NCBI RefSeq assembly: GCF_003762925.1
Contig: NZ_RJUK01000001.1
Span: 124,001-188,000, forward strand
DNA from: Marinimicrobium koreense
GTDB taxonomy: Bacteria > Pseudomonadota > Gammaproteobacteria > Pseudomonadales > Cellvibrionaceae
Direction of reading: 5' to 3'
DNA length: 64,000 nucleotides
The notes under the pieces are model-generated. The model was not told where the DNA came from and made no database searches. It saw nothing but the letters and a program-made list of their open reading frames with translations. Positions 1-64,000 of this stretch are shown here, piece by piece (the first letter of the stretch is position 1; every line of letters starts with the position of its first letter). Made by a program: the position numbers and the translations under genes.

Positions 1-845
1 CGGTGACGAACCAGAACGTTATCGTATTGTTGGGCAAAATGCTTCTGCAGCCGTTCGGCCAGGTAGACCGAGCGGTGCTGCCCGCCGGTGCAGCCGATGG
101 CGATGGTGATATAGCTGCGGCTGTTGGCCTGGTAGTGGGGCAGCCAGCGGGTCAGGTAGTCCTCGATATCCTGGTACATGGCCTGCACTTTTTCCTCGCC
201 CTCGAGAAAGGCCGCCACCTCAGCGTCCTTTCCGGTCAACGGCCGCAGGTTGGGCTTCCAGTGGGGGTTAGGCAGGCAGCGGGCATCGAACACCAGATCG
301 GCATTCACCGGAACGCCGTGTTTGAAGCCGAAGGACTCGAACTGGATGGCCATGGTGGTCTCCTGGGAGCCCACCACCCGGTCTTTGACCAGGTCGCGCA
401 GTTCGTGCAGGTTGAGATGGCTGGTGTCCAGTACCTGGTCTGCGGTGTCCCGGATCGGCTCCAGCAGGTGTTGCTCCTCGCGAATCGATTCCTGCAGGTT
501 GGTATCCCGATCACTCAATGGGTGCTTGCGGCGGGTTTCGCTGAAGCGCTGCATGAGCACGGGGACACCGGTGTCCAGGAACAGGACGTAAATCGGGATA
601 TGGGCATCTTTCAGGGTTTTGATCATGTCCGGAAAGATGTTCAGGTCCTGCCAGGCGTTGCGCACATCGATACCGATGGCGAAGTTCTGGTCGTCGCTGT
701 CCCGGTGAATCTGGATTTGGGCGACCAGTGCGGGCAACAGGCTCACCGGCAGGTTGTCGATGCAGTTATAGCCGACGTCTTCGAGTACGTGCAGCGCCGT
801 ACTTTTTCCGGAGCCGGAGAGGCCACTGACAATGATCAAGTGCAT
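1..845 (-). CDS. rapZ: RNase adapter protein RapZ (3' end cut by window edge)
   Basis: The frame starts at the ATG whose complement is 843-845 and opens with MHLIIVSGLSGSGKST, the P-loop that begins the RapZ/YvcJ family. It stays open to the window edge, where it reads about 281 residues against roughly 284 in known members, so only a few C-terminal residues are missing. In E. coli RapZ binds the GlmZ/GlmY small RNAs and guides RNase E, which tunes glucosamine-6-phosphate synthase. It is the last visible gene of the rpoN-hpf-ptsN-rapZ series, 56 bases after ptsN, the usual place for it in gammaproteobacteria. The family assignment is firm; the exact RNA targets in this organism are inferred. 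Confidence 0.93.
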   Translation of the reverse strand, partial: MHLIIVSGLSGSGKSTALHVLEDVGYNCIDNLPVSLLPALVAQIQIHRDSDDQNFAIGIDVRNAWQDLNIFPDMIKTLKDAHIPIYVLFLDTGVPVLMQRFSETRRKHPLSDRDTNLQESIREEQHLLEPIRDTADQVLDTSHLNLHELRDLVKDRVVGSQETTMAIQFESFGFKHGVPVNADLVFDARCLPNPHWKPNLRPLTGKDAEVAAFLEGEEKVQAMYQDIEDYLTRWLPHYQANSRSYITIAIGCTGGQHRSVYLAERLQKHFAQQYDNVLVRH

Positions 846-901
846 GGGGCAGACTGTCCTGGTAATCGGTGCGGATGGCGATCGGGGTTTGGGGCTGCGG
901 T

Positions 902-1363
902 TCAGCTCGCGGCCGGCTCTCCAATGGCCACATCGTAGAGCGACTCATTGCTGTCGGCGGCCCGCAGGCGAGCCCGGAACTCGGCGTCATTGAGCATGCT
1001 GGCCAGCGAGGCCAGGGTCTGCAGGTGCTCGCTGTGCGCGTTTTCCGGTACCAGCATGGCAAACAGCACATCCACCGGCTCACCGTCGATGGCGTCGAAA
1101 TCGATGGGTTCTTTGAGCGTAATGAGGGCACCGATGGTGCCCTCACAGTTGCTCACCCGGCAGTGGGGAATGGCGATGCCGTGGCCGATGCCGGTCGACC
1201 CCAGACGCTCCCGGCCGATCAGGCGCCGAAACAGGTCGTCGGCGTCAATCGTCGGTACGTCCTCGGCAATGGTGTTGGCCAGAATTTCCAGCGCCCGCTT
1301 TTTGCTGACGCCCTCAATGCCGCACAGTGTGCGGCCCGGAGTGATGATGGTTTTGATATCCAT
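902..1363 (-). CDS. ptsN: PTS IIA-like nitrogen-regulatory protein PtsN
   Basis: A 153-residue single-domain PTS EIIA type-2 protein. The phospho-accepting histidine is H67 in the motif GIAIPHCR. Length and motif match EIIA-Ntr, the terminal phosphate acceptor of the PtsP-NPr-EIIANtr chain that regulates potassium transport, nitrogen responses and envelope stress rather than importing sugar. It starts 4 bases after hpf stops, so the two are very likely cotranscribed with rpoN upstream. NPr (ptsO) is normally just beyond rapZ and so would lie outside the window. Confidence 0.95.
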   Translation of the reverse strand: MDIKTIITPGRTLCGIEGVSKKRALEILANTIAEDVPTIDADDLFRRLIGRERLGSTGIGHGIAIPHCRVSNCEGTIGALITLKEPIDFDAIDGEPVDVLFAMLVPENAHSEHLQTLASLASMLNDAEFRARLRAADSNESLYDVAIGEPAAS

Positions 1364-1367
1364 AGGT

Positions 1368-1658
1368 TCAACGATGGCTTCGTAGCTTCTCTTTATGTTT
1401 GATGAGTTGCCGGTCCAGTTTGTCAGTCAACTGGTCAATAGCGGCGTACATATCCTGATCGACGGCGTCGGCGAACAGGTCTTTCCCGCTGACGTGAACG
1501 CGTGCCTCGGCCTTCTGTTCCAGCTTTTCCACCGACAGTATGACGTCGGTGCTGGTGATTTTGTCGTGGTGGTGGGTCAGGCGTTCAAGCTTGTTGGAGA
1601 CATAGTCTTTCAAAGCGTCAGTCAGATCCAGGTGGTGGCCGCTGATATTGATTTGCAT
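1368..1658 (-). CDS. hpf: Ribosome hibernation-promoting factor (short form)
   Basis: A 96-residue protein of the HPF/YfiA family (sigma-54 modulation protein), opening with MQINISGHHLDLTDALKDY. It has the short architecture only: there is no C-terminal dimerisation domain of the long HPF type. Short HPF works with RMF to form inactive 100S ribosomes in stationary phase. It sits 166 bases after rpoN and directly before ptsN, the conserved order. The ribosomal role is from family knowledge. Confidence 0.93.
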   Translation of the reverse strand: MQINISGHHLDLTDALKDYVSNKLERLTHHHDKITSTDVILSVEKLEQKAEARVHVSGKDLFADAVDQDMYAAIDQLTDKLDRQLIKHKEKLRSHR

Positions 1659-1824
1659 AGCAACATCCTCTTTGGCGTGGCGATCACGTGATGGTTACGG
1701 ACCCGCAACCGACTGCTTCAACGTCCGGGTCGACAGCCGGGCCCATCCTGCAAATGCTGGCGTCTGGTCTCCTGCCGCCTAGCATAGCAGTGCCAGCCAC
1801 GCGGCGTCACCTTCCTCCGGGGCC

Positions 1825-3339
1825 TCAGGCCGGCCCCAGGGTTTTTCGTTCGTTCGATGGGGGAATGCCCAGCGACTCCCGGTATTTGGCAATGGTTCGC
1901 CGGGCTACCTTGATGCCCTGTTCGGCCAGCAGCGCGGTAATCTTACTGTCACTCAGTGGCTTCTGGGGTGACTCGGAGGCCACCAGCTTCTTAATGATAG
2001 CCCGGATTGCGGTGGAAGAGCACTCGCCGCCGGATTCCGTGCTGACATGGCTCGAGAAAAAGTATTTGAGCTCGAAGATACCCTGGGGGGTGTGCATGTA
2101 TTTCTGTGTGGTCACCCGGGAGATGGTCGATTCATGCATATCCACCAGTTCGGCGATGTCGTGCAGGACCAAGGGGCGCATGGCCTCGGCGCCATGATCC
2201 AGAAAGCCGCGCTGCTTCTCGACGATGCAGGTGGCTACCTTGAGCAGGGTTTCGTTGCGGCTTTGCAGGCTTTTCAGAAACCAGCGGGCTTCCTGCAGGT
2301 TGTCTTTGAGGAAGGTGTTGTCGGTGCTGGAGTCGGCCCGCTTTACCATGGAGGCATAGCCCGGGTTGATCCGCAGGCGCGGTGCAATGTCGGGGTTGAG
2401 CTCGACCATCCAACGGCCTTCGCGTTTCTCGACAAAGACGTCCGGTACCACATACTCCACGTCACCGCTGGCAATCTGGTCACCGGGGCGCGGATTGAGG
2501 CTCTGGATCAGGACAATCGCGTCGCGCAGCTCGTGCTCTTTCAGCCGGGTGCGACGCATCAACTGACGGTAGTCGCGACTGGCCAGCTGCGGCAGGTACT
2601 GGCGGACAATGGTCTTGGCCGCTTCCAACAGCGGCGTATCCGCCGGCAGCTGCTGCAATTGGACGAGCAGGCATTCGGACAGGTTCTGGCTGGCGACGCC
2701 GCAGGGGTCAAACTGCTGAACGCGGTGCTGGACCGCGACAATTTCATCGTACTCGAGCTCTTCCCAGTCGTTTTGCAGACCCTCGAAAATTTCGTCCAGC
2801 GAGATGGAGAGCATGCCGCTGGGTTCGACGGCGTCGATCAGCGTCATGGCAATGATCCGGTCCCGGTCGGACATGGGGGTCAGGTTCAGTTGCCACATCA
2901 GGTGATCGTAGAGCGAGTCGGTGGTGCCCCGTCGGCTGTCATAATCGCTGTTTTCATCGCCCTCGTAGGGGCTGGAGGCGGCGGGAGTGGACTGGTACAC
3001 ATCGTCCCAACTGGTGTCGACGGGCAGGTCGTTGGGGATTTCATCGTTCCAGTCACTGTCGGTCTGGCCGAGATCGGCGCCATCACTGTCCGCGCTGGGT
3101 TGGCTCTCGCCGTCCCGGGTGTCTTTGCCGTTGCGGGCGTCGGATTCCCGGTCGTCGTTACTTTTTTCCTCGGGGCTGTCATGGGTCTCCTCCACCTCCA
3201 GCATGGGGTTGGAGTCGAGCGCCTCCTGGATTTCCTGCTGGAGGTCCAGGGTGGACAGTTGCAACAGGCGAATCGCCTGCTGCAACTGAGGTGTCATGGT
3301 CAGCTGTTGGCCGAGTTTGAGCTGTAGGGATTGTTTCAT
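1825..3339 (-). CDS. rpoN: RNA polymerase sigma-54 factor RpoN
   Basis: A 504-residue sigma-54. Region I (residues 1 to about 50) is glutamine/leucine rich and starts [20 protein letters not shown], the activator-interaction region. A long acidic region II follows (about 52-130). The core-binding and DNA-binding domains follow, with the RpoN box [10 protein letters not shown] near the C terminus, which contacts the -24 element. Genes read by this factor need AAA+ enhancer-binding proteins, none of which is encoded in this window. It lies between lptB (176 bases upstream) and hpf, the canonical position. Confidence 0.97.
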
Positions 3340-3515
3340 GGGTATGCTGCTGGGACCCCGGTCGAAACGAAATGTGTCGAATTACCCAGAGTTTAGTCAG
3401 ACGGAAGGCCACTGGCAACAAGGATAAGCAATCTTTGTGCCCAAGGCGCAAGAAACAGGATTTGTCAAGAGCCGAACGGGCCGGTTAAACCCGCTGCGTT
3501 AAAGGTGGTCCCGAG

Positions 3516-4241
3516 CTAGAGATGGAAGTGTTCGCCCAGGTAAACTTCCCGGACCCGCTCATTGGCCAGTACATCGGCGGCGGTACCCTCGGCGATAATG
3601 TGGCCTTCGCTGACAATGTAGGCTTTTTCGCAGATATCCAGTGTCTCCCGTACGTTGTGATCGGTGATCAACACGCCGATGCCGCGCTCTTTCAGATGCC
3701 GGACAATCTGTTTGATGTCCGAGACGGAGATCGGATCCACGCCGGCGAAAGGCTCATCCAGCAGAATGAACTGGGGTTCGGTGGCCAGGGCTCTGGCGAT
3801 TTCCACCCGGCGACGTTCGCCCCCGGACAGTGACATGCCCAGGCTGTCCTTGATGTGGGTGATGTGGAATTCTCGCAGCAGGGCGTCGAGCTTGGCCAGG
3901 CGCTGTTTGCGGTTCAGCTCCTTGCGGGTTTCCAGGATCGCCATGATGTTGTCGGAGACCGTGAGTTTGCGGAACACCGAGGCTTCCTGGGGCAGATAAC
4001 CGATGCCGGCGCGCGCCCGCCCGTGAATGGGCAGGTGGGTGATGTCCTGCTGGTCGATCAGTACCCGGCCGTTGTCGGCGCCAATCAGGCCGGCGATCAT
4101 GTAAAAGCAGGTGGTTTTGCCCGCCCCGTTGGGACCGAGCAGCCCCACGATCTGTCCGGTAGATACCGACAGGGAGACATCGAGCACCACTTTGCGGGTT
4201 TTGTAACTTTTGGCCAGGTTCAGGGCGTGCAAGCTGGGCAT
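3516..4241 (-). CDS. lptB: LPS export ABC transporter ATPase LptB
   Basis: A 241-residue ABC ATPase with Walker [10 protein letters not shown], signature [15 protein letters not shown] and Walker [14 protein letters not shown]. As a dimer bound to LptF/LptG it powers extraction of lipopolysaccharide from the inner membrane and pushes it along the LptC-LptA-LptD bridge. It begins 3 bases after lptA stops, so the two are translationally close. LptF/G are not in the window, as is normal. Confidence 0.96.
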
Positions 4242-4244
4242 GAG

Positions 4245-4793
4245 TCAGTCCTGTTCAGCGCGGTCGCTTTGCGGTGGCAATACCATTTCGATACGCGGGC
4301 TATCGGATTCCGTATCGCCCTCGGCCTTGAGGATTTCACTGGCCATGTCGTAATCGATCCGATTGCCGCTCATGGTGGCGTCGCCCTGTACGATCCGGGC
4401 GTTGGTCAGCAGCTCCAGGCGCTCGCTGGCCACGTCGTAGCGGATGGTGTTGGCCTGGGCGGCAACGGGCTGATCGTCCACATCGGGTTGCTGCTCAAAG
4501 TGGGCCGGGGTGCCTTCGGCCACCACCCGCTCCACTTGCCGGTTGGTGTCGGTGTGTACCACCAGGCTTTCGGCGCGAATGTTCAGGCTGCCCTGGCGCA
4601 GGCGCACATCGCCTTCATACCGCATGATGCCTTTCTGCCCGTCCCGCTCGGCGCGGTCGGACTCGATGTAAATCGGCTGTTGCTGGTCATCGGGCAGGGC
4701 GGCGGCGCCGGGGGCCAGCAGGGCACCCAGTAGCGCGAACAGCGCAAGGTGGCGCGCGCGCCGGACGATGTCAGTTCCCTTGGGGTGGTTCAT
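4245..4793 (-). CDS. lptA: Periplasmic LPS-bridge protein LptA
   Basis: About 182 residues from the ATG at 4793. An in-frame upstream start at 4856 would run deep into lptC and adds a non-signal-like tail, so I prefer the internal one. It opens with a signal peptide (RHLALFALLGALLAPGAAA) followed by the OstA/LptA beta-jellyroll sequence (PIYIESDRAERD, MRYEGDVRLRQGSLNI). LptA oligomers shuttle LPS across the periplasm. The start overlaps the end of lptC by 23 bases and the stop lies 3 bases before lptB, consistent with one lptCAB unit. Confidence 0.93.
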   Translation of the reverse strand: MNHPKGTDIVRRARHLALFALLGALLAPGAAALPDDQQQPIYIESDRAERDGQKGIMRYEGDVRLRQGSLNIRAESLVVHTDTNRQVERVVAEGTPAHFEQQPDVDDQPVAAQANTIRYDVASERLELLTNARIVQGDATMSGNRIDYDMASEILKAEGDTESDSPRIEMVLPPQSDRAEQD

Positions 4794-5355
4794 AGGTGCC
4801 GCGCACCTCCGATAGTAATTCAATTTGATCTTCGGCCAGGTCGGCGCGCATACCAACGGCGTCGTGTCGGCCCTGAGGGGAGCGCATGGTAACAGCTTTG
4901 TCGGTCTGCGCGAATTGCCGGTTGGGCTCTACCTGGAGTTCGGGGGTGGTGATTTCCATCGCCCCATTGGCGCTCTGCTGCCAGGCCCGGACCTCGCCGG
5001 TGAACACCAGAGTCTCGCCCGTCGCGTCGCTGCGGCCGAGCCGGGCGGTCAGTTGCCAGGGCGGGGTATCCTCGCCGAACACAGTTACATCGGGTGCCTG
5101 AATCAGCGAGTAGTCCTTGGGGCTCGAGCGATTGGGCAGGTGTTGGAAGTGATCGGCCCGCTCGCTCAGCATCCGGTATTGCAGCTGGCCTTCCGGGTCA
5201 TAGCGCCGGGTTTCGGAAGCCACCATGAACGCCTGGGGAAAGCGCGTTTGCGCCTCAGGGGGTGCGCGCAGCAGGTCTTCCGGTGAGTAGTCCCACACCG
5301 CCACCAGAGCGATCAGCAGAAACAGGCCAATCCAGGTCAGTGGGTGTTTCCACAT
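4771..5355 (-). CDS. lptC: LPS export inner-membrane-anchored protein LptC
   Basis: 194 residues with one N-terminal transmembrane anchor (WIGLFLLIALVAVWDY) and a periplasmic OstA-like domain. LptC receives LPS from LptB2FG and hands it to LptA. The family is poorly conserved in sequence; the call rests on size, anchor, fold-type sequence and strict position between kdsC and lptA. It starts one base after the kdsC stop codon. Confidence 0.9.
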   Translation of the reverse strand: MWKHPLTWIGLFLLIALVAVWDYSPEDLLRAPPEAQTRFPQAFMVASETRRYDPEGQLQYRMLSERADHFQHLPNRSSPKDYSLIQAPDVTVFGEDTPPWQLTARLGRSDATGETLVFTGEVRAWQQSANGAMEITTPELQVEPNRQFAQTDKAVTMRSPQGRHDAVGMRADLAEDQIELLSEVRGTYEPPQGN

Positions 5356-5356
5356 A

Positions 5357-5920
5357 TCAGCGTGCCTCCTGGTCGGGGGCGAGGTAGTCGGCCAATAGCC
5401 GCTCGTAGTCGCCCCGGGCTTTCAACAGGGCATCGCAGGCGGCCCGGACGGCACCCTGGCCGCCCCGGAGCTCGCTCTGCCAGTGGGAGCGCTCGGCGAC
5501 CGCCGGATGGGCATTGGCCACGGTCAGGGCCAGGCCGACCCGGGTCATGATGGTGAGGTCCGGCCAGTCATCGCCCATGAACGCAATCTGGTTCAGGGAT
5601 ACGGGGTGTTGTTCGCGCCATTCGCTCAGGGCGTCCCATTTGTCCTCGCGTCCCTGAATGACCAGGTCCAACCCCAGACTGCGTGCGCGTCGGGCCACGA
5701 GGTCGGTTTTGCGGCCGCTGATAATGCCCACCTCTATGCCGCTGCGCCGCAGCAGTTTGATGCCGAGGCCGTCCAGGGTGCAGAACGCTTTGAGTTCGTC
5801 GCCGGTTTCGGTGAAGTAGAGGTTGCCGTCGGTGAGCACGCCGTCCACGTCCAGCAACAGCAGTGAAATGGCCTGAGCGCGTTGCGCAAAATCTTTGTGT
5901 GGGGCCTTCGGGTCGGTCAT
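5357..5920 (-). CDS. kdsC: 3-deoxy-D-manno-octulosonate 8-phosphate phosphatase KdsC
   Basis: A 187-residue HAD-superfamily phosphatase of the C0 type with no cap domain. Motif I is LLLDVDGVLTDG, with the nucleophile D24 and acid/base D26. Motif IV (MGDDWPDL) carries the Mg-binding aspartates. It hydrolyses Kdo-8-phosphate to Kdo in inner-core LPS synthesis. Its partner enzyme KdsD lies 40 bases upstream and the Lpt export genes follow directly. Confidence 0.95.
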   Translation of the reverse strand: MTDPKAPHKDFAQRAQAISLLLLDVDGVLTDGNLYFTETGDELKAFCTLDGLGIKLLRRSGIEVGIISGRKTDLVARRARSLGLDLVIQGREDKWDALSEWREQHPVSLNQIAFMGDDWPDLTIMTRVGLALTVANAHPAVAERSHWQSELRGGQGAVRAACDALLKARGDYERLLADYLAPDQEAR

Positions 5921-5960
5921 TGGAAGCGGTACGCAGGTTTTGAGGTTTGGAATTCAGGCA

Positions 5961-6932
5961 TCAGATGATGCCCGCGCGAAGAATATCGTGCATATGTACG
6001 ACCCCCTGGGGCCGTCTTTGTTCGTCGAGAACAATCAGGGCGGTAATTTTTTTGTCTTCCATGATTTTTAGCGCCTCGGCCGCCAGCGTGTGGGCGTCGA
6101 TGGTTTTGGGGTTGGCGTTCATCAGTTGGCCGATTTCGGCATCCTTGAGGTCGGCGCCCCGGTCGATGCTGCGGCGCAGGTCGCCGTCGGTGTAAATGCC
6201 CAGCAGTTGGTCATGCTCATCCACAATGGTGGTCATGCCGAAGCCCTTGCGGGTCATCTCCAGCAATGCCTGGGACAGACTGGTGTGAACGCTCACCCGT
6301 GGAATGGCCGCGCCGCGGTGCATGATGTCTTCGGCGCGCAACAGCAGCTTGCGCCCAAGCGTGCCTCCGGGGTGGGAGAAGGCGAAGTCCTCGGCGGTAA
6401 AACCGCGGGCCTCCAGCAGGGCAATGGCCAGGGCATCGCCGATGACCAGGGTCGCGGTAGTACTTGCCGTCGGTGCCAGTGCCAGCGGACAGGCCTCGGT
6501 GGTGACACTGATGTCCAGGTCGACGGCCGCTTCTTCGGCCAGCGGTGAACGGGGGTTGCCGGTCATGCTGATGATGGGCACCCCGAGGCGCTTGAGCAGC
6601 GGAAGCAGGGTGATGATTTCATCGGAGTTGCCGGAGTAGGAGATGGCGATGACCGCGTCTTCCCGGGTGATCATGCCCAGGTCGCCGTGGCTCGCCTCAC
6701 CGGGGTGGACAAAGAAGGCGGGGGTGCCGGTGCTGGCCAGCGTGGCCGCAATTTTTTTGGCAATGTGCCCGGATTTGCCCATGCCGGTGACAATCACCCG
6801 TCCGGAGACCCCAAGCATCAGCTCGCAGGCCCGGGTAAAACGGGCATCGATTCGCTCGCGCAAGGCCGCCACGGCCTGCTGTTCAATATCGATGGTGCGC
6901 TGTCCGGAGTGGATAAAGTCGAAGTCAGTCAT
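5961..6932 (-). CDS. kdsD: Arabinose 5-phosphate isomerase KdsD
   Basis: A 323-residue protein with an N-terminal SIS sugar-isomerase domain (GMGKSGHIAKKIAATLAS, then PGEASHGDLGM) and two C-terminal CBS repeats from about residue 205. It interconverts ribulose 5-phosphate and arabinose 5-phosphate, the first step of Kdo synthesis. Length and architecture match KdsD of E. coli (328 residues). Confidence 0.95.
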   Translation of the reverse strand: MTDFDFIHSGQRTIDIEQQAVAALRERIDARFTRACELMLGVSGRVIVTGMGKSGHIAKKIAATLASTGTPAFFVHPGEASHGDLGMITREDAVIAISYSGNSDEIITLLPLLKRLGVPIISMTGNPRSPLAEEAAVDLDISVTTEACPLALAPTASTTATLVIGDALAIALLEARGFTAEDFAFSHPGGTLGRKLLLRAEDIMHRGAAIPRVSVHTSLSQALLEMTRKGFGMTTIVDEHDQLLGIYTDGDLRRSIDRGADLKDAEIGQLMNANPKTIDAHTLAAEALKIMEDKKITALIVLDEQRRPQGVVHMHDILRAGII

Positions 6933-7004
6933 GGACGGTGCAAATACTCGGCATGGTAAAGCGGCTCATTATACGGCCTTGGACCGGGGATGACGAATGC
7001 CGGA

Positions 7005-7991
7005 CTACAGAGTGTTGAACAGCCAAACGTAATAACCGATATAGGCCGCCAGTAGCACCAAGGCAATGAGCCGACCCAAGTGCCCGCGAGCCTCCCCCGA
7101 ACCTGTGTGAGCGTTGCGGCGCAAGCGGTAATCCACGCCGATGGCTATCGCCAGGGTGAACGTCATTGCGGCCATGGCCAGATAATCCCGGTGGAACACC
7201 TGCCGGTCCATGACCGGCTCCTGAATCAGGCCCGGTAAGGCCATGACCGCCAGCAGGTTGAACAGGTTGGAGCCGATGATATTGCCCAGCGCCATATCCT
7301 GGTGGCCTTTCAGGGCGCTGCCGACCGACGCAGCCAGCTCGGGCAGGCTGGTGCCCACGGCGATGACGGTCAGCCCCACCACCAGCGGCGAGACGCCAGC
7401 AGCCAGGGCCAGGTTCTGCGCGCCCCAGACCAGAAGTTCGGCGCTGATCACCAGGGCAATCAACCCGATCAGAAACCAGAGGGTTGCCGCCATACCGGTG
7501 TAATTCGGGATCTCGTCGTCCACCTCTTCCGGGTGGGCGCGACGGGTCAAGGCCAGAGCCCCTAACGTGATGGTCAGCGCCGCCACCAACAGAACGCCCT
7601 CGGGGCGTGTCAGTTGGCCGTCATAGAGGGTATAACCGGCCAGCAGGGTGATGATCAGTAGAGCGGGCAGCTCCCGGGTCAGCAGGTGATGCTGGATGGG
7701 CAGGGCGACCAACAATGCCGTGATGGCCAGTACCAGTCCCATATTGGCCAGGTTGGAGCCGAGCGCGTTGCCCACAGCCAATTCTCCCGCTTCGCGCAGT
7801 GAGGCGCTTAACGAGACCATGATTTCGGGTGCCGAGGTGCCAAAGGCGACAATGGTCAGACCGATGACGAGTTTCGACACGCCCAGGCGGCGGGCGAGGG
7901 CGGCGCTGCCTTCGACAAAGCGATCAGCGCTCCAGATCAGGCCGACGAAACCGGCCAGCAGAGCCATAACGGACCAACCCCAGGTTGTCAT
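7005..7991 (-). CDS. yrbG: Sodium/calcium exchanger of the CaCA family (YrbG-like)
   Basis: A 328-residue polytopic membrane protein with the two inverted alpha repeats of the CaCA family: GTSAPEIMVSLSASL in the first half and GTSLPELAASVGSAL in the second. These glutamate-containing motifs bind the cations. It is probably an inner-membrane Ca2+/Na+ (or H+) antiporter. It heads the kds-lpt series and points away from mlaC, exactly like E. coli yrbG. Its physiological substrate is not established by sequence. Confidence 0.88.
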   Translation of the reverse strand: MTTWGWSVMALLAGFVGLIWSADRFVEGSAALARRLGVSKLVIGLTIVAFGTSAPEIMVSLSASLREAGELAVGNALGSNLANMGLVLAITALLVALPIQHHLLTRELPALLIITLLAGYTLYDGQLTRPEGVLLVAALTITLGALALTRRAHPEEVDDEIPNYTGMAATLWFLIGLIALVISAELLVWGAQNLALAAGVSPLVVGLTVIAVGTSLPELAASVGSALKGHQDMALGNIIGSNLFNLLAVMALPGLIQEPVMDRQVFHRDYLAMAAMTFTLAIAIGVDYRLRRNAHTGSGEARGHLGRLIALVLLAAYIGYYVWLFNTL

Positions 7992-8105
7992 TGATCAATC
8001 TCGTGGTTTGTGGCGTAGGGTTCGAGAGGGAACACTAACATTCTTTTACGGTCAGAGCGTAGGTAGCGAGGCCGAGTCAATGTTATGATATAGCCTTTAT
8101 GGCGC

Positions 8106-8125
8106 AGCCCGGCATGGTCCGGGCT
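8106..8125 (+). promoter_or_regulatory. Hairpin in the mlaC leader
   Basis: AGCCCGG (8106-8112) and CCGGGCT (8119-8125) form a 7-bp GC stem with a 6-base loop, between an AT-rich TATGATATAG stretch around 8082-8092 that could be a -10 region and the mlaC start at 8178. There is no T tract, so it is a leader structure rather than a clear terminator. Function unknown. Confidence 0.35.
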
Positions 8126-8177
8126 CCCGGGCTGGAAGGCCCATCACCCGGAAGCTGGAATCTGTAAGGAACCCCCT

Positions 8178-8819
8178 ATGACCCAACCCAACATTGCAAG
8201 CATCACTTTCCGTTCGGTCGTAGCCCTGATGGCCTCCTGGCTGTTGGCGGCAAACGTTTGGGCCGCAGAGCCGGTAGATCCCAAGCAGGAAACGCCTCAC
8301 GAGCTGATTGAGGAGGTGACCGAAGTCCTGTTCGATGTGGTGCAGAAGTACAACGGTGGCAGTGACAACGCTGAGCAGTACTACGACGAAATCCAGGGCA
8401 TTCTGGAGCCCGTGGTGGATTTCGAATTCATTGCCAAGGCGGTCATGGGATCGCACCGCTCCGATGCCAGCGATGAGCAGGTGGAAACCTTTGTTCAGGT
8501 GTTCAAGCGGGGCCTGGTGACCACCTATGCCAAGGGGATTGCCAACTACGTGGATAGCGAAATCAGCATCCGCCCGCCTTCCGAAGATGTGGAAGACAAG
8601 CGTCGGGTCAGTGTTGATCAGGAAGTGAAGCACGATGGCTCCACCTATCGTCTGTCTTACACCATGGCCAAAAACCGCTCCGGCGAGTGGAAGCTGATCA
8701 ATCTGGTGCTGGACGGCGTGAACCTTGGGCGCTCGTTCCGCAGCCAGTTCGGCCAGGCCGCCAAAAAGTATAACGGTGACCTGGACAAGGTGATCGACAA
8801 CTGGCTGGATGAGATGTAA
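8178..8819 (+). CDS. mlaC: Periplasmic phospholipid-binding protein MlaC
   Basis: 213 residues with a signal peptide (hydrophobic stretch VALMASWLLAANVWA, cleaved after WAA) and the MlaC/Tgt2 (Ttg2D) domain: DFEFIAKAVMG, then SYTMAKNRSGEWKLINLVLDGVNLG. MlaC ferries glycerophospholipids between the outer-membrane MlaA complex and the inner-membrane MlaFEDB complex. Here mlaF, mlaE and mlaD are missing upstream (yrbG is the immediate divergent neighbour) and no STAS protein (mlaB) lies between mlaC and ibaG. The gene itself looks intact. A weak hairpin follows it at 8844-8868. Confidence 0.92.
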   Translation: MTQPNIASITFRSVVALMASWLLAANVWAAEPVDPKQETPHELIEEVTEVLFDVVQKYNGGSDNAEQYYDEIQGILEPVVDFEFIAKAVMGSHRSDASDEQVETFVQVFKRGLVTTYAKGIANYVDSEISIRPPSEDVEDKRRVSVDQEVKHDGSTYRLSYTMAKNRSGEWKLINLVLDGVNLGRSFRSQFGQAAKKYNGDLDKVIDNWLDEM

Positions 8820-8843
8820 ACGCCGTCTCGGCACCCACTCTCA

Positions 8844-8868
8844 TGCCGTCGCCTCACGGGCGGCGGCA
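8844..8868 (+). terminator. Probable stem-loop terminator after mlaC
   Basis: TGCCGTCGCC (8844-8853) pairs with GGCGGCGGCA (8859-8868) around a 5-base loop and is followed by TTGTTGTTT. It lies 25 bases after the mlaC stop. The T run is interrupted, so termination may be partial. Confidence 0.45.
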
Positions 8869-8870
8869 TT

Positions 8871-8915
8871 GTTGTTTCTGGGGTTGGCGGAATGGTTGTT
8901 TCTGGGGTTGGCGGA
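8871..8915. repeat. 24-bp-period direct repeat in the mlaC-ibaG gap
   Basis: The 21-mer beginning GTTGTTTCTGGGGTTGGCGG occurs at 8871-8891 and again, identical, at 8895-8915. Shortly after, around 8970-9020, the string (C)CTCTGGCC recurs three times in slightly different form. The gap between mlaC and ibaG (8820-9042) holds no reading frame that I can support. Confidence 0.8.
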
Positions 8916-9042
8916 CGGCTTTCGGGATGCGGTGAACGACGCATTCAGGTAAGATTCCGCTTTGGCCCATAAACCTCTGGCCCGCAGACCTCTGGCCTGG
9001 GCAGTAAACGTCTGGCCCAGGTAGTCAATTACTGGATAGTCT

Positions 9043-9282
9043 ATGCAACCCGAACAGATCAAAGCACTGGTAGAAGCCAAAGTTCCCGATAGCACCGTGC
9101 AGGTGGGAATTGATGGCAGCCATATCAATCTCGTTGTCGTCAGCTCCGCGTTCGAGGGCATGACGCCGGTCAAGAAACAGCAGCTGGTGTACTCGGCGCT
9201 GACCGACAGCATTGCCCAGGGCACCATCCACGCAGTGCACATGAAAACCTTCACGCCGGAACAGTGGCAGCAACAGCAGTAA
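9043..9282 (+). CDS. ibaG: BolA-family protein IbaG
   Basis: A 79-residue BolA/IbaA-type protein with the core VGIDGSHINLVVVSSAFEGM followed by the helix PVKKQQLVYSALTD and a conserved histidine in HAVHMKTFTPEQW. IbaG partners with monothiol glutaredoxins in iron-sulfur handling and acid tolerance. It is 39 bases upstream of murA, the standard gammaproteobacterial pair. Confidence 0.92.
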   Translation: MQPEQIKALVEAKVPDSTVQVGIDGSHINLVVVSSAFEGMTPVKKQQLVYSALTDSIAQGTIHAVHMKTFTPEQWQQQQ

Positions 9283-9315
9283 TTGCATCGCGAGCGCGCG
9301 ATGACCGACAAGTGA

Positions 9316-10584
<1,269 letters not shown>

Positions 10585-10660
10585 CGGACCGAGCACAGAG
10601 GCCGGAACGCCGCGCGTGAGCGGGCGACCGGCCGCGTCCCCTGACCTCCAGATGAGACCC

Positions 10661-11305
10661 ATGACCCAGACATTGACCATTGCCCTGACCAAGGGCCGTA
10701 TTCTGAAAGAAACTCTGCCGCTGTTGGCTGCGGCCGGTATCGAACCGGCGGAAGACATCGACAAGAGCCGCAAGCTGGTGTTTGAGACCACCCGGCCCGA
10801 CGTGCGCCTGCTGGTGTTGCGCGGTGCGGATGTGCCCACCTACGTGCAGTTCGGGGCCGCCGACATGGGGATTTCCGGAAAGGATACCCTGATGGAAAAT
10901 GGCGCCGAAGGCCTTTATGAGCCACTGGATCTGGACATTGCCCGGTGTCGTCTGATGACCGCGGCCATCAAAGGCGCGCCGCCGAGCCAGGGCCGTCTGC
11001 GGGTGGCCACCAAGTATGTGAATGTGGCCAAACAATACTACGCCAGTTGTGGTCGGCAGACCGACATCATCAAGCTGTACGGTGCGATGGAGCTGGCGCC
11101 GATCATGCATCTGGCGGACGAAATTGTGGATATCGTCGATACCGGCAATACGCTGCTTGCCAATGGGCTGGAGCCCCGGGAGCACATCGCCGATATCAGC
11201 TCGCGGCTGATCGTAAACAAGGCGTCCATGAAGATGAAGCATGTGCTGATTCAATCCGTGATTGACGCCATTGGTGAAGCCGTTGACGCCAAGCGTCCGG
11301 CCTGA
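10661..11305 (+). CDS. hisG: ATP phosphoribosyltransferase HisG (short form)
   Basis: 214 residues from the ATG at 10661 ([20 protein letters not shown]); a longer upstream extension of the frame does not look like HisG. This is the short form, without the C-terminal regulatory ACT-like domain, which in known organisms requires the HisRS-like partner HisZ for activity and histidine feedback. HisG starts histidine biosynthesis by joining ATP and PRPP. It lies between murA and hisD. Confidence 0.94.
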
Positions 11306-11344
11306 CGTGTAGACCGGCTCTGGCCGTAATGACGAGATTTTTCC

Positions 11345-12658
11345 ATGACTGACAAGCAACCTCTGATCGCTCGCCTGGATGCCTCCACTGCGGATTTCAG
11401 TGCGCGTCTCGATGCCCTGCTGGCCTGGGACAGTGTGTCCGATGCCGGGGTCGCCGAGGTGGTGGACGAGATTCTTCAGGCCGTCAAGACACGCGGTGAT
11501 GCGGCGTTGGTGGAGTACACCAACCGCCTGGATCGTCGTGAGGTCAGCTCGCTGGCGGATCTGATTGTGCCTGAGAGCAAGTTGCATGAAGCGCTTGAGT
11601 CACTGCCCGCCGAGCAGCGCCAGGCGCTGGAAGTAGCGGCGGAGCGGATTCGGCGTTACCACGAGCATCAGCGGCAACCGTCCTGGGATTACACCGAGGA
11701 GGATGGGACCCGGCTGGGGCAGAAGGTGACACCCATGGCGCGGGTCGGGCTCTATGTGCCCGGTGGCAAGGCTTCTTATCCCTCATCGGTCCTGATGAAT
11801 GCGATTCCGGCCAAAGTCGCCGGCGTGGCGGAGCTGGTGATGGTCGTGCCGGCCCCGGGTGGCGAACTCAATGCCATGGTGCTTGCGGCAGCGGCGGTGG
11901 CCGGCGTGGACAAGGTGGTGACGGTGGGTGGTGCTCAGGCGGTGGCGGCCTTGGCTTACGGCACAGAGAGCCTGCCGAAAGTGGACAAGATTGTCGGGCC
12001 GGGAAACATTTATGTTGCCACCGCCAAGCGCGCCGTGTTCGGAATGGTGGATATTGACATGATCGCCGGTCCCTCGGAGATTCTGGTGATCTGCGATGGC
12101 CAGACGGATCCGGACTGGATCGCTATGGATCTGTTCAGCCAGGCTGAGCACGATGAGCAGGCCCAGTCGATACTGGTGAGCCCGGATGCGGCGTTTCTCG
12201 ATCGGGTAGAGGCGGCCATGGAGCGTCTGTTGCCGACCTTGAGCCGGGAGGCGATTGCCCGGACCTCGTTGGCCAATCGCGGTGCGCTGATTCTGGTGCA
12301 GGATATGGACCAGGCGCTGGCAGTCAGCAACCGGATTGCTCCGGAGCACCTGGAGCTGTCCGTGGCCGATCCGGATGCCCTGTTGCCCAAGGTGGCCCAT
12401 GCTGGCGCCATTTTCATGGGTCGTTATACGCCGGAGGCACTGGGCGATTACTGCGCAGGTCCGAACCACGTTCTGCCGACCTCGGGCACTGCGCGGTTTT
12501 CCTCACCCCTGGGGGTGTATGATTTCCAGAAGCGCAGCTCCATCATTCACTGTTCAGCTGAAGGTGCCTCGGAGCTGGCCAAAACCGCCTCGGTATTGGC
12601 GCGCGGTGAAGCGCTGGAAGCGCATGCTCGCTCGGCGGAGTACCGAATCAAGGTATAG
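11345..12658 (+). CDS. hisD: Histidinol dehydrogenase HisD
   Basis: A 437-residue protein with the family landmarks [43 protein letters not shown] (zinc ligands) and IAPEHLEL (catalytic Glu-His). It oxidises L-histidinol to L-histidine in two NAD-dependent steps. In pseudomonads hisC follows; here the operon ends at a bidirectional terminator, so hisC must be elsewhere. Confidence 0.97.
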
Positions 12659-12670
12659 CCGATTCAGCGT

Positions 12671-12717
12671 CCACAAAAAAGGCCGACACCCGGTATCGGG
12701 GTCGGCCTTTTTTGTGG
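12671..12717. terminator. Bidirectional terminator between hisD and degS
   Basis: CCACAAAAAAGGCCGAC (12671-12687) is the perfect reverse complement of GTCGGCCTTTTTTGTGG (12701-12717), with a 13-base loop. A-tract on the left and T-tract on the right make it functional for both converging transcripts. Confidence 0.9.
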
Positions 12718-12744
12718 CGTGAGGGGCTGTCCCGGCCGGGGTGC

Positions 12745-13863
12745 TCAGGTGCTGGCCGGCAGGGGACGCTCACCGATGACCGTTTCCAGCTCAATCGGCT
12801 CGCCGTTGCGCAGAATGCGCAGGGTCACCTCGCTGCCCGGGGCGGTGGCGGCGATCTGGTTCATGCCGCGCCGACCGTTGCCAACGGACTCGTCGTCAAT
12901 GTGGGTCAGAATGTCGCCCGGCGTCAGGCCCGCCTGTTCGGCCGGGCTGCCGCTGTACACGGCGGTGACCACCACGCCCTGGGTCGAGTTCATGGCGAGG
13001 GCGCTGGCCTGATCCTGGCTCAGGGGGCGAACCTCCAGGCCGAGCCAGCCGCGCACCACCCGGCCATGCTCGATGATCTCGCGCAGTGCCCGCATGGCGG
13101 AGTCCGCCGGAATGGCGAAGCTGACTCCCACGGAAGTGTTGCCCTCGCCGAGAATGGCGGTGTTGATGCCCAGGAGCTGTCCATGGATGTCCACCAGGGC
13201 TCCGCCGGAGTTGCCCACATTCACCGCGGCATCGGTCTGGAGGAAGTTCTCGTACTCGCTGAGGTTCAGGTTGTAGCGGCCGGTGGCACTCAGAATACCC
13301 TGGGTGACGGTCTGGCCCACACCAAAGGGATTGCCAATGGCGAGCACAATATCCCCTACGCGCGCCTGGGTAGGCTCGGGAACATCGATGACGGTGAGGT
13401 CTTCCAGGTCAATCTTCAGTACCGCCAGATCGCTCTCTGGGTCTGTGCCGACCAATCGGGCGCGGGTTTCGCGGCCGTCATACAGTAGAACCTGAATCTC
13501 GTCGGCGCCGTTGATCACATGCTCATTGGTCAGCAGGTAGCCGCGGGGGTCGACAATGACGCCGGAGCCCAGCGCGGATTGCGCGCGTTGCTGCTGCGGG
13601 CGCTCAGGAAAGAAGCGGCGATAAAAAGGATGGTCCGCCAAGGGGTGGCGCTGCTGTTCCTGAATTTTACGGGTGTAAATGCTGACCACCGCGGGGGCGG
13701 CCCGATCGACGGCGTCCGCGTAGGACGTGATGGCCGGGCGCGTCGGGTCGGGCGCACCGTTCGGCCCCCGAAGCTCGGGGAACGCGAGCAGCGTCAGTAG
13801 TGCAATGAGCAGTCCGGTGGCGACGGGCCAGCCGAGGGACTGAAGCAGACCTCGTGCGCTCAT
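12745..13863 (-). CDS. degS: DegS/AlgW-type periplasmic serine protease
   Basis: 372 residues: an N-terminal membrane anchor (VATGLLIALLTLLAF), an S1C trypsin-like domain with the triad H115 (TNEHVI), D145 (SDLAVL) and S219 (GNSGGAL), and one PDZ domain (about 270-365, EQAGLTPGDILTHIDDE). One PDZ domain plus an uncleaved anchor is DegS/AlgW rather than DegP/DegQ. Such proteases sense misfolded outer-membrane proteins and cut the anti-sigma factor RseA/MucA; those partners are not in this window. zapG lies upstream on the same strand. Confidence 0.93.
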   Translation of the reverse strand: MSARGLLQSLGWPVATGLLIALLTLLAFPELRGPNGAPDPTRPAITSYADAVDRAAPAVVSIYTRKIQEQQRHPLADHPFYRRFFPERPQQQRAQSALGSGVIVDPRGYLLTNEHVINGADEIQVLLYDGRETRARLVGTDPESDLAVLKIDLEDLTVIDVPEPTQARVGDIVLAIGNPFGVGQTVTQGILSATGRYNLNLSEYENFLQTDAAVNVGNSGGALVDIHGQLLGINTAILGEGNTSVGVSFAIPADSAMRALREIIEHGRVVRGWLGLEVRPLSQDQASALAMNSTQGVVVTAVYSGSPAEQAGLTPGDILTHIDDESVGNGRRGMNQIAATAPGSEVTLRILRNGEPIELETVIGERPLPAST

Positions 13864-13945
13864 CTACAGTCTCCGGTGTTGGAAGATAAAGGACCAGCGG
13901 GACATGCCCGCCGGTAGGTGTAACCACGGTGACATGAGCGGGAAA

Positions 13946-14479
13946 TCAGATGGCTCCCCGAGGCGGCTCGGTTGGGGTGTCTGGCTTGTCATCCTGGGTT
14001 TCTTCGGTGTAAGTGTCCGAAGAACCGTACTGATAGGGCGATTCGTACTCGCCCTCGTCGTGCAGACCGTACTCTTCACTGAGCTGCCCCTTGCCGTTCT
14101 TGGGAGCCCAATCCCGGGGAGCTTCGATATGCTCCTCACTCAGGTAGGTTTTTTCCGAGCCCAGCAACTGGGTATTGGCCGAGTCCAGAATCTGCCGGCT
14201 CAGGGCCGGAGTGGTCAGCTTGAGTGCGCTGTTTGCCAAGTGCTCGTAAACGTCGCGATAGCTCTGGGTCAGGTTGTTTACCAGCTCGGAGGTCTTCGCA
14301 AAATGCTCGGACACATCCTGCTGGTACCGCTTGAGCTCATCTTCAGCGCGCAGAACCCGCTCTTCGAGTTCCTTGCTGCGGGAGCCCGAATCGGTCAGTT
14401 TGTAAAGTACCGCGCCCAGGGCACCACCGCCCAACAGACAAATCAGCGCGGTAATAATGAGGGTTCCGAATGAAAACAC
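13946..14479 (-). CDS. zapG: ZapG/YhcB (DUF1043) cell-envelope protein
   Basis: 177 residues starting at GTG (14479), chosen because AGGAG precedes it by a good distance and the sequence then opens directly with the membrane anchor (VFSFGTLIITALICLLGGGALGAVLY). A coiled coil follows (about 35-75) and then an acidic, disordered tail. YhcB/ZapG is linked to divisome and envelope biogenesis in E. coli and normally lies next to degS/degQ and zapE, as here. No ATG is available near the anchor. Confidence 0.85.
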   Translation of the reverse strand: MFSFGTLIITALICLLGGGALGAVLYKLTDSGSRSKELEERVLRAEDELKRYQQDVSEHFAKTSELVNNLTQSYRDVYEHLANSALKLTTPALSRQILDSANTQLLGSEKTYLSEEHIEAPRDWAPKNGKGQLSEEYGLHDEGEYESPYQYGSSDTYTEETQDDKPDTPTEPPRGAI

Positions 14480-14640
14480 AAATTTCTCCTCTCGGTATGA
14501 AGCCGGTTTGTGGCCTGCAAAACTGCGGTCGCTCGCGGTATTATACGGCCTTTTATTCGACCCGGGCGGAATTCCCTTGATCCGTTTCGGGTTTGAACCA
14601 CCGCCGCGCCCAGAGGGCGGGGCAGGCCATTGAGGTGATC

Positions 14641-15312
14641 GTGACAGTATTTTCGCAAACCGAGACCGCAATTACCATCGACGGGCCCGTCGGCGGGCTG
14701 GAAGCCCGCATCCAGGCCGGCTCCGAATCCGGCTCCCTCGCCGAGCGGGGGCTGGCGGCGATCGTCTGCCATCCGCATCCGCAGCACGGCGGCACCATGA
14801 GCAACAAGGTGGTCACCACCCTGGTGAGGGCCTATCGTGACCTCGGCGTTGCCACCGTGCGGTTCAATTTCCGGGGTGTTGGGGCCAGTGAGGGCGAGTT
14901 CGATCACGCGGTCGGGGAGGTGGATGACCTGCTGGCGGTGTACTCCTGGCTCTCGGAGCGGCGACCGGACGATAGTGTGCTTTTGGCCGGATTTTCTTTT
15001 GGCTCGGCGGTGGCCGCTGGAGCGGTTTATCGGGTGGGATCGGTCGAACATCTGACGTTGGTCGCACCGCCGGTTGAGCGCTACACCTACGATCGCGATG
15101 GACGCTTCCCGTGTCCCGTCTGTATTGCCCAGGGCGAGCGGGATGACGTGGTGGTGCCGGAGGGCGTGATCCGCTGGAGCGAAACCCGGCTGCAATCGCC
15201 CCATGCCTTGCTGCGCTACCCGGAGGCCGGGCACTTCTTTCACGGTCAGTTGACCGAGCTTAAAGCGGATCTGGCGCGCACCCTGGAGCGGCAACTGGGT
15301 GTCGACTCATGA
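14641..15312 (+). CDS. Alpha/beta hydrolase (COG2945-like)
   Basis: About 223 residues from the GTG at 14641, preceded by GAGGTG; a TTG 48 bases upstream is less plausible. The fold landmarks are HPHPQHGGTM near the N terminus, nucleophile serine in GFSFGS, acidic residue in ERDDVV and histidine in GHFFHG. Members of this family are predicted serine hydrolases of unknown substrate. The stop overlaps the zapE start by 4 bases (ATGA), so the two are translationally coupled. Confidence 0.85.
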   Translation: MTVFSQTETAITIDGPVGGLEARIQAGSESGSLAERGLAAIVCHPHPQHGGTMSNKVVTTLVRAYRDLGVATVRFNFRGVGASEGEFDHAVGEVDDLLAVYSWLSERRPDDSVLLAGFSFGSAVAAGAVYRVGSVEHLTLVAPPVERYTYDRDGRFPCPVCIAQGERDDVVVPEGVIRWSETRLQSPHALLRYPEAGHFFHGQLTELKADLARTLERQLGVDS

Positions 15313-16445
15313 GCCGGCCAGAATTGAAGTACGACACGCCCTACAATCGCTATCAGCGTGATCTGGAGCAGCCCGGGTTCAGCCGGGACCCGGCCCAGGC
15401 GCAGGTGGTGGATCAGTTGCAGGCGCTGTTTGAAGCGCTGGTCGAGCAGGGCGCTCCAAAAACCGGGTTGCCGGGACTGTGGGAACGGTTGCGGCGGCGG
15501 ATTTCAAAGGCACCGATCACACCGGTCACCGGGTTGTATCTGTGGGGCGGCGTCGGGCGGGGCAAAACCTACCTGATGGACAATTTTTACGAGAGTCTGC
15601 CGTTCGAGCAGAAAATGCGCGCCCATTTCCACCGCTTTATGCGCCGGGTGCACGGAGACCTCAAGCAGCTCGATGGCCATAAGAATCCCCTTGAGCAGGT
15701 GGCGGACCGGATCGCCCGGGAAGCCCGGGTCATCTGCTTCGATGAGTTCTTCGTCTCGGACATCACCGATGCGATGATTTTGGGCACTCTGATGCAGGCT
15801 CTGTTCCGCCGCGGCGTGACGCTGGTGGCGACCTCCAATATCCCGCCGGACAACCTTTATAAGGATGGGTTGCAGCGAGCCCGGTTTCTGCCCGCCATTG
15901 AGCAGATCAAGCGTCACACCCGGGTGTTGCAGCTCGATAGCCAGAACGACTACCGGTTGCGGGCGTTGGAGCAGGCCGAGCTGTACCACAGTCCTCTCGA
16001 TGCGAGGGCCGACGAAAGCTTGATGGCGAGCTTCCGCAGCCTGGTTCCAGCGGAGGATGAAATATGCGCCGACCAGGTGCTGGAGGTGGAAGGGCGCCCG
16101 ATTCGGGCCCGCTATCTGGGGGAAGACGTGGCCTGGTTTGACTTTATGGCTCTCTGTGATGGGCCCCGCTCACAAAATGACTATATCGAGCTGGCCCGGG
16201 AGTTCCATGCGGTGGTGGTGAGCAATGTGCCGGCGCTGGGACGGAATAGTGATGATCAGGCCCGGCGCTTCATCAATCTGGTGGACGAGTTTTACGATCG
16301 GCGGGTCAAGCTGGTACTATCCGCCGCCCGGCCGTTGACGCAGATCTACGACGAGGGGCGCCTGAGCTTCGAATTCGAGCGCACCGTCAGCCGCCTGCTG
16401 GAAATGCAGAGCCGCGACTACCTGGCCCAGCCCCACAAGCCCTGA
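15309..16445 (+). CDS. zapE: Cell division ATPase ZapE (AFG1 family)
   Basis: 378 residues with Walker A GGVGRGKT (about residues 80-87) and Walker [11 protein letters not shown], the AFG1/LACE1/ZapE AAA+ signature. ZapE associates with FtsZ late in division in E. coli. Position between the envelope genes zapG/degS and rplM-rpsI is conserved, though here zapE and zapG are divergent rather than colinear. Confidence 0.93.
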
Positions 16446-16485
16446 CGGGGCGGCCGGGTTGGTGGAAAAATCATCAGTTTCCCCC

Positions 16486-16514
16486 TTGAAAACCGGCGAC
16501 GATTTCTATAGTAT
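16486..16514 (+). promoter_or_regulatory. Sigma-70 promoter of rplM-rpsI
   Basis: TTGAAA (16486-16491), a 17-base spacer, then TAGTAT (16509-16514). The distance to the rplM start at 16558 leaves a short leader of about 40 bases with a strong AGGCAGGA ribosome-binding region. Confidence 0.7.
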
Positions 16515-16557
16515 TCGCGCTCTTTTGTGGGAAGCACCTCCTGAGGCAGGAAATAAC

Positions 16558-16986
16558 ATGAAGACTTATAGTGCTAAACCTGAAACGGTCTCTCGCGACT
16601 GGTTCGTCGTTGATGCCGAAGGCAAGACTCTGGGCCGTATGGCTACAGAGATTGCCCGTCGTCTGCGCGGCAAGCACAAGCCCGAGTACACACCTCATGT
16701 GGACACGGGTGATTACATTGTCGTGATCAACGCTGAAAAAGTTCGTGTGACCGGTAAGAAGGCCAGCGACAAGATTTACTACCATCACACCGGTTATATC
16801 GGCGGCATCAAGTCGATCAGCTTTGAAAAGCTGATCCAGAAAGCCCCCGAGCGCACCATCCAGAACGCCGTCAAGGGCATGCTGCCCCGCGGACCTCTGG
16901 GTCGCGCCATGTTCAAAAAACTCAAGGTCTACGCAGGTAACGAGCATCCGCACACTGCGCAGCAGCCTCAAGAACTGACTATCTAA
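16558..16986 (+). CDS. rplM: 50S ribosomal protein L13
   Basis: 142 residues, the standard bacterial length, starting [16 protein letters not shown] at the ATG at 16558; an in-frame upstream extension to 16459 would overlap the promoter and is rejected. The motif [22 protein letters not shown] is diagnostic. L13 is an early assembly protein of the large subunit. rpsI follows 14 bases later. Confidence 0.98.
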
Positions 16987-17000
16987 CCGGGAAGCTGATT

Positions 17001-17393
17001 ATGGCAGTTACTCAATATTACGGTACGGGTCGCCGCAAGACCTCCACCGCCCGGGTGTTCATCGCCCAGGGTAGCGGCAACATCACCGTCAACGACCGTC
17101 CTCTGGACGAGTACTTTGGCCGTGAAGTGGCACGCATGATCGTGCGTCAGCCGCTGGAAAATGTGGAAATGGCTGACAAGTTCGACGTAAAAGTCACCGT
17201 GAAAGGCGGTGGTAGCTTTGGTCAGGCCGGCGCCATCCGCCACGGTCTGACCCGTGCTCTGATGGAATACGACGAAGCGCTGCGTGGCTCTCTGCGTGAA
17301 GCAGGTTACGTAACTCGCGATTCTCGCGCTGTTGAGCGTAAGAAAGTGGGTCTGCGTAAAGCCCGTAAGCGTCCGCAGTTCTCCAAGCGTTAA
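17001..17393 (+). CDS. rpsI: 30S ribosomal protein S9
   Basis: 130 residues, beginning [19 protein letters not shown] and ending in the basic tail RKRPQFSKR that reaches the P-site tRNA. Ends the rplM-rpsI operon before a strong terminator. Confidence 0.98.
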
Positions 17394-17436
17394 TCTGGAG
17401 CTCGCCCCACGGTGTGGGGCGGCGGTACCTCCGAGC

Positions 17437-17477
17437 AAAAAAACGCCCAGGCCCTTCGCTGGCCTGGGCGTTTTTTT
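17437..17477 (+). terminator. Terminator of rplM-rpsI
   Basis: AAAAAAACGCCCAGGCC (17437-17453) and GGCCTGGGCGTTTTTTT (17461-17477) are perfect complements with a 7-base loop, giving a GC-rich stem followed by seven T. Confidence 0.93.
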
Positions 17478-17530
17478 ATGTCCGCCCGCCGTATAACCCA
17501 TTGGCCGAGGGCACGGGGCGCAGCTTATTC

Positions 17531-17559
17531 TTGTAAGCGGCGCGCAATTTCTTTAAGAT
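17531..17559 (+). promoter_or_regulatory. Putative promoter of petA
   Basis: TTGTAA (17531-17536), 17-base spacer, TAAGAT (17554-17559), upstream of petA at 17652. Four to five consensus bases in each hexamer with ideal spacing. It lies just after the rpsI terminator, where a new promoter is needed. Confidence 0.5.
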
Positions 17560-17651
17560 TGGCCATTTTTTACGTCTCAATAACATCATTCTAAATCGTT
17601 GAAATTCAGTGATTTACTGGCCGTCGGAAGCTGTTAGGGGAGAAGATCGTC

Positions 17652-18245
17652 ATGACCGATGACGTTGTCAATAAAACGCGCCGCCGTGTGCTGACCGCTG
17701 CTACCTCGGTAGTAGGGGCAGTGGGCGTAGTGGGTGCAGCGGTACCTTTTGTGGGTTCCTGGAACCCCAGCGCCAAGGCAAAAGCCGCCGGGGCACCGGT
17801 TCGGGCCAACATCGGCAAGATGGAGCCCGGGCAAATGATCACCGTCGAGTGGCGGGGTAAGCCGGTCTACATTGTGCGTCGTACACAAGAGTCCATCGCG
17901 GGGCTGGAAAAAGTTGAGGACGTGCTGCGCGACCCCAACTCGGAGCAACCCCAACAGCCCGAATACGCTCAAAATCAGACTCGCTCCATTCGCGAAGAGT
18001 TCCTGGTGCTGCTCGGTCTGTGCACCCATCTGGGCTGCGCACCGTTGTTTCGCCCGGAAGTGGGCGTTGCTGACCTCGGTGGCGAAAACTGGCAGGGCGG
18101 CTTCTTCTGCCCTTGTCATGGTTCCAAGTTCGATATGGCTGGCCGCGTGTATACAGGCGTACCCGCTCCGTTAAACCTGGAAGTTCCCCCACACCGTTAC
18201 GAGGGCGATAACCTGCTCATCGTGGGCGAGGATCAGGAGGCATAA
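17652..18245 (+). CDS. petA: Ubiquinol-cytochrome c reductase Rieske iron-sulfur subunit
   Basis: 197 residues with an N-terminal twin-arginine region ([15 protein letters not shown]) leading into the single transmembrane anchor, then the Rieske domain. The 2Fe-2S ligands are in [10 protein letters not shown] and CPCHGSKFD. It transfers electrons from ubiquinol in the Qo site to cytochrome c1. It starts the bc1 operon, 2 bases before the cytochrome b-c1 fusion gene. Confidence 0.97.
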
Positions 18246-18247
18246 GA

Positions 18248-20485
18248 ATGAATTGGTTAACTGGATTGTGGCAGTGGGTCGACCAGCGTCTCCCGGTACA
18301 GCGCGCCTGGGACACCCATATGGGCAACTACTACGCGCCCAAAAACTTTAACTTCTGGTATTTCTTCGGCGTTCTGTCCCTGCTGGTGCTGGTCAACCAG
18401 TTGGTGACCGGTATCTGGCTGACGATGAACTACACCCCGACCGCCGAGGGCGCCTTCGCCTCCGTCGAATACATTATGCGTGATGTGGAGTACGGCTGGA
18501 TTCTGCGCTACATGCACTCTACCGGTGCTTCCGCGTTTTTCGTGGTGGTATACCTGCACATGTTCCGCGGCTTGATGTACGGCTCCTACAAGGCGCCGCG
18601 CGAGCTGGTATGGATTTTCGGCATGACCATCTATCTGGTGCTCATGGCGGAAGCCTTCATGGGCTACGTGTTGCCCTGGGGGCAGATGTCCTACTGGGGC
18701 GCTCAGGTGATTGTGTCCCTGTTCGGGGCTATTCCGGTGATCGGCGAAGATCTTGTGCAGTGGATTCGCGGTGATTACCTGATTTCCGGCATTACCCTGA
18801 ACCGCTTCTTCGCCCTGCACGTCGTGGCCCTGCCGATTGTCCTGCTCGGGTTGGTGGTGCTGCATATCCTGGCGCTGCACGAAGTCGGTTCCAACAACCC
18901 CGATGGCGTGGACATCAAGAAGAACAAAGATGAGAACGGTATCCCCAAAGATGGCGTGCAGTTCCATCCGTACTACACGGTTCACGACCTGGTGGGTATT
19001 ACTGTCTTCCTGTTCGCTTTCTGTTTCGTCATGTTTTTCATGCCGGAAATGGGCGGTTTCTTCCTGGAATACGCTAACTTTGAAGAGGCGAACAACCTGA
19101 AGACCCCGGAGCACATTGCCCCGGTGTGGTACTTCACGCCTTTCTACGCCATCTTGCGGGCGGTGACCATTGAAATTGGCCCCTTGAGCGCCAAGTTCCT
19201 CGGTCTGATTGCCATGGGCGCGGCGATTGCCATCCTGTTCGTGCTGCCCTGGTTGGATCGGGCCAAGGCCCGCTCCATGCGCTACAAGGGGCATATCCCG
19301 CGGGTCATGTTGATGGTATTCGCCGCCATGTTTGTGGTGCTGGGTTACCTGGGCGTCAAATCACCGACCACTGGGCGCACCGTATTGTCCCAGTTGGCGA
19401 CGGTGTTCTACTTTGCCTATTTCATCACCATGCCGATCTGGACCAGCAGCCGCCCGCCGGAGCAGCGCTCGCAGATCGCGCGAGTCCTGTCGTTCGCCAT
19501 TTGCTGGGGTTTTGCCCTGATCTTCTTGGTAATGGCTCTGAATGGAATCACAGGGGACAGCGATGTGCCGGTCTTCCTGCGCCTGTTTGGTCTGGTTCTG
19601 GCCGCCGTGTTCGCGGTGCTCCCCTGGTTGGCGGATCGCGATAGTGAGCACCCCGTGCCAGAGCGTGTACAGATGAAAGGCTTGCCGCTGCGCTTGGTGC
19701 TGGGTGGTCTGGCGCTGTTCGCAGTACTCGTGGTGGTTCCGATCAAGGCTGTGGGCGCGGGTGCTGGCGGATGTGGTTCCATTCCCTGCGATATCATGGA
19801 ACCGGACCTGGACAATAAAGAGTCCCTGCAGCGTGGTGCCAAGTACTTCGTGAACTACTGTATGGGCTGCCACTCCGCCAAGTTTTCACGCTATGAGCGG
19901 GTGGCGGACGATCTCGGTATTCCCCACGATGTGGCGCGCAACAACCTGATTTTCGGCGATCAGGAGATCGGTAGTCTGATGACCACCTCCATGACGAAGG
20001 AGCAGGGTAAGCAGTGGTTTGGGGTTCAGCCGCCGGATCTGACTCTGGTGGCCCGGTCTCGCAACCCGGAGTGGCTGTATACTTACCTTCGTAACTTCTA
20101 TAAGGATGAGAGCCGTCCCTTCGGTGTGAATAATCGGGTGTTTGAAAACGTTGGTATGCCCCACGTCATGCTGGACCTTCAAGGCCTGCTGGAGTGTTCC
20201 GCCGGTCCCCAGCTGGACAGCCATGGACACATTGTGCGCGATAGCGCGGGCAATCCAGTCATGGATGAGGAGTGTGGTAGCCTGGTGGAAGGTGACATTG
20301 AAGGCAGCCTGTCGCAGGAAGAGTTTGACCAGGTGATCTACGACCTGGTGAATTTCCTGGAGTATCTGGGTGAGCCCGCAGCCATGGACCGTGAACGGGT
20401 GGGTATCTTCGTGCTGTTGTTCCTGTCCGTCCTGTTTGTGTTTGCTTACCTGCTCAACCGCGAGTACTGGAAGGGAATTCACTAA
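18248..20485 (+). CDS. Cytochrome b - cytochrome c1 fusion of the bc1 complex
   Basis: One uninterrupted 745-residue frame. Residues 1 to about 400 are cytochrome b: haem histidines H90, H104, H191, H206 and Qo motif PVWY (292-295). About residues 405-475 add two further hydrophobic segments not typical of the b subunit. Another hydrophobic stretch (about 481-500) resembles a c1 signal/anchor. Cytochrome c1 follows, with haem site CMGCH (538-542), axial methionine probably M637 (ENVGMPHV) and a C-terminal anchor (717-738). In most gammaproteobacteria petB and petC are separate; a comparable b-c1 polyprotein, cleaved after export, is known as fbcH in Bradyrhizobium. Whether this one is cleaved is not visible. 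Confidence 0.95.
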   Translation: MNWLTGLWQWVDQRLPVQRAWDTHMGNYYAPKNFNFWYFFGVLSLLVLVNQLVTGIWLTMNYTPTAEGAFASVEYIMRDVEYGWILRYMHSTGASAFFVVVYLHMFRGLMYGSYKAPRELVWIFGMTIYLVLMAEAFMGYVLPWGQMSYWGAQVIVSLFGAIPVIGEDLVQWIRGDYLISGITLNRFFALHVVALPIVLLGLVVLHILALHEVGSNNPDGVDIKKNKDENGIPKDGVQFHPYYTVHDLVGITVFLFAFCFVMFFMPEMGGFFLEYANFEEANNLKTPEHIAPVWYFTPFYAILRAVTIEIGPLSAKFLGLIAMGAAIAILFVLPWLDRAKARSMRYKGHIPRVMLMVFAAMFVVLGYLGVKSPTTGRTVLSQLATVFYFAYFITMPIWTSSRPPEQRSQIARVLSFAICWGFALIFLVMALNGITGDSDVPVFLRLFGLVLAAVFAVLPWLADRDSEHPVPERVQMKGLPLRLVLGGLALFAVLVVVPIKAVGAGAGGCGSIPCDIMEPDLDNKESLQRGAKYFVNYCMGCHSAKFSRYERVADDLGIPHDVARNNLIFGDQEIGSLMTTSMTKEQGKQWFGVQPPDLTLVARSRNPEWLYTYLRNFYKDESRPFGVNNRVFENVGMPHVMLDLQGLLECSAGPQLDSHGHIVRDSAGNPVMDEECGSLVEGDIEGSLSQEEFDQVIYDLVNFLEYLGEPAAMDRERVGIFVLLFLSVLFVFAYLLNREYWKGIH

Positions 20486-20499
20486 ATTCGAATAACGGT

Positions 20500-20519
20500 G
20501 GGGCGCCTGTGGGCGCCCC
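20500..20519 (+). terminator. GC hairpin between the bc1 operon and sspA
   Basis: GGGGCGCC (20500-20507) pairs with GGCGCCCC (20512-20519) over a 4-base loop, 14 bases after the petB/C stop. No T run follows, so it may be a weak or factor-assisted terminator, or an mRNA-end stabiliser. Confidence 0.4.
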
Positions 20520-20553
20520 GGCTTGATCACTGGGTAATTTGAGGTAATACACA

Positions 20554-21189
20554 ATGGGTGTGGTGACCAAACGCTCATCCATGACGCTGTTTTCCGATGG
20601 TTCTGATCATTACAGCCATCGGGTTAGAATTGTGTTGTCGGAGAAAGGGGTATCGTCGGATATTATTGATGTCGATCCCAAAAACAAGCCGCAGGAACTG
20701 GCGGACCTCAACCCCTATAACAGTCTGCCCACGCTGGTGGACCGGGACTTGGCCCTGTACGAGTCCAAAGTGATCATGGAGTACCTGGATGAGCGTTTCC
20801 CGCATCCTCCGCTCCTGCCGGTATACCCGGTTGCCCGGGCTCAGAGCCGGCTGTGGATGTACCGGCTGGAGCGTGATTGGGCGCCGCTGGTAGACACCAT
20901 TCTCACCAGCAAGAGTAAGGACACCGTGCTAAAGGCGCGTAAGGCCCTGCGCGACAGTCTGCTGGCCATCTCGCCGATCTTTGCCGAAATGCCGTTTTTC
21001 ATGAGCGATGAGTTCACCATCGTGGACTGCTGCCTGGCACCGATCCTCTGGCGCTTGCCGATGCTGGATATTGACCTTGGCAAGGGGCGCCAGGCCCAGC
21101 CGTTGCTGACGTACCAGAAGCGACTGTTCGAACGTGAGGGATTTCGTAAGAGCCTCACGGAAGTCGAGCGCGACATGGGGGCTCACTAG
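20554..21189 (+). CDS. sspA: Stringent starvation protein A
   Basis: 211 residues of glutathione-S-transferase fold: a thioredoxin-like N-terminal half ([38 protein letters not shown]) and an all-helical C-terminal half. SspA binds RNA polymerase and affects stationary-phase and acid-stress transcription; it lacks GST activity in E. coli. Position after the bc1 operon and before sspB is conserved. Confidence 0.94.
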
Positions 21190-21208
21190 CCTCCATTGCG
21201 TGTTGTCC

Positions 21209-21225
21209 AGCCCCCAAAAGGGGCT
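21209..21225 (+). promoter_or_regulatory. Small hairpin between sspA and sspB
   Basis: AGCCCC (21209-21214), loop CAAAA, GGGGCT (21220-21225), followed by TTCAT. Lies 36 bases before sspB. Could attenuate or stabilise; no strong T tract. Confidence 0.35.
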
Positions 21226-21260
21226 TTCATGCCCTTCGATACCCTATCGGGAGACGTTCT

Positions 21261-21656
21261 ATGGCCATGACCTCAAGCCGTCCTTACATGATTCGAGCGC
21301 TCTATGAGTGGATCGTGGATAACGGCTGCACCCCCTATATCCTGGTGGATGCCCAGGGGCAAGGCGTTGAAGTGCCTCAGCAGCACGTCAATAAAGACGG
21401 GCAGATTGTACTCAATATCAATCCGACGGCAGTCAAAGACCTGTTCATCGGTCTGGAGCAGATCAACTTCAATGCCCGCTTTGGCGGCATACCGACGGAT
21501 CTGGTGATCCCCTGTGGCTCAGTACTGGGTATTTATGCCCGGGAGAATGGCCAGGGCATGGTATTCGAGCATGAGCCCAATCCCGAGCCTCCCAAGCCGG
21601 ATTCCGAACCGAAGAAAGACGCGCAAAAACGGCCCAACCTCAAGGTCGTCAAATAA
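21261..21656 (+). CDS. sspB: ClpXP specificity-enhancing factor SspB
   Basis: 131 residues. The folded domain (about 5-110) opens SSRPYMIRALYEWIVDNGCTPYILVD, which is characteristic. A charged, flexible linker ends in RPNLKVVK, the ClpX-binding tail. SspB tethers ssrA-tagged peptides to ClpXP. It pairs with sspA upstream. Confidence 0.95.
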   Translation: MAMTSSRPYMIRALYEWIVDNGCTPYILVDAQGQGVEVPQQHVNKDGQIVLNINPTAVKDLFIGLEQINFNARFGGIPTDLVIPCGSVLGIYARENGQGMVFEHEPNPEPPKPDSEPKKDAQKRPNLKVVK

Positions 21657-21674
21657 GGGGCGACGGCCCCTTTT
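21655..21674 (+). terminator. Terminator after sspB
   Basis: AAGGGGC/CCCCTT-type stem (about 21655-21674, GGGGCGACGGCCCC followed by TTTT) that overlaps the sspB stop codon. Confidence 0.7.
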
Positions 21675-21793
21675 ATATAACCTAAGTTGATTAACAGTAT
21701 TCGTTTATCGCGAATACTTCTTTGCGGCACTCGTCCCAAAGCTGGATACTGTACGTACTCTCTAATAACAAGCAGTAGCAGGAGTACGTAAAT

Positions 21794-22411
21794 ATGGCTA
21801 TGTTGCAGCACACCCTGGGTATCTTCACCAACCCCGATCGCGAGTGGCAGCGGATACGCAGCGACAACGAATCGTTCCTGCGGGTTTATCTACGTCACGT
21901 TCCGTTGATGGCACTGATACCCTGTATCGCGGGCTATTTCGGAGTGACCGAAGTGGGCTGGAGTGTGGGTAGCGGCGGTGTGGTGAAATTGACCAGCCAA
22001 AGTGCCTTGCTCATGGCCGTAGCAGCCTATTTCGCTCAGCTTATTGCCATTTATGTCCTGGGCGAATACATCAACTGGATGTCGCGCAGTTTTGGTGTGG
22101 CCGACGAAGCCAATCGTCGCCACTATGAAGGGACGGCGCTGGCGGTCTATTCGGCCATTCCAATGATGCTCGCTGGCGTTGCGCTGGTGTACCCTCAGTT
22201 GTGGCTGGTGGTATCGGTGTACATTCTGGCGGCGTGCTACTCCGTCTATCTGATTTATGAAGGTATTCCCATCCTGATGAATATCCCGAAAGAACGGGGC
22301 TTCATTTACGCCAGTTCGGTGATCACCGTAGGCTTGGTGCTCGCGGTCGTGGTGATGGTTAGTACCGTGATCGTCTGGAGTTCAGGGGCGGGACCGGTCT
22401 ACATCAGCTGA
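21794..22411 (+). CDS. Yip1-domain inner-membrane protein
   Basis: 205 residues with about five hydrophobic segments and the Yip1/YIPF-type pattern: N-terminal FTNPDREWQRIRSD motif, central Y-rich membrane helices and PILMNIPKERGFIYA. AGGAG precedes the start with good spacing. Bacterial Yip1-domain proteins have no settled function. It stands alone between two terminators. Confidence 0.75.
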   Translation: MAMLQHTLGIFTNPDREWQRIRSDNESFLRVYLRHVPLMALIPCIAGYFGVTEVGWSVGSGGVVKLTSQSALLMAVAAYFAQLIAIYVLGEYINWMSRSFGVADEANRRHYEGTALAVYSAIPMMLAGVALVYPQLWLVVSVYILAACYSVYLIYEGIPILMNIPKERGFIYASSVITVGLVLAVVVMVSTVIVWSSGAGPVYIS

Positions 22412-22444
22412 TTTTCCGGCGAGACTGATTCGCTTATCCGACAG

Positions 22445-22471
22445 AAGGCAGCCTCCGGGCTGCCTTTTGCG
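22445..22471 (+). terminator. Terminator after the Yip1-like gene
   Basis: AAGGCAGCC (22446-22454) pairs with GGCTGCCTT (22459-22467) and is followed by TTGCGTTT. It lies 35 bases after the stop. Confidence 0.7.
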
Positions 22472-22504
22472 TTTGTTGCAGTAATTTGACAAATTTATGG
22501 CAGC

Positions 22505-22538
22505 CTGTCACAGGACTGTCATATTGGGTGGGTAGAGT
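22505..22538 (+). promoter_or_regulatory. Pho box and -10 of pstS
   Basis: CTGTCAC (22505-22511), AGGA, CTGTCAT (22516-22522): two 7-bp PhoB half-sites with an 11-base period, almost the textbook Pho box. TAGAGT (22533-22538) follows 10 bases later, where a PhoB-dependent -10 belongs. pstS starts at 22617. PhoB/PhoR are not in the window. Confidence 0.85.
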
Positions 22539-22616
22539 GCGTCTCAGGTGGAAATGACCCAGATAAGGGCATTTCATGTCACTGAACGACAAATCACTGT
22601 TTCAGAGGAGCGCTCT

Positions 22617-23585
22617 ATGAACGCCATCAAATTCTTTAAAGGCCTGGCTCTGGCCGGCTCAATGACCTGCGCCATGGCGCAAGCGGACGTCGATCCCAAT
22701 CTGCCGGATTACGAGGCGGTTTCAGGCGTGTCCGGTAATGTGAACAGCATCGGTTCCGATACCCTGAACAACCTCATGACCCTCTGGGCCGAGGAGTTCG
22801 CCAAGTTCTATCCCAACGTCAATATCCAGATCCAGGGTGCCGGTTCTTCGACCGCTCCGCCGGCGCTGACTCAGAATACTGCCAACTTTGGTCCCATGAG
22901 TCGCGAAATGAAGGCCTCCGAGATTCGTGCCTTTGAGCAAGCTCACGGTTACAAGCCGACTGCTGTTCCGGTAGCGGTGGACGTTCTGGCGGTCTACGTC
23001 AACAAAGACAACCCCATTGAAGGCCTCACGATTCCCCAAGTTGACGCCATGTTCTCGGTGACCCGTCGCTGTGGCTACTCAGAAGACATTACCCGTTGGG
23101 GCCAACTGGGCCTGGACGGTGAGTGGGAAAATCGTGACCTGGGCCTGTACAGCCGTAACGCGGTGTCCGGTACCTACGGTTACTTCAAGGACAATGCCCT
23201 GTGCGGGGGCGACTACAAGCCCGGCATTAACGAGCAGCCCGGTTCTGCCTCGGTTGTTCAGGGTGTGAGCGAATCGCGTAACGGTATCGGCTACTCCGGT
23301 ATTGGCTACATGACTTCTGGCGTGCGTGCAGTACCGCTGGCCCGTGCCGAAGGCGAAGAGTTCGCCGCTCCTAACGCCGAAAACGCCTCGAATGGCAGCT
23401 ACCCGCTGGCCCGCTTCCTGTATGTGTACGTCAACAAGCACCCGAACCGCCCCCTGGATCCCATGCAGGCTGAGTTCCTGAAAATGGTAATCTCCAAGCA
23501 GGGTCAGGAAGTGGTAGTGCGTGACGGTTACATTCCGCTGCCGGCCTCAGTGTCCAAGCGGGTGACCGAAGAGCTGGGTCTGTAA
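22617..23585 (+). CDS. pstS: Phosphate ABC transporter substrate-binding protein PstS
   Basis: 322 residues from the ATG at 22617, preceded by GAGGAG and followed by a signal peptide ([18 protein letters not shown]). The phosphate-binding loops are visible: [20 protein letters not shown], and [12 protein letters not shown]. It is the family variant in which these motifs replace the E. coli ones. It captures periplasmic phosphate for PstCAB. A terminator separates it from pstC, allowing excess production of the binding protein. Confidence 0.94.
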
Positions 23586-23676
23586 ACACAGACTCCGCCG
23601 GGGTGGCACTTGCCGCCCCGATCGACCCGGAAAGGGACCCTGGGTTTATGATCCGTCAACTGGTTTAGGGACAATC

Positions 23677-23712
23677 AAAAGGGACACCGCCGCGGGGCGG
23701 AGGGTCCCTTTT
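23677..23712 (+). terminator. Terminator between pstS and pstC
   Basis: AAAAGGGAC (23677-23685) pairs with GTCCCTTTT (23704-23712); an inner CCGC/GCGG stem extends the hairpin. It separates pstS from the second Pho box. Confidence 0.8.
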
Positions 23713-23721
23713 GTCATGTAG

Positions 23722-23755
23722 CTGTAACAAAACTGTCATCTAGCGCTGTTAGCAT
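23722..23755 (+). promoter_or_regulatory. Second Pho box, upstream of pstC
   Basis: CTGTAAC (23722-23728), AAAA, CTGTCAT (23733-23739), followed after about ten bases by TTAGCAT. The permease genes therefore appear to have their own PhoB-dependent promoter, separate from that of pstS. Confidence 0.78.
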
Positions 23756-23825
23756 GCACGCGCTTTCGTCGAAGTCCTCTGATTGGGGGTTCGACCGAGA
23801 TTCTCCAGCTCAGGATTGATGCACT

Positions 23826-26111
23826 ATGTCAGAGCGACCTTCCACCCCGGATGCCCGGGGAAGCTTGATGCCGAATGCGGAGCAACGTGCTCGTCTGCGC
23901 AAGGTACGCAAATTCAAGGACGGCCTGTCCCGCTACGGAGTCGGCACCGCCGGTATGATGGTGGTTGGCGCCTTGGCGCTGATTTTCATCTACCTGTTCT
24001 CGGAAGTGGCGCCGTTACTGCGCAGCAGCAGTATCGAGCCGACTGCCGACTACCCCTTCGCACTGACCAGCGAGGCCGATCCGTCCGCCCACCTCGTGCT
24101 CGAACGTTACGAGGAGATGGGGGCATCGTTCAGCGAGGCCGGGCAGGTGCACTTCTTCAACGTTGATTCGGGGCTCGCCCTCAAAACCTTTGAGGTTCCT
24201 CGCAACCAGGGTGTCTCGGCCACGGCGGTTGATACCAGTGTGCCGAATCAGCAGCTGGTGGCCTACGGTTTCTCCGATGGCTCGGTATCTGTCGTCCAGG
24301 AGACCTATAGCCTCAGCTATCCCAATGACCAGCGCCTGGTGACTCCGGGGCTGGATTACCCACTGGGTGAGGAACCCGTCACGCTGGACGAGCAGGGCCG
24401 CGCCTTGCGCGAAGTCGCCGTGCAGAGCACGGATGCCGGCCTGATGGTTGCAGGCGTCACTGAAGACAATCAGATCCTTGTGGGGCGTTACCGGATGAAC
24501 CAGGGACTGTTCGGCAACGGCGGTAGCGTATCCGGTGATAGCTATTCCGTGCCCTCACTACCCGGTGGTGCCCAGGTGGAGCACTTGATCGTCGATGCCA
24601 CTGGGCGTTTTTTGGTGGTCGCGGACGATCGGGAACAACTGCATTTTTACCATGTCGAGCGCGCTGAAGATGCCCGGCTGATCGAGACGCTCCCCACCGA
24701 GCGTGGCCAGGTAAACGCTCTGGAGTTTCTGGTCGGTACGCTGTCGGTGATCATCGGTACGGACCAGGGGGCGGTCAGCCAGTGGTTTATCATTCGGGAT
24801 GATAACAATCAATTCCATCTGACGCCGGTGCGGGACTTTGGCTCCATGCCGGGCTCGGTGACCACTATCGCACCGGAATATACCCGAAAAGGTTTCGCGG
24901 CCGGTGACGACCAAGGCAATGTCGGCCTTTTCTACGGGACATCGTCGAGCACCCTGGTGATCGAGTCGGTCACGGATCAGCCCATTTCGCAACTGGCATT
25001 GTCGCCCATTAACGGCCGCTTGCTGGCGCTGGATAACGACCAGCGGTTGCATATAGCCTCGGTCTGGAATGAGCATCCGGAAATTTCCATGAGCTCACTC
25101 TGGCAGAAGGTCTGGTATGAAGGCCGACAGCAGCCCGAGTACGTCTGGCAGGCTTCCTCTGGCGCGGATGACTCCGAGGCGAAAATGAGCCTGGTGCCGT
25201 TGTCCATCGGTACGCTCAAAGCCGCTTTCTACGCGATGCTGTTTGCCATTCCTCTGGGTGTGATGGGTGCCATTTACACCGCCTACTTCATGACCCCCAA
25301 GCTGCGCGGCGTGGTTAAACCCACCATTGAGATCATGGAAGCCCTGCCGACGGTCATTTTGGGTTTTCTTGCGGGTCTGTGGCTGGCGCCATTCCTGGAA
25401 AATCACCTGCCGGCGGTTTTCAGTATTCTGATTTTCCTGCCGGTCACCATGTTGGCCGTAGGGTTGTTGTGGAGCCGGTTGCCATCGGCGATTCGCAGTA
25501 ATGTCCCGGAAGGTTGGGAGGCCGCCATTCTGATTGTTCCCATCCTGCTGACCGGATGGGCCTGTATCGCGATCAGCCCACATGTCGAAGTGTGGTTCTT
25601 TGATGGCAGCATGCGCCAGTGGCTGACCAACAACAACATTGACTATGATCAGCGCAATGCTCTGGTCGTGGGTATTGCCATGGGCTTTGCGGTGATTCCC
25701 ACCATTTTCTCGATCGCCGAAGACGCGGTGTTCAACGTACCTCGCCATTTGACCCAGGGGTCTCTGGCCCTCGGGGCAACCCGCTGGCAGACCGTAATAG
25801 GTGTGATTCTGCCCACCGCCAGCCCGGGTATCTTCTCGGCGGTGATGATGGGCTTTGGTCGTGCAGTGGGTGAAACCATGATTGTGTTGATGGCCACCGG
25901 CAACAGCCCGGTGCTGAACTTCAATATATTCGAAGGTATGCGCACCCTGTCCGCCAACGTGGCGGTGGAACTGCCGGAAACCGCCATTGGCAGCACGCAT
26001 TTCCGGGTGTTGTTCCTCGCCGCTCTGGTGCTGTTGGCCCTGACATTTGTGGTCAACACTCTGGCCGAAGTCGTTCGCCAGCGTTTGCGTAAACGCTACA
26101 GCAACCTGTAA
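23826..26111 (+). CDS. pstC: Phosphate ABC transporter permease PstC, extended form
   Basis: 761 residues, more than twice the roughly 320 of E. coli PstC. After a cytoplasmic N terminus and a first membrane helix (about 41-62) there is a periplasmic region of nearly 380 residues whose repeating beta-rich segments (FFNVDSGLALKTFEV, GFSDGSVSVVQETYS, LHFYHVERAED, GNVGLFYGTSSS) resemble a WD40-like propeller. The ordinary permease domain follows (about 455-761), with the EAA loop around LGATRWQTVIGVILPTASPG. Long PstC proteins are known in marine gammaproteobacteria; the propeller's role is not established. Confidence 0.92.
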   Translation: MSERPSTPDARGSLMPNAEQRARLRKVRKFKDGLSRYGVGTAGMMVVGALALIFIYLFSEVAPLLRSSSIEPTADYPFALTSEADPSAHLVLERYEEMGASFSEAGQVHFFNVDSGLALKTFEVPRNQGVSATAVDTSVPNQQLVAYGFSDGSVSVVQETYSLSYPNDQRLVTPGLDYPLGEEPVTLDEQGRALREVAVQSTDAGLMVAGVTEDNQILVGRYRMNQGLFGNGGSVSGDSYSVPSLPGGAQVEHLIVDATGRFLVVADDREQLHFYHVERAEDARLIETLPTERGQVNALEFLVGTLSVIIGTDQGAVSQWFIIRDDNNQFHLTPVRDFGSMPGSVTTIAPEYTRKGFAAGDDQGNVGLFYGTSSSTLVIESVTDQPISQLALSPINGRLLALDNDQRLHIASVWNEHPEISMSSLWQKVWYEGRQQPEYVWQASSGADDSEAKMSLVPLSIGTLKAAFYAMLFAIPLGVMGAIYTAYFMTPKLRGVVKPTIEIMEALPTVILGFLAGLWLAPFLENHLPAVFSILIFLPVTMLAVGLLWSRLPSAIRSNVPEGWEAAILIVPILLTGWACIAISPHVEVWFFDGSMRQWLTNNNIDYDQRNALVVGIAMGFAVIPTIFSIAEDAVFNVPRHLTQGSLALGATRWQTVIGVILPTASPGIFSAVMMGFGRAVGETMIVLMATGNSPVLNFNIFEGMRTLSANVAVELPETAIGSTHFRVLFLAALVLLALTFVVNTLAEVVRQRLRKRYSNL

Positions 26112-26126
26112 CCATTGGGAGCCTGA

Positions 26127-27794
26127 TTGATGAAAGCCTGGTTTAAAAGTGGTGCCCCCTGGGTATGGCTGAACGGCGGTGCCGTGGCGCTGTGTATGAT
26201 TATGGTTGTGGGCCTGTTGGGGCTGATTGCCGTTCGCGGTTTTGGCCATTTCTGGCCCGCTGATCTGGTGCAGATGTCGGTGCTGGATCGCGATGGCGAC
26301 CGACAGGAAGTATTGGGTGAACTGGTCCGTAAGGAAGTCATTCCCGCACGGGTGGCGCGTACCAATGGCTACACCGTGGCCGAGGATGTCCCTCTGGTGA
26401 CCCGCTACCTGATCAAGCAGGGTAATCGGGATCTCGGTAGCGATTTCCAGTGGTACCTGGATGTGGGCATGGGTGAGTGGCACTACCCGGAAAATGCCAT
26501 TGTGGTTGAACGTCGCGAGTGGGGTAACTTTTACGGTTTCCCGGTGGCGTTGAAAGAACACGGCGAAGTGATCAGCCGCCTGGGCGATGAGGATTTCTGG
26601 CCAGAGGTGGAAGCCCGGGTCGAGCGCAGCGTGGATCTGCACAACGAAATCCGTCGCAAGGAAAAGGTGGAGATTGGCAGCATCAACCACAAGCTGGAAC
26701 GGCTGCGGCTGGAGCGTCGCCGCCTTGAGCTGCAGGGTGTTTCGCCGGAAGAAATGGCGCAGGCCGAAGAGCAGTTTGCGGTCGAGCGAGAGGCATTGAA
26801 CGAAGAGTACCGCCGGATCAAGGCGGAGCGCGACGCGATTTATGAGCAGATCGAGCGGGACAGCTTTGATGTTGAAACGGTCAACGGAATGGAAAAAACC
26901 ATTCACCTGCATAACATCGTGCGGGTTACCCGCTCCAACCACCTGGGTGTGTTTGGCAAGCTGGCACACTACATGGATCGGTTCTGGGAGTTCCTGACCG
27001 AAGAGCCGCGGGAAGCCAATACCGAGGGCGGGATTTTCCCGGCCATCTTCGGCACCGTCACCATGGTGATTGTGATGTCGATCATGGTCACCCCGCTGGG
27101 CGTGCTGGCCGCCATTTACCTGCGCGAGTACGCCCGTCAGGGCACGGTACTGAAGCTGATCCGCATTTCGGTGTACAACCTGGCCGGTGTGCCTTCAATT
27201 GTATACGGGGTGTTTGGTCTGGGTTTCTTCGTGTACTTCCTGGGGGGCAGCATTGATGAGCTGTTTTTCCCCGCGTCCTTACCGGCCCCGACCTTTGGTA
27301 CGCCGGGTTTGTTCTGGGCGTCTCTGACTCTGGCCCTGTTGACCCTGCCGGTGGTGATTGTTTCCACCGAAGAAGGCCTGGCGCGTATTCCCAGCACCAT
27401 CCGTCAGGGCAGTCTGGCCCTGGGGGCGACCAAGTCGGAGACCCTGTGGAAGGTGGTGGTGCCTCTGGCCACGCCTGGCATGATGACCGGCCTGATTCTG
27501 GCCATCGCCCGTGCCGCCGGTGAAGTGGCACCATTGATGCTCGTCGGTGTGGTCAAGCTGGCACCGAGCCTGCCCATTGATGGCAACTACCCGTACATTC
27601 ATCTGGATCAGAAGATCATGCACCTCGGGTTCCATATTTATGACGTCGGCTTCCAGAGTCCGAACGTTGAAGCCGCTCGCCCCCTGGTTTACGCGACGGC
27701 GCTGACGCTGGTGTTGTTGATCATTATTCTGAACCTTACAGCCATCAAAATTCGTAACACGCTGCGCGAGAAGTATCGCAGCGCCTCTGATTGA
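26127..27794 (+). CDS. pstA: Phosphate ABC transporter permease PstA, extended form
   Basis: 555 residues against about 300 in E. coli. The first membrane helix (about 15-37) is followed by a periplasmic insertion to about residue 300, which contains a charged coiled coil (roughly 170-250, rich in R, E, L and Q). The permease domain then has an EAA loop in LGATKSETLWKVVVPLATPG. It starts 15 bases after pstC. The coiled coil could dock onto the PstC propeller (inference). Confidence 0.92.
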   Translation: MMKAWFKSGAPWVWLNGGAVALCMIMVVGLLGLIAVRGFGHFWPADLVQMSVLDRDGDRQEVLGELVRKEVIPARVARTNGYTVAEDVPLVTRYLIKQGNRDLGSDFQWYLDVGMGEWHYPENAIVVERREWGNFYGFPVALKEHGEVISRLGDEDFWPEVEARVERSVDLHNEIRRKEKVEIGSINHKLERLRLERRRLELQGVSPEEMAQAEEQFAVEREALNEEYRRIKAERDAIYEQIERDSFDVETVNGMEKTIHLHNIVRVTRSNHLGVFGKLAHYMDRFWEFLTEEPREANTEGGIFPAIFGTVTMVIVMSIMVTPLGVLAAIYLREYARQGTVLKLIRISVYNLAGVPSIVYGVFGLGFFVYFLGGSIDELFFPASLPAPTFGTPGLFWASLTLALLTLPVVIVSTEEGLARIPSTIRQGSLALGATKSETLWKVVVPLATPGMMTGLILAIARAAGEVAPLMLVGVVKLAPSLPIDGNYPYIHLDQKIMHLGFHIYDVGFQSPNVEAARPLVYATALTLVLLIIILNLTAIKIRNTLREKYRSASD

Positions 27795-27809
27795 TCGCGG
27801 GAGCCTAGC

Positions 27810-28676
27810 ATGTTAGAAGACACTACCAAGCAAAGCGGGTCATCAACGGCACCCGACCACCAAGCACACGTGGGCGCGCCCCGCCCTCAGACACAGGGTA
27901 ATGCCATGGCATTGGAAGACGAGACCATCAAGCTCGAGGTCAATAATCTGAATTTGTACTACGGGGATAATCGTGCCCTGAAAGACATCAACCTGAAGAT
28001 TCCCGAAAAGAAGGTAACCGCCTTTATCGGACCTTCCGGCTGCGGTAAGTCGACGCTGCTGCGCTGTTTCAACCGGATGAATGACCTGGTGGATATCTGC
28101 CGCATCGAAGGCGAGATCCTGATGGATGGCAGCAATATGTACGACAAGAAAGTCGACGTGGCCGAGCTGCGTCGTCAGGTGGGTATGGTATTCCAGAAGC
28201 CCAACCCATTTCCGAAATCCATTTATGAAAATGTCGCCTATGGCCTGCGTCTGCAGGGCGTAAAGTCCCGCCGGGTTCTGGATGAAGTGGTGGAGAAGTC
28301 CCTGCGCGGCGCTGCCCTGTGGGAAGAAGTCAAAGACCGGCTGCACGACAACGCCTTTGGTCTGTCCGGTGGTCAGCAGCAGCGTCTGGTCATCGCCCGC
28401 GCCATTGCCATTGAGCCGGAAGTGATTTTGCTGGATGAGCCGGCGTCGGCATTGGACCCGATTTCAACACTGAAAATTGAAGAGCTGATATACGAGCTCA
28501 AAGATCAATACACCATTGTGATTGTGACCCACAATATGCAGCAGGCGGCCCGGGTTTCGGACTATACTGCGTTCATGTACATGGGCGATCTGATCGAGTT
28601 TGGTGACACCGATTCGCTGTTTACCAACCCGACCAATAAGCAAACCGAAGATTATATTACCGGCCGGTACGGCTAA
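27810..28676 (+). CDS. pstB: Phosphate ABC transporter ATPase PstB
   Basis: 288 residues. A polar N-terminal extension of about 30 residues is supported by a GGGAG site before the ATG at 27810. Walker A is [19 protein letters not shown], the signature [14 protein letters not shown], Walker [14 protein letters not shown]. It energises phosphate import and signals phosphate sufficiency to PhoR via PhoU. Confidence 0.97.
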
Positions 28677-28690
28677 GAGGAGCACTCATT

Positions 28691-29419
28691 ATGGTCATGG
28701 ATATCAAATCCCATACGCATCATATTTCTCAGCAGTACAATCTTGAGCTGGATGAAATCAAGACCAAGCTGTCCGAGATGGGTGGACTGGCTCAACGTCA
28801 GGTTAATGATGCCATACAGGCGCTGATTGATGCCGATGCCGAGACCGCCGAGCGGGTGGTTCGGGAAGATGATCACGTCAATGACATGGAGCTGGATATT
28901 GACGAAGACTGCGTTCGCATTCTGGCGCGTCGCCAGCCAGCGGCCAGTGACCTGCGTCTCGTTATCGCGGTTACCAAAGCCATCACGGACCTGGAGCGGG
29001 TGGGTGATGAGGCGAGCAAAATCGCCCGGCAAGCTATCGCCCTTAGCGGTGACGGCTCCACACCGCGCGGGTACGTTGAAGTGCGCCATATCGGTGGCCA
29101 TGTCTCGCGCATGTTGAGTGACGCACTGGATGCGTTTGCTCGTCTGGATATCGACCTGGCACTACGGGTAGTGGAAACGGACAACACCGTGGATATGGAG
29201 TACAACTCCGCCATGCGGGAAATGCTGACCTTCATGATGGAGGACCCTCGCAATATTTCCCGTGCCCTGAACATCATGTGGAGTCTGCGCGCCCTGGAGC
29301 GGATCGGTGATCACGCCCGAAACCTGGCCCAGTACGTGGTGTATCTGGTGAAGGGTGAAGATGTGCGCCACGAATCCTATGACGAGATTCAGGAGCAGAT
29401 CCAGGACGACAACGAGTAG
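28691..29419 (+). CDS. phoU: Phosphate signalling protein PhoU
   Basis: 242 residues, two PhoU three-helix bundles with the metal-binding D/ExxxD motifs (ERVVREDDHVNDMELDID; LRVVETDNTVDMEY). PhoU links PstSCAB to PhoR and dampens Pho gene expression. It starts 14 bases after pstB and ends the operon, only 3 bases from the convergent AEC transporter gene. Confidence 0.96.
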   Translation: MVMDIKSHTHHISQQYNLELDEIKTKLSEMGGLAQRQVNDAIQALIDADAETAERVVREDDHVNDMELDIDEDCVRILARRQPAASDLRLVIAVTKAITDLERVGDEASKIARQAIALSGDGSTPRGYVEVRHIGGHVSRMLSDALDAFARLDIDLALRVVETDNTVDMEYNSAMREMLTFMMEDPRNISRALNIMWSLRALERIGDHARNLAQYVVYLVKGEDVRHESYDEIQEQIQDDNE

Positions 29420-29422
29420 TGT

Positions 29423-30376
29423 TCAGCTCGCCAGGGCCTGCAGTATCCACAGGCCCAGCGTGACCGTCACCAACCCGAAAACCGTGGACTGGACGATCAT
29501 GGTGGCCGCCAGGGAGGCATTACCGCCCATGGCCCGCACCATGACAAAACTGGCGGTAGCCGTGGGCGACGCGGCCAGCAGAAAGACCACCGCCAGCGCC
29601 TGACCCTCCAGCCCCAGAGCCAAGGCGATCAGGACACCGACCAGGGGCGAAACAATCAGCTTCCAGGTGGTGGCCGCCAGGGCGCCACCGCCCACTTGCC
29701 GTAATGACTTCAGATCCAGCGCGCCGCCCACACACAGCAGGGCCAGTGGCAGGCTCATCTCACCCAGATAGTTACCCGCCCGTTGAACGGGCTCGGGCAT
29801 GGGGCCTTCAATCCAACCGTAGAACAGTCCGGCGACAATGCCGATGATCAATGGGTTGCGCACCACACCCGAGAACACGCCCCGCATGCCTCGCCGGCTG
29901 TCCAGGTCCCGGTTGAGCGCAATGACCGACAGTACGTTATAGAGCACGATGGTGATGGCGATGGGTAGGGCGGCCATGGCCACGCCGCTTTCTCCGTAGG
30001 CATTGGCGCAGTAGGCCAGACCGATGATCACCAGGTTGCCCCGGAACGCCGCCTGGGCCAGGACGCCCCGGTCCCGCCGGTCGCGCACAAAACCGTCCGC
30101 CGTGAGCAGACTCAACAGAAAAATGGCGATCGCTCCGGCTACTACCGCGAACAGGATGCGGCCGTCGGCGGCGGCACCAAAGTCGGTGGTGGCGCTGCTG
30201 AAAAACAACAATACCGGCAAGCCCACCGCAAATACCAGGCGCGATGCCGTGTTGATGAAGGTCTCATCAATCATCCCGATGCGGCGTAACACCGCACCAA
30301 GAATCACCATCAGGAAAATCGGTGTGGTGACCGCGAGTGAGAACAGGAATGTCGATAGCAAATTGGTGCTGTCCAA
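29423..30376 (-). CDS. AEC-family membrane transporter
   Basis: 317 residues with about ten hydrophobic helices and the auxin-efflux-carrier family pattern: FRGNLVIIGLAYCANAYG in the first half and LPLALLCVGGALDL plus SPTATASFVMVRAMGG in the second. Members move organic acids or amino acids; the substrate here cannot be named. It is convergent with phoU and downstream of the uxaC terminator. Confidence 0.85.
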   Translation of the reverse strand: MDSTNLLSTFLFSLAVTTPIFLMVILGAVLRRIGMIDETFINTASRLVFAVGLPVLLFFSSATTDFGAAADGRILFAVVAGAIAIFLLSLLTADGFVRDRRDRGVLAQAAFRGNLVIIGLAYCANAYGESGVAMAALPIAITIVLYNVLSVIALNRDLDSRRGMRGVFSGVVRNPLIIGIVAGLFYGWIEGPMPEPVQRAGNYLGEMSLPLALLCVGGALDLKSLRQVGGGALAATTWKLIVSPLVGVLIALALGLEGQALAVVFLLAASPTATASFVMVRAMGGNASLAATMIVQSTVFGLVTVTLGLWILQALAS

Positions 30377-30399
30377 GAGCGCTCTCCGGGTTGAGAACG

Positions 30400-30427
30400 A
30401 AAAAAGCCCGACATGACTGCCGGGCTC
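30400..30427 (-). terminator. Terminator of uxaC
   Basis: Read on the minus strand: AGAGCCCG, loop, CGGGCTTTTTT (complement of 30400-30427). It lies about 30 bases after the uxaC stop and upstream of the AEC gene, so the latter probably has its own promoter. Confidence 0.75.
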
Positions 30428-30458
30428 TACAGACTACCACGCTAGCTAATCGACCCGC

Positions 30459-31874
30459 TTATTTCGGGACGTCAAACGGGAAGTAGTCTTTCGCGTTGTT
30501 GAAGCTGATGTCCTGAATCATGCTGCCGACCATTTTCAGGTCATTGGGCACCGTACCGGCGGCCATATCATGGCCGAGGATGCGGCACAGCAGACGCCGG
30601 AAGTACTCGTGGCGGGAGTAGCTCAGGAAGCTGCGGCTGTCGGTCAGCATCCCCACAAACCGGCTCAACAGACCCAACTGGCTCAGGGCTTCGATCTGGC
30701 GCTTCATGCCGTCCAACTGATCCAGGAACCACCAACCGCTACCGAACTGCATCTTGCCGGCGGCCGAGCCATCCTGGAAGTTGCCGATCATGGTGGCGAT
30801 CATCTCATTATCGCGCGGGTTCAGATTGTACAGAATGGTTTTGGCCAGGCGGTCGTCGTTGTCCAGACGGCCGAGGAATTTCGACAGTGGCTTGGCGTAG
30901 TTGTGGTCGCCAATGGAGTCGAAACCGGTATCCGGGCCCAGATCGCGGAACAGCCGCGGGTTGTTGTTGCGGATGGCGCCAATGTGGTACTGCTGGACCC
31001 AGCCTTTCTCGTGGTCCTGACGGGCGAACTCCACCAGCATCGCCGAGTAGAACTTGTTCAGCTCGGTCTGGTCGAGGTCCTTGCCGCCGCGCACTTTGGC
31101 GAAAATCGCCTTGATTTCAGCGTCGGTATAGTCTTCGGCGTGGACGGTTTCCAACCCGTGATCCGACAGGCGGCAACCCTGCTCATGGAAGAAGTCGTGA
31201 CGCTTCTGCAGGGCGCTCATCAGGTCGTCGTAAGTGCTGATCTGTACGTCAGCCACTTCCCCGAGCCGATCCAGGTAGGTGTTGTAACCCTTGGTATCTT
31301 CGGCGGCCATGGCCTTGTCCGGGCGCCAGGTGGGCAGCACATTGGTGTTGAAATTGCTGTCCGCGGCGATGGACTGGTGATGGCGCAGGTCGTGGGTCGG
31401 GTCATCGGTGGTGCAGATGACCTTCACATTGGCCTGGGTGATCAGGCCCTTGGCGCTGAATTCCGGCGTCGCCAGCAGTTCGTTGCACTGGTCCCACACC
31501 TCGCGGGCATTTTCGCCGCTGAGCAGCTTGTCGGTGATGCCGAAAGGCTTCTTCAGTTCCAGGTGGGTCCAGTGATACAGCGGGTTGCGCAGGGTATTCG
31601 GTACGGTTTCGGCCCAGGCCTGAAATTTCTCCCAGTCGCTGGCATCACCGGTGCAGTACTTTTCGCTGACACCATTGGAGCGCATCGCTCGCCATTTGTA
31701 ATGGTCACCCGCCAGCCAGACCTCGGACAGATTCTTGAACTGTTTATTTTCGCCGATCTGATCCGGGGGGAGGTGGCAGTGGTAGTCAATGATCGGCATG
31801 TCTTTGGCGTAATCGTGGTACAACGCCTTGGCCTGCTCGGTGTCGAGCAAAAAATCGTCGTGTATAAAAGTCAT
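30459..31874 (-). CDS. uxaC: Glucuronate (uronate) isomerase UxaC
   Basis: 471 residues from the ATG at 31874, giving MTFIHDDFLLDTEQAKALYHDYAK, which aligns end to end with E. coli UxaC (470 residues). Landmarks are DYHCHLPP, VKVICTTDDP, WVQQYHIGAIRNNN and SRHEYFRR. It converts D-glucuronate to D-fructuronate (and galacturonate to tagaturonate), the entry of uronic acids from pectin, xylan or ulvan. No uxuA/B, kdgK or regulator gene accompanies it, which is unusual for a uronate gene. Confidence 0.95.
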   Translation of the reverse strand: MTFIHDDFLLDTEQAKALYHDYAKDMPIIDYHCHLPPDQIGENKQFKNLSEVWLAGDHYKWRAMRSNGVSEKYCTGDASDWEKFQAWAETVPNTLRNPLYHWTHLELKKPFGITDKLLSGENAREVWDQCNELLATPEFSAKGLITQANVKVICTTDDPTHDLRHHQSIAADSNFNTNVLPTWRPDKAMAAEDTKGYNTYLDRLGEVADVQISTYDDLMSALQKRHDFFHEQGCRLSDHGLETVHAEDYTDAEIKAIFAKVRGGKDLDQTELNKFYSAMLVEFARQDHEKGWVQQYHIGAIRNNNPRLFRDLGPDTGFDSIGDHNYAKPLSKFLGRLDNDDRLAKTILYNLNPRDNEMIATMIGNFQDGSAAGKMQFGSGWWFLDQLDGMKRQIEALSQLGLLSRFVGMLTDSRSFLSYSRHEYFRRLLCRILGHDMAAGTVPNDLKMVGSMIQDISFNNAKDYFPFDVPK

Positions 31875-32231
31875 TCTCACAATTCCTCTCAACACACAAA
31901 AGCCGTCACCGGGTGCCGGGCAGACCCCAATGTCGGTTGTGCAGCTGGTTTAGGCAGCGCCCACAGCGAGAACCGGAGTCCGGCCCCAAAACGCGCTGTA
32001 CTGCTTGCATACTGCCAGGGTTGATTTATTGTGCGATGGTGTCCACCGCGTTTTGTCCCGGGATCACTCAGTGGGCCCGGCGCCGCTTATGATGCGGATC
32101 AGGGTCAGTTTACCTCCTGAGTGAGCAAATATAAACAGTCATTGTTCGGGGTGGTGTACGGCTGTAAGTGCTTGCTAACATCGAAGCCCAATTATATCAA
32201 TGTTGTGGTCATCATGAAATAAAGGGGTGCT

Positions 32232-32250
32232 ATTTCACCAATAGTGAAAT
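32232..32250. promoter_or_regulatory. Palindromic operator-like site
   Basis: ATTTCAC (32232-32238), CAATA, GTGAAAT (32244-32250): a perfect 7-bp inverted repeat with 5-base spacer, the geometry of a dimeric repressor site. It differs from the known ExuR/UxuR (TTGGTATACCAA-like) and KdgR sites. Its regulator is unknown. Confidence 0.5.
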
Positions 32251-32312
32251 TCTTGCGCGGCTCCCCCGGTCTCTGGGCCTTTAGCCCCGGGGGAGTGGCG
32301 TCTGTTGCTGGC

Positions 32313-32340
32313 TTTAACAGGGGCCGCCCGGGGGTATACA
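32313..32340 (+). promoter_or_regulatory. Possible promoter of the thioredoxin-like gene
   Basis: TTTAAC (32313-32318), 16 bases, TATACA (32335-32340). The -10 is good, the -35 poor. Confidence 0.35.
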
Positions 32341-32407
32341 ATTCAGGGCTAACCATCCAAGTGTCTGTGGCCCCGGGTGGGGCTGGCGCTTAACAGGAGA
32401 GTCAATT

Positions 32408-32965
32408 ATGGCCCGCACGCCTTCCAATATGCTTCCTCTGGGCACTGAGCTGCCCGATACCACTTTGCCCGATCCCGCCGGGGAGACCTGGAAACTGAGC
32501 CAGCGCATGGGCGATAAGGGGCTGGTGGTGATGTTCATCTGTAACCACTGCCCGTTTGTTCTGCATATTGCGCCGTTCCTGGAAACACTCAACGACCGGC
32601 TCAATGAAATAGGCATCCGCTGTATCGCCATCAGCTCCAACGATGTCAAGGAGTACCCGGCGGATTCTCCGGAAAAAATGGCTCAATTTGCCAAGGAGTA
32701 CAAACTGGCGTTCCCGTACCTCTACGACGAAACCCAACGGGTGGCCAAATCCTTTGATGCGGCCTGTACCCCGGATTTCTACCTGTTTGACCGGAATAAG
32801 CGGTTGGTTTACCGGGGCCAACTGGACGACAGCCGTCCGGGCAATGATATTCCTGTGACCGGGAAAGACCTGCTGGCGGCGGCTGAGTTGGTCGCCAGAG
32901 GTGAGCAGCCCCCCGAAGATCAGCAGCGTCCCAGCCTGGGCTGCAATATCAAGTGGAAATCCTGA
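32408..32965 (+). CDS. Thioredoxin-like/AhpC-TSA family protein
   Basis: 185 residues with a peroxiredoxin/thioredoxin fold and a CNHCPF redox motif near residue 46, followed by a conserved ISSNDVKEYPADSPEKM and TPDFYLFD. This is the widespread CNHCPF redoxin family, of unproven substrate. It lacks a signal peptide, so it is probably cytoplasmic. AGGAG precedes the start. Confidence 0.88.
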   Translation: MARTPSNMLPLGTELPDTTLPDPAGETWKLSQRMGDKGLVVMFICNHCPFVLHIAPFLETLNDRLNEIGIRCIAISSNDVKEYPADSPEKMAQFAKEYKLAFPYLYDETQRVAKSFDAACTPDFYLFDRNKRLVYRGQLDDSRPGNDIPVTGKDLLAAAELVARGEQPPEDQQRPSLGCNIKWKS

Positions 32966-33449
32966 TTTTCAAATAAGAAAATCAATCCGCATGTTAAATT
33001 CTGTGTCAGGAGGGACGAATCCGGCGTCCCTCTCTCTCCGTCCCTGGGGTACAGCCGGATTTGCCGTTTGCCCAAATCGGCTTTGTTTTACGCGCCAAGA
33101 GCGCGCCTTCAGAAATTGAAGATCAGTCCCCCCTTTTTTTACGCCATCTGTGGCAAATGTCGCCAGACTTTTCACTTCTTACCTTAGCGACTTTTTCTTC
33201 TTTGCAATTTGTGATCTCCCTCTCGTCCCGCAAGCCCTTCTGCATTTTTCCCTGAAGCGCTGTCGATATACTTTTTGGTGAGTGGACGCTTTGGCCTCGG
33301 TCAGAGCCGGAAACTCGAAGAAGTATAAGACTGACGCTGCATACACAGTGGTATTCGGTAGGGACTGGTGAGTATTTCAGGTCCGGTATGCGGTGCGCTA
33401 TTCCTTGATATTTTTCTCGCATAAAAACCCGGAAAGGAGATAATTTCCC
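32966..33449. other. Intergenic region upstream of the cellulase gene
   Basis: 484 bases, visibly less GC-rich than its flanks, without a gene I can support. A weak A/T hairpin (GATTTTC 32964-32970, GAAAATC 32977-32983) follows the redoxin gene and may terminate it. The rest presumably holds the cellulase promoter and control sites, but no convincing -35/-10 pair or palindrome stands out. Confidence 0.5.
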
Positions 33450-35012
33450 ATGACGTTTTCAAAGATAAAAACAATCAGTGGCGCTTTTTTGTTGGCCGCC
33501 GGATTAATGGTGGCCCCGATCACCCAGGCTCAATCCGTTCAATGCGATTATCTGGTTCAAAGTGATTGGGGCGCTGGCGCCATTGCGAGCATCCAGATTA
33601 CCAATAACGACACCTCGGCGATCAATGGTTGGCAGGTGAGTTGGGAGTATGAGCACAGCACCATTACCAACCTTTGGAATGCCGAACTGGAGGGCGCCAA
33701 TCCCTACAGTGCGACCAACCTGAGCTGGAATCAGTCGATCCTGCCGGGGCAGTCGATTGAATTTGGTTTTCAGGTGAGTCAGAACGGCGACGCGGAAGTG
33801 CCGGAGCTGTCGGGTGCTCTCTGTAGTGGGGCGAGCTCGTCCAGCAGCTCGTCGGTTTCGTCGAGTTCCAGTAGCTCGCAGTCCTCATCGAGTAGTTCGG
33901 TCATTAGCTCATCCAGCAGTAGCTCCTCCGTTTCGTCGAGCGCTTCCAGTTCGTCCAGTTCCTCTGTGAGCGACCCCGGGGGGCTGACGGCCGTGGAGCT
34001 GACCGAGCAGATGGGCGTTGGCTGGAATGTCGGCAACTCCCTGGACGCCATTGGCGGTGAAACCGCCTGGGGGAATCCCGAAATTACCCGGGAGCTGATC
34101 GATAGGGTAAAAGCCGCGGGTTTCGACACGCTTCGGGTGCCGGTAGCCTGGAGTCAGTTCTCCGATGCCGAAAATTTCATCATCGAGGAGAGTTGGAAAA
34201 ACCGGGTAGAGGAAGTGGTCAACTACGCGCTGGACGCGGACCTGTATGTGATCATGAACATCCACTGGGACGGTGGCTGGATGCAGCCCACTTACGCGGA
34301 TCAGGAGTATGTCAACAATCGTCTGGCCATCATGTGGACCCAGATAGCCGAGCACTTTGAGGCCTACGATCATCGACTGCTGTTTGCCGGTACCAATGAG
34401 GTAATGGTCGAAGGCGATTACGGGACGCCAACCGAGGAGTACTACACCGTCCAGAACAGCTTCAATCAGACCTTTGTCGACACCGTGCGCGCGACCGGTG
34501 GCAACAACGCGGATCGTTATCTGGTGGTTCAGGGGTTCAATACCAACATTGATCACACCGTGAACTTCGCCGAGATTCCCGAGGATACGGTTAGTGATCG
34601 GCTGTTGATGGAGGTGCATTACTATGACCCCTACAACTTTACGTTGAACGAAAGCAGCAACATTACCCAGTGGGGTTCGATCGCAACCGACCCGAATGTC
34701 ACCGAAACCTGGGCCAATGAGTCCTACGTGGATAACCAGTTCCAGCGGATGCAGACGAACTTCGTCGACCAGGGTGTCGGGGTCATTCTGGGTGAATATG
34801 GCGTGATTTCACGGCAGAATGTCGAAGATCACGATACCTATCGGCGCTATTGGAATGAATACATTACCCAGTCAGCGCTTGATCACGGTATGGTGCCAGT
34901 CTATTGGGACAATGGCTATGCCGGAAACGGCGGTTTCGCACTGTTTGATCGCTACAGTGGCAGCGTCATTGAGCCGGAGCTGGTGGAGGTGCTGGTAGAG
35001 GCCTCCGACTGA
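33450..35012 (+). CDS. Secreted GH5 endoglucanase with CBM2 and polyserine linker
   Basis: 520 residues: signal peptide (1-28, cleaved near ITQAQ), a family 2 carbohydrate-binding module (about 31-125, flanked by C32 and C125 that probably form a disulfide, with exposed W40, W61, W76 and W93), a nearly pure serine linker (about 128-173), and a GH5 (clan GH-A) catalytic domain (about 180-515). Likely catalytic residues are E317 (GTNEVM, acid/base) and E449 (LGEYG, nucleophile), with H272 and H390 nearby. The sequence GWNVGNSLDA...ETAWGNP resembles GH5 subfamily 4 endoglucanases; substrate could be cellulose, xyloglucan or mixed-linkage glucan. Polyserine linkers are typical of Cellvibrio/Saccharophagus/Teredinibacter enzymes. 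Confidence 0.92.
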   Translation: MTFSKIKTISGAFLLAAGLMVAPITQAQSVQCDYLVQSDWGAGAIASIQITNNDTSAINGWQVSWEYEHSTITNLWNAELEGANPYSATNLSWNQSILPGQSIEFGFQVSQNGDAEVPELSGALCSGASSSSSSSVSSSSSSSQSSSSSSVISSSSSSSSVSSSASSSSSSSVSDPGGLTAVELTEQMGVGWNVGNSLDAIGGETAWGNPEITRELIDRVKAAGFDTLRVPVAWSQFSDAENFIIEESWKNRVEEVVNYALDADLYVIMNIHWDGGWMQPTYADQEYVNNRLAIMWTQIAEHFEAYDHRLLFAGTNEVMVEGDYGTPTEEYYTVQNSFNQTFVDTVRATGGNNADRYLVVQGFNTNIDHTVNFAEIPEDTVSDRLLMEVHYYDPYNFTLNESSNITQWGSIATDPNVTETWANESYVDNQFQRMQTNFVDQGVGVILGEYGVISRQNVEDHDTYRRYWNEYITQSALDHGMVPVYWDNGYAGNGGFALFDRYSGSVIEPELVEVLVEASD

Positions 35013-35037
35013 CCGCATCGTCAGTAAACCCGCACCG

Positions 35038-35073
35038 AAAAGCCGAGCGCAGGCAATGCGTTCGGCTTTTTTT
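35038..35073 (+). terminator. Terminator of the cellulase gene
   Basis: AAAAGCCGAGCGC (35038-35050) pairs with GCGTTCGGCTTTTTTT (35058-35073); one mismatch in the stem, then seven T. It is 26 bases after the stop. Confidence 0.88.
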
Positions 35074-35170
35074 GTGGTTGAGGGGCAAATTTCACCCAAA
35101 TGGGGTATGCGGTTTGGCGCTGTGACGCATAAAATTGTCTACAAAACCGACACAATGCGGAGCATCAAAA

Positions 35171-35752
35171 ATGACAACTTGGGGATATATCAAAGCAGTA
35201 AGCCTTCTCAGCCTGCTGGCGTTGTCCGGCTGTGTGGCCGAGGATGATGAAGGAGAAGATACCCGTGAGCTGGATAGCTCCGGCGGTGGTAGCTGTTCGT
35301 TCCAGGAGTTGGTGACAGCGTCTGACCGGGATGCGGCCAACGCTTGTGGGACGCAGGTGTCGACCCAGTTTCTGGCGGCGGATGCCTACTATCAGCAGGC
35401 ACTGGAGCTCTGTGCTGAGGGTTACCAAAGTGAGGCCGAGGAGGTCTATGGTAACTATGAGACCCAGGTGAACTACGCCCGTGACGTGGCGGCCGGATTT
35501 GACTGTGGCAGCGGCTCCACCGGTGGTGGCGGTGGTGGCGTCAGCGTTGAAGACCCCAGCGAACAGATTTACTACAACCTCTGTGTCGGACAGACCACCG
35601 ATACCATCTATGCGAGTTGTTATGGACCGGTTCAGTACGGCGATAATGACTGTGGCCCGAATACTGACGGTGTCTCCTACAGCTACCTGACCAAGTATGA
35701 CTCCCGATCAGAGTGCATTAACGAGCGGGATGACTACCTACGAAACTTCTAG
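35171..35752 (+). CDS. Cysteine-rich predicted lipoprotein of unknown function
   Basis: 193 residues from the ATG at 35171, chosen because GGAG precedes it and it begins directly with a lipoprotein signal (SLLSLLALSGC, lipobox LSGC). The mature part is acidic and has eight further cysteines, suggesting disulfides in the periplasm or at the cell surface. A glycine-rich hinge (about 125-135) separates two small domains, each with four cysteines. I do not recognise the family. It lies after the cellulase terminator and 15 bases before another unknown exported gene, probably in one operon. Confidence 0.7.
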   Translation: MTTWGYIKAVSLLSLLALSGCVAEDDEGEDTRELDSSGGGSCSFQELVTASDRDAANACGTQVSTQFLAADAYYQQALELCAEGYQSEAEEVYGNYETQVNYARDVAAGFDCGSGSTGGGGGGVSVEDPSEQIYYNLCVGQTTDTIYASCYGPVQYGDNDCGPNTDGVSYSYLTKYDSRSECINERDDYLRNF

Positions 35753-35767
35753 CCCGGACCATCTCCA

Positions 35768-36574
35768 ATGAAACGCCTGGTTACGCTGGTTACCGTTGTA
35801 TTTATTGGTGTGAGCGCTTTCAGCGTGGTGCGAGCCTTGTATCAGGGAGGTGACGAGCGCGCAGGGACGCCGCTGCTCAAGGTCCCGGTTGAATCACTAT
35901 CGGAACGACCGGGTCGCGGGACCTCGGCGCGGAGCGCAACCACTCCGGTCGAGGCACCCAGGGAGGACGCGCAGGCGAGCCGGTCAGATGCGGTGCCGGA
36001 AGAGCGTCGGCGCCTCCACGACGATCTGAGTTTGGGAATCGCGCTGGGGTTCACGCGCGAAGAGGCGCTGGCGCTGATTCAACAGACCGACCTGGAACAG
36101 CTTGAGGCCTTCTTTTCACAACGCTCTCATATTACCGCTGACTGGCTAAACCGGCAGGGGCTGGGAGTTGAGCATCTGCGCGAACTTTACGCCCGCTGGG
36201 CGGCGGGAACCCCTCCAGAACTCGCCCCGGATAACCCGGGGGCGCTGATATTCAGCCGTTATCGCTCGGGTCAGGACGGCAGCCCCTTCCGAGCCCAGAA
36301 CCGCTTCAGCGCGCAAGACCGGACGGTCTATCTGCACTACCAGTTGCCGACTGAGTACCAGCAGGCGTCGGTGATCATTCGGTGGGCGCGAGAGGACCAG
36401 CCGGGCCTGTCCCACTTTGACTACCATCCGTTGACGGACGATACCGGGTTGCGTCAGGAGGCTTGGGTGCGTCCCCGGCAGGGCTGGGAGCCCGGCACCT
36501 ATCGGGTCGAGATTTATGGTGCCGAGCCTTCGCTACCACTGATCGCGCAGCGGGACTACGAGGTGTTGCCCTGA
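35768..36574 (+). CDS. Unknown membrane-anchored or secreted protein
   Basis: 268 residues with an N-terminal hydrophobic segment (LVTLVTVVFIGVSAFSVV), a disordered low-complexity stretch (about 40-80), a helical middle section (about 80-150) and a C-terminal beta-rich part (VYLHYQLPTEYQQASVIIRWAR, GTYRVEIYGAEPSLPLIAQRDYEV) that resembles an Ig-like or DUF-type sandwich. No family is recognised. Good start spacing and close linkage to the preceding lipoprotein gene suggest both act in the envelope. Confidence 0.68.
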   Translation: MKRLVTLVTVVFIGVSAFSVVRALYQGGDERAGTPLLKVPVESLSERPGRGTSARSATTPVEAPREDAQASRSDAVPEERRRLHDDLSLGIALGFTREEALALIQQTDLEQLEAFFSQRSHITADWLNRQGLGVEHLRELYARWAAGTPPELAPDNPGALIFSRYRSGQDGSPFRAQNRFSAQDRTVYLHYQLPTEYQQASVIIRWAREDQPGLSHFDYHPLTDDTGLRQEAWVRPRQGWEPGTYRVEIYGAEPSLPLIAQRDYEVLP

Positions 36575-36622
36575 CGGCAAGGTTGTGGCGAGCACCGCGA
36601 GTTTTGGGTCGGGGATACCCTT

Positions 36623-38950
36623 TTACTCCCGGGGCTCGGCGCTATTGCCCTCTAAACTTGTGATCAGCTGACTCAATTTGTCCGCGGGCAGTGCCGCGTT
36701 TCCGTAAAACCCCTGAAACTCATCACAGGCCTGCTCCTTCAGATATTCGTACTGTTCGGAGGTTTCCACTCCCTCCGCGATGACGTTCAGGCTCAGGTTC
36801 CGGCCAACGGCAATGATGGCTTCCGTCAAGCCTCGATCCTCAACGCTTCGGGTCAGGTCCTGGACAAAGGAGGAGTCGATCTTGATGGAATCCACCGGAA
36901 ACTGCTTCAAGGTGGATAAAGAGGAGTAGCCTGTTCCAAAGTCATCAATAGCGACTCGGACGCCCATCGATTTGAGCTCCTTCAGAATGTCCACCGTGGT
37001 TTCTACGTCGCGCATTACCATTGTTTCAGTAATCTCGACCTCCAAGAGCTCGGGACTCATGCCAGTGTCCTGAAGAGCCTGCTTGATATCATCCAATAAG
37101 CTCTCATCGATAAATTGACGGGCCGATAAGTTGATGGCCATGTTCAATGGCGGTAGGCCGCTTTTTTGCCATTCGACGCTCTGCTGGCACGCGGTGCGCA
37201 ATACCCAGCGACCGATGGGAACGATAAGACCGTTTTCCTCGGCCACCGGAATGAACTGCATGGGCAGAATCATCCCCAGTTCCGGATGCTGCCAGCGGAG
37301 CAGGGCCTCGACACCGGTAATCTGGCCACTCTTCATGCTGCGTTTGGGCTGGTAAAACAGGCGGAATTCGTTCCGTTCCAGGGCGTGGCGCAAGCTGGAT
37401 TCCAGGGTCAGCCGCTCCAGGGAGTCCGTGTTCAGGGACTCGGAGAAATACTGGAAATTGTTTTTCCCCAGCTCTTTGGCATGGTACATGGCCATGTCCG
37501 CGTTCTTCATCAATGTCTGTTCGTCGTCCCCGTCCTTCGGGAAGAGAGTGATGCCGATACTGACGGTGACCCGGAACTCCTGCCCTGCCAGAGTGAATGG
37601 CTTTCCGCAGGCGGCGAGAATCTTGTCCGCGACGGGTGCCACTTGCTGCGGGTCGGGAATGTTGGGCAGCAAGACAACAAACTCATCGCCGCCGAGGCGC
37701 GCCAACACGTCGCTCTCCCGCACCGAGCGAGAGAGGCGCCGGGCAATTTCCTGCAACAGATCATCGCCCGCATCGTGACCGAGAGAATCATTGATGTGCT
37801 TGAAACGGTCGAGGTCCAGAAAGAGGAGGGCAAATTGACGTTCGTAGCGACGGGCTTCGTGCATTGACTGTGTCAGTAAACGACTGAAGTATGCCCGGTT
37901 CGGTAAGTCAGTCAGACTGTCATGAAAAGCCAGGTATTCCACTTTCTGTGCGTGTAGTACACGCTCCTGCATGGCCTGTTGCCGCGTCCGTTGCAGTCTC
38001 CAGCTCAGAAATCCGAGGATGGCAGCAACACCAACCAAGCCCACGCTTGCCAGCGCTGCCCGCCAAAAGTATTCGCGTTTTGTGGTCAGAGCCGGCTCCA
38101 GCTGTTCCCTGTGAGACAGCCCAACGACCACCGAGAGAGGAAATTCAAACAGTTCACGTATTACTGTATAGCGCTCGACTCCATCCCAGGGGTGATACAT
38201 CAACGGCGCCAAAGAAGGGTCCTCAAGCTTTGGAAGCTCCCCGATAAAATTGCCCATCGGTAAGCCGGTGCTGATCGCATCCCCACTGCGGTAGACCCGG
38301 AAATGGTTGTCGCTGGCTACCAGTCCAAGCGCGCCCACATCGCCCAGGGTGGTGTTATCGTAACCACTGACGAAGTAATCCGCGTGCACGGCCAGTGCAA
38401 CAACACCGGAGGCCTGATTCTGGTTGCTACCGACACCTCGAGCAAAATAAAGGAAGGTGCCGGCTTCAGTGTCGATCGGGCGGCTGAGCGTCAATTGGTT
38501 GGCATTCAGCGCCTCCTGAAAGAAGGTGTGCTCTTCAGGGTGTTGTAGCCTGAAGTTGCCATGGGTCGCCAGAAGGTTCCCCTCAGGACTGAGAACGGCT
38601 ATGGAGAAGAGTAGACTTGGAGGCAATAGGTCCCGTTCACCGAGTTCGCGCATGGCGGCTTCGGGTGTCTGACGCTGGGTGTCGTATCGGACCAATTTGA
38701 GTGTCTGGTCGATTTCGCGAAGGGCGCGAATCACCTGGGCTTCATAGGTGTCCGCGACATCGGTTGCCATGGAGGCCGTGTTCCGGGACGCGGTACTCAG
38801 AACGTCGTCCGTCAGGTGGACGGTGGCTGCCCAGATGAGACTCAAACCCAGGAGCGCGAGTGAGCTGATCAATACGGGGGCTTCCAACCATTTAGACGTT
38901 TTTTTGTTGGAGGCCAGGTCAGCTTGGGTGTCTGGATCAGTCTCAGTCAT
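36623..38950 (-). CDS. Membrane GGDEF-EAL cyclic-di-GMP protein with dCACHE sensor
   Basis: 775 residues. Two membrane helices (about 26-46 and 298-318) flank a periplasmic double-Cache-like sensor (about 50-290). The GGDEF domain has intact GGDEF (420-424) and an I-site RESD (411-414). The EAL domain has EAL (548-550), the NLSARQF motif and DDFGTGYSSL. Both active sites look complete, so it could make and break c-di-GMP. It starts 4 bases after a short PstS-like gene, itself next to a porin gene: a three-gene operon. Confidence 0.93.
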   Translation of the reverse strand: MTETDPDTQADLASNKKTSKWLEAPVLISSLALLGLSLIWAATVHLTDDVLSTASRNTASMATDVADTYEAQVIRALREIDQTLKLVRYDTQRQTPEAAMRELGERDLLPPSLLFSIAVLSPEGNLLATHGNFRLQHPEEHTFFQEALNANQLTLSRPIDTEAGTFLYFARGVGSNQNQASGVVALAVHADYFVSGYDNTTLGDVGALGLVASDNHFRVYRSGDAISTGLPMGNFIGELPKLEDPSLAPLMYHPWDGVERYTVIRELFEFPLSVVVGLSHREQLEPALTTKREYFWRAALASVGLVGVAAILGFLSWRLQRTRQQAMQERVLHAQKVEYLAFHDSLTDLPNRAYFSRLLTQSMHEARRYERQFALLFLDLDRFKHINDSLGHDAGDDLLQEIARRLSRSVRESDVLARLGGDEFVVLLPNIPDPQQVAPVADKILAACGKPFTLAGQEFRVTVSIGITLFPKDGDDEQTLMKNADMAMYHAKELGKNNFQYFSESLNTDSLERLTLESSLRHALERNEFRLFYQPKRSMKSGQITGVEALLRWQHPELGMILPMQFIPVAEENGLIVPIGRWVLRTACQQSVEWQKSGLPPLNMAINLSARQFIDESLLDDIKQALQDTGMSPELLEVEITETMVMRDVETTVDILKELKSMGVRVAIDDFGTGYSSLSTLKQFPVDSIKIDSSFVQDLTRSVEDRGLTEAIIAVGRNLSLNVIAEGVETSEQYEYLKEQACDEFQGFYGNAALPADKLSQLITSLEGNSAEPRE

Positions 38951-38954
38951 AGGG

Positions 38955-39389
38955 TCACGACCCTATGGTGAGAATGCGTAGGCTATCGGGGACAGCCTCC
39001 GGGGCCATGTAGCCAATGGTATTGGGGTTGCGGCTCAACTCTCTGGCCATATCGTCATTGCTGCGCACCGCTTTTGGTGGCTGGCCGCGGCCGGTAAAAA
39101 TCAGACGGGACCAATGTGACCGGATCTGTGCCGGTGTTCGACCGAGGTACTGCTGATAAAATTCACCATGAGCCGGGGTCTGCTCCGTCTGATCAATGGG
39201 GCGGACGGGTTCGCCGCCCGGCAGCTGAGTGAGACGCCCGAGGTAAATATCGCTCAGTTGAAGTGACGTCAGCTCCTGTATGGGGCTTTCGTTTGGAACC
39301 ACCACAACGACTTCAGCGTAGACGAGGTTTCCAAGCGTACTCAACAGCCCGGTCATTATTATCTTTTTGAGAAATAGTGGCATGGGCAA
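38955..39389 (-). CDS. Short PstS-like periplasmic binding-domain protein
   Basis: 144 residues: signal peptide (MTGLLSTLGNLVYA) and a single PBP-like lobe with the motifs VPNESPIQELTSLQLSDIYLG, HWSRLIFTGRGQPPKAV and IGYMAPEAV, which are those of PstS-type proteins. It is about half the size of PstS, so it is unlikely to be a full transport receptor. Located between porin and GGDEF-EAL genes with gaps of 5 and 4 bases, it may be the ligand-sensing part of that signalling operon (inference). Confidence 0.8.
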   Translation of the reverse strand: MPMPLFLKKIIMTGLLSTLGNLVYAEVVVVVPNESPIQELTSLQLSDIYLGRLTQLPGGEPVRPIDQTEQTPAHGEFYQQYLGRTPAQIRSHWSRLIFTGRGQPPKAVRSNDDMARELSRNPNTIGYMAPEAVPDSLRILTIGS

Positions 39390-39394
39390 GTAAC

Positions 39395-40615
39395 CTAGAA
39401 GACAAAGTCGACAGTGGTACTGAATACAGAGACGGGCTCGTCTCCCTCAAAGCCGGGCTGGGTGTTCGATAGTACGCCGCGCGTTCCGCGTCTCAGGTCT
39501 ATGCGGTCGTACTGAACTTTCAGAGCAACGCTCGGAGCGAAATCCCAGCGAGCACCGACCGCAATGCGGCTCTGGTCGGAGGTGTTCTGGGACAACAGCA
39601 GGTTTAGCGTTTCGTTCAAAGGCTGGGCCTGTGGGAAAGGCAGGCCCGGATGAGATAAATCACCTTTGGCTCGTTGGTCTGCGAAGGTCAGATAGGGGGT
39701 CAATGACGCGATCCGAACCCCACCGGTCAGGTACCAGCCCCGGTGCTCGCCTACGAAAGATCGGGACCTGTTGTTGGCCCACTCTCCCAGAATAAACCAG
39801 GTGCCGGGATCGTACCGTCCGCCGAGACTGATAATGCGCACGGTAGTGTCATCGAGATCAAATCGGTCTGCGATGTACTCGCCTTCGGGGCCAAAAGCGC
39901 GGAATCCGTTAAAGAAGGGCGTCAGTACGTCCACGGTCAGATCTGTCTGCGAATAAGCCGCGAATAAGGTTGTGTCGCGCCACTCCAGTGTGTTCGCGAG
40001 GGTAAAAGAGTCGTCCGATTCCATTTCAAATCCGTCGGGCAGATCGGTGGTCTTCTTCCCGAAAAGCAGATGCAACGTGTTGGTGACCTCGTTGAAACGG
40101 CTTTGGTAAGAGACGTCGATACCATCGGAGTTGGTTACGGGAACCAGATTGTAGACCTCGGCGGGTGGCCGAACGGTAGGGTTGGCATAGCCAACTTTTC
40201 GGTACTCGGAGGTCATAAATGACGGCTGCACCGTTCGCCCGATACGAACGGTGAGCTCGGGCGTAATGTCGTAGCTCACATTTGCCCACTCAATCTGTGG
40301 GTCAAAGGAGCCATCATGACCCTGTTCCGATACCACCTGAAGGACGGCTTTGAATTTCGAAGCAAAATTGGCGGTCAGCTGAACGCCCACTTTACTGTCT
40401 ACCTTCAGGCTCCATTCATCGCTGTACCCAGCGCCTTCATCGGCGAGTAGCCCTGTGGTGAAATCCGCCTGGTCTTCATCGGAGTGCGCGACCCCGAGCG
40501 TGCCGAAACCATTGATATTCCAGGATGGAGCGGTGACGTCGCCGCGGACAGGAAGTGCGATAAAGGACACGATGAGCAGCACATGGCTCAAGCGAATAGC
40601 CGGGAGTTGTTTCAT
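39395..40615 (-). CDS. Porin-like outer-membrane beta-barrel protein
   Basis: About 406 residues from the ATG at 40615, which places a signal peptide (LSHVLLIVSFIALPVRG) at the N terminus; another in-frame ATG lies 57 bases upstream. The mature protein alternates polar and aromatic residues in beta-strand pattern, begins NINGFGTLGVAHSD and ends in a terminal aromatic (VDFVF), the outer-membrane sorting signal. It heads the operon with the PBP-like and GGDEF-EAL genes. Substrate unknown. Confidence 0.82.
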   Translation of the reverse strand: MKQLPAIRLSHVLLIVSFIALPVRGDVTAPSWNINGFGTLGVAHSDEDQADFTTGLLADEGAGYSDEWSLKVDSKVGVQLTANFASKFKAVLQVVSEQGHDGSFDPQIEWANVSYDITPELTVRIGRTVQPSFMTSEYRKVGYANPTVRPPAEVYNLVPVTNSDGIDVSYQSRFNEVTNTLHLLFGKKTTDLPDGFEMESDDSFTLANTLEWRDTTLFAAYSQTDLTVDVLTPFFNGFRAFGPEGEYIADRFDLDDTTVRIISLGGRYDPGTWFILGEWANNRSRSFVGEHRGWYLTGGVRIASLTPYLTFADQRAKGDLSHPGLPFPQAQPLNETLNLLLSQNTSDQSRIAVGARWDFAPSVALKVQYDRIDLRRGTRGVLSNTQPGFEGDEPVSVFSTTVDFVF

Positions 40616-40818
40616 TGAAAGCCTTGTACTGACGGTACTATTATTAGTTTCAGGCAACGTGCGGGAATCCATGACGCCTTTTTGTATGTGTTCAATAAGG
40701 GGTGACGAAGGATTTGCGCTTGAAAATCCGGGTGCGTCACGGTGAGTATAGCATCCAGACGACCGGCTGCCAGTTGACTGGGCCCGCCACCAGGGCGGGC
40801 TTCAGTACGCGGGAAGCG

Positions 40819-42105
40819 TTAGCGCTGTTCCCGCTCAATCGCCCGATAGGCGATATCCTTACGGTAGAAAACCCCGTCCCACTGGATGCGATCGGCCAGG
40901 GCGTAGGCGCGCTGCTGCGCTTCGCTGACAGTATTGCCCAGGGCGGTGGCACACAACACCCGGCCGCCGCTGGTGACGACTTTACCGGAGGCGGTCTTGG
41001 TGCCGGCGTGGAATACGCGCTCACCGGGGGTCTCTTCGGTAGGGAGACCGCTGATTTCGTCGCCCTTGTTATAGCTGCCCGGGTAACCACCGGCGGCGAG
41101 CACGACGCCGACCGCGGCGCGCTCGTCCCAGTCGGTATGGGCCTGATCGAGTTTGCCGTCCAGTGCGATCTGGCACAGCTCGGCCAGGTCGGACTTCAGG
41201 CGCAGCATGATCGGCTGGGTTTCGGGGTCGCCGAACCGGCAGTTGTATTCGATCACTTTCGGCTGGCCGTCCGGGGTGATCATCAGGCCGGCGTACAGGA
41301 AGCCGGTGTAGGGGTTGCCTTCGGCGGCCATGCCCTCCACGGTCGGGACAATCACCTGCTGCATGATGCGCTCGTGCACCTCGGGGGTGACCACCGGGGC
41401 CGGGGAGTAGGCGCCCATGCCGCCGGTGTTGGGGCCGGTATCGCCTTCACCCACACGCTTGTGGTCCTGGCTGGTGGCCATGGGCAGAATATGTTTGCCG
41501 TCCACCATGACGATAAAGCTGGCTTCTTCACCGGTGAGAAATTCTTCGATCACCACGCGGCAACCGGCGTCCCCAAAGGCATTGCCGGAGAGCATGTCAC
41601 GCACGGCGTCCTGGGCCTGATCCAGGGTTTCCGCCACGATCACGCCTTTACCGGCGGCCAGGCCGTCGGCTTTGACCACGATGGGCGCACCTTTCTCTTC
41701 CAGGTAGGCCAGGGCGGGCTCCACCTCGGTGAAGGTCTGGTAATCCGCGGAGGGGATCTGGTGCCGGGCCAGAAAGTCTTTGGTAAAGGCCTTGGAGCCT
41801 TCCAACTGGGCGGCGCCCTTGGTGGGGCCGAAGCAGGGCAGATCGCGTTCGGCGAAGTAGTCCACCACGCCTTCGACCAGCGGCGCTTCCGGGCCGACGA
41901 TGGTCAGCGCTACGTCATTGTGCTGGGCGAACTCTGCCAGAGCCGGAAAATCCAGCACGTCGATATCCACGTTGACCAGGTTTTTCTCCAGGGCCGTGCC
42001 GGCGTTGCCGGGGGCCACAAACACTTTGTTGACCTTGGGGCTCTGGGCCGCCTTCCAGGCGAGGGCGTGTTCACGTCCGCCGCCGCCGATGACCAGTAGG
42101 TTCAT
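40819..42105 (-). CDS. purD: Phosphoribosylamine-glycine ligase PurD
   Basis: 428 residues, ATP-grasp fold: MNLLVIGGGGREHALAWK at the N terminus, FGPTKGAAQLEGSKAFTK, and EEFLTGEEAS/FGDPETQP near the ATP site. Second step of de novo purine synthesis. It follows purH on the same strand, separated by 129 bases that hold a REP-like repeat. Confidence 0.97.
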   Translation of the reverse strand: MNLLVIGGGGREHALAWKAAQSPKVNKVFVAPGNAGTALEKNLVNVDIDVLDFPALAEFAQHNDVALTIVGPEAPLVEGVVDYFAERDLPCFGPTKGAAQLEGSKAFTKDFLARHQIPSADYQTFTEVEPALAYLEEKGAPIVVKADGLAAGKGVIVAETLDQAQDAVRDMLSGNAFGDAGCRVVIEEFLTGEEASFIVMVDGKHILPMATSQDHKRVGEGDTGPNTGGMGAYSPAPVVTPEVHERIMQQVIVPTVEGMAAEGNPYTGFLYAGLMITPDGQPKVIEYNCRFGDPETQPIMLRLKSDLAELCQIALDGKLDQAHTDWDERAAVGVVLAAGGYPGSYNKGDEISGLPTEETPGERVFHAGTKTASGKVVTSGGRVLCATALGNTVSEAQQRAYALADRIQWDGVFYRKDIAYRAIEREQR

Positions 42106-42141
42106 GCTTTAGACCTTTCGTGGTTTGGATTGACTTGAGTT

Positions 42142-42228
42142 ACGGCGGATGCGGCCTTTGGCCTTATCCGCCCTACGCTGACCACGGTAGTATGCGTAGG
42201 GCGGATAAGCCGAAGGCGCATCCGCCGT
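42142..42228. repeat. REP/BIME-like inverted repeat between purH and purD
   Basis: The arms are 42142-42178 and 42194-42228, each containing GGCGGATGC...TTATCCGCCCTACGC or its complement. The arms match with a few mismatches over about 36 bp around a 15-base loop. The string GTAGGGCGGATAAGC strongly resembles enterobacterial REP units. Such elements are spread by RAYT transposases and may stabilise mRNA ends or bind gyrase/Pol I. Confidence 0.85.
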
Positions 42229-42234
42229 TGCCGA

Positions 42235-43809
42235 TTAATGCCGGAAATGGCGCATGCCGGTGAATACCATGGCGATGTTGTGCTCGTCGGCGGCGGCGAT
42301 CACTTCCTCGTCGCGCATGGAGCCGCCGGGCTGAATCACCGCGGCAATGCCGGCGGCACCGGCGTTGTCCAGGCCGTCGCGGAACGGGAAGAAGGCGTCT
42401 GAGGCCATCACTGAGCCCTTCACTTCCAGGCCGGCGTGCTCGGCCTTGATGCCGGCGATGCGCGCGGAGTTGACGCGGCTCATCTGGCCTGCACCGACAC
42501 CGATGGTCTGGTTGTTTTTGGCGTAGACGATCGCGTTGGATTTCACAAACTTGGCGACCTTCCAGGCAAACAGCAGATCGCGGATTTCCTGCTCGCTGGG
42601 CGCACGTTTGGTGACCACTTTCAGGTCCGACTCGGCTACCATGCCGTTGTCGCGATCCTGCACCAGCAGGCCGCCGTTGACGCGCTTGTAATCCAGCCCG
42701 TCGATGCGCTCGGTGCCCCACTGGCCGCAGGCCAGCAGGCGGACGTTCTTCTTGGCGGCCACGACCTGCACGGCCTCATCGGACACGGTGGGGGCGATGA
42801 TCACTTCCACAAACTGACGCTCGACGATCGCCTGGGCGGTGGCACCGTCCAGCTCGCGGTTGAAGGCGATGATGCCACCAAAGGCGGATTCCGGGTCGGT
42901 GGCAAAGGCCAGGTCGTAGGCGTCTTTCAGATTGGCCGCGGTCGCCACGCCACAGGGGTTGGCGTGCTTGACGATCACACAGGCGGGCTGCTCAAAACTC
43001 TTCACACACTCCAGGGCGGCGTCGGTGTCCGCCACGTTGTTGTAGGACAGCTCTTTGCCCTGCAACTGCTTGGCGGTGGCGATGCAGGCTTCAGTGGGGT
43101 TCTGCTCCACGTAGAAAGCCGCCTTCTGGTGCGGGTTTTCCCCGTAGCGCATTTCCTGGGTTTTCTGGAACTGACTGTTGAAGGTGCGCGGGAAGTGCTC
43201 GCTGCCACCCTCGACCTTGCGGCCGAAGTAGTTGGCAATGGCGCCGTCGTAGGCGGCGGTGTGCTCGTAGGCCTTGATGGCCAGGTCAAAACGCAGGTTC
43301 AGGCTGGTTTTGCCGTTGTTGGCATCCAGCTCGGCCAGAATGCGCGCATAGTCGCTGGCGTTGACCACGATGTTGACGTGGGCATGGTTCTTGGCGGCGG
43401 CTCGGACCATGGTGGGGCCACCGATGTCGATGTTCTCTACGGCATCTTCCAGGGTGCAGCCGGGCTTGGCCACGGTCTGCTCGAAGGGGTAGAGGTTGAC
43501 CACCACCATGTCGATGGCATTAATGCCGTGTTCGCCCATGACCGCGTCATCCTGCCCGCGCCGGCCGAGAATGCCACCGTGCACTTTCGGGTGCAGGGTT
43601 TTGACCCGTCCGTCCATCATCTCAGGGAAGCCGGTGTAGTCAGAGACTTCCACGGCGGGAATGCCGTTTTCCTTGAGCAGGCGGAAGGTGCCGCCGGTGG
43701 ACAGGATCTCCACACCGCGCTGGTGCAGTGCCTGGGCAAATTCCACAATGCCGGTTTTGTCAGAGACGCTGATCAGCGCACGATTTACGGGTGCTAGGTC
43801 GGTGGTCAT
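42235..43809 (-). CDS. purH: Bifunctional AICAR transformylase / IMP cyclohydrolase PurH
   Basis: 524 residues: MGS-like IMP cyclohydrolase domain (about 1-200; [26 protein letters not shown]) and AICAR transformylase domain (about 200-524; KHANPCGVA, and SDAFFPFRD near the end). It catalyses the last two steps to IMP. fis lies upstream on the same strand, behind a terminator. Confidence 0.97.
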
Positions 43810-43862
43810 GGTCGGTGAGTTTCCCCCAATGCCGGTGTCAATTCAGGTGAGTTACAAAAGCA

Positions 43863-43889
43863 GAGGGGGTGGTTTTATGCCACCCCCTC
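43863..43889 (-). terminator. Terminator of dusB-fis
   Basis: Perfect 10-bp stem GAGGGGGTGG (43863-43872) / CCACCCCCTC (43880-43889), 7-base loop; on the minus strand it is followed by TGCTTTTG. Lies between fis and purH. Confidence 0.7.
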
Positions 43890-43908
43890 GGAATTCGGGT
43901 TGTCGCGC

Positions 43909-44202
43909 TCAGAGCAGGTCGTACTGCTTGAGCTTCTTGCGCAGCGTGCCACGGTTCAGCCCCAGCACCTGGGCGGCACGGGTCTGGTTGTGACGGGTGT
44001 ACTTGAGGACGATCTCCAGCATGGGCGCTTCCACTTCGGCCATCACCATGTTGTACACGTCGCTGACGGGCTGGCCGTCGAGGTTTTGAAAGTAGTTCTC
44101 CATGGCCTGTTCCACGCAGCCCCGCAGGGACTGTCCGTGGGTGAGCGTATGGGTATGGCCCGTATCGCCCATGGGAGCCAAAAAGTTTTCTGCTGTGTTC
44201 AT
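43909..44202 (-). CDS. fis: Nucleoid protein and global regulator Fis
   Basis: 97 residues with a C-terminal helix-turn-helix ([25 protein letters not shown]), the Fis/NtrC-type DNA-binding end. Fis bends DNA and activates rRNA/tRNA promoters in fast growth. Its ATG overlaps the dusB stop by 4 bases (ATGA), the conserved dusB-fis operon. Confidence 0.97.
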
Positions 44203-45188
44203 GCCGCTTGATCCTCTTGTTCTATCAGCTGTTCAAAGTACTTCAGAACGCTGTCCAGTTGTTCTTGTGCGTTGTCCATACGGTTAAACGCCTGACGAAA
44301 CGGGTCGCTACCGGGTACCGTCTGCAAGTACCAGCCCAGGTGCTTGCGAGCGATGCGCGGGCCCAAATAGTCGCCATAAAATCCGTAGAGGTCACGCAAA
44401 TGACTGCTGAGAATGTCCCTGACTTCAGTCAGTGACGGTTCGGGAACCGTTCTACCAAAACGCAGGTAGTGATCGATTTCCCGAAAAATCCAGGGGCGCC
44501 CCTGGGCGGCTCGACCGATCATGACGGCGTGAGCGCCGGTCTGGTCGAGTACCTGTTGCGCCTTGTACGGACTGTCGATATCACCATTGGCAAATACCGG
44601 GATGGTTACCGCATCCACCACGGCGGCTATGGTGTCGTATTCCGCTTGGCCCTGATAGCGATCGGCCCGCGTCCGGCCGTGTACGGCCAAGGCCTGAATG
44701 CCGATATCCTCCGCCATCCGTGCCACGCGCACCGCATTGCGATTATCCCGGTCCCAGCCGGTGCGTATTTTCAGGGTGACCGGCAGGTTGGTCGCCGCTA
44801 CCACTGCCTGCAGTATATCGGCCACCAGAGGCTCATCTCTGAGTAGAGCGGAGCCGGCGGCCTTTTTGCACACTTTCTTGGCGGGGCAGCCCATATTGAT
44901 GTCGATGATCTGGGCGCCGTTGTCCGCGTTGAGTCGGGCGGCGTCGGCCATCATGGCCGGGTCGCCTCCAGCAATCTGCACTGAAATCGGTTCCGACTCG
45001 CCGGCGTGGTCCAGGCGCAGCCGACTTTTGCGGCTGTTCCAAAGGCTTGCATCCGACGTCACCATTTCCGAGACCACCAGGCCGGCACCCAGTTTCCGAC
45101 ACAGCTGCCGAAAAGGACGATCCGTCACACCCGCCATGGGCGCGAGAATCACCCGGCTGTCTATTTGATGGGTACCGATCCGAAACAC
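44199..45188 (-). CDS. dusB: tRNA-dihydrouridine synthase B
   Basis: 329 residues from the GTG at 45188 ([15 protein letters not shown]), chosen since AGGTGA lies just upstream and the product then matches the 321-residue E. coli protein; a more upstream ATG would add about 47 unrelated residues. FMN-binding TIM barrel landmarks are [22 protein letters not shown] (catalytic cysteine), KIRTGWD and [11 protein letters not shown]. It reduces specific uridines in the tRNA D-loop. Confidence 0.94.
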
Positions 45189-45354
45189 GCGACTCACCTG
45201 TTCGAGGGTCTCAATGGCCGTAACCGACAGCCCCGGAAAAGGTTGGCTATGATACCCGTTTGGCCCCGGATTGGGAACGAGCAAAACCGCCGAATTGATG
45301 TTTTTTTGATCGGTTTTGATTCGCCCCAACAGGCGGGGCCGGGAGGAGGGCCGG

Positions 45355-46653
45355 TCAGTGGGGGATGTAGGCGCGGTAGTTGACGGCGCTCGGGCCGGGG
45401 TCCACCAGCTCCAGTGTCAGGTGGACGGGCTGGTTGCTGGGCATGATGGTGCGACCTGCCAGCTCGCCAGAGAGGTACTCTTCGGGGGTGAATTGACGCG
45501 CCGCCACCACCTCGCCATTGAGGTCACTGAACTCCAGCACCAGGCCGGGAAAAGGTTGGTCAAAGCGGGCGGTGTTGAGCAGTATCGCATCGACCATCAA
45601 GGCGCCCTCACGCTCCGGGTGATTGCGGACCACCAGGTTGTAGGCGCGGATCTGGCGGCGATCGACCAGTTCGGGCAGATGGCAGCCAATCAGGGGGCAT
45701 ACGGTTGCATAGACGGTGCGGTAGGGCTCCATCCGGCTCCAGCGGTCAAATTGTAGCCAGGCAACCTGAACGAGCAGGGCGACCGCCGCGAGCGCAACCA
45801 GCGATGGCCAGAGCCAGCGCCGTCGGCGGGTCTGTCGGTGAGTCCAGTTCATCTCGACCGGCTCGGGGTCGATGTTCATCAGCAGCGCCGAGCGTTCGGG
45901 ATCGTGGGCGCGCATGCGCTCACCGCCCTGGTAGTCGTCGACCTGCTCGGCATCGCTGCTGGCGAGGTGGAACTTGATGTGTTCTCCAGGGGGCGGAGGT
46001 TCCGGCTCGTCCATCAGTTCAAAGTCTGACGGTACGTCCGAGGCGGGCTCGGGGGCCGGTTCGACCCGAACACTGGCGGTCTGCTCTTCCTCTTCTTCGA
46101 GCAGGCTCATGGCCCAGGATTCGTCGGTGTCGTCACCAGACTCCGAGGCCTCCTCTTCCTCAGGACGAGGGGTTCGCTCGAACAGTGAGTGCGTGCTGTG
46201 CGAGCGGGATTGTTCGCCGACACCAAACGGATCGTCTTCGCTCTCGGGGCGGGACTGATCCATATCATCACTGATCAGAAAGTCATCGTCATCCAGCGCG
46301 CTCGACTCCTGGTCGATTCGCGACTGGTCAAAGCGCAGCCCGGTCTCCTTGGGCTTTTGCTCAGCGCGCGGACGCGCCTCTTTCGGCGTAGGGGACGGCG
46401 CCTTGGGGGCGGCGGGTTTGCGCTCCGCTTTGGTGGTGGTCGGTCTGTTCTGGGTGGGTTTTTGGGGGGAGCGGCGCACCAGAGCCGGCTCGGCCGCTGG
46501 CGCCTGGGCCCCCACCAGATGGTCCCGTGCCTTGAAGATATGCAGGCAGGCCCCACAGCGCACGGCCCCGCGCGCTGACTGTAGCTGCGCCGGGGTGATC
46601 CGGAACGACGTCCCGCATTGCGGGCAGCGGGTCACCATGTTAGTCGGGGCCAT
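45355..46653 (-). CDS. Zinc-ribbon and DUF3426 protein
   Basis: 432 residues: an N-terminal MJ0042-type zinc ribbon (CPQCGTSF...CGAC, about residues 10-36), a long acidic/Pro-rich disordered middle, one membrane helix (WPSLVALAAVALLVQVAWL, about 282-300) and a DUF3426 domain at the C terminus. Proteins of this architecture are common between prmA and dusB in gammaproteobacteria, but their role is unknown. The middle region is unusually rich in E and S. Confidence 0.82.
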   Translation of the reverse strand: MAPTNMVTRCPQCGTSFRITPAQLQSARGAVRCGACLHIFKARDHLVGAQAPAAEPALVRRSPQKPTQNRPTTTKAERKPAAPKAPSPTPKEARPRAEQKPKETGLRFDQSRIDQESSALDDDDFLISDDMDQSRPESEDDPFGVGEQSRSHSTHSLFERTPRPEEEEASESGDDTDESWAMSLLEEEEEQTASVRVEPAPEPASDVPSDFELMDEPEPPPPGEHIKFHLASSDAEQVDDYQGGERMRAHDPERSALLMNIDPEPVEMNWTHRQTRRRRWLWPSLVALAAVALLVQVAWLQFDRWSRMEPYRTVYATVCPLIGCHLPELVDRRQIRAYNLVVRNHPEREGALMVDAILLNTARFDQPFPGLVLEFSDLNGEVVAARQFTPEEYLSGELAGRTIMPSNQPVHLTLELVDPGPSAVNYRAYIPH

Positions 46654-46689
46654 GATTGTTCAGTGTTCTCCTCACCCGGAACGGGGTCG

Positions 46690-47574
46690 TTACGGGCGTA
46701 TTTTGGTGCCGGTCAGTCTCACCCAGCCGTCTTGTTCGGCCACCGGGTCAAAGTCAAACCAGGGGCGATAAGCCGCCATCACGGCTTCGGCCTGATTGGC
46801 CAGAATGCCAGAAAGGCAGATCTTGCCGTCAACCCGGGTCATGCGCTGCAGTTGTGGCGCCAGCTCAACCAGGGGGCCGGCAAGGATGTTGGCCAACATG
46901 ATGTCGGCGGTCACCTCGGGGCATTGCCCGGGTAGAAAAACCGGCATGGCATTTTCGGGCAGCGCATTGCGAGCCGCGTTGTCCCGGGTGGCGGTGAGTG
47001 CCTGGGGGTCAATATCCACCCCGGTGACCCGGTGGGCGCCGAGGAGCAGTGCCGCAATGCCGAGAATGCCCGAGCCACAGCCAAAATCCACGAGGTCGAG
47101 CCCTTCGATGGGCTGTTGGTCCAGCCACTGCAGGCACAAAAACGTGGTGGGATGGGTGCCGGTGCCGAACGCGAGGCCCGGGTCGAGCATCAGGTTGACC
47201 TTGTCGGGCTCCGGGGGTTCCTGCCAGCTGGGGCAGATCCACAGGCGTTCGCCGCAGCGAATGGCCTGGTAGTGGCTCATCCACTCCCGCTCCCAGTCTT
47301 TGTCTTCGAGCTGTTCCCAGCGGTGCTCGGGCAGCGGCCGGTTCCAGGCGGAAGCCAGCCGCTCGCTGATCGCGCGCGTGTCGATGTCGGCATCGTACAG
47401 ACCGGTCAGGCGCACCTGGTCCCACAGCGGGGTTTCCCCCAGTGCGGGCTCCAGAATGGGCTGATCGGCGTTGTCTTCCAGCGTAACCGACACAGCGCCG
47501 CTGGCCAGAAGAAGATCTTCCAGCGCCTCGGCGCTATTCCGGTCCGTGGTCAGTTTCAGTTGCAACCAGGGCAT
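46690..47574 (-). CDS. prmA: Ribosomal protein L11 methyltransferase PrmA
   Basis: 294 residues with an N-terminal substrate-recognition domain and SAM-binding motif I (LVDFGCGSGILGIAALLLGA, about 162-181). It trimethylates L11. It starts 6 bases after accC ends, so the acc-prm genes form one transcript. Confidence 0.96.
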   Translation of the reverse strand: MPWLQLKLTTDRNSAEALEDLLLASGAVSVTLEDNADQPILEPALGETPLWDQVRLTGLYDADIDTRAISERLASAWNRPLPEHRWEQLEDKDWEREWMSHYQAIRCGERLWICPSWQEPPEPDKVNLMLDPGLAFGTGTHPTTFLCLQWLDQQPIEGLDLVDFGCGSGILGIAALLLGAHRVTGVDIDPQALTATRDNAARNALPENAMPVFLPGQCPEVTADIMLANILAGPLVELAPQLQRMTRVDGKICLSGILANQAEAVMAAYRPWFDFDPVAEQDGWVRLTGTKIRP

Positions 47575-47580
47575 AGGGCG

Positions 47581-48924
47581 TCAGCTGGAAAGCTTTTTCT
47601 CCAGGTAATGGATGTTGACGCCACCTTTGCGGAACTCGTCGTCCCGGACCAGCCACTGTTGCAGCGAAATATTGGTACGGATGCCGTCGATGATGGTCTC
47701 ATCCAGGGCGTGACGCATTCGGTTCAATGCCTCTTCCCGGGTCTCGCCGTAGGTGATGATCTTGGCGATCATCGAGTCGTAGTTCGGCGGTACCGTGTAG
47801 CCACTGTACAGGTGCGAGTCCACCCGCACACCCAGACCGCCCGGCGGATGGAAATTCTTGACCTTGCCCGGGCAGGGCATGAAGGTTTTGGGATCTTCGG
47901 CATTGATGCGGCACTCGAAGGAGTGACCGCGAATCACCACGTCTTCCTGCTTGATGGACAGCTTTTCGCCCGCACAGACGCGAATCTGCTCTTTGATGAT
48001 GTCGATACCGGTCACCATTTCCGAGACCGGGTGCTCCACCTGAATGCGGGTGTTCATCTCGATGAAGTAGAAGTTGCCGTCTTCGTACAGGAACTCGAAG
48101 GTACCGGCACCTTTGTAGCCCATCTTGATGCAGGCGTTGACACAGGCCTGGGCGGTTGACTGGCGAACGTCTTCCGGGATACCGGGGGCCGGCGCCTCTT
48201 CGATCACCTTCTGGTGGCGGCGCTGCAGCGAGCAGTCGCGGTCGCCCAGGTGAATGGCATTACCCTGGCCGTCGGACAGCACCTGGATCTCCACATGACG
48301 CGGGTTCTGCAGGAACTTTTCCATATACACCGTATCGTCGCCGAAGGCGGACTTGGCTTCGTTCTGGGTGATGTGGATGGAGTTCATCAGCGAGGCTTCG
48401 GTGTGTACCACGCGCATCCCGCGACCACCGCCGCCGGCGGCAGCCTTGATGATGACCGGGTAGCCAATCTGCTTGCCCATGGCCAGGCATTTCTCGCGAT
48501 CGTTGGCGGGCAGCGGGCCATCGGAGCCGGGTACGGTCGGCACGCCGGCCTTTTTCATGGCGGCAATGGCGGCGACCTTGTCACCCATCATGCGAATGGT
48601 GTCCGGGTCCGGACCGATGAACACGAAACCGCTTTTCTGTACCTGCTCGGCGAAATCGGCGTTTTCGGCCAGAAAGCCGTAGCCGGGGTGTACCGCTACC
48701 GAGTCGGTCACTTCCATCGCACTGATGATGGCCGGGATGTTCAGGTAGCTCTGGGGCGACGGGTTGGGCCCGATGCATACCGACTCGTCCGCCAGGCGAA
48801 CGTGCTTCAGGTCGCGGTCGATGACAGAGTGAACCGCGACGGTTTTAATGCCCATCTCTTTACAGGCGCGCAGAATGCGCAGGGCAATCTCGCCGCGGTT
48901 GGCGATCAAAACTTTATCAAACAT
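47581..48924 (-). CDS. accC: Acetyl-CoA carboxylase, biotin carboxylase subunit AccC
   Basis: 447 residues; [21 protein letters not shown] is the typical start. ATP-grasp glycine loop [11 protein letters not shown], and catalytic segment [20 protein letters not shown]. It carboxylates the biotin on AccB, first step of fatty-acid synthesis. Gap to accB is 23 bases. Confidence 0.98.
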
Positions 48925-48947
48925 AAACCAAATCCTCGGTGCTGGAT

Positions 48948-49412
48948 TTATACAATCGTGACCAGGGGTTGGTCGAATTCAACCGGCTCGCCGTCGTCGA
49001 CCAGAATGGCTTCGACCACGCCGGCTTTGTCCGCTTCGATTTGGTTCATCATCTTCATGGCCTCAACGATGCAGATCACATCGCCGACCTTAACGTGCTG
49101 GCCCACTTCCACAAACGCCGGGGAGCCGGGGCTCGGGGAGCGGTAGAAGGTGCCCACCATGGGTGACTTCACCACGTGGCCGTTGTGCTGCGCGGCGGGG
49201 GCGGCATCGCTGCTGTCGGCGGCCGGAGCCGGTGCGGCGGGGGCGGCGGCCGGTGCGGGCGCGGGCGCCTGGGCCGGTGCGGCGGTGAAATACTGAGCAT
49301 TCGGGTTATTGCGGCTGATGCGGACGGATTCCTCGCCCTCTTTGATTTCCAGCTCGCCGATGTCGGATTCTTCCAGCAGCTCAATCAGTTTTTTAATTTT
49401 GCGAATATCCAT
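48948..49412 (-). CDS. accB: Biotin carboxyl carrier protein AccB
   Basis: 154 residues: short N-terminal helix region, an alanine/proline-rich linker (about 45-75), and a biotinyl domain with the biotinylation site in VEAMKMMNQ. The Ala-Pro linker is the mobile arm. Operon order aroQ-accB-accC is conserved. Confidence 0.97.
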
Positions 49413-49491
49413 TGGGGCCTCTCTTTAAAGCAACGGATGAATGATGAATTGATCCCGGCGCACCGGGTTCGATGTCAGGGTGTAGATACTT

Positions 49492-49965
49492 CTATTCGGA
49501 TGTCGATGCTTTGCCGGTCTGCGCGGCGCGCTCCAGGTGGCGCAGTGCTGCGGTCAGGGCCAGCTCATAGCTCTGGGCGCCGAAACCACAGATGACGCCC
49601 TGGGCGACATCGGAAAAATACGAGTGTTGGCGGAACGGCTCGCGGGCGTGCACATTGGACAGGTGCACTTCGATAAAAGGAATGGCAACGCCCAGCAGTG
49701 CATCGCGCAGGGCGACGCTGGTGTGGGTGAACGCAGCAGGGTTGATGACAATAAAGTCCACCCCTTCCTGGCGCGCATCGTGAATGCGTTCAACGAGTTC
49801 GTATTCCGCATTGCTCTGCAGGGTCAACACATGGTGGCCAGCGGCGTGGCCCTGTTCGGTCAAGGTCCGGTTTATGGTGTCCAGGGTCTGGGCACCATAA
49901 ATGCCGGGCTCGCGTTGTCCCAGCAGATTCAGGTTGGGGCCATGTAGAACCAGAATGGTTGCCAT
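49492..49965 (-). CDS. aroQ: 3-dehydroquinate dehydratase type II AroQ
   Basis: 157 residues from the ATG at 49965 ([24 protein letters not shown]); the longer upstream frame is not family-like. Motifs: NLNLLG, the catalytic tyrosine in [20 protein letters not shown] (histidine), and [11 protein letters not shown]. It makes 3-dehydroshikimate in aromatic amino-acid synthesis. Confidence 0.95.
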
Positions 49966-50272
49966 GAAAAATCCTGTGTGACCGTGGTTTTCTTGACCGG
50001 GTGTTGTGTTAACACGCGAAAATCGGCGTTTGCACGTTATGGGGGCGAGTTTGCCGCAAAAAAGCAACAGTGTCCACGGTCTATTCGGGTTTTTGCTAAA
50101 TTGTCCTCAAATGGCGACAAGATGCCAGACGTTCGGTCTGTTATGGCGCATAAAGCCGTGTTTTGGTGGGCGGTTTGAGCCCGTTAACAGTCATTTTGAG
50201 CGACAAACCCGGCGCAATACAGGCAAGATAGCAGAGGATGACAAAAAGTCGGCAATATTGCTGCTAACGTCG
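49966..50272. other. Intergenic region upstream of aroQ-accB-accC
   Basis: 307 bases with no gene I can support; it must hold the aroQ-acc promoter. It has a perfect palindrome GTGTTAACAC (50006-50015), about 40 bases upstream of aroQ. No clear promoter hexamers stand out. Confidence 0.5.
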
Positions 50273-52078
50273 TCAATTTTGGCTCAATTGTGTTTCCGTG
50301 CCATCATCGAGTCGCTCAAGCAGGGCTTTTTTGCGAAGAATTTGCGGTAACACGATGCCTGGGCCCTGATGGTCGGCGGGAAACCAGAGGTAGAGCGGCA
50401 CCCCGCTGCGGTTGTACTCCTCCAGCAGCTGGGTGATGGCCGGGTCGCGGTGGGTCCAGTCTCCTTTGAGGGTCGCTACGCCGTGGGCGTTGAAAGCGCG
50501 TTCAACGTCTTCGGTACCCAGAGTGACGCGCTCATTGGCCAGACAGGTCAGGCACCAGTCGGCGGTCAGATTGATAAATACCGGAGTTCCTTCGCGGCGC
50601 AGGGTGTCCAGGCGGGCGGCGGAGTAGGGCTCCCAGCGGGAGTCCTCGACCGGGGCGTTCAGCGTTTGCCAGGGCAGAGCCAGGGCGGCGACCCAGGCGA
50701 GTAATACCAGGGCCTTTTGGCTGAATCGGGCCGAAGTGGAACGGGGCTGCCGGGTCAATAACCAGCCTGCGAAGGCAATCGCGACGGCCCCCACGCCAAC
50801 CGCTGCCACGGCATTGGGTCCGGCCTGACGCCCGAGCACCCAGAGGAGCCAGATGGCGGTCAGGTATAAAGGAAAGGCCAGAAACTGCTTCAGGCTGTCC
50901 ATCCAGGGGCCGGGTTTGGGAAGATGGTTCACCAGCGATGGCAGGTAGCACAGTGCCAGCAGAGGCAATGCCATCCCCAGGCCCAGTGCCACAAACACGC
51001 TCAGGCTCACCAGCGTGGGTTGGGTCAGGGCAAAGCCAAGGGCCGCGCCCATAAAGGGGGCGGTACAGGGGCTGGCGACAATAGCGGCGAGCACGCCGGT
51101 AAAAAAGGAGCCGCTCAGGCCGCCGCTCTGGGTCAGCTTCTGTCCTACCCCCATCCAGCGCGTGCCAATGGTCAGCAGGCCGGACAGGCTCAGCCCGAGA
51201 ATAAAGAACAAGTACACCAGTGCGGCAATGAGCAGGGGAGACTGTAACTGGAAGCCCCAGCCAATCGCCTCTCCACCGGCGCGTGCGGCCAACAGTACGC
51301 CGGCAAAGGCGACAAAACTGACCACTATGCCCGCGGTGTAAGCCCAGCCGTGGAGCGGCAATCGCTGGCGGTCGGCTCGAGCCAGGCTCATGACCTTGAT
51401 CGACAGCACGGGGAAGACACAGGGCATCAGGTTCAGAATGATGCCACCGAGCAGTGCCAACACCAGAATATAAGGGAGCCAGGTGGTCGTGGCCTCGGAG
51501 GTGGCGCCGCCGTCGTCGGTATTTGCGGATGCGTTCGCGGGAGGCGCCGAGGCGATGCTGGCGCTCTGGTTGGCGGGGTCCACGCTGACGTAGTCAACAT
51601 GGGGCGGGTAGCAGAGCCCCGCGTCCGCGCAACCCTGAGACTCTACTTTCAGGGTGAAGGGTTGGGCGTCGTCGGCCACGGCAAGGCGGACAGTGGCGCT
51701 GCCGTAATACACCGCCATGTCCTTTTCAAAGTACTCGTCGTACTTGTCGACCGTGTTGTCGCTGAATCGGGGGGCAAACGGTTCCGGCTCCGGGTCGGCG
51801 CTCAGCCTGAACCTCTCCTGATACAGGTAGTAATCCGGGGCCACTTCCCAGTGAAGCACTAGCTCGCCGTCGTAAAGTCGGGTTTCCAACTGAAATGCCT
51901 CGGTGACCGGCAGAAAGTCATCACCGCCCCCCAGCAGGCTGGTGTTCTGGGATTGGCCGCCCAACAAGTCCTGAGCGGCGGCACCGTGACTGAAAACGCA
52001 GAGCAGGGTGCTCCAGAGTAGCAGGCGCCAGAATGACAAAAAGTCGTGTCGGGATGCCGATAATTGCTGGGTCAACAT
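50273..52078 (-). CDS. dsbD: Thiol:disulfide interchange protein DsbD
   Basis: 601 residues: signal peptide (about 1-35, ending GAAAQ); periplasmic alpha domain with CADAGLCYPP; eight-helix membrane beta domain with cysteines in NLMPCVFPV and ASPCTAPFMG; and C-terminal thioredoxin-like gamma domain with ADWCLTC. All six redox cysteines are present. It moves electrons from cytoplasmic thioredoxin to periplasmic DsbC and to cytochrome c maturation, relevant to the many c-type haem proteins nearby. Confidence 0.96.
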   Translation of the reverse strand: MLTQQLSASRHDFLSFWRLLLWSTLLCVFSHGAAAQDLLGGQSQNTSLLGGGDDFLPVTEAFQLETRLYDGELVLHWEVAPDYYLYQERFRLSADPEPEPFAPRFSDNTVDKYDEYFEKDMAVYYGSATVRLAVADDAQPFTLKVESQGCADAGLCYPPHVDYVSVDPANQSASIASAPPANASANTDDGGATSEATTTWLPYILVLALLGGIILNLMPCVFPVLSIKVMSLARADRQRLPLHGWAYTAGIVVSFVAFAGVLLAARAGGEAIGWGFQLQSPLLIAALVYLFFILGLSLSGLLTIGTRWMGVGQKLTQSGGLSGSFFTGVLAAIVASPCTAPFMGAALGFALTQPTLVSLSVFVALGLGMALPLLALCYLPSLVNHLPKPGPWMDSLKQFLAFPLYLTAIWLLWVLGRQAGPNAVAAVGVGAVAIAFAGWLLTRQPRSTSARFSQKALVLLAWVAALALPWQTLNAPVEDSRWEPYSAARLDTLRREGTPVFINLTADWCLTCLANERVTLGTEDVERAFNAHGVATLKGDWTHRDPAITQLLEEYNRSGVPLYLWFPADHQGPGIVLPQILRKKALLERLDDGTETQLSQN

Positions 52079-52258
52079 AGGTCGCTTGGTTCCGGGTTGG
52101 GTGACGTTTTCTGCGGCGAGAGGGTATCATGGCCGCTAGATGCCAAAGCAGTCTCTTTTCTCGGACTGCGGCAAACCACAATAATTCGGATCAATCCGGG
52201 TCGCTAGTGTACCGGACTTGGACCGCAAAAACTGCCAACTGGCTCTCCTGGAGTCGCT

Positions 52259-53041
52259 GTGAGTAAGGTTATTGTCATGCATGAGTTGGGTCATCCCGCG
52301 ACCGATCGGGCGAGATCCCGGGGGTGGATGCTGGGCGGTATGCTGGGGCTCGCCCTGTTGGTCGGGTGCAGCAGCCCCGCGCCGACACCTGCCTCGACGC
52401 AGACACCCCCGCCAGCGGTCGATACCACGCCGGAGCCTGAGCCGAAGCCGACGCTGACGCGAGAGCAGCGGCTTGAGCGCTGGCTGGAGGAGGGCGATCG
52501 GGCCCTGTCTGCCGATCGATTGCTGTCACCGTTGGGCGACAACGCGCATGATCGCTATCGGGCGGTGCTGATTTATGACCCCGATAATACCCGCGCCATT
52601 TCCGGGCTCCAGGCCATTGCCCTGCGCTATCTCGATCTGGCCCGCTCCGCCGCCGCGCGAAGCGCGCTCTCTCAGGCCCAGGGCTACCTGGACCTGGCAG
52701 CGTCCGTGGATCCGGGGAATCCGCTGGTGGCCGAGTTCAGCGAGAAGGTCAGCAACCAGCGGGCGCGTTTGCAAAGTGCCTCCCCCCTGACTCAGGATGG
52801 GCAAGTGGTACAGCTCAATGGAGAGCTGCTTCGTCAGCGGGCAGACGAGCTGGTGGTTGATCTGCAACAGCTGGCCCGGCGAGTAAAAGACACCGGTGAG
52901 TTTCTGCTGATCGTGGCGCGCACGGACGCCGAGGGCCGGTGGATCTACCAACAGATGCGCGATGGTGTACCCAATTATCTGTTGCGCGGGGATATCCACC
53001 GGGGCTCTCCGCCGCGAATCGAACTACAGCCGCCGTTGTAA
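52259..53041 (+). CDS. Predicted lipoprotein with TPR-like region
   Basis: About 260 residues if started at the GTG at 52259 (CTGGAG just upstream); an ATG at 52277 with AAGG upstream is an equal alternative. Lipobox LLVGC (C37 in the long form), a Pro/Thr-rich spacer, then helical repeats (SALSQAQGYLDLAASVDPGNPLVAEF) resembling TPRs. A C-terminal section (ELVVDLQQLARRVKDTGEFLLIVARTDAEGRWIYQQM) has no family I can name. It precedes the copper chaperone gene. Confidence 0.75.
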   Translation: MSKVIVMHELGHPATDRARSRGWMLGGMLGLALLVGCSSPAPTPASTQTPPPAVDTTPEPEPKPTLTREQRLERWLEEGDRALSADRLLSPLGDNAHDRYRAVLIYDPDNTRAISGLQAIALRYLDLARSAAARSALSQAQGYLDLAASVDPGNPLVAEFSEKVSNQRARLQSASPLTQDGQVVQLNGELLRQRADELVVDLQQLARRVKDTGEFLLIVARTDAEGRWIYQQMRDGVPNYLLRGDIHRGSPPRIELQPPL

Positions 53042-53085
53042 CCGGGTTGTACGACGGCACAATCAATGCTCTGGAGAAACCTGTC

Positions 53086-53532
53086 ATGTTGCGAGCCATA
53101 CTTTTTGTGCTGGCGTTGGGGGTAGCGCCGGTCTGGGCGGAGGCGCCCACTGTTACCGTTACCGATGCAACCGTGCGAGTGCCCTTGCCGGGTAAAGACC
53201 TCACCTCGGCCTACTTTCTGTTGCATAACACGGGTGAGGAGGCGCGGTCGTTGGTGGCGGTGTCCGCCGAGTTCGCCGAGCGTGCGGAGCTGCACGAGCA
53301 CCGCACGGAGGATGGCATGATGCGCATGCGTCAGGTGGATGCGGTGGAGATTCCCGCCGGCGAGAAGGTGCGCTTTGCCTCGGGGGGCTACCACGTAATG
53401 CTCTTTGGGCTTGAGCGACGCCCCCGCACCGGAGATCCGCTACAATTGATATTGACGTTTGATGATGGCAGTGAGCAGACCGTGAAGGCCTATGCGGTCA
53501 GCGTGTTTGACCGGCCCCATCACGACCACTAA
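53086..53532 (+). CDS. Periplasmic copper chaperone PCu(A)C
   Basis: 148 residues from the ATG at 53086, with a signal peptide (ILFVLALGVAPVWA). It has the copper motif H-X10-M-X21-H-X-M, here H70, M81, H103 and M105, typical of PCu(A)C/DUF461 proteins that deliver Cu(I) to the CuA site of cytochrome oxidase. No Sco protein or oxidase gene is in the window. The gene starts 44 bases after the lipoprotein gene. Confidence 0.93.
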   Translation: MLRAILFVLALGVAPVWAEAPTVTVTDATVRVPLPGKDLTSAYFLLHNTGEEARSLVAVSAEFAERAELHEHRTEDGMMRMRQVDAVEIPAGEKVRFASGGYHVMLFGLERRPRTGDPLQLILTFDDGSEQTVKAYAVSVFDRPHHDH

Positions 53533-53558
53533 CGCATTTCACCGATCAGGAAGTCGCT

Positions 53559-54632
53559 ATGCCCATGTCCAAAGCCAAACAGTTCTGGATCCACCTGCAG
53601 CGCAAGCTCCGGGATACCTTTGCCGACACCCGTGATGATGTCTCCCGGTTGGGGGTAAGGGTGAAAATTGGTTTGGCCGTATTGGGCCTGTACTTGTTGT
53701 TGGCGCTGGTAGTGGGCATTTACTGGAGCATGACCCCCGGTTTTTTCACCGTGGAAGACTATGTGACGGCACAGGTTGAAGAGCGCGGCGGAAAGCGTGA
53801 GCGAGGCGCAGTGATGACCTCGGCACTGATTGGCGTAGCGGAAACCCTGTTGGAAAAACCCGGTGGCTACCTGACCAATGACATCACCCCACCCGGCCTC
53901 TGGCTGGATAATATGCCGAGCTGGGAGTACGGCGTGGTCATTCAGGTGCGCGACGCCAGCAAAGCCATGCGTGAAGCGTTCAGCCGCTCCCAGTCTCAAT
54001 CCCGCGAGGATCAGGATCTGGCGTTGGCCGAATCCCGCTTCAACTTCAATACCGACAGTTGGATCATGCCGGCCACCGAGCGCCAGTACCGCGAAGGCAT
54101 TCAGTACACCCGTCGCTACCTTGATCGATTGACCGGCATCAGTGATCAGAACGCCGAGTTCTACACCCGCGCCGATAATCTTCGCTATTGGTTGAGCACT
54201 GTGGAAACCCGCCTGGGCAGCCTGTCGCAACGCCTCAGCGCCAGTGTCGGACAGCGACGACTGAATACCGACCTGCCTCTGCGTATGGGGGAACCCCAGG
54301 AAACTGAGCCAGGGGAGGTCATTGTGAAAACTCCCTGGACGCAACTGGATAACGTGTATTACGAAGCACGGGGCTCGGCCTGGGCTCTGATTCATCTGCT
54401 GAAGGCGGCGGAAATCGAGTTTGCCGACGTGCTCGATGACAAAAACGCCCGCGTCAGCCTGGGGCAGATCATTCGTGAGCTGGAAGCCACCCAGCGCTCG
54501 CTGATGAGCCCGATGATCCTCAATGGCAGCGGCTTTGGTCTGCTGGCCAACCACTCCCTGGTAATGGCCTCCTATATCTCCCGCGCCAATGCGGCGTTGA
54601 TTGATTTGCGGAGTTTGTTGGATCGGGGATGA
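53559..54632 (+). CDS. DUF2333 family membrane protein
   Basis: 357 residues, one N-terminal membrane helix (about 37-58, IGLAVLGLYLLLALVVGIYW) and a large, presumably periplasmic helical domain (ERGAVMTSALIGVAETLLEKPGGYLTNDITPPGLWLDNMPSWEYG is characteristic of DUF2333). The function is unknown. It is the last GC-rich gene before the AT-richer island. Confidence 0.88.
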   Translation: MPMSKAKQFWIHLQRKLRDTFADTRDDVSRLGVRVKIGLAVLGLYLLLALVVGIYWSMTPGFFTVEDYVTAQVEERGGKRERGAVMTSALIGVAETLLEKPGGYLTNDITPPGLWLDNMPSWEYGVVIQVRDASKAMREAFSRSQSQSREDQDLALAESRFNFNTDSWIMPATERQYREGIQYTRRYLDRLTGISDQNAEFYTRADNLRYWLSTVETRLGSLSQRLSASVGQRRLNTDLPLRMGEPQETEPGEVIVKTPWTQLDNVYYEARGSAWALIHLLKAAEIEFADVLDDKNARVSLGQIIRELEATQRSLMSPMILNGSGFGLLANHSLVMASYISRANAALIDLRSLLDRG

Positions 54633-54783
54633 ACCAGCGTTGGAGATCCAGGAGCGTTGTTGCGCTTTTTCAGTGCTGGATTCGGCTGGTTTATTATTCC
54701 AAAAAAATATAAAAACTTTCATTGAAAGCTGGCTGCTAATCACCCCTCTGTAGATTCCGTACCTGGTTTGGACGGGGTCCTTT

Positions 54784-54797
54784 AGGTCATGTGACCT
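54784..54797. promoter_or_regulatory. Palindromic operator AGGTCA-TG-TGACCT
   Basis: AGGTCA (54784-54789) and TGACCT (54792-54797) are perfect inverted arms with a 2-base centre. TATTCT (54805-54810) follows at a distance that would place the palindrome over the -35 of a promoter for the CPBP gene. The shape fits binding by the NarL-type regulator encoded two genes downstream (inference). Confidence 0.5.
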
Positions 54798-54823
54798 TCG
54801 GCACTATTCTTCATGACTCTAAT

Positions 54824-54855
54824 CCTATTAGTCTGTAGAGACAGTCTACTAATGG
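54824..54855. promoter_or_regulatory. Imperfect dyad before the CPBP gene
   Basis: CCTATTAGTCTGT (54824-54836) and ACAGTCTACTAATGGG (54841-54855) form an imperfect inverted repeat around AGAG; it ends just before the ATAAGG ribosome site and the ATG at 54865. Could be an operator or an mRNA hairpin. Confidence 0.45.
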
Positions 54856-54864
54856 GATAAGGTC

Positions 54865-55611
54865 ATGAAGAAGACAATGCGAGAACAAAGAGTCACTCTA
54901 ATCTATTTGGCCTCCACGATTCTGGTGATGGCGTTGCTCACGGTGATAGCTGTCCGAGTGTCCGTTGCTCCGATCATTTTCTTGGGAGTTATCAGTCCCC
55001 TGTTGTTGGCAGTGGCCTTCAGCTATTATGAGAGAGGATGGGGTGGCATCAAAGAACTATTCTGTCATCCCCCAGGTTTCAACTTCAAAGCTCTAGCGAC
55101 TGGTTGTGCTATATTCCTGCCTCCTGGATTAATGATGCTTAGCATAGCGATAAGTCATGACGAGTGGGTGGCGCCAAATTTCAGTGAAGTGTTAGCAAAA
55201 ATTCCTTTTTTAATGGTGCTGATGGCAGGAGAGGAGTTTGGCTGGAGGAGATATGCTTTTGATCGATTGTCGAGAGAGTTTAGTTTCATGCTTTCGGCTA
55301 ATATTGTTGGTGTTGCGTGGTTAGTTTGGCATTTTCCGGGCTATCTGGTTGGTATGGGAACGCCTGATGGTTTGCCATTTTGGTTTTTTGGGTTAATGGT
55401 GGTTCCTGCCAGTATTCTTTTGGCATTTTTATATCGCTGGACCCGCAATGTGTACTTGGTCATTCTAGCGCATGTTTCCTCAAATGCGGGGTTCATTGGC
55501 TTGCCGCTGTTGCCGGAGGTCGCCGGCAGTACGTCTGCATTCGCTGTATATACCGGGCTGCTTTGGTTGTTGGTGGCGCCGTTACTCTTAAACAAAAAGT
55601 TCTGGTTGTAG
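54865..55611 (+). CDS. CPBP-family intramembrane protease (Abi/Rce1-like)
   Basis: 248 residues, about eight hydrophobic segments. It carries the CPBP motifs: EEFGWRRY (E123, E124, R128), WLVWHFP (H156) and LAHVSSN (H203, N207), which form the metal-dependent catalytic site in this family. Relatives process prenylated proteins, mature or resist bacteriocins, or act in membrane stress signalling. The gene is AT-richer than its neighbours. It ends 4 bases before the sensor kinase gene, so all three island genes are probably cotranscribed. Confidence 0.87.
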   Translation: MKKTMREQRVTLIYLASTILVMALLTVIAVRVSVAPIIFLGVISPLLLAVAFSYYERGWGGIKELFCHPPGFNFKALATGCAIFLPPGLMMLSIAISHDEWVAPNFSEVLAKIPFLMVLMAGEEFGWRRYAFDRLSREFSFMLSANIVGVAWLVWHFPGYLVGMGTPDGLPFWFFGLMVVPASILLAFLYRWTRNVYLVILAHVSSNAGFIGLPLLPEVAGSTSAFAVYTGLLWLLVAPLLLNKKFWL

Positions 55612-55615
55612 AAAA

Positions 55616-56788
55616 GTGAATTCTATATCGAGTGGAGTTTCACTCTGGGTAAGACTGACCATCGTCGGGCTGACGCTGGTGGGCAGTTATTTTGTTGTGA
55701 GCTCCATAACAACCTTGGGGCAGAGTTGGGCGCTCGGTCTTCTGCTTCTGTTTGTGTGTTGCACGTTTACGGTTATCTCTGATCATGCGCGGCGATTGAG
55801 ACAGGTTGTTCTGATTTTGATGTTCGTGGTCATCTTGATTTTGACTTTCCTGGTCCATCAGCATCTGGCAATGCTTTTTTTGGTGGTTTGTCTTATTGCT
55901 GTTGAGTCGCTGCCCAGAAGACTGTCGATAGTGTGGATTGGTATGTGTGTTCTCGCTGTTTTTGTTTGTGAGGTTTTTGATGGCAGATCAGAGACAGGGC
56001 TTCAAGATGCGATTGTAAACAGCTTTATAACTCTTCTTGTAAGTGGTTTTGCAATTCTTCGTGTTGACGCTGAAATAGGACGGAAGCGGACCCGGAAGCT
56101 CGTCCGTGAGCTGGAAATTAAGAACAAAAAGCTCGCAATCTATGCGGCTGAACACGAATATCAGTCGCGATTGAAAGAACGTCAGCGATTGTCGCGCGAG
56201 TTGCACGATACTCTCGGTCACAAGCTAACCACGTCTATAGTTCAAATGGAAGCTGCCGAGAAGCTGGTTGAGGAGCAGCCTGGCAGGGCAAAAGGTATGA
56301 TTAGGGATTCACAGAGTCTATTAAGAGAAGGGCTGGAAGAGACGCGTGATATGGTTCGCTTTCTGGATCACGATAGTCCTGGAGAGAGCTTCCTGTCTAG
56401 AGATCTCTCGGTTTTGGTTAAAAGTTTTCAATCAGCCACAGGTTTGGCTGTTGACCTTCGGCTGAAGATTGGTGAGAGCGGAGTTTCTTCCGAAGTGAAG
56501 CGTCATATTTTTCGAATCGTTCAGGAATCCTTAACCAATATTTCCCGTCACGCAAAAGCTACTGAGGTTTGCATTACCCTTACCCATGATAAAATTATAA
56601 GGCTGCTTATTGAAGATAACGGTCAAAGTGTGATTTATTCCTCTGGAGAGAACCTGCCACAGTCGAAAACCATTGAGAGTCGTGTTTCTGAGCTTCGGGG
56701 GAATTTGAAGTTTTACCGGGAGGGGGTGTTGACTGTTCTGTGTGTTGAAATTCCACTTTTTCCCAGAGGGGATGGCAGTGGTGATTAA
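55616..56788 (+). CDS. NarL-type sensor histidine kinase
   Basis: 390 residues beginning at GTG (55616). The N-terminal half has about six hydrophobic helices (10-150) with almost no periplasmic loops, like intramembrane-sensing kinases. A HisKA_3 dimerisation domain follows with phospho-accepting H197 (RLSRELHDTLGHKL), then a HATPase domain with an N box (IVQESLTNISRHAKA). The ATP lid is degenerate: DNGQS takes the place of the DxGxG motif and no second GxGL motif is seen. It partners the overlapping response-regulator gene. Confidence 0.88.
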   Translation: MNSISSGVSLWVRLTIVGLTLVGSYFVVSSITTLGQSWALGLLLLFVCCTFTVISDHARRLRQVVLILMFVVILILTFLVHQHLAMLFLVVCLIAVESLPRRLSIVWIGMCVLAVFVCEVFDGRSETGLQDAIVNSFITLLVSGFAILRVDAEIGRKRTRKLVRELEIKNKKLAIYAAEHEYQSRLKERQRLSRELHDTLGHKLTTSIVQMEAAEKLVEEQPGRAKGMIRDSQSLLREGLEETRDMVRFLDHDSPGESFLSRDLSVLVKSFQSATGLAVDLRLKIGESGVSSEVKRHIFRIVQESLTNISRHAKATEVCITLTHDKIIRLLIEDNGQSVIYSSGENLPQSKTIESRVSELRGNLKFYREGVLTVLCVEIPLFPRGDGSGD

Positions 56789-57419
56789 TGTTATGCTTGT
56801 TGATGACCAAAAGCTGATGCGCGATGGGCTCAAAGTCTTGTTGGAGTATGAGGGCGATTTCGTGGTTGTTGCTGAGGCCAATAATGGAGAGGAGGCGGTG
56901 GATCTTTATAGGATTAACATGCCAGACGTGGTGTTGATGGATATTGAAATGCCCAAGATGAACGGGATTGATGCTATTCGAAGCATTAATCTTATAGATC
57001 CAAATGCTCGTATTTTGGTGCTCACAACCTTTGGTCAGGAGCGCTATGTACATGATTCGCTGATAGAGGGAGCTCGAGGTTTTCTGTTAAAAGCTGTATC
57101 TGGAGAAGAGCTTGCAGCTAATATTCGGAAAGTTGTAAAGGGAGAGTCCGTTCTCGATGCTCAATCCACAGAGTTGCTTCTGAAGAGCTATAGAAAAATA
57201 TCGGCGGCACGGTATCTTAATGAAAAGCAATTGTTGAATGATCGAGAGAAACAGATTCTAGAGCTCATTGCGGAAAATCGGAGTAACCAGGATATTGCAA
57301 CTAAACTCCACTTGGCTGAGGGAACAGTGAAAAATTATGTCAGTCAGATCCTGGAAAAACTTCAAGTTTGTAGTCGGGGTCAAGCTGTCACGTCTGCACG
57401 AGAAAAGGGGTTAATTTGA
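56772..57419 (+). CDS. NarL/FixJ-family response regulator
   Basis: About 215 residues. Receiver domain with D57 as phosphorylation site (VVLMDIEMP) and acidic pair DD (11-12). A LuxR-type helix-turn-helix follows at the C terminus (LNDREKQILELIAENRSNQDIATKLHLAEGTVKNYVSQIL). I chose the ATG at 56772; GTG codons at 56778 or 56781, better spaced from AGAGGGG, may be the true start. It overlaps the kinase gene, so production is coupled. Likely targets include the island's own promoter (inference). Confidence 0.92.
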   Translation: MAVVINVMLVDDQKLMRDGLKVLLEYEGDFVVVAEANNGEEAVDLYRINMPDVVLMDIEMPKMNGIDAIRSINLIDPNARILVLTTFGQERYVHDSLIEGARGFLLKAVSGEELAANIRKVVKGESVLDAQSTELLLKSYRKISAARYLNEKQLLNDREKQILELIAENRSNQDIATKLHLAEGTVKNYVSQILEKLQVCSRGQAVTSAREKGLI

Positions 57420-57733
57420 TCTGTTTTAAGAGTCCAGAGCTTATCAATCGCGTTGATGTGGAGTTAATGAATAATTTAACTCTTACGATTAGGAAGACAG
57501 TTTCTTTGTTAATCTTTTTCAAAGTAATTTGCAGGGACAGATGAGATAGGGTTGCCGGCACCTATTTGACTAATTTTCGATCAATTCTTGATCTGGCTCA
57601 AATGAGCTCGCTATAGACCCCCCGAAAGCAGTGGTTAGGGTTGCGAAACTCCCACCGTCGACAACACTTAATAGATCTCGAATCGGGTTGTAAGGATTCA
57701 GACTTTGTTCGATGTCGGCTAGAGGTGGCCACC
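57420..57733. other. Gap between the two-component genes and the cytochrome c gene
   Basis: 314 bases, AT-rich at the left and shifting to GC-rich at the right, marking the island border. It contains the possible minus-strand remnant described at 57570-57725, and the cytochrome c ribosome site AGAGGTGG. No hairpin terminator with T tract is clear after the regulator gene. Confidence 0.5.
57570..57725 (-). pseudogene. Possible C-terminal gene remnant
   Basis: On the minus strand 51 codons end at a stop at 57570 with a protein-like composition (SLNPYNPIRDLLSVVDGG, then TTAFGGSIASSFEPDQ). Upstream of about 57725 the frame runs into the antisense of the cytochrome c gene and loses coding character. 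It could be the 3' tail of a gene cut off at the island border. No family is recognised. Confidence 0.3.
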
Positions 57734-58183
57734 ATGAAACACTCATTACTCTTTGCGTTCGTGTTTTTTCTGACAGCGTGCAGTCAGGGACCGGAATCAC
57801 CCCGGGGGTTCAGTCTGCCCGAAGGGGATCTTGAGCGGGGCGAGCAGGTGTTTGTCCAGTATGATTGTCTGTCCTGCCATCGGCTGCAGGGCTATGATGC
57901 GGTGGTGACGGAACGTGAGCTGGACACGCCGATCATTCTCGGTGGCACCGTCACCAAGGTCAAAACCTACGCCGAGCTTCTGACTTCCGTCATCAATCCC
58001 TCCCATCGGCTGGCCAGCGGCTATCAGGATGAGCAGATCATGGATGACGCCGGGCAGTCGTTGATGCGTAACTACAACGATATCATGACCGTTAGTGAAC
58101 TGATTGACCTGGTGGCCTTTCTGGAGTCGTATTACGAGCTCAACCCCTACGCGCAGAGCCACTATCACATGTACTACCCCTGA
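57734..58183 (+). CDS. Small c-type cytochrome lipoprotein
   Basis: 149 residues from the ATG at 57734, preceded by AGAGGTGG. Lipobox FLTAC, then a single class I cytochrome c domain with CLSCH haem site (about residues 47-51) and a possible methionine ligand later (GYQDEQIMDDAGQSLM). Probably an outer- or inner-membrane-tethered electron carrier; partner not visible. An SMI1/KNR4-like gene follows. Confidence 0.85.
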   Translation: MKHSLLFAFVFFLTACSQGPESPRGFSLPEGDLERGEQVFVQYDCLSCHRLQGYDAVVTERELDTPIILGGTVTKVKTYAELLTSVINPSHRLASGYQDEQIMDDAGQSLMRNYNDIMTVSELIDLVAFLESYYELNPYAQSHYHMYYP

Positions 58184-58257
58184 CAGGGGGCCCCGGCTTG
58201 TCATATGCCGGATGGGGCGCTAGCATTGACGTTCCTTTCGCAATGCAAGAGCCCACA

Positions 58258-58659
58258 ATGGAAGAGACCCTGGAACGACTGAGGGCGGCGCACCAGCCGG
58301 TGCCGGTACCCCTGGAGCTGCCCAGTCACGAAGACCTGGTGGATGTGGAGGAGGAGGTGCTTCTGCCCATCCCGCGGGAGATGCGCCGTTTCCTGCTTCT
58401 GGCCAGTGACGTGGTTACCGGTTCGTTGGAGCCTGTGACTGCTGCTGACCCCCATGCCCATACCTACCTGCCCGAGGTGGCGGCGGTTGCCTGGTCGATG
58501 GGCCTGCCCCGTTACCTGTTGCCGCTGTGTGAGACCAACGGCAACTATTACTGCGTTGAGCCGGAGGGTGAAGTCCTGTTCTGGCGCGATGGCGATCTGA
58601 CCGATGAGAGCTGGGATGATGTCTGGCGCTGGATTGATGAGGTTTGGCTCGAGAGCTGA
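58258..58659 (+). CDS. SMI1/KNR4 (SUKH)-family protein
   Basis: 133 residues from the ATG at 58258 (MEETLERLRAAHQPVPVPLELP), chosen because it gives the usual family N terminus. Motifs: IPREMRRFLLLASDVV, LEPVTAADPHAHTYLPEVAAVAW, GNYYCVEPEGEVLFW and a tryptophan-rich end (SWDDVWRWIDEVWLES). SUKH proteins include immunity proteins to polymorphic toxins, but this solitary form is widespread in gammaproteobacteria and no toxin gene is near, so an immunity role is not supported. Confidence 0.85.
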   Translation: MEETLERLRAAHQPVPVPLELPSHEDLVDVEEEVLLPIPREMRRFLLLASDVVTGSLEPVTAADPHAHTYLPEVAAVAWSMGLPRYLLPLCETNGNYYCVEPEGEVLFWRDGDLTDESWDDVWRWIDEVWLES

Positions 58660-58667
58660 TAAGCAGG

Positions 58668-58705
58668 GCATTAAAAAAGGGAGCAGACGCTCCCTTTTTT
58701 AATGC
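58668..58705. terminator. Bidirectional terminator
   Basis: GCATTAAAAAAGGGAGC (58668-58684) and GCTCCCTTTTTTAATGC (58689-58705) are perfect complements with a 4-base loop. It serves the SMI1-like gene on the plus strand and the symporter gene on the minus strand. Confidence 0.93.
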
Positions 58706-58731
58706 CGGGTTTAAATACTGGTGTGGGCGGG

Positions 58732-60447
58732 TCAGTGGGCGCTGGGGCCGCTTGAGCCCTGAGGGAAGCGGATGCTTTCCACCAGGTCCTGGACATGCGG
58801 CGGCGCATCCGGGGTGAATTGGCGCACGGTCAGAGCCACGGCCAGGTTCAGCAGCATGCCGACAAACCCGATGCCTTCCGGAGAGATGCCCAGTAGCCAG
58901 TATTCCGCGGTGTTGGGCAGCAAGGGTTCGAAGAATACCCCCTTGAATATCAGAATATAGCTGGCGGTGAACACCAGTCCGGTGAGCATGCCCGCGACGG
59001 CGCCCCACTGGTTCATGGGTTTGAAGAAAATCCCCATGATGATCGCCGGGAAGAAGCTCGCCGCCGCCAGGCCAAAGGCGAAAGCGACCACCTCGGCGAC
59101 AAAGCCCGGCGGGTTGATGCCCAGGTAGCCCGCCACCCCGATCGCCCCGGCGGCCGCCAGGCGCGCCGCCATCAGCTCCTGTTTCTCGGTGATCCGGGGC
59201 ATGAGGTTGCGTTTGAGCAAATCGTGGGAGATTGAGGTGGAGATCACCAATAACAGCCCGGCGGCGGTAGACAGCGCGGCGGCCAGGCCACCGGCGGCCA
59301 CCAGGGCGATCACCCAGTTGGGCAGCTCGGCGATTTCCGGGTTGGCCAGTACCAGAATATCCGGGTCGATGGTCATTTCATTGCGGCTGTCATTGCTGTA
59401 AAACAGCCGCCCATCGCCGTTTTCATCCTGCCACTGGATCAGCCCCGTGGTTTCCCAGGTGTCCACCCAGGAGGGCATGTTTTCCCGGGCTACCCCCTGG
59501 CCCTCGGGGCCATTGATGGTCTCGATCATGTTGGTGCGTGCAAAGGCGCCCACGGCCGGGGCGGTGGTGTAGAGCACGGCGATAAACAGCAGGGCCCAGC
59601 CGGCGCTCTTGCGGGCGTCGCGCACTTTGGGGACGGTGAAAAAGCGCACGATGACGTGGGGCAGGCCCGCCGTGCCCACCATCAGCGCGGCGGTAATGCA
59701 GAACATGTCGATGGTGGACTTTTTCCCCTCGGTGAAGGCGGTAAAGCCGAGCTCCCGGGATAACCCGTCGAGCTTGTCGAGCAGGTGGGTGCCCGAGCCG
59801 TCGGCCAGGGTATCGCCAAAGCCCAGCTGTGGAATCGGGTTACCGGTGATCATCAGGCTGATGTAAATCGCCGGTACCGTGTAGGCAAAAATCATCACGC
59901 AGTATTGGGCCACCTGGGTGTAGGTAATGCCCTTCATACCGCCGAGCACCGCGTAAAAGAACACCACTCCCATACCGATCAGCACGCCGGTGGTCACATC
60001 CACTTCCAGAAAGCGGGAGAACACCACCCCGACCCCGCGCATCTGTCCGGCCACATAGGTGAACGACACAAAAATCGCGCACACCACGGCAACGGTGCGG
60101 GCCATCTGGGAGTAGTAGCGATCGCCAATGAAATCCGGCACGGTGAACTTGCCAAATTTGCGCAGGTAGGGGGCCAGGCATAAGGCCAGCAGCACATAAC
60201 CGCCGGTCCAGCCCATGAGGTAGACGCTACCGTCATAACCGAGAAAGGCGATCAGGCCGGCCATGGAAATGAAGGATGCTGCGGACATCCAGTCGGCGGC
60301 CGTGGCCATGCCGTTGGCTACCGGGTGTACACCACCGCCGGCAATGTAGAAGTCGCCGGTACTGCCGGCCCGGGACCAGACCGCGATGCCAATATAGAGC
60401 GCGAAGGTGGCGCCAACCACCAGGTAGATGAGCGTTTGGGCTTCCAT
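58732..60447 (-). CDS. Sodium:solute symporter (SSS family, ActP-like)
   Basis: 571 residues with about 13 membrane helices; MATAADWMSAASFISMAG and GGLAAALSTAAGLLLVISTSISHDLLK are the sodium-site landmarks of the SSS family, closest to acetate/monocarboxylate permeases (ActP-like, VC2705 type). It begins 3 bases after the DUF4212 small subunit gene. Together they form a two-part symporter. Substrate probably a small organic acid; acs is not in the window. Confidence 0.9.
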   Translation of the reverse strand: MEAQTLIYLVVGATFALYIGIAVWSRAGSTGDFYIAGGGVHPVANGMATAADWMSAASFISMAGLIAFLGYDGSVYLMGWTGGYVLLALCLAPYLRKFGKFTVPDFIGDRYYSQMARTVAVVCAIFVSFTYVAGQMRGVGVVFSRFLEVDVTTGVLIGMGVVFFYAVLGGMKGITYTQVAQYCVMIFAYTVPAIYISLMITGNPIPQLGFGDTLADGSGTHLLDKLDGLSRELGFTAFTEGKKSTIDMFCITAALMVGTAGLPHVIVRFFTVPKVRDARKSAGWALLFIAVLYTTAPAVGAFARTNMIETINGPEGQGVARENMPSWVDTWETTGLIQWQDENGDGRLFYSNDSRNEMTIDPDILVLANPEIAELPNWVIALVAAGGLAAALSTAAGLLLVISTSISHDLLKRNLMPRITEKQELMAARLAAAGAIGVAGYLGINPPGFVAEVVAFAFGLAAASFFPAIIMGIFFKPMNQWGAVAGMLTGLVFTASYILIFKGVFFEPLLPNTAEYWLLGISPEGIGFVGMLLNLAVALTVRQFTPDAPPHVQDLVESIRFPQGSSGPSAH

Positions 60448-60450
60448 GAA

Positions 60451-60723
60451 CTACTCCTCGTCTTCCCGGACACCAAAGCGGCGGTCCAGCTGATTCATTT
60501 TGTACACGTAGACAAAAATCAGGACCAGAAAGGTGTAGATGGAACCCTGCTGGGCAAACCAGAAGCCCAGCTTGAAGCCACCCATGCGAAATTGATTGAG
60601 CCAGTCCACCAGCAGGATGCCCGCACCAAACGAGACAATGAACCAGATGCTGAGAAGCACCGCCAGCAACTTGATATTCGCCCGCCAATACTCTCTGGCG
60701 GCTTCCTTGGACGCAAAAGCCAT
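60451..60723 (-). CDS. DUF4212 symporter small subunit
   Basis: 90 residues, two membrane helices (about 20-42 and 55-77) with the WRANIKLLAVLLSIWFIVSFG signature of DUF4212. Always found beside SSS symporters of this type, probably as an accessory subunit. 64 bases separate it from the upstream DUF5924 gene. Confidence 0.92.
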   Translation of the reverse strand: MAFASKEAAREYWRANIKLLAVLLSIWFIVSFGAGILLVDWLNQFRMGGFKLGFWFAQQGSIYTFLVLIFVYVYKMNQLDRRFGVREDEE

Positions 60724-60787
60724 AGTAGAACTCCGGTTATTATGCTTATCGGTAAGTCTTCAAGTGAAAAGGAAAATAAGGGGTCTG

Positions 60788-61852
60788 TCAATTCCCGATA
60801 TCGGTAACCTCAAAGCGCAGCACGCCAATCATCTGGCGCGCTTCGGTCACCACCTGGACTTGCCAATGGCCCACCGCCTGTTTCGGGAAGTGCTGCTTGT
60901 GGGTCCAGGCCCGGTATCCCTCTTTGCGACCGCCCTGAATATCCAGTGCAATGGTGTCGACGATTTCGCCGTTCAGGCGCCAGACATGGTAAATCCGCTC
61001 GTTCAGCCCGCGCGGCGCGCGGATCGCCGTGTAGGCATAGAGCCCTTCCTGGTGTAGCTTGGTTTCGCTCAGTTGCGTCAGGCGGTTTCCCGGTGCTTTG
61101 TCCTGAATATCGATATCGGTGCTCACCGCCACCTGAGTCAGCCAGAGGGTGGCCGGGGGCACCCAGAGGCGTCCGTACCAGCCCGCGAGGCCGAGGGCGG
61201 CAACCACCCCGATCAGGGCCAGGCTGCGCCACCAGCGCCGGGGCGGCAGCGCACTGATGACACTGGGAATGGCCAGCAGCACGGCGATGCCGAGCGCCAG
61301 AGGGTAGCTCTGGGCGGTACTCAGATGCAGGATGATCGGCAGTGCGGTGAGCATGACCGCGAACAAGGCCAAGGCGTGAAAGCCGAGAAACAGCCAACGT
61401 CGCTTGGCCAGATGGTTGTAATAGAGCGGGTCAATGACCGAGACCAGCGCTGCGGCGCACAGCAGCCCCATAAACAGCGTCTGCCCGCTGTTCCAGGTGA
61501 CCGTGAAAAAGAAAAACGGCAGGACGAAAAACAGACTCTCCTGGTGCACCATCTGGGTGATGAAGTGCAGAGCGGGGCGTGGGACTTTCAGCTTCAGCAG
61601 GCGCAGCGCGTTGCGCCGCAAGGTGTTCTCGAACATCAGCCAGAGCCAGCTGGCCATCATCAACACCGCGACCACCTGGGCGAGTGCGGGTTTGCGCTCG
61701 ACCAGAACGAAGCTGCCAAGGCCGAACAGAAAACCCGCCAGCGCCAGCACTTTGGGGTAGCGCTTGAAGGTGGCAATCAGCCTGTTCAGCGCCCGGCGAG
61801 ACCAGGCAGGGCGTTCAATGGTCTGTGCGGGTGTTTCGCCGGGTTGTTCCAT
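60788..61852 (-). CDS. DUF5924/DUF2914 membrane protein
   Basis: 354 residues. The N-terminal two thirds have eight or so hydrophobic helices (DUF5924), including the pattern FFVLPFFFFTVTWNSGQTLFMG. The C-terminal periplasmic part is a DUF2914 beta domain (YAYTAIRAPRGLNERIYHVWRLNGEIVDTIAL, GHWQVQVVTEARQMIGVLRF). Function unknown. It lies between the DUF349 gene and the symporter. Confidence 0.82.
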   Translation of the reverse strand: MEQPGETPAQTIERPAWSRRALNRLIATFKRYPKVLALAGFLFGLGSFVLVERKPALAQVVAVLMMASWLWLMFENTLRRNALRLLKLKVPRPALHFITQMVHQESLFFVLPFFFFTVTWNSGQTLFMGLLCAAALVSVIDPLYYNHLAKRRWLFLGFHALALFAVMLTALPIILHLSTAQSYPLALGIAVLLAIPSVISALPPRRWWRSLALIGVVAALGLAGWYGRLWVPPATLWLTQVAVSTDIDIQDKAPGNRLTQLSETKLHQEGLYAYTAIRAPRGLNERIYHVWRLNGEIVDTIALDIQGGRKEGYRAWTHKQHFPKQAVGHWQVQVVTEARQMIGVLRFEVTDIGN

Positions 61853-61893
61853 AAGTATCCGATGGGACCGCTAACGTCTGGGTGAGACGGAGA

Positions 61894-64000
61894 TCAGTGC
61901 GGCTGGAATCGTGTCAGCAGTTGGGTGTATTCCGGATCGGGGACACCCCCCAGGGTCAACCATTCCAGCAGCAGTGATTCCGCTGTGTCAGACCGTTGAC
62001 CCAGGCCCTGCTGTAATTGTTCCATCTGATAGGCCATTCGGCGCGCCTTGTCGGACTCGGGGGATTCCTGACCGGTCGCGATTTCCTTGCGGATACACAG
62101 CAGACGCAGGGCCTCCAGGTTCTCCGTCTGGACCGCAGATGTCAGGCTGGCCGCCCGTTCCAGGCGTTGATTCAAAATGGCCTGGCTGTCGCCGGGCCAG
62201 TGCTCCACGGCCTCCAGCGCGATGCTCGCCTCTTCCTGGGCTGCGGTGGTATCGCCGCCTTCAAGGCTGGCCAATTCAAGCGCGCGCACCGCTTCGGCGG
62301 CGTTGAACAGCTGCTGGCGCTGGCGCTCTTTAGCCTGGCGGCGAGCGTTTTTGTGCTGCTCATCCAGGGCTTTGAGCGTCTGGTAGAAGGCGTCATTGAG
62401 GGCCTGCGCCTGCTGGCGGGGAAGCTCTTTCAGAGCCTGGAACTGGCTCTTGAGTTCATCGATCCGCGCCCGCTGTGCCCCGGGGGTATCCAGTGGTTGC
62501 TGTTGCAGCGTCTTGAGTGCCTTGATCAGGGACTCCGCTTCCTCGGCCTGGGCCTGGCGCGCCTGATCGGCCGCCTCAAACTGGGCTTGCCGGCGGGCGA
62601 AGATGGCGTCGCAGTGTTCGCGGAATTGCTTCCACAGGGCCTGATCTTCGCGGGGGCGGCACTGGCCGACCTGTTTCCACTGGACCTGAAGGTCTTTGGC
62701 GCCTTCAATGGCCTGATGCAGATCGCTCTGCTCGCGCAATTGCTCGGCTCGTTGTACCAGTAATTCTTTTTCAGCCCGGTGCGCATCGTAGGCTTCCCCC
62801 AGCTTGGCGTGCAGTTGATCCATCAGAGGCTCAAACCGCTCTTCCTGGGCTTTGACCGCCTGGCGCGGCACCGGCCAGGCATCGCGCCACTCGCGCCGTG
62901 CCTGCTTGAGGGTGTGCTCGACGTCTTTCCACACTGGGCTGTCCCAGTGATAGCCGTTCAGGTAGAGCTGCACCTGCTCGATCAATTCCTCCCGCTTGGC
63001 CTGGTTGGCTTCGCGCTCTCTGGCCTGGGCTTCGAAGAACTCCTTGCAGGGCTCGAAGGCGCGATGCGAGGCCTCCTGAAACTGGTGCCACAGGTCCTCG
63101 TCGTGATGGGGCACGCCCTTGCTGACTTCCCGCCAGTCATCCTGGAGGTGATGAATCTTGCGGGCCAGCTCTTCCGGGTTCATGGTGCTGTGTTCCAGGG
63201 CCTGCATGGAGCGAATGAGTGCTTCTTTCTTGGGAGTGACCGCGAATTCATGCCAGTCGCTCAAGCGTTCAATCGCCTGATCCAGCTCCTCCAGCTTGCT
63301 CGCCAGGTGGGCCGGGATGTGCTCCAGGGTTTCCCGCTTCTCCTGGCTGGCGCGATGCAAACCCCGCGCCCGCCGTACCTGGCCGCGCTGCGCGGCACTC
63401 AGCCCCTGGCGCACCAGGCCTTCGACCTCACGAATGTGCTTGCGCTGGGATTGCTCTTTGGCCTTCTCCTGTTGCTCCAGCGCATTCAGGGCGTTTATCG
63501 CGTCCTGAACGGGGGCGGGGCGATCGTTCTCCGGCCACTGGCGGGCGGTTTTCACCAGTTGTTTGAGGACCTTGCGGGCCTGTGCGCTCTGCTCCGGCTG
63601 ATTCAATTGGGGGGTCCACTGTTCCAGAGGGCCGTGCTCGCGCAGAAGTGCCAACAGCTCGTTCAGCTGGTGAATCTGGCGCTCCAACGATTCGCGCTCG
63701 CGCTTGGGTAAGGCATCGGTTTCCAGGGCTTTCAGCGATTCGCCGGCGCTATTGAGCTGTTCGGGCCACTGGTCACCGAGCAGTGTCTCCCTGTCAGCGC
63801 TGTACAGTTCGCTACCGAACTGCTTGAGTTGGGCGTGAAGCTCGGTCAGTCGGTTTTGCGCCTCGCTCTGGCGGGCCTGCTCGGCTTCTTCCCGAGCCGC
63901 CAGTTGTGCCTCCAGCTCGGCCCGTTCGGTCTGTTTGTCGCGATACTGATCCAGTGCCTGCTGGTAGCGTTGGGCAAGTTCCTGCGGCGGGGTAATGGGC
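61894..64000 (-). CDS. DUF349 coiled-coil protein (5' end cut by window edge)
   Basis: The frame is open from its stop at 61894 through to the window end, at least 702 residues, with no good start visible, so the N terminus lies beyond. It is extremely rich in Gln, Glu, Leu, Ala and Arg in long helices. Repeated DUF349-type units are visible, such as AKDLQVQWKQVGQCRPREDQALWKQFREHCDAIFARR and WKDVEHTLKQARREW. Gammaproteobacterial DUF349 proteins are large cytoplasmic helical repeat proteins of unknown function. Confidence 0.88.
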   Translation of the reverse strand, partial: PITPPQELAQRYQQALDQYRDKQTERAELEAQLAAREEAEQARQSEAQNRLTELHAQLKQFGSELYSADRETLLGDQWPEQLNSAGESLKALETDALPKRERESLERQIHQLNELLALLREHGPLEQWTPQLNQPEQSAQARKVLKQLVKTARQWPENDRPAPVQDAINALNALEQQEKAKEQSQRKHIREVEGLVRQGLSAAQRGQVRRARGLHRASQEKRETLEHIPAHLASKLEELDQAIERLSDWHEFAVTPKKEALIRSMQALEHSTMNPEELARKIHHLQDDWREVSKGVPHHDEDLWHQFQEASHRAFEPCKEFFEAQAREREANQAKREELIEQVQLYLNGYHWDSPVWKDVEHTLKQARREWRDAWPVPRQAVKAQEERFEPLMDQLHAKLGEAYDAHRAEKELLVQRAEQLREQSDLHQAIEGAKDLQVQWKQVGQCRPREDQALWKQFREHCDAIFARRQAQFEAADQARQAQAEEAESLIKALKTLQQQPLDTPGAQRARIDELKSQFQALKELPRQQAQALNDAFYQTLKALDEQHKNARRQAKERQRQQLFNAAEAVRALELASLEGGDTTAAQEEASIALEAVEHWPGDSQAILNQRLERAASLTSAVQTENLEALRLLCIRKEIATGQESPESDKARRMAYQMEQLQQGLGQRSDTAESLLLEWLTLGGVPDPEYTQLLTRFQPH

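Follow-up and report, generated by a model that had tools for sequence, protein, structure and literature searches.

An optional pair of extra helices in the cytochrome b part of a fused cytochrome b-c1 protein, and its probable exchange together with helices 7 and 8

Cytochrome b is usually regarded as an invariant eight-helix protein, and eight transmembrane helices are its usual number and not a catalytic requirement. In Bradyrhizobium it is made as a fused b-c1 protein that has a signal-like helix and is cleaved. The best sequence match for both halves of the protein described here is the bc1 complex of Pseudomonas aeruginosa, part of the bc1-cbb3 supercomplex 8smr. There b and c1 are two separate chains, and the b chain of 403 residues has no hairpin and can be aligned only to residues 8-401 of our protein. 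Fusions of b and c1 have been described from Bradyrhizobiaceae, some Rhodospirillales and Planctomycetes, and their frequency across proteobacterial lineages has been discussed as well (PMC4013037). Our protein shares with the Bradyrhizobium fbcH type the use of a single chain for b and c1, but the excerpts of that survey considered here mention no extra helices in cytochrome b (PMC4013037), whereas our protein has two.

The gene was found in a window of 64,000 nucleotides of Marinimicrobium koreense DNA, the whole stretch that was analyzed (Table 1). As in the fbcH type, b and c1 share one open frame and the Rieske gene adjoins it. Pfam assigns three domains to the 745 residues, Cytochrome_B at 27-214 and Cytochrom_B_C at 280-389 for the cytochrome b part (PF00033 with 220.6 bits and PF00032 with 125.5 bits) and Cytochrom_C1 at 523-742, and the cytochrome c1 family has this single occurrence in the genome. 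The first-pass annotation had proposed one intact b-c1 frame and had named a sequencing error hiding a stop or start as a way in which this could be wrong. Two genomes of the same genus, with 98% (G252) and 88% (G251) identity, align across residues 1-745 in the same open frame and are free of stops. This makes an artefact of sequencing or assembly so extremely improbable that we consider a hidden stop to be excluded, and the frame stands as proposed.

The neighbors at positions 15309-21656 of the window are an AFG1-like ATPase, ribosomal proteins L13 and S9 and the Rieske subunit, followed by a glutathione-S-transferase-like protein, which by its position we take to be SspA, and SspB. Further along, at 23826-26111, is a transporter permease with BPD_transp_1 at 478-756 and a long N-terminal part that has weak, sub-cut-off matches to several beta-propeller models.

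Table 1. Features of the fused gene and the adjoining Rieske gene, with positions in the window and residues of the 745-residue protein
Feature	Position	Strand	Basis
Rieske iron-sulphur subunit (petA)	17652..18245	+	directly 5' of b-c1; PF10399, PF00355; TIGR01416, 233 bits
Fused cytochrome b-c1 gene	18248..20485	+	745 aa, ATG start, one ORF
Cytochrome b core, residues 1-399, eight helices	18248..19444	+	8smr_I aligned to 8-401; Pfam
b-haem ligand span H90, H104, H191, H206	18515..18865	+	each H in 129/129
Qo motif PVWY, residues 292-295	19121..19132	+	PVWY in 125/129
Helices 7 and 8, residues 345-399, co-varying with the hairpin	19280..19444	+	site, pair, tree and nucleotide comparisons
Insert of 69 residues (400-468), two extra helices	19445..19651	+	alignment; 6 residues in hairpin-less fused relatives
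Extra helix 9, residues 413-431	19484..19540	+	hydropathy; AlphaFold model helix 409-436
Extra helix 10, residues 440-458	19565..19621	+	hydropathy; AlphaFold model helix 442-463
Cytochrome b tail PVPERV, residues 469-474, conserved	19652..19669	+	alignment; cytoplasmic side inferred
Helix 11, c1 signal-like helix, residues 481-503	19688..19756	+	hydropathy (481-499); AlphaFold model 481-503
Predicted signal-peptidase I site V502-G503-A504, cut after A504	19751..19759	+	motif conservation
Cytochrome c1 domain, residues 505-745	19760..20482	+	Pfam; 8smr_J
Haem c motif CMGCH, residues 538-542	19859..19873	+	both C and H in 129/129
M637, haem c methionine position	20156..20158	+	129/129
c1 C-terminal anchor helix, residues 718-736	20399..20455	+	hydropathy; AlphaFold model helix 712-744

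The cofactor residues named in the first-pass annotation (four haem histidines, PVWY, CMGCH) are all present, as is the C-terminal anchor. Cytochrome b has its N- and C-terminal domains with the four haem histidines, and c1 has the CXXCH motif, the distal methionine position and the anchor helix. The four b-haem histidines, both haem c cysteines, H542 and M637 are invariant in the 129 aligned fused sequences; we take PVWY to be an accepted variant of the Qo motif PEWY, and M637 is presumably the methionine ligand of haem c. Since the full cofactor set is present, the protein can be read as a working complex III core. The departure from the usual eight helices is in the two more that lie ahead of the b tail. 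A segment of roughly 100 residues between b and c1, with two extra helices and then a c1 signal stretch, had been noted before, and residues 400-504 bear this out. Hydropathy of residues 400-520 gives the segments 413-431, 440-458 and 481-499, of which the first two are the extra helices and the third is the signal-like helix of c1. The AlphaFold model is mediocre (mean pLDDT 63) and served helix assignment only; it has helices at 349-368 and 375-393 in addition to the four listed in Table 1, and its best fold match is the cytochrome b of 8smr.

At the predicted cut site V502 is kept in 117 of 129 fused sequences and A504 in 104, with either A or S at position 504 in 119. Because this V-G-A motif at 502-504 is so well kept, c1 is probably released while helix 11 stays on cytochrome b. 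Near the mature N-terminus of c1 (window 19772-19792, residues 509-515) there is also a CGxxxCD cysteine pair, a possible disulphide, of which 101 of the 129 sequences have both cysteines and 28 have neither.

The fusion itself is ordinary in its own family and of an already known kind. The gene is present in 144 of 144 family genomes and, by frame length, is fused in at least 141, with three not classed (G196 and G245 are cut off by a contig end, and the frame of G217 is broken). As read from match range and frame length and not from all 144 translations, the family splits into 95 long forms, in which one match covers the entire 745-residue query (frames of 738-771 aa), one form of 815 aa, and 45 short forms without the hairpin (624-715 aa). 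The likeness to Bradyrhizobium drawn in the first-pass annotation is therefore sound, and the fusion is real, but it was presented as an exception to separate genes and in its own family it is the rule. The suggestion that the two helices are peculiar to this version must be dropped, given the 95 family members that cover the whole query and the one that has four extra helices.

The insert takes few lengths. Of 134 aligned fused sequences, 51 have exactly 6 residues between the end of helix 8 (MPxWT) and PVPERV, 82 have 59-82 and one has 138, and no other lengths were seen among them. These 134 are a non-random sample, made up of 25 of the 30 loci of one search, 29 new loci of the family search, 60 chosen places and 20 named loci; removal of five locus repeats (L121-L124, L126) leaves the 129 used elsewhere. 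By hydropathy, the number of helix-like segments in residues 400-520 is one, the c1 signal helix, for every short form (50 of 50), three for every long form (78 of 78) and five for the extra-long L087, so that the number of added helices is even in all 129. K+R per loop comes to 2.14, 0.56 and 3.50 in the 78 long forms, and because of these charges we place the hairpin loop in the periplasm. In the established topology of cytochrome b both ends are cytoplasmic. An odd number of added helices would then put c1 on the wrong side of the membrane, which would explain the even-number rule, and with 0, 2 or 4 added helices c1 should always emerge in the periplasm.

In the extra-long L087 (G309), a fused b-c1 of 815 residues, the insert has 138 residues and four helix-like segments. 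On visual comparison the first and last of these look like the two-helix insert of the sister sequence L099, as though a second hairpin had gone into the middle of an existing one.

Between the window and four long family relatives the hairpin is 31-39% identical, versus 79-85% for cytochrome b. Being far less conserved than b and absent from many relatives, the hairpin would not be needed for catalysis. It could belong to the fusion, as a spacer or a second signal for the export of c1; the helices do sit between b and c1 in the window, and an even count suits c1 export. This becomes very unlikely when the relatives are considered, since fused forms without the hairpin are common (45 of 144 family genomes), the PVPERV tail of b lies after it, and cytochrome b proteins that are not fused at all have a hairpin at the same site. 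Two of these (L219 and L221) were found among the 14 of 15 chosen places that were read. With the C-terminal part of L219 as the query, at least 178 of 229 sampled class genomes match, and in at least 19 of the 229 the match runs through at least 113 of the 126 residues without a stop. Seventeen of 19 such loci have a readable frame (L298 and L308 are the other two), and all 17 are unfused and all 17 have the insert. After helix 6 there are four helix-like segments in 16 of them, and three in L219 at the threshold used. The first-pass annotation had allowed that relatives might have separate genes with the helices in neither; they are instead found in unfused cytochrome b too. Because unfused b has them in the same place and the b tail follows them, on sequence grounds the extra helices belong to cytochrome b, and not to c1 or to a fusion linker.

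Most of the unfused proteins that were compared have no hairpin: 62 of 64, including those of Pseudomonas, Halomonas and Marinobacter, end 1-5 residues past the tail, the exceptions being L020, which belongs to family f14, and a Methylomonas protein whose end is longer. A search with profile A3 gave matches in at least 150 of 274 class genomes and in 54 of 299 phylum genomes. Betaproteobacterial cytochrome b proteins of about 475 residues were considered as a source of the insert and rejected, as their tails end at most 5 residues past a PVPERV-like motif and have no C-terminal hairpin. A second, apparently unrelated hairpin type occurs in the unfused gammaproteobacterial b of L221, L230, L293-L297 and L299-L307, and has a D close to where helix 9 ends, in many cases as YD..R.

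In family f14 (L020, L201-L204) b and c1 are separate and b stops after one extra helix. In L020, L201 and L202 the c1 gene comes next in the same frame and starts with its own signal-like stretch. When the extra helix of f14 was compared with the signal helix of fused proteins, five of nine pairings beat all 1000 shuffles, with up to 15 of 38 residues identical, and the scores of the remaining four were reached by 14, 16, 46 and 365 of 1000 shuffles. The arrangement looks as if the fused protein had been split just past the presumed signal-peptidase cut point, and f14 could either have come from the fusion by a natural split or have preceded it.

The origin of the hairpin is clearest in L219. 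Its hairpin scores 84 against its own helices 7-8, a value reached by none of 5000 block shuffles (maximum 69), and windows of the same b that do not overlap helices 7-8 score at most 24 against the hairpin. This internal match establishes, at the level of sequence, a duplication of helices 7-8 as the origin of the L219 hairpin. The duplication looks local, because in the order to which this genome belongs 56 of 60 genomes match and L219 alone spans the hairpin. The same origin is likely for the hairpin type of the window. A profile of 58 such hairpins aligns with helices 7-8 in register for 51 columns and scores 19.9, equaled or exceeded by one of 1000 column shuffles and by none with 40 or more columns. 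The profile of our own family alone scores 14.8, and that of the other families alone 23.8. The hairpins of both groups are clearly one family, with a score of 97 against each other for rows taken from one joint alignment and a null maximum of 29.8 in 200 shuffles. The profile also matches the end of helix 6 (score 20.2, 7 of 1000 shuffles), and helix 6 was rejected as the duplicated source since that match is a motif of 10 columns only.

A problem for a single explanation is that other hairpins lack this similarity. For L221, the score of the hairpin against its own helices 7-8 was reached by 1970 of 2000 shuffles. The profile of the commoner unfused type had no match beyond chance either to its own helices 7-8 (reached by 68 of 300 shuffles) or to the window hairpin (93 of 300). 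The hairpins therefore need not share one origin. It could also be that the window hairpin came from fusion with an unrelated small membrane subunit, as would fit both this class-wide type and the weak similarity to helices 7-8 in our own family. We consider this unlikely, given the clear internal copy in L219, the in-register match of the window type over 51 columns, and a search of the genome itself with profile A3 that yields one match at its threshold and nothing else.

The hairpin is also connected to helices 7-8 by how both are distributed. On a tree of the 129 fused proteins with the insert removed, the long or short state changes at least 14 times. The fewest changes are 18 on a tree of b residues 1-344, 20 for c1 and 17-21 for six other 55-residue blocks, but only 2 for helices 7-8, and 9 when the ten most diagnostic sites are taken out. 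Diagnostic sites are concentrated at residues 349-361 in helix 7, at 379-397 in helix 8 and in the six-residue connector. Ten pairs of opposite state, seven of which are congeneric, have 86-100% identity in the two halves of b 1-344 and 60-71% in helices 7-8, compared with 84-98% for helices 7-8 in 12 same-state pairs; these pairs were hand-picked and do not count L087/L099, which is extra-long versus long. The contrast is well illustrated by L049 and L065, which differ at 3 of 344 positions in b 1-344 and at 17 of 55 in helices 7-8, and whose neighboring proteins are 100% (S9), 93% (Rieske), 97% (SspA) and 94% (SspB) identical.

At the ten sites, which were picked on largely the same fused sequences they were scored on, the expected version of helices 7-8 is present in 76 of the 79 long and 56 of the 58 short fused sequences, leaving 3 and 2 with the other. 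The hairpin is by these comparisons tightly associated with a distinct version of helices 7-8. All 54 unfused gammaproteobacterial cytochromes b that were scored are short-like, which makes the short state the likely ancestral one; 6 of 12 hairpin-less betaproteobacterial proteins score as long-like. The short form L207 (G096) has helices 7-8 of the long type, likely the trace of a plain hairpin deletion.

At the nucleotide level the nearest relative of helices 7-8 has the same state in all 12 cases examined, and in 7 of the 12 it is from another genus. For b 1-344 the nearest relative is an opposite-state congener in five (L065, L073, L094, L049, L097), an opposite-state sequence of another genus in one (L022) and a same-state sequence in six. 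We consider it most likely that helices 7-8 and the hairpin behave as one module that is exchanged by recombination. Co-adaptation, where the hairpin was gained or lost many times and helices 7-8 mutated alike each time to fit it, is the main rival because silent sites, being nearly saturated between species, are a weak test of recombination. The contrast of long and short is also mostly in about ten sites, and hairpin and helix 7-8 version can be separated, as in L007-L009 (long with short-like helices) and L207. We nevertheless find co-adaptation somewhat unlikely. Of five within-genus pairs of opposite state, four have different residues at every one of the ten diagnostic sites and one at eight of them. 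In the other 45 positions of helices 7-8 these pairs have a further 6-11 differences, versus 2-23 over the 344 positions of the remainder of b. With the ten sites removed, the tree of helices 7-8 has only 9 changes versus 17-21 for other blocks, and the nearest helix 7-8 tracts are those of the same state even across genera.

The helix-face moment of the diagnostic sites was not significant (p 0.16 and 0.07). The short forms L061 and L062 of genus g105 are set beside genus g3 by the bc1 tree, the nucleotide neighbors of L061 in b 1-344 are L062 and the long g105 members, and the flanking genes point both ways on a transfer of the whole gene.

Put together, these comparisons suggest a precursor of the bc1 complex (complex III) of the fbcH type, with the eight helices of b, the hairpin, a signal-like helix, the c1 domain and the c1 anchor in this order. 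With an even helix count the b tail would stay cytoplasmic, and the helix after it could export c1. Signal peptidase would cut behind A504, which would release c1 while b retained helix 11, for 11 helices in all. The hairpin would have been born by tandem duplication of helices 7-8 and would pack against the face of these helices, and both would be swapped across species as a module by homologous recombination inside a gene that is otherwise inherited vertically. Its role is probably that of a built-in accessory element of the membrane part, stabilizing the complex or docking a partner, and dispensable for catalysis. To this reading as a whole, from the precursor and its even hairpin to the cut after A504, the duplication, the exchange and the accessory role, we assign a probability of about 0.7. 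At around even odds we would put a broader statement, that gammaproteobacterial cytochrome b has at one site an optional element of two helices (once four) that arose at least once from helices 7-8, is swapped with them like a cassette, is restricted to even numbers where c1 is fused, and acts as a built-in supernumerary subunit.

Cytochrome b ranks among the most conserved respiratory membrane proteins, and an optional, recurrent hairpin in it provides natural material for two questions, why bc1 complexes gain helices when three core subunits are enough, and what limits membrane topology sets to the fusion of genes. The genera that have both forms offer close natural comparisons. Forms of cytochrome b with ten helices also bear on the annotation and the structural models of complex III, which is a drug target. 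No description of extra helices in cytochrome b was found in the titles and abstracts searched, a search that left subscription journals mostly outside. The fusion is known, and on this basis what appears to be new is the optional, even-numbered and probably exchangeable hairpin.

Membrane helices added to the three-subunit core do have precedents, which resemble our case in this respect. In the excerpts of the literature considered here, the complex of Rhodobacter sphaeroides is three times as active with its subunit IV, and the c1 of Aquifex has an extra N-terminal helix (PMC10041115). These examples indicate that bc1 complexes do take accessory helices. Subunit IV is a separate protein that sits on the helices of the Rieske subunit and c1 (PMC10041115), whereas the helices described here form part of cytochrome b itself and lie between its helix 8 and its tail. 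In Aquifex, by the same excerpts, the extra helix is fused to a core subunit (PMC10041115).
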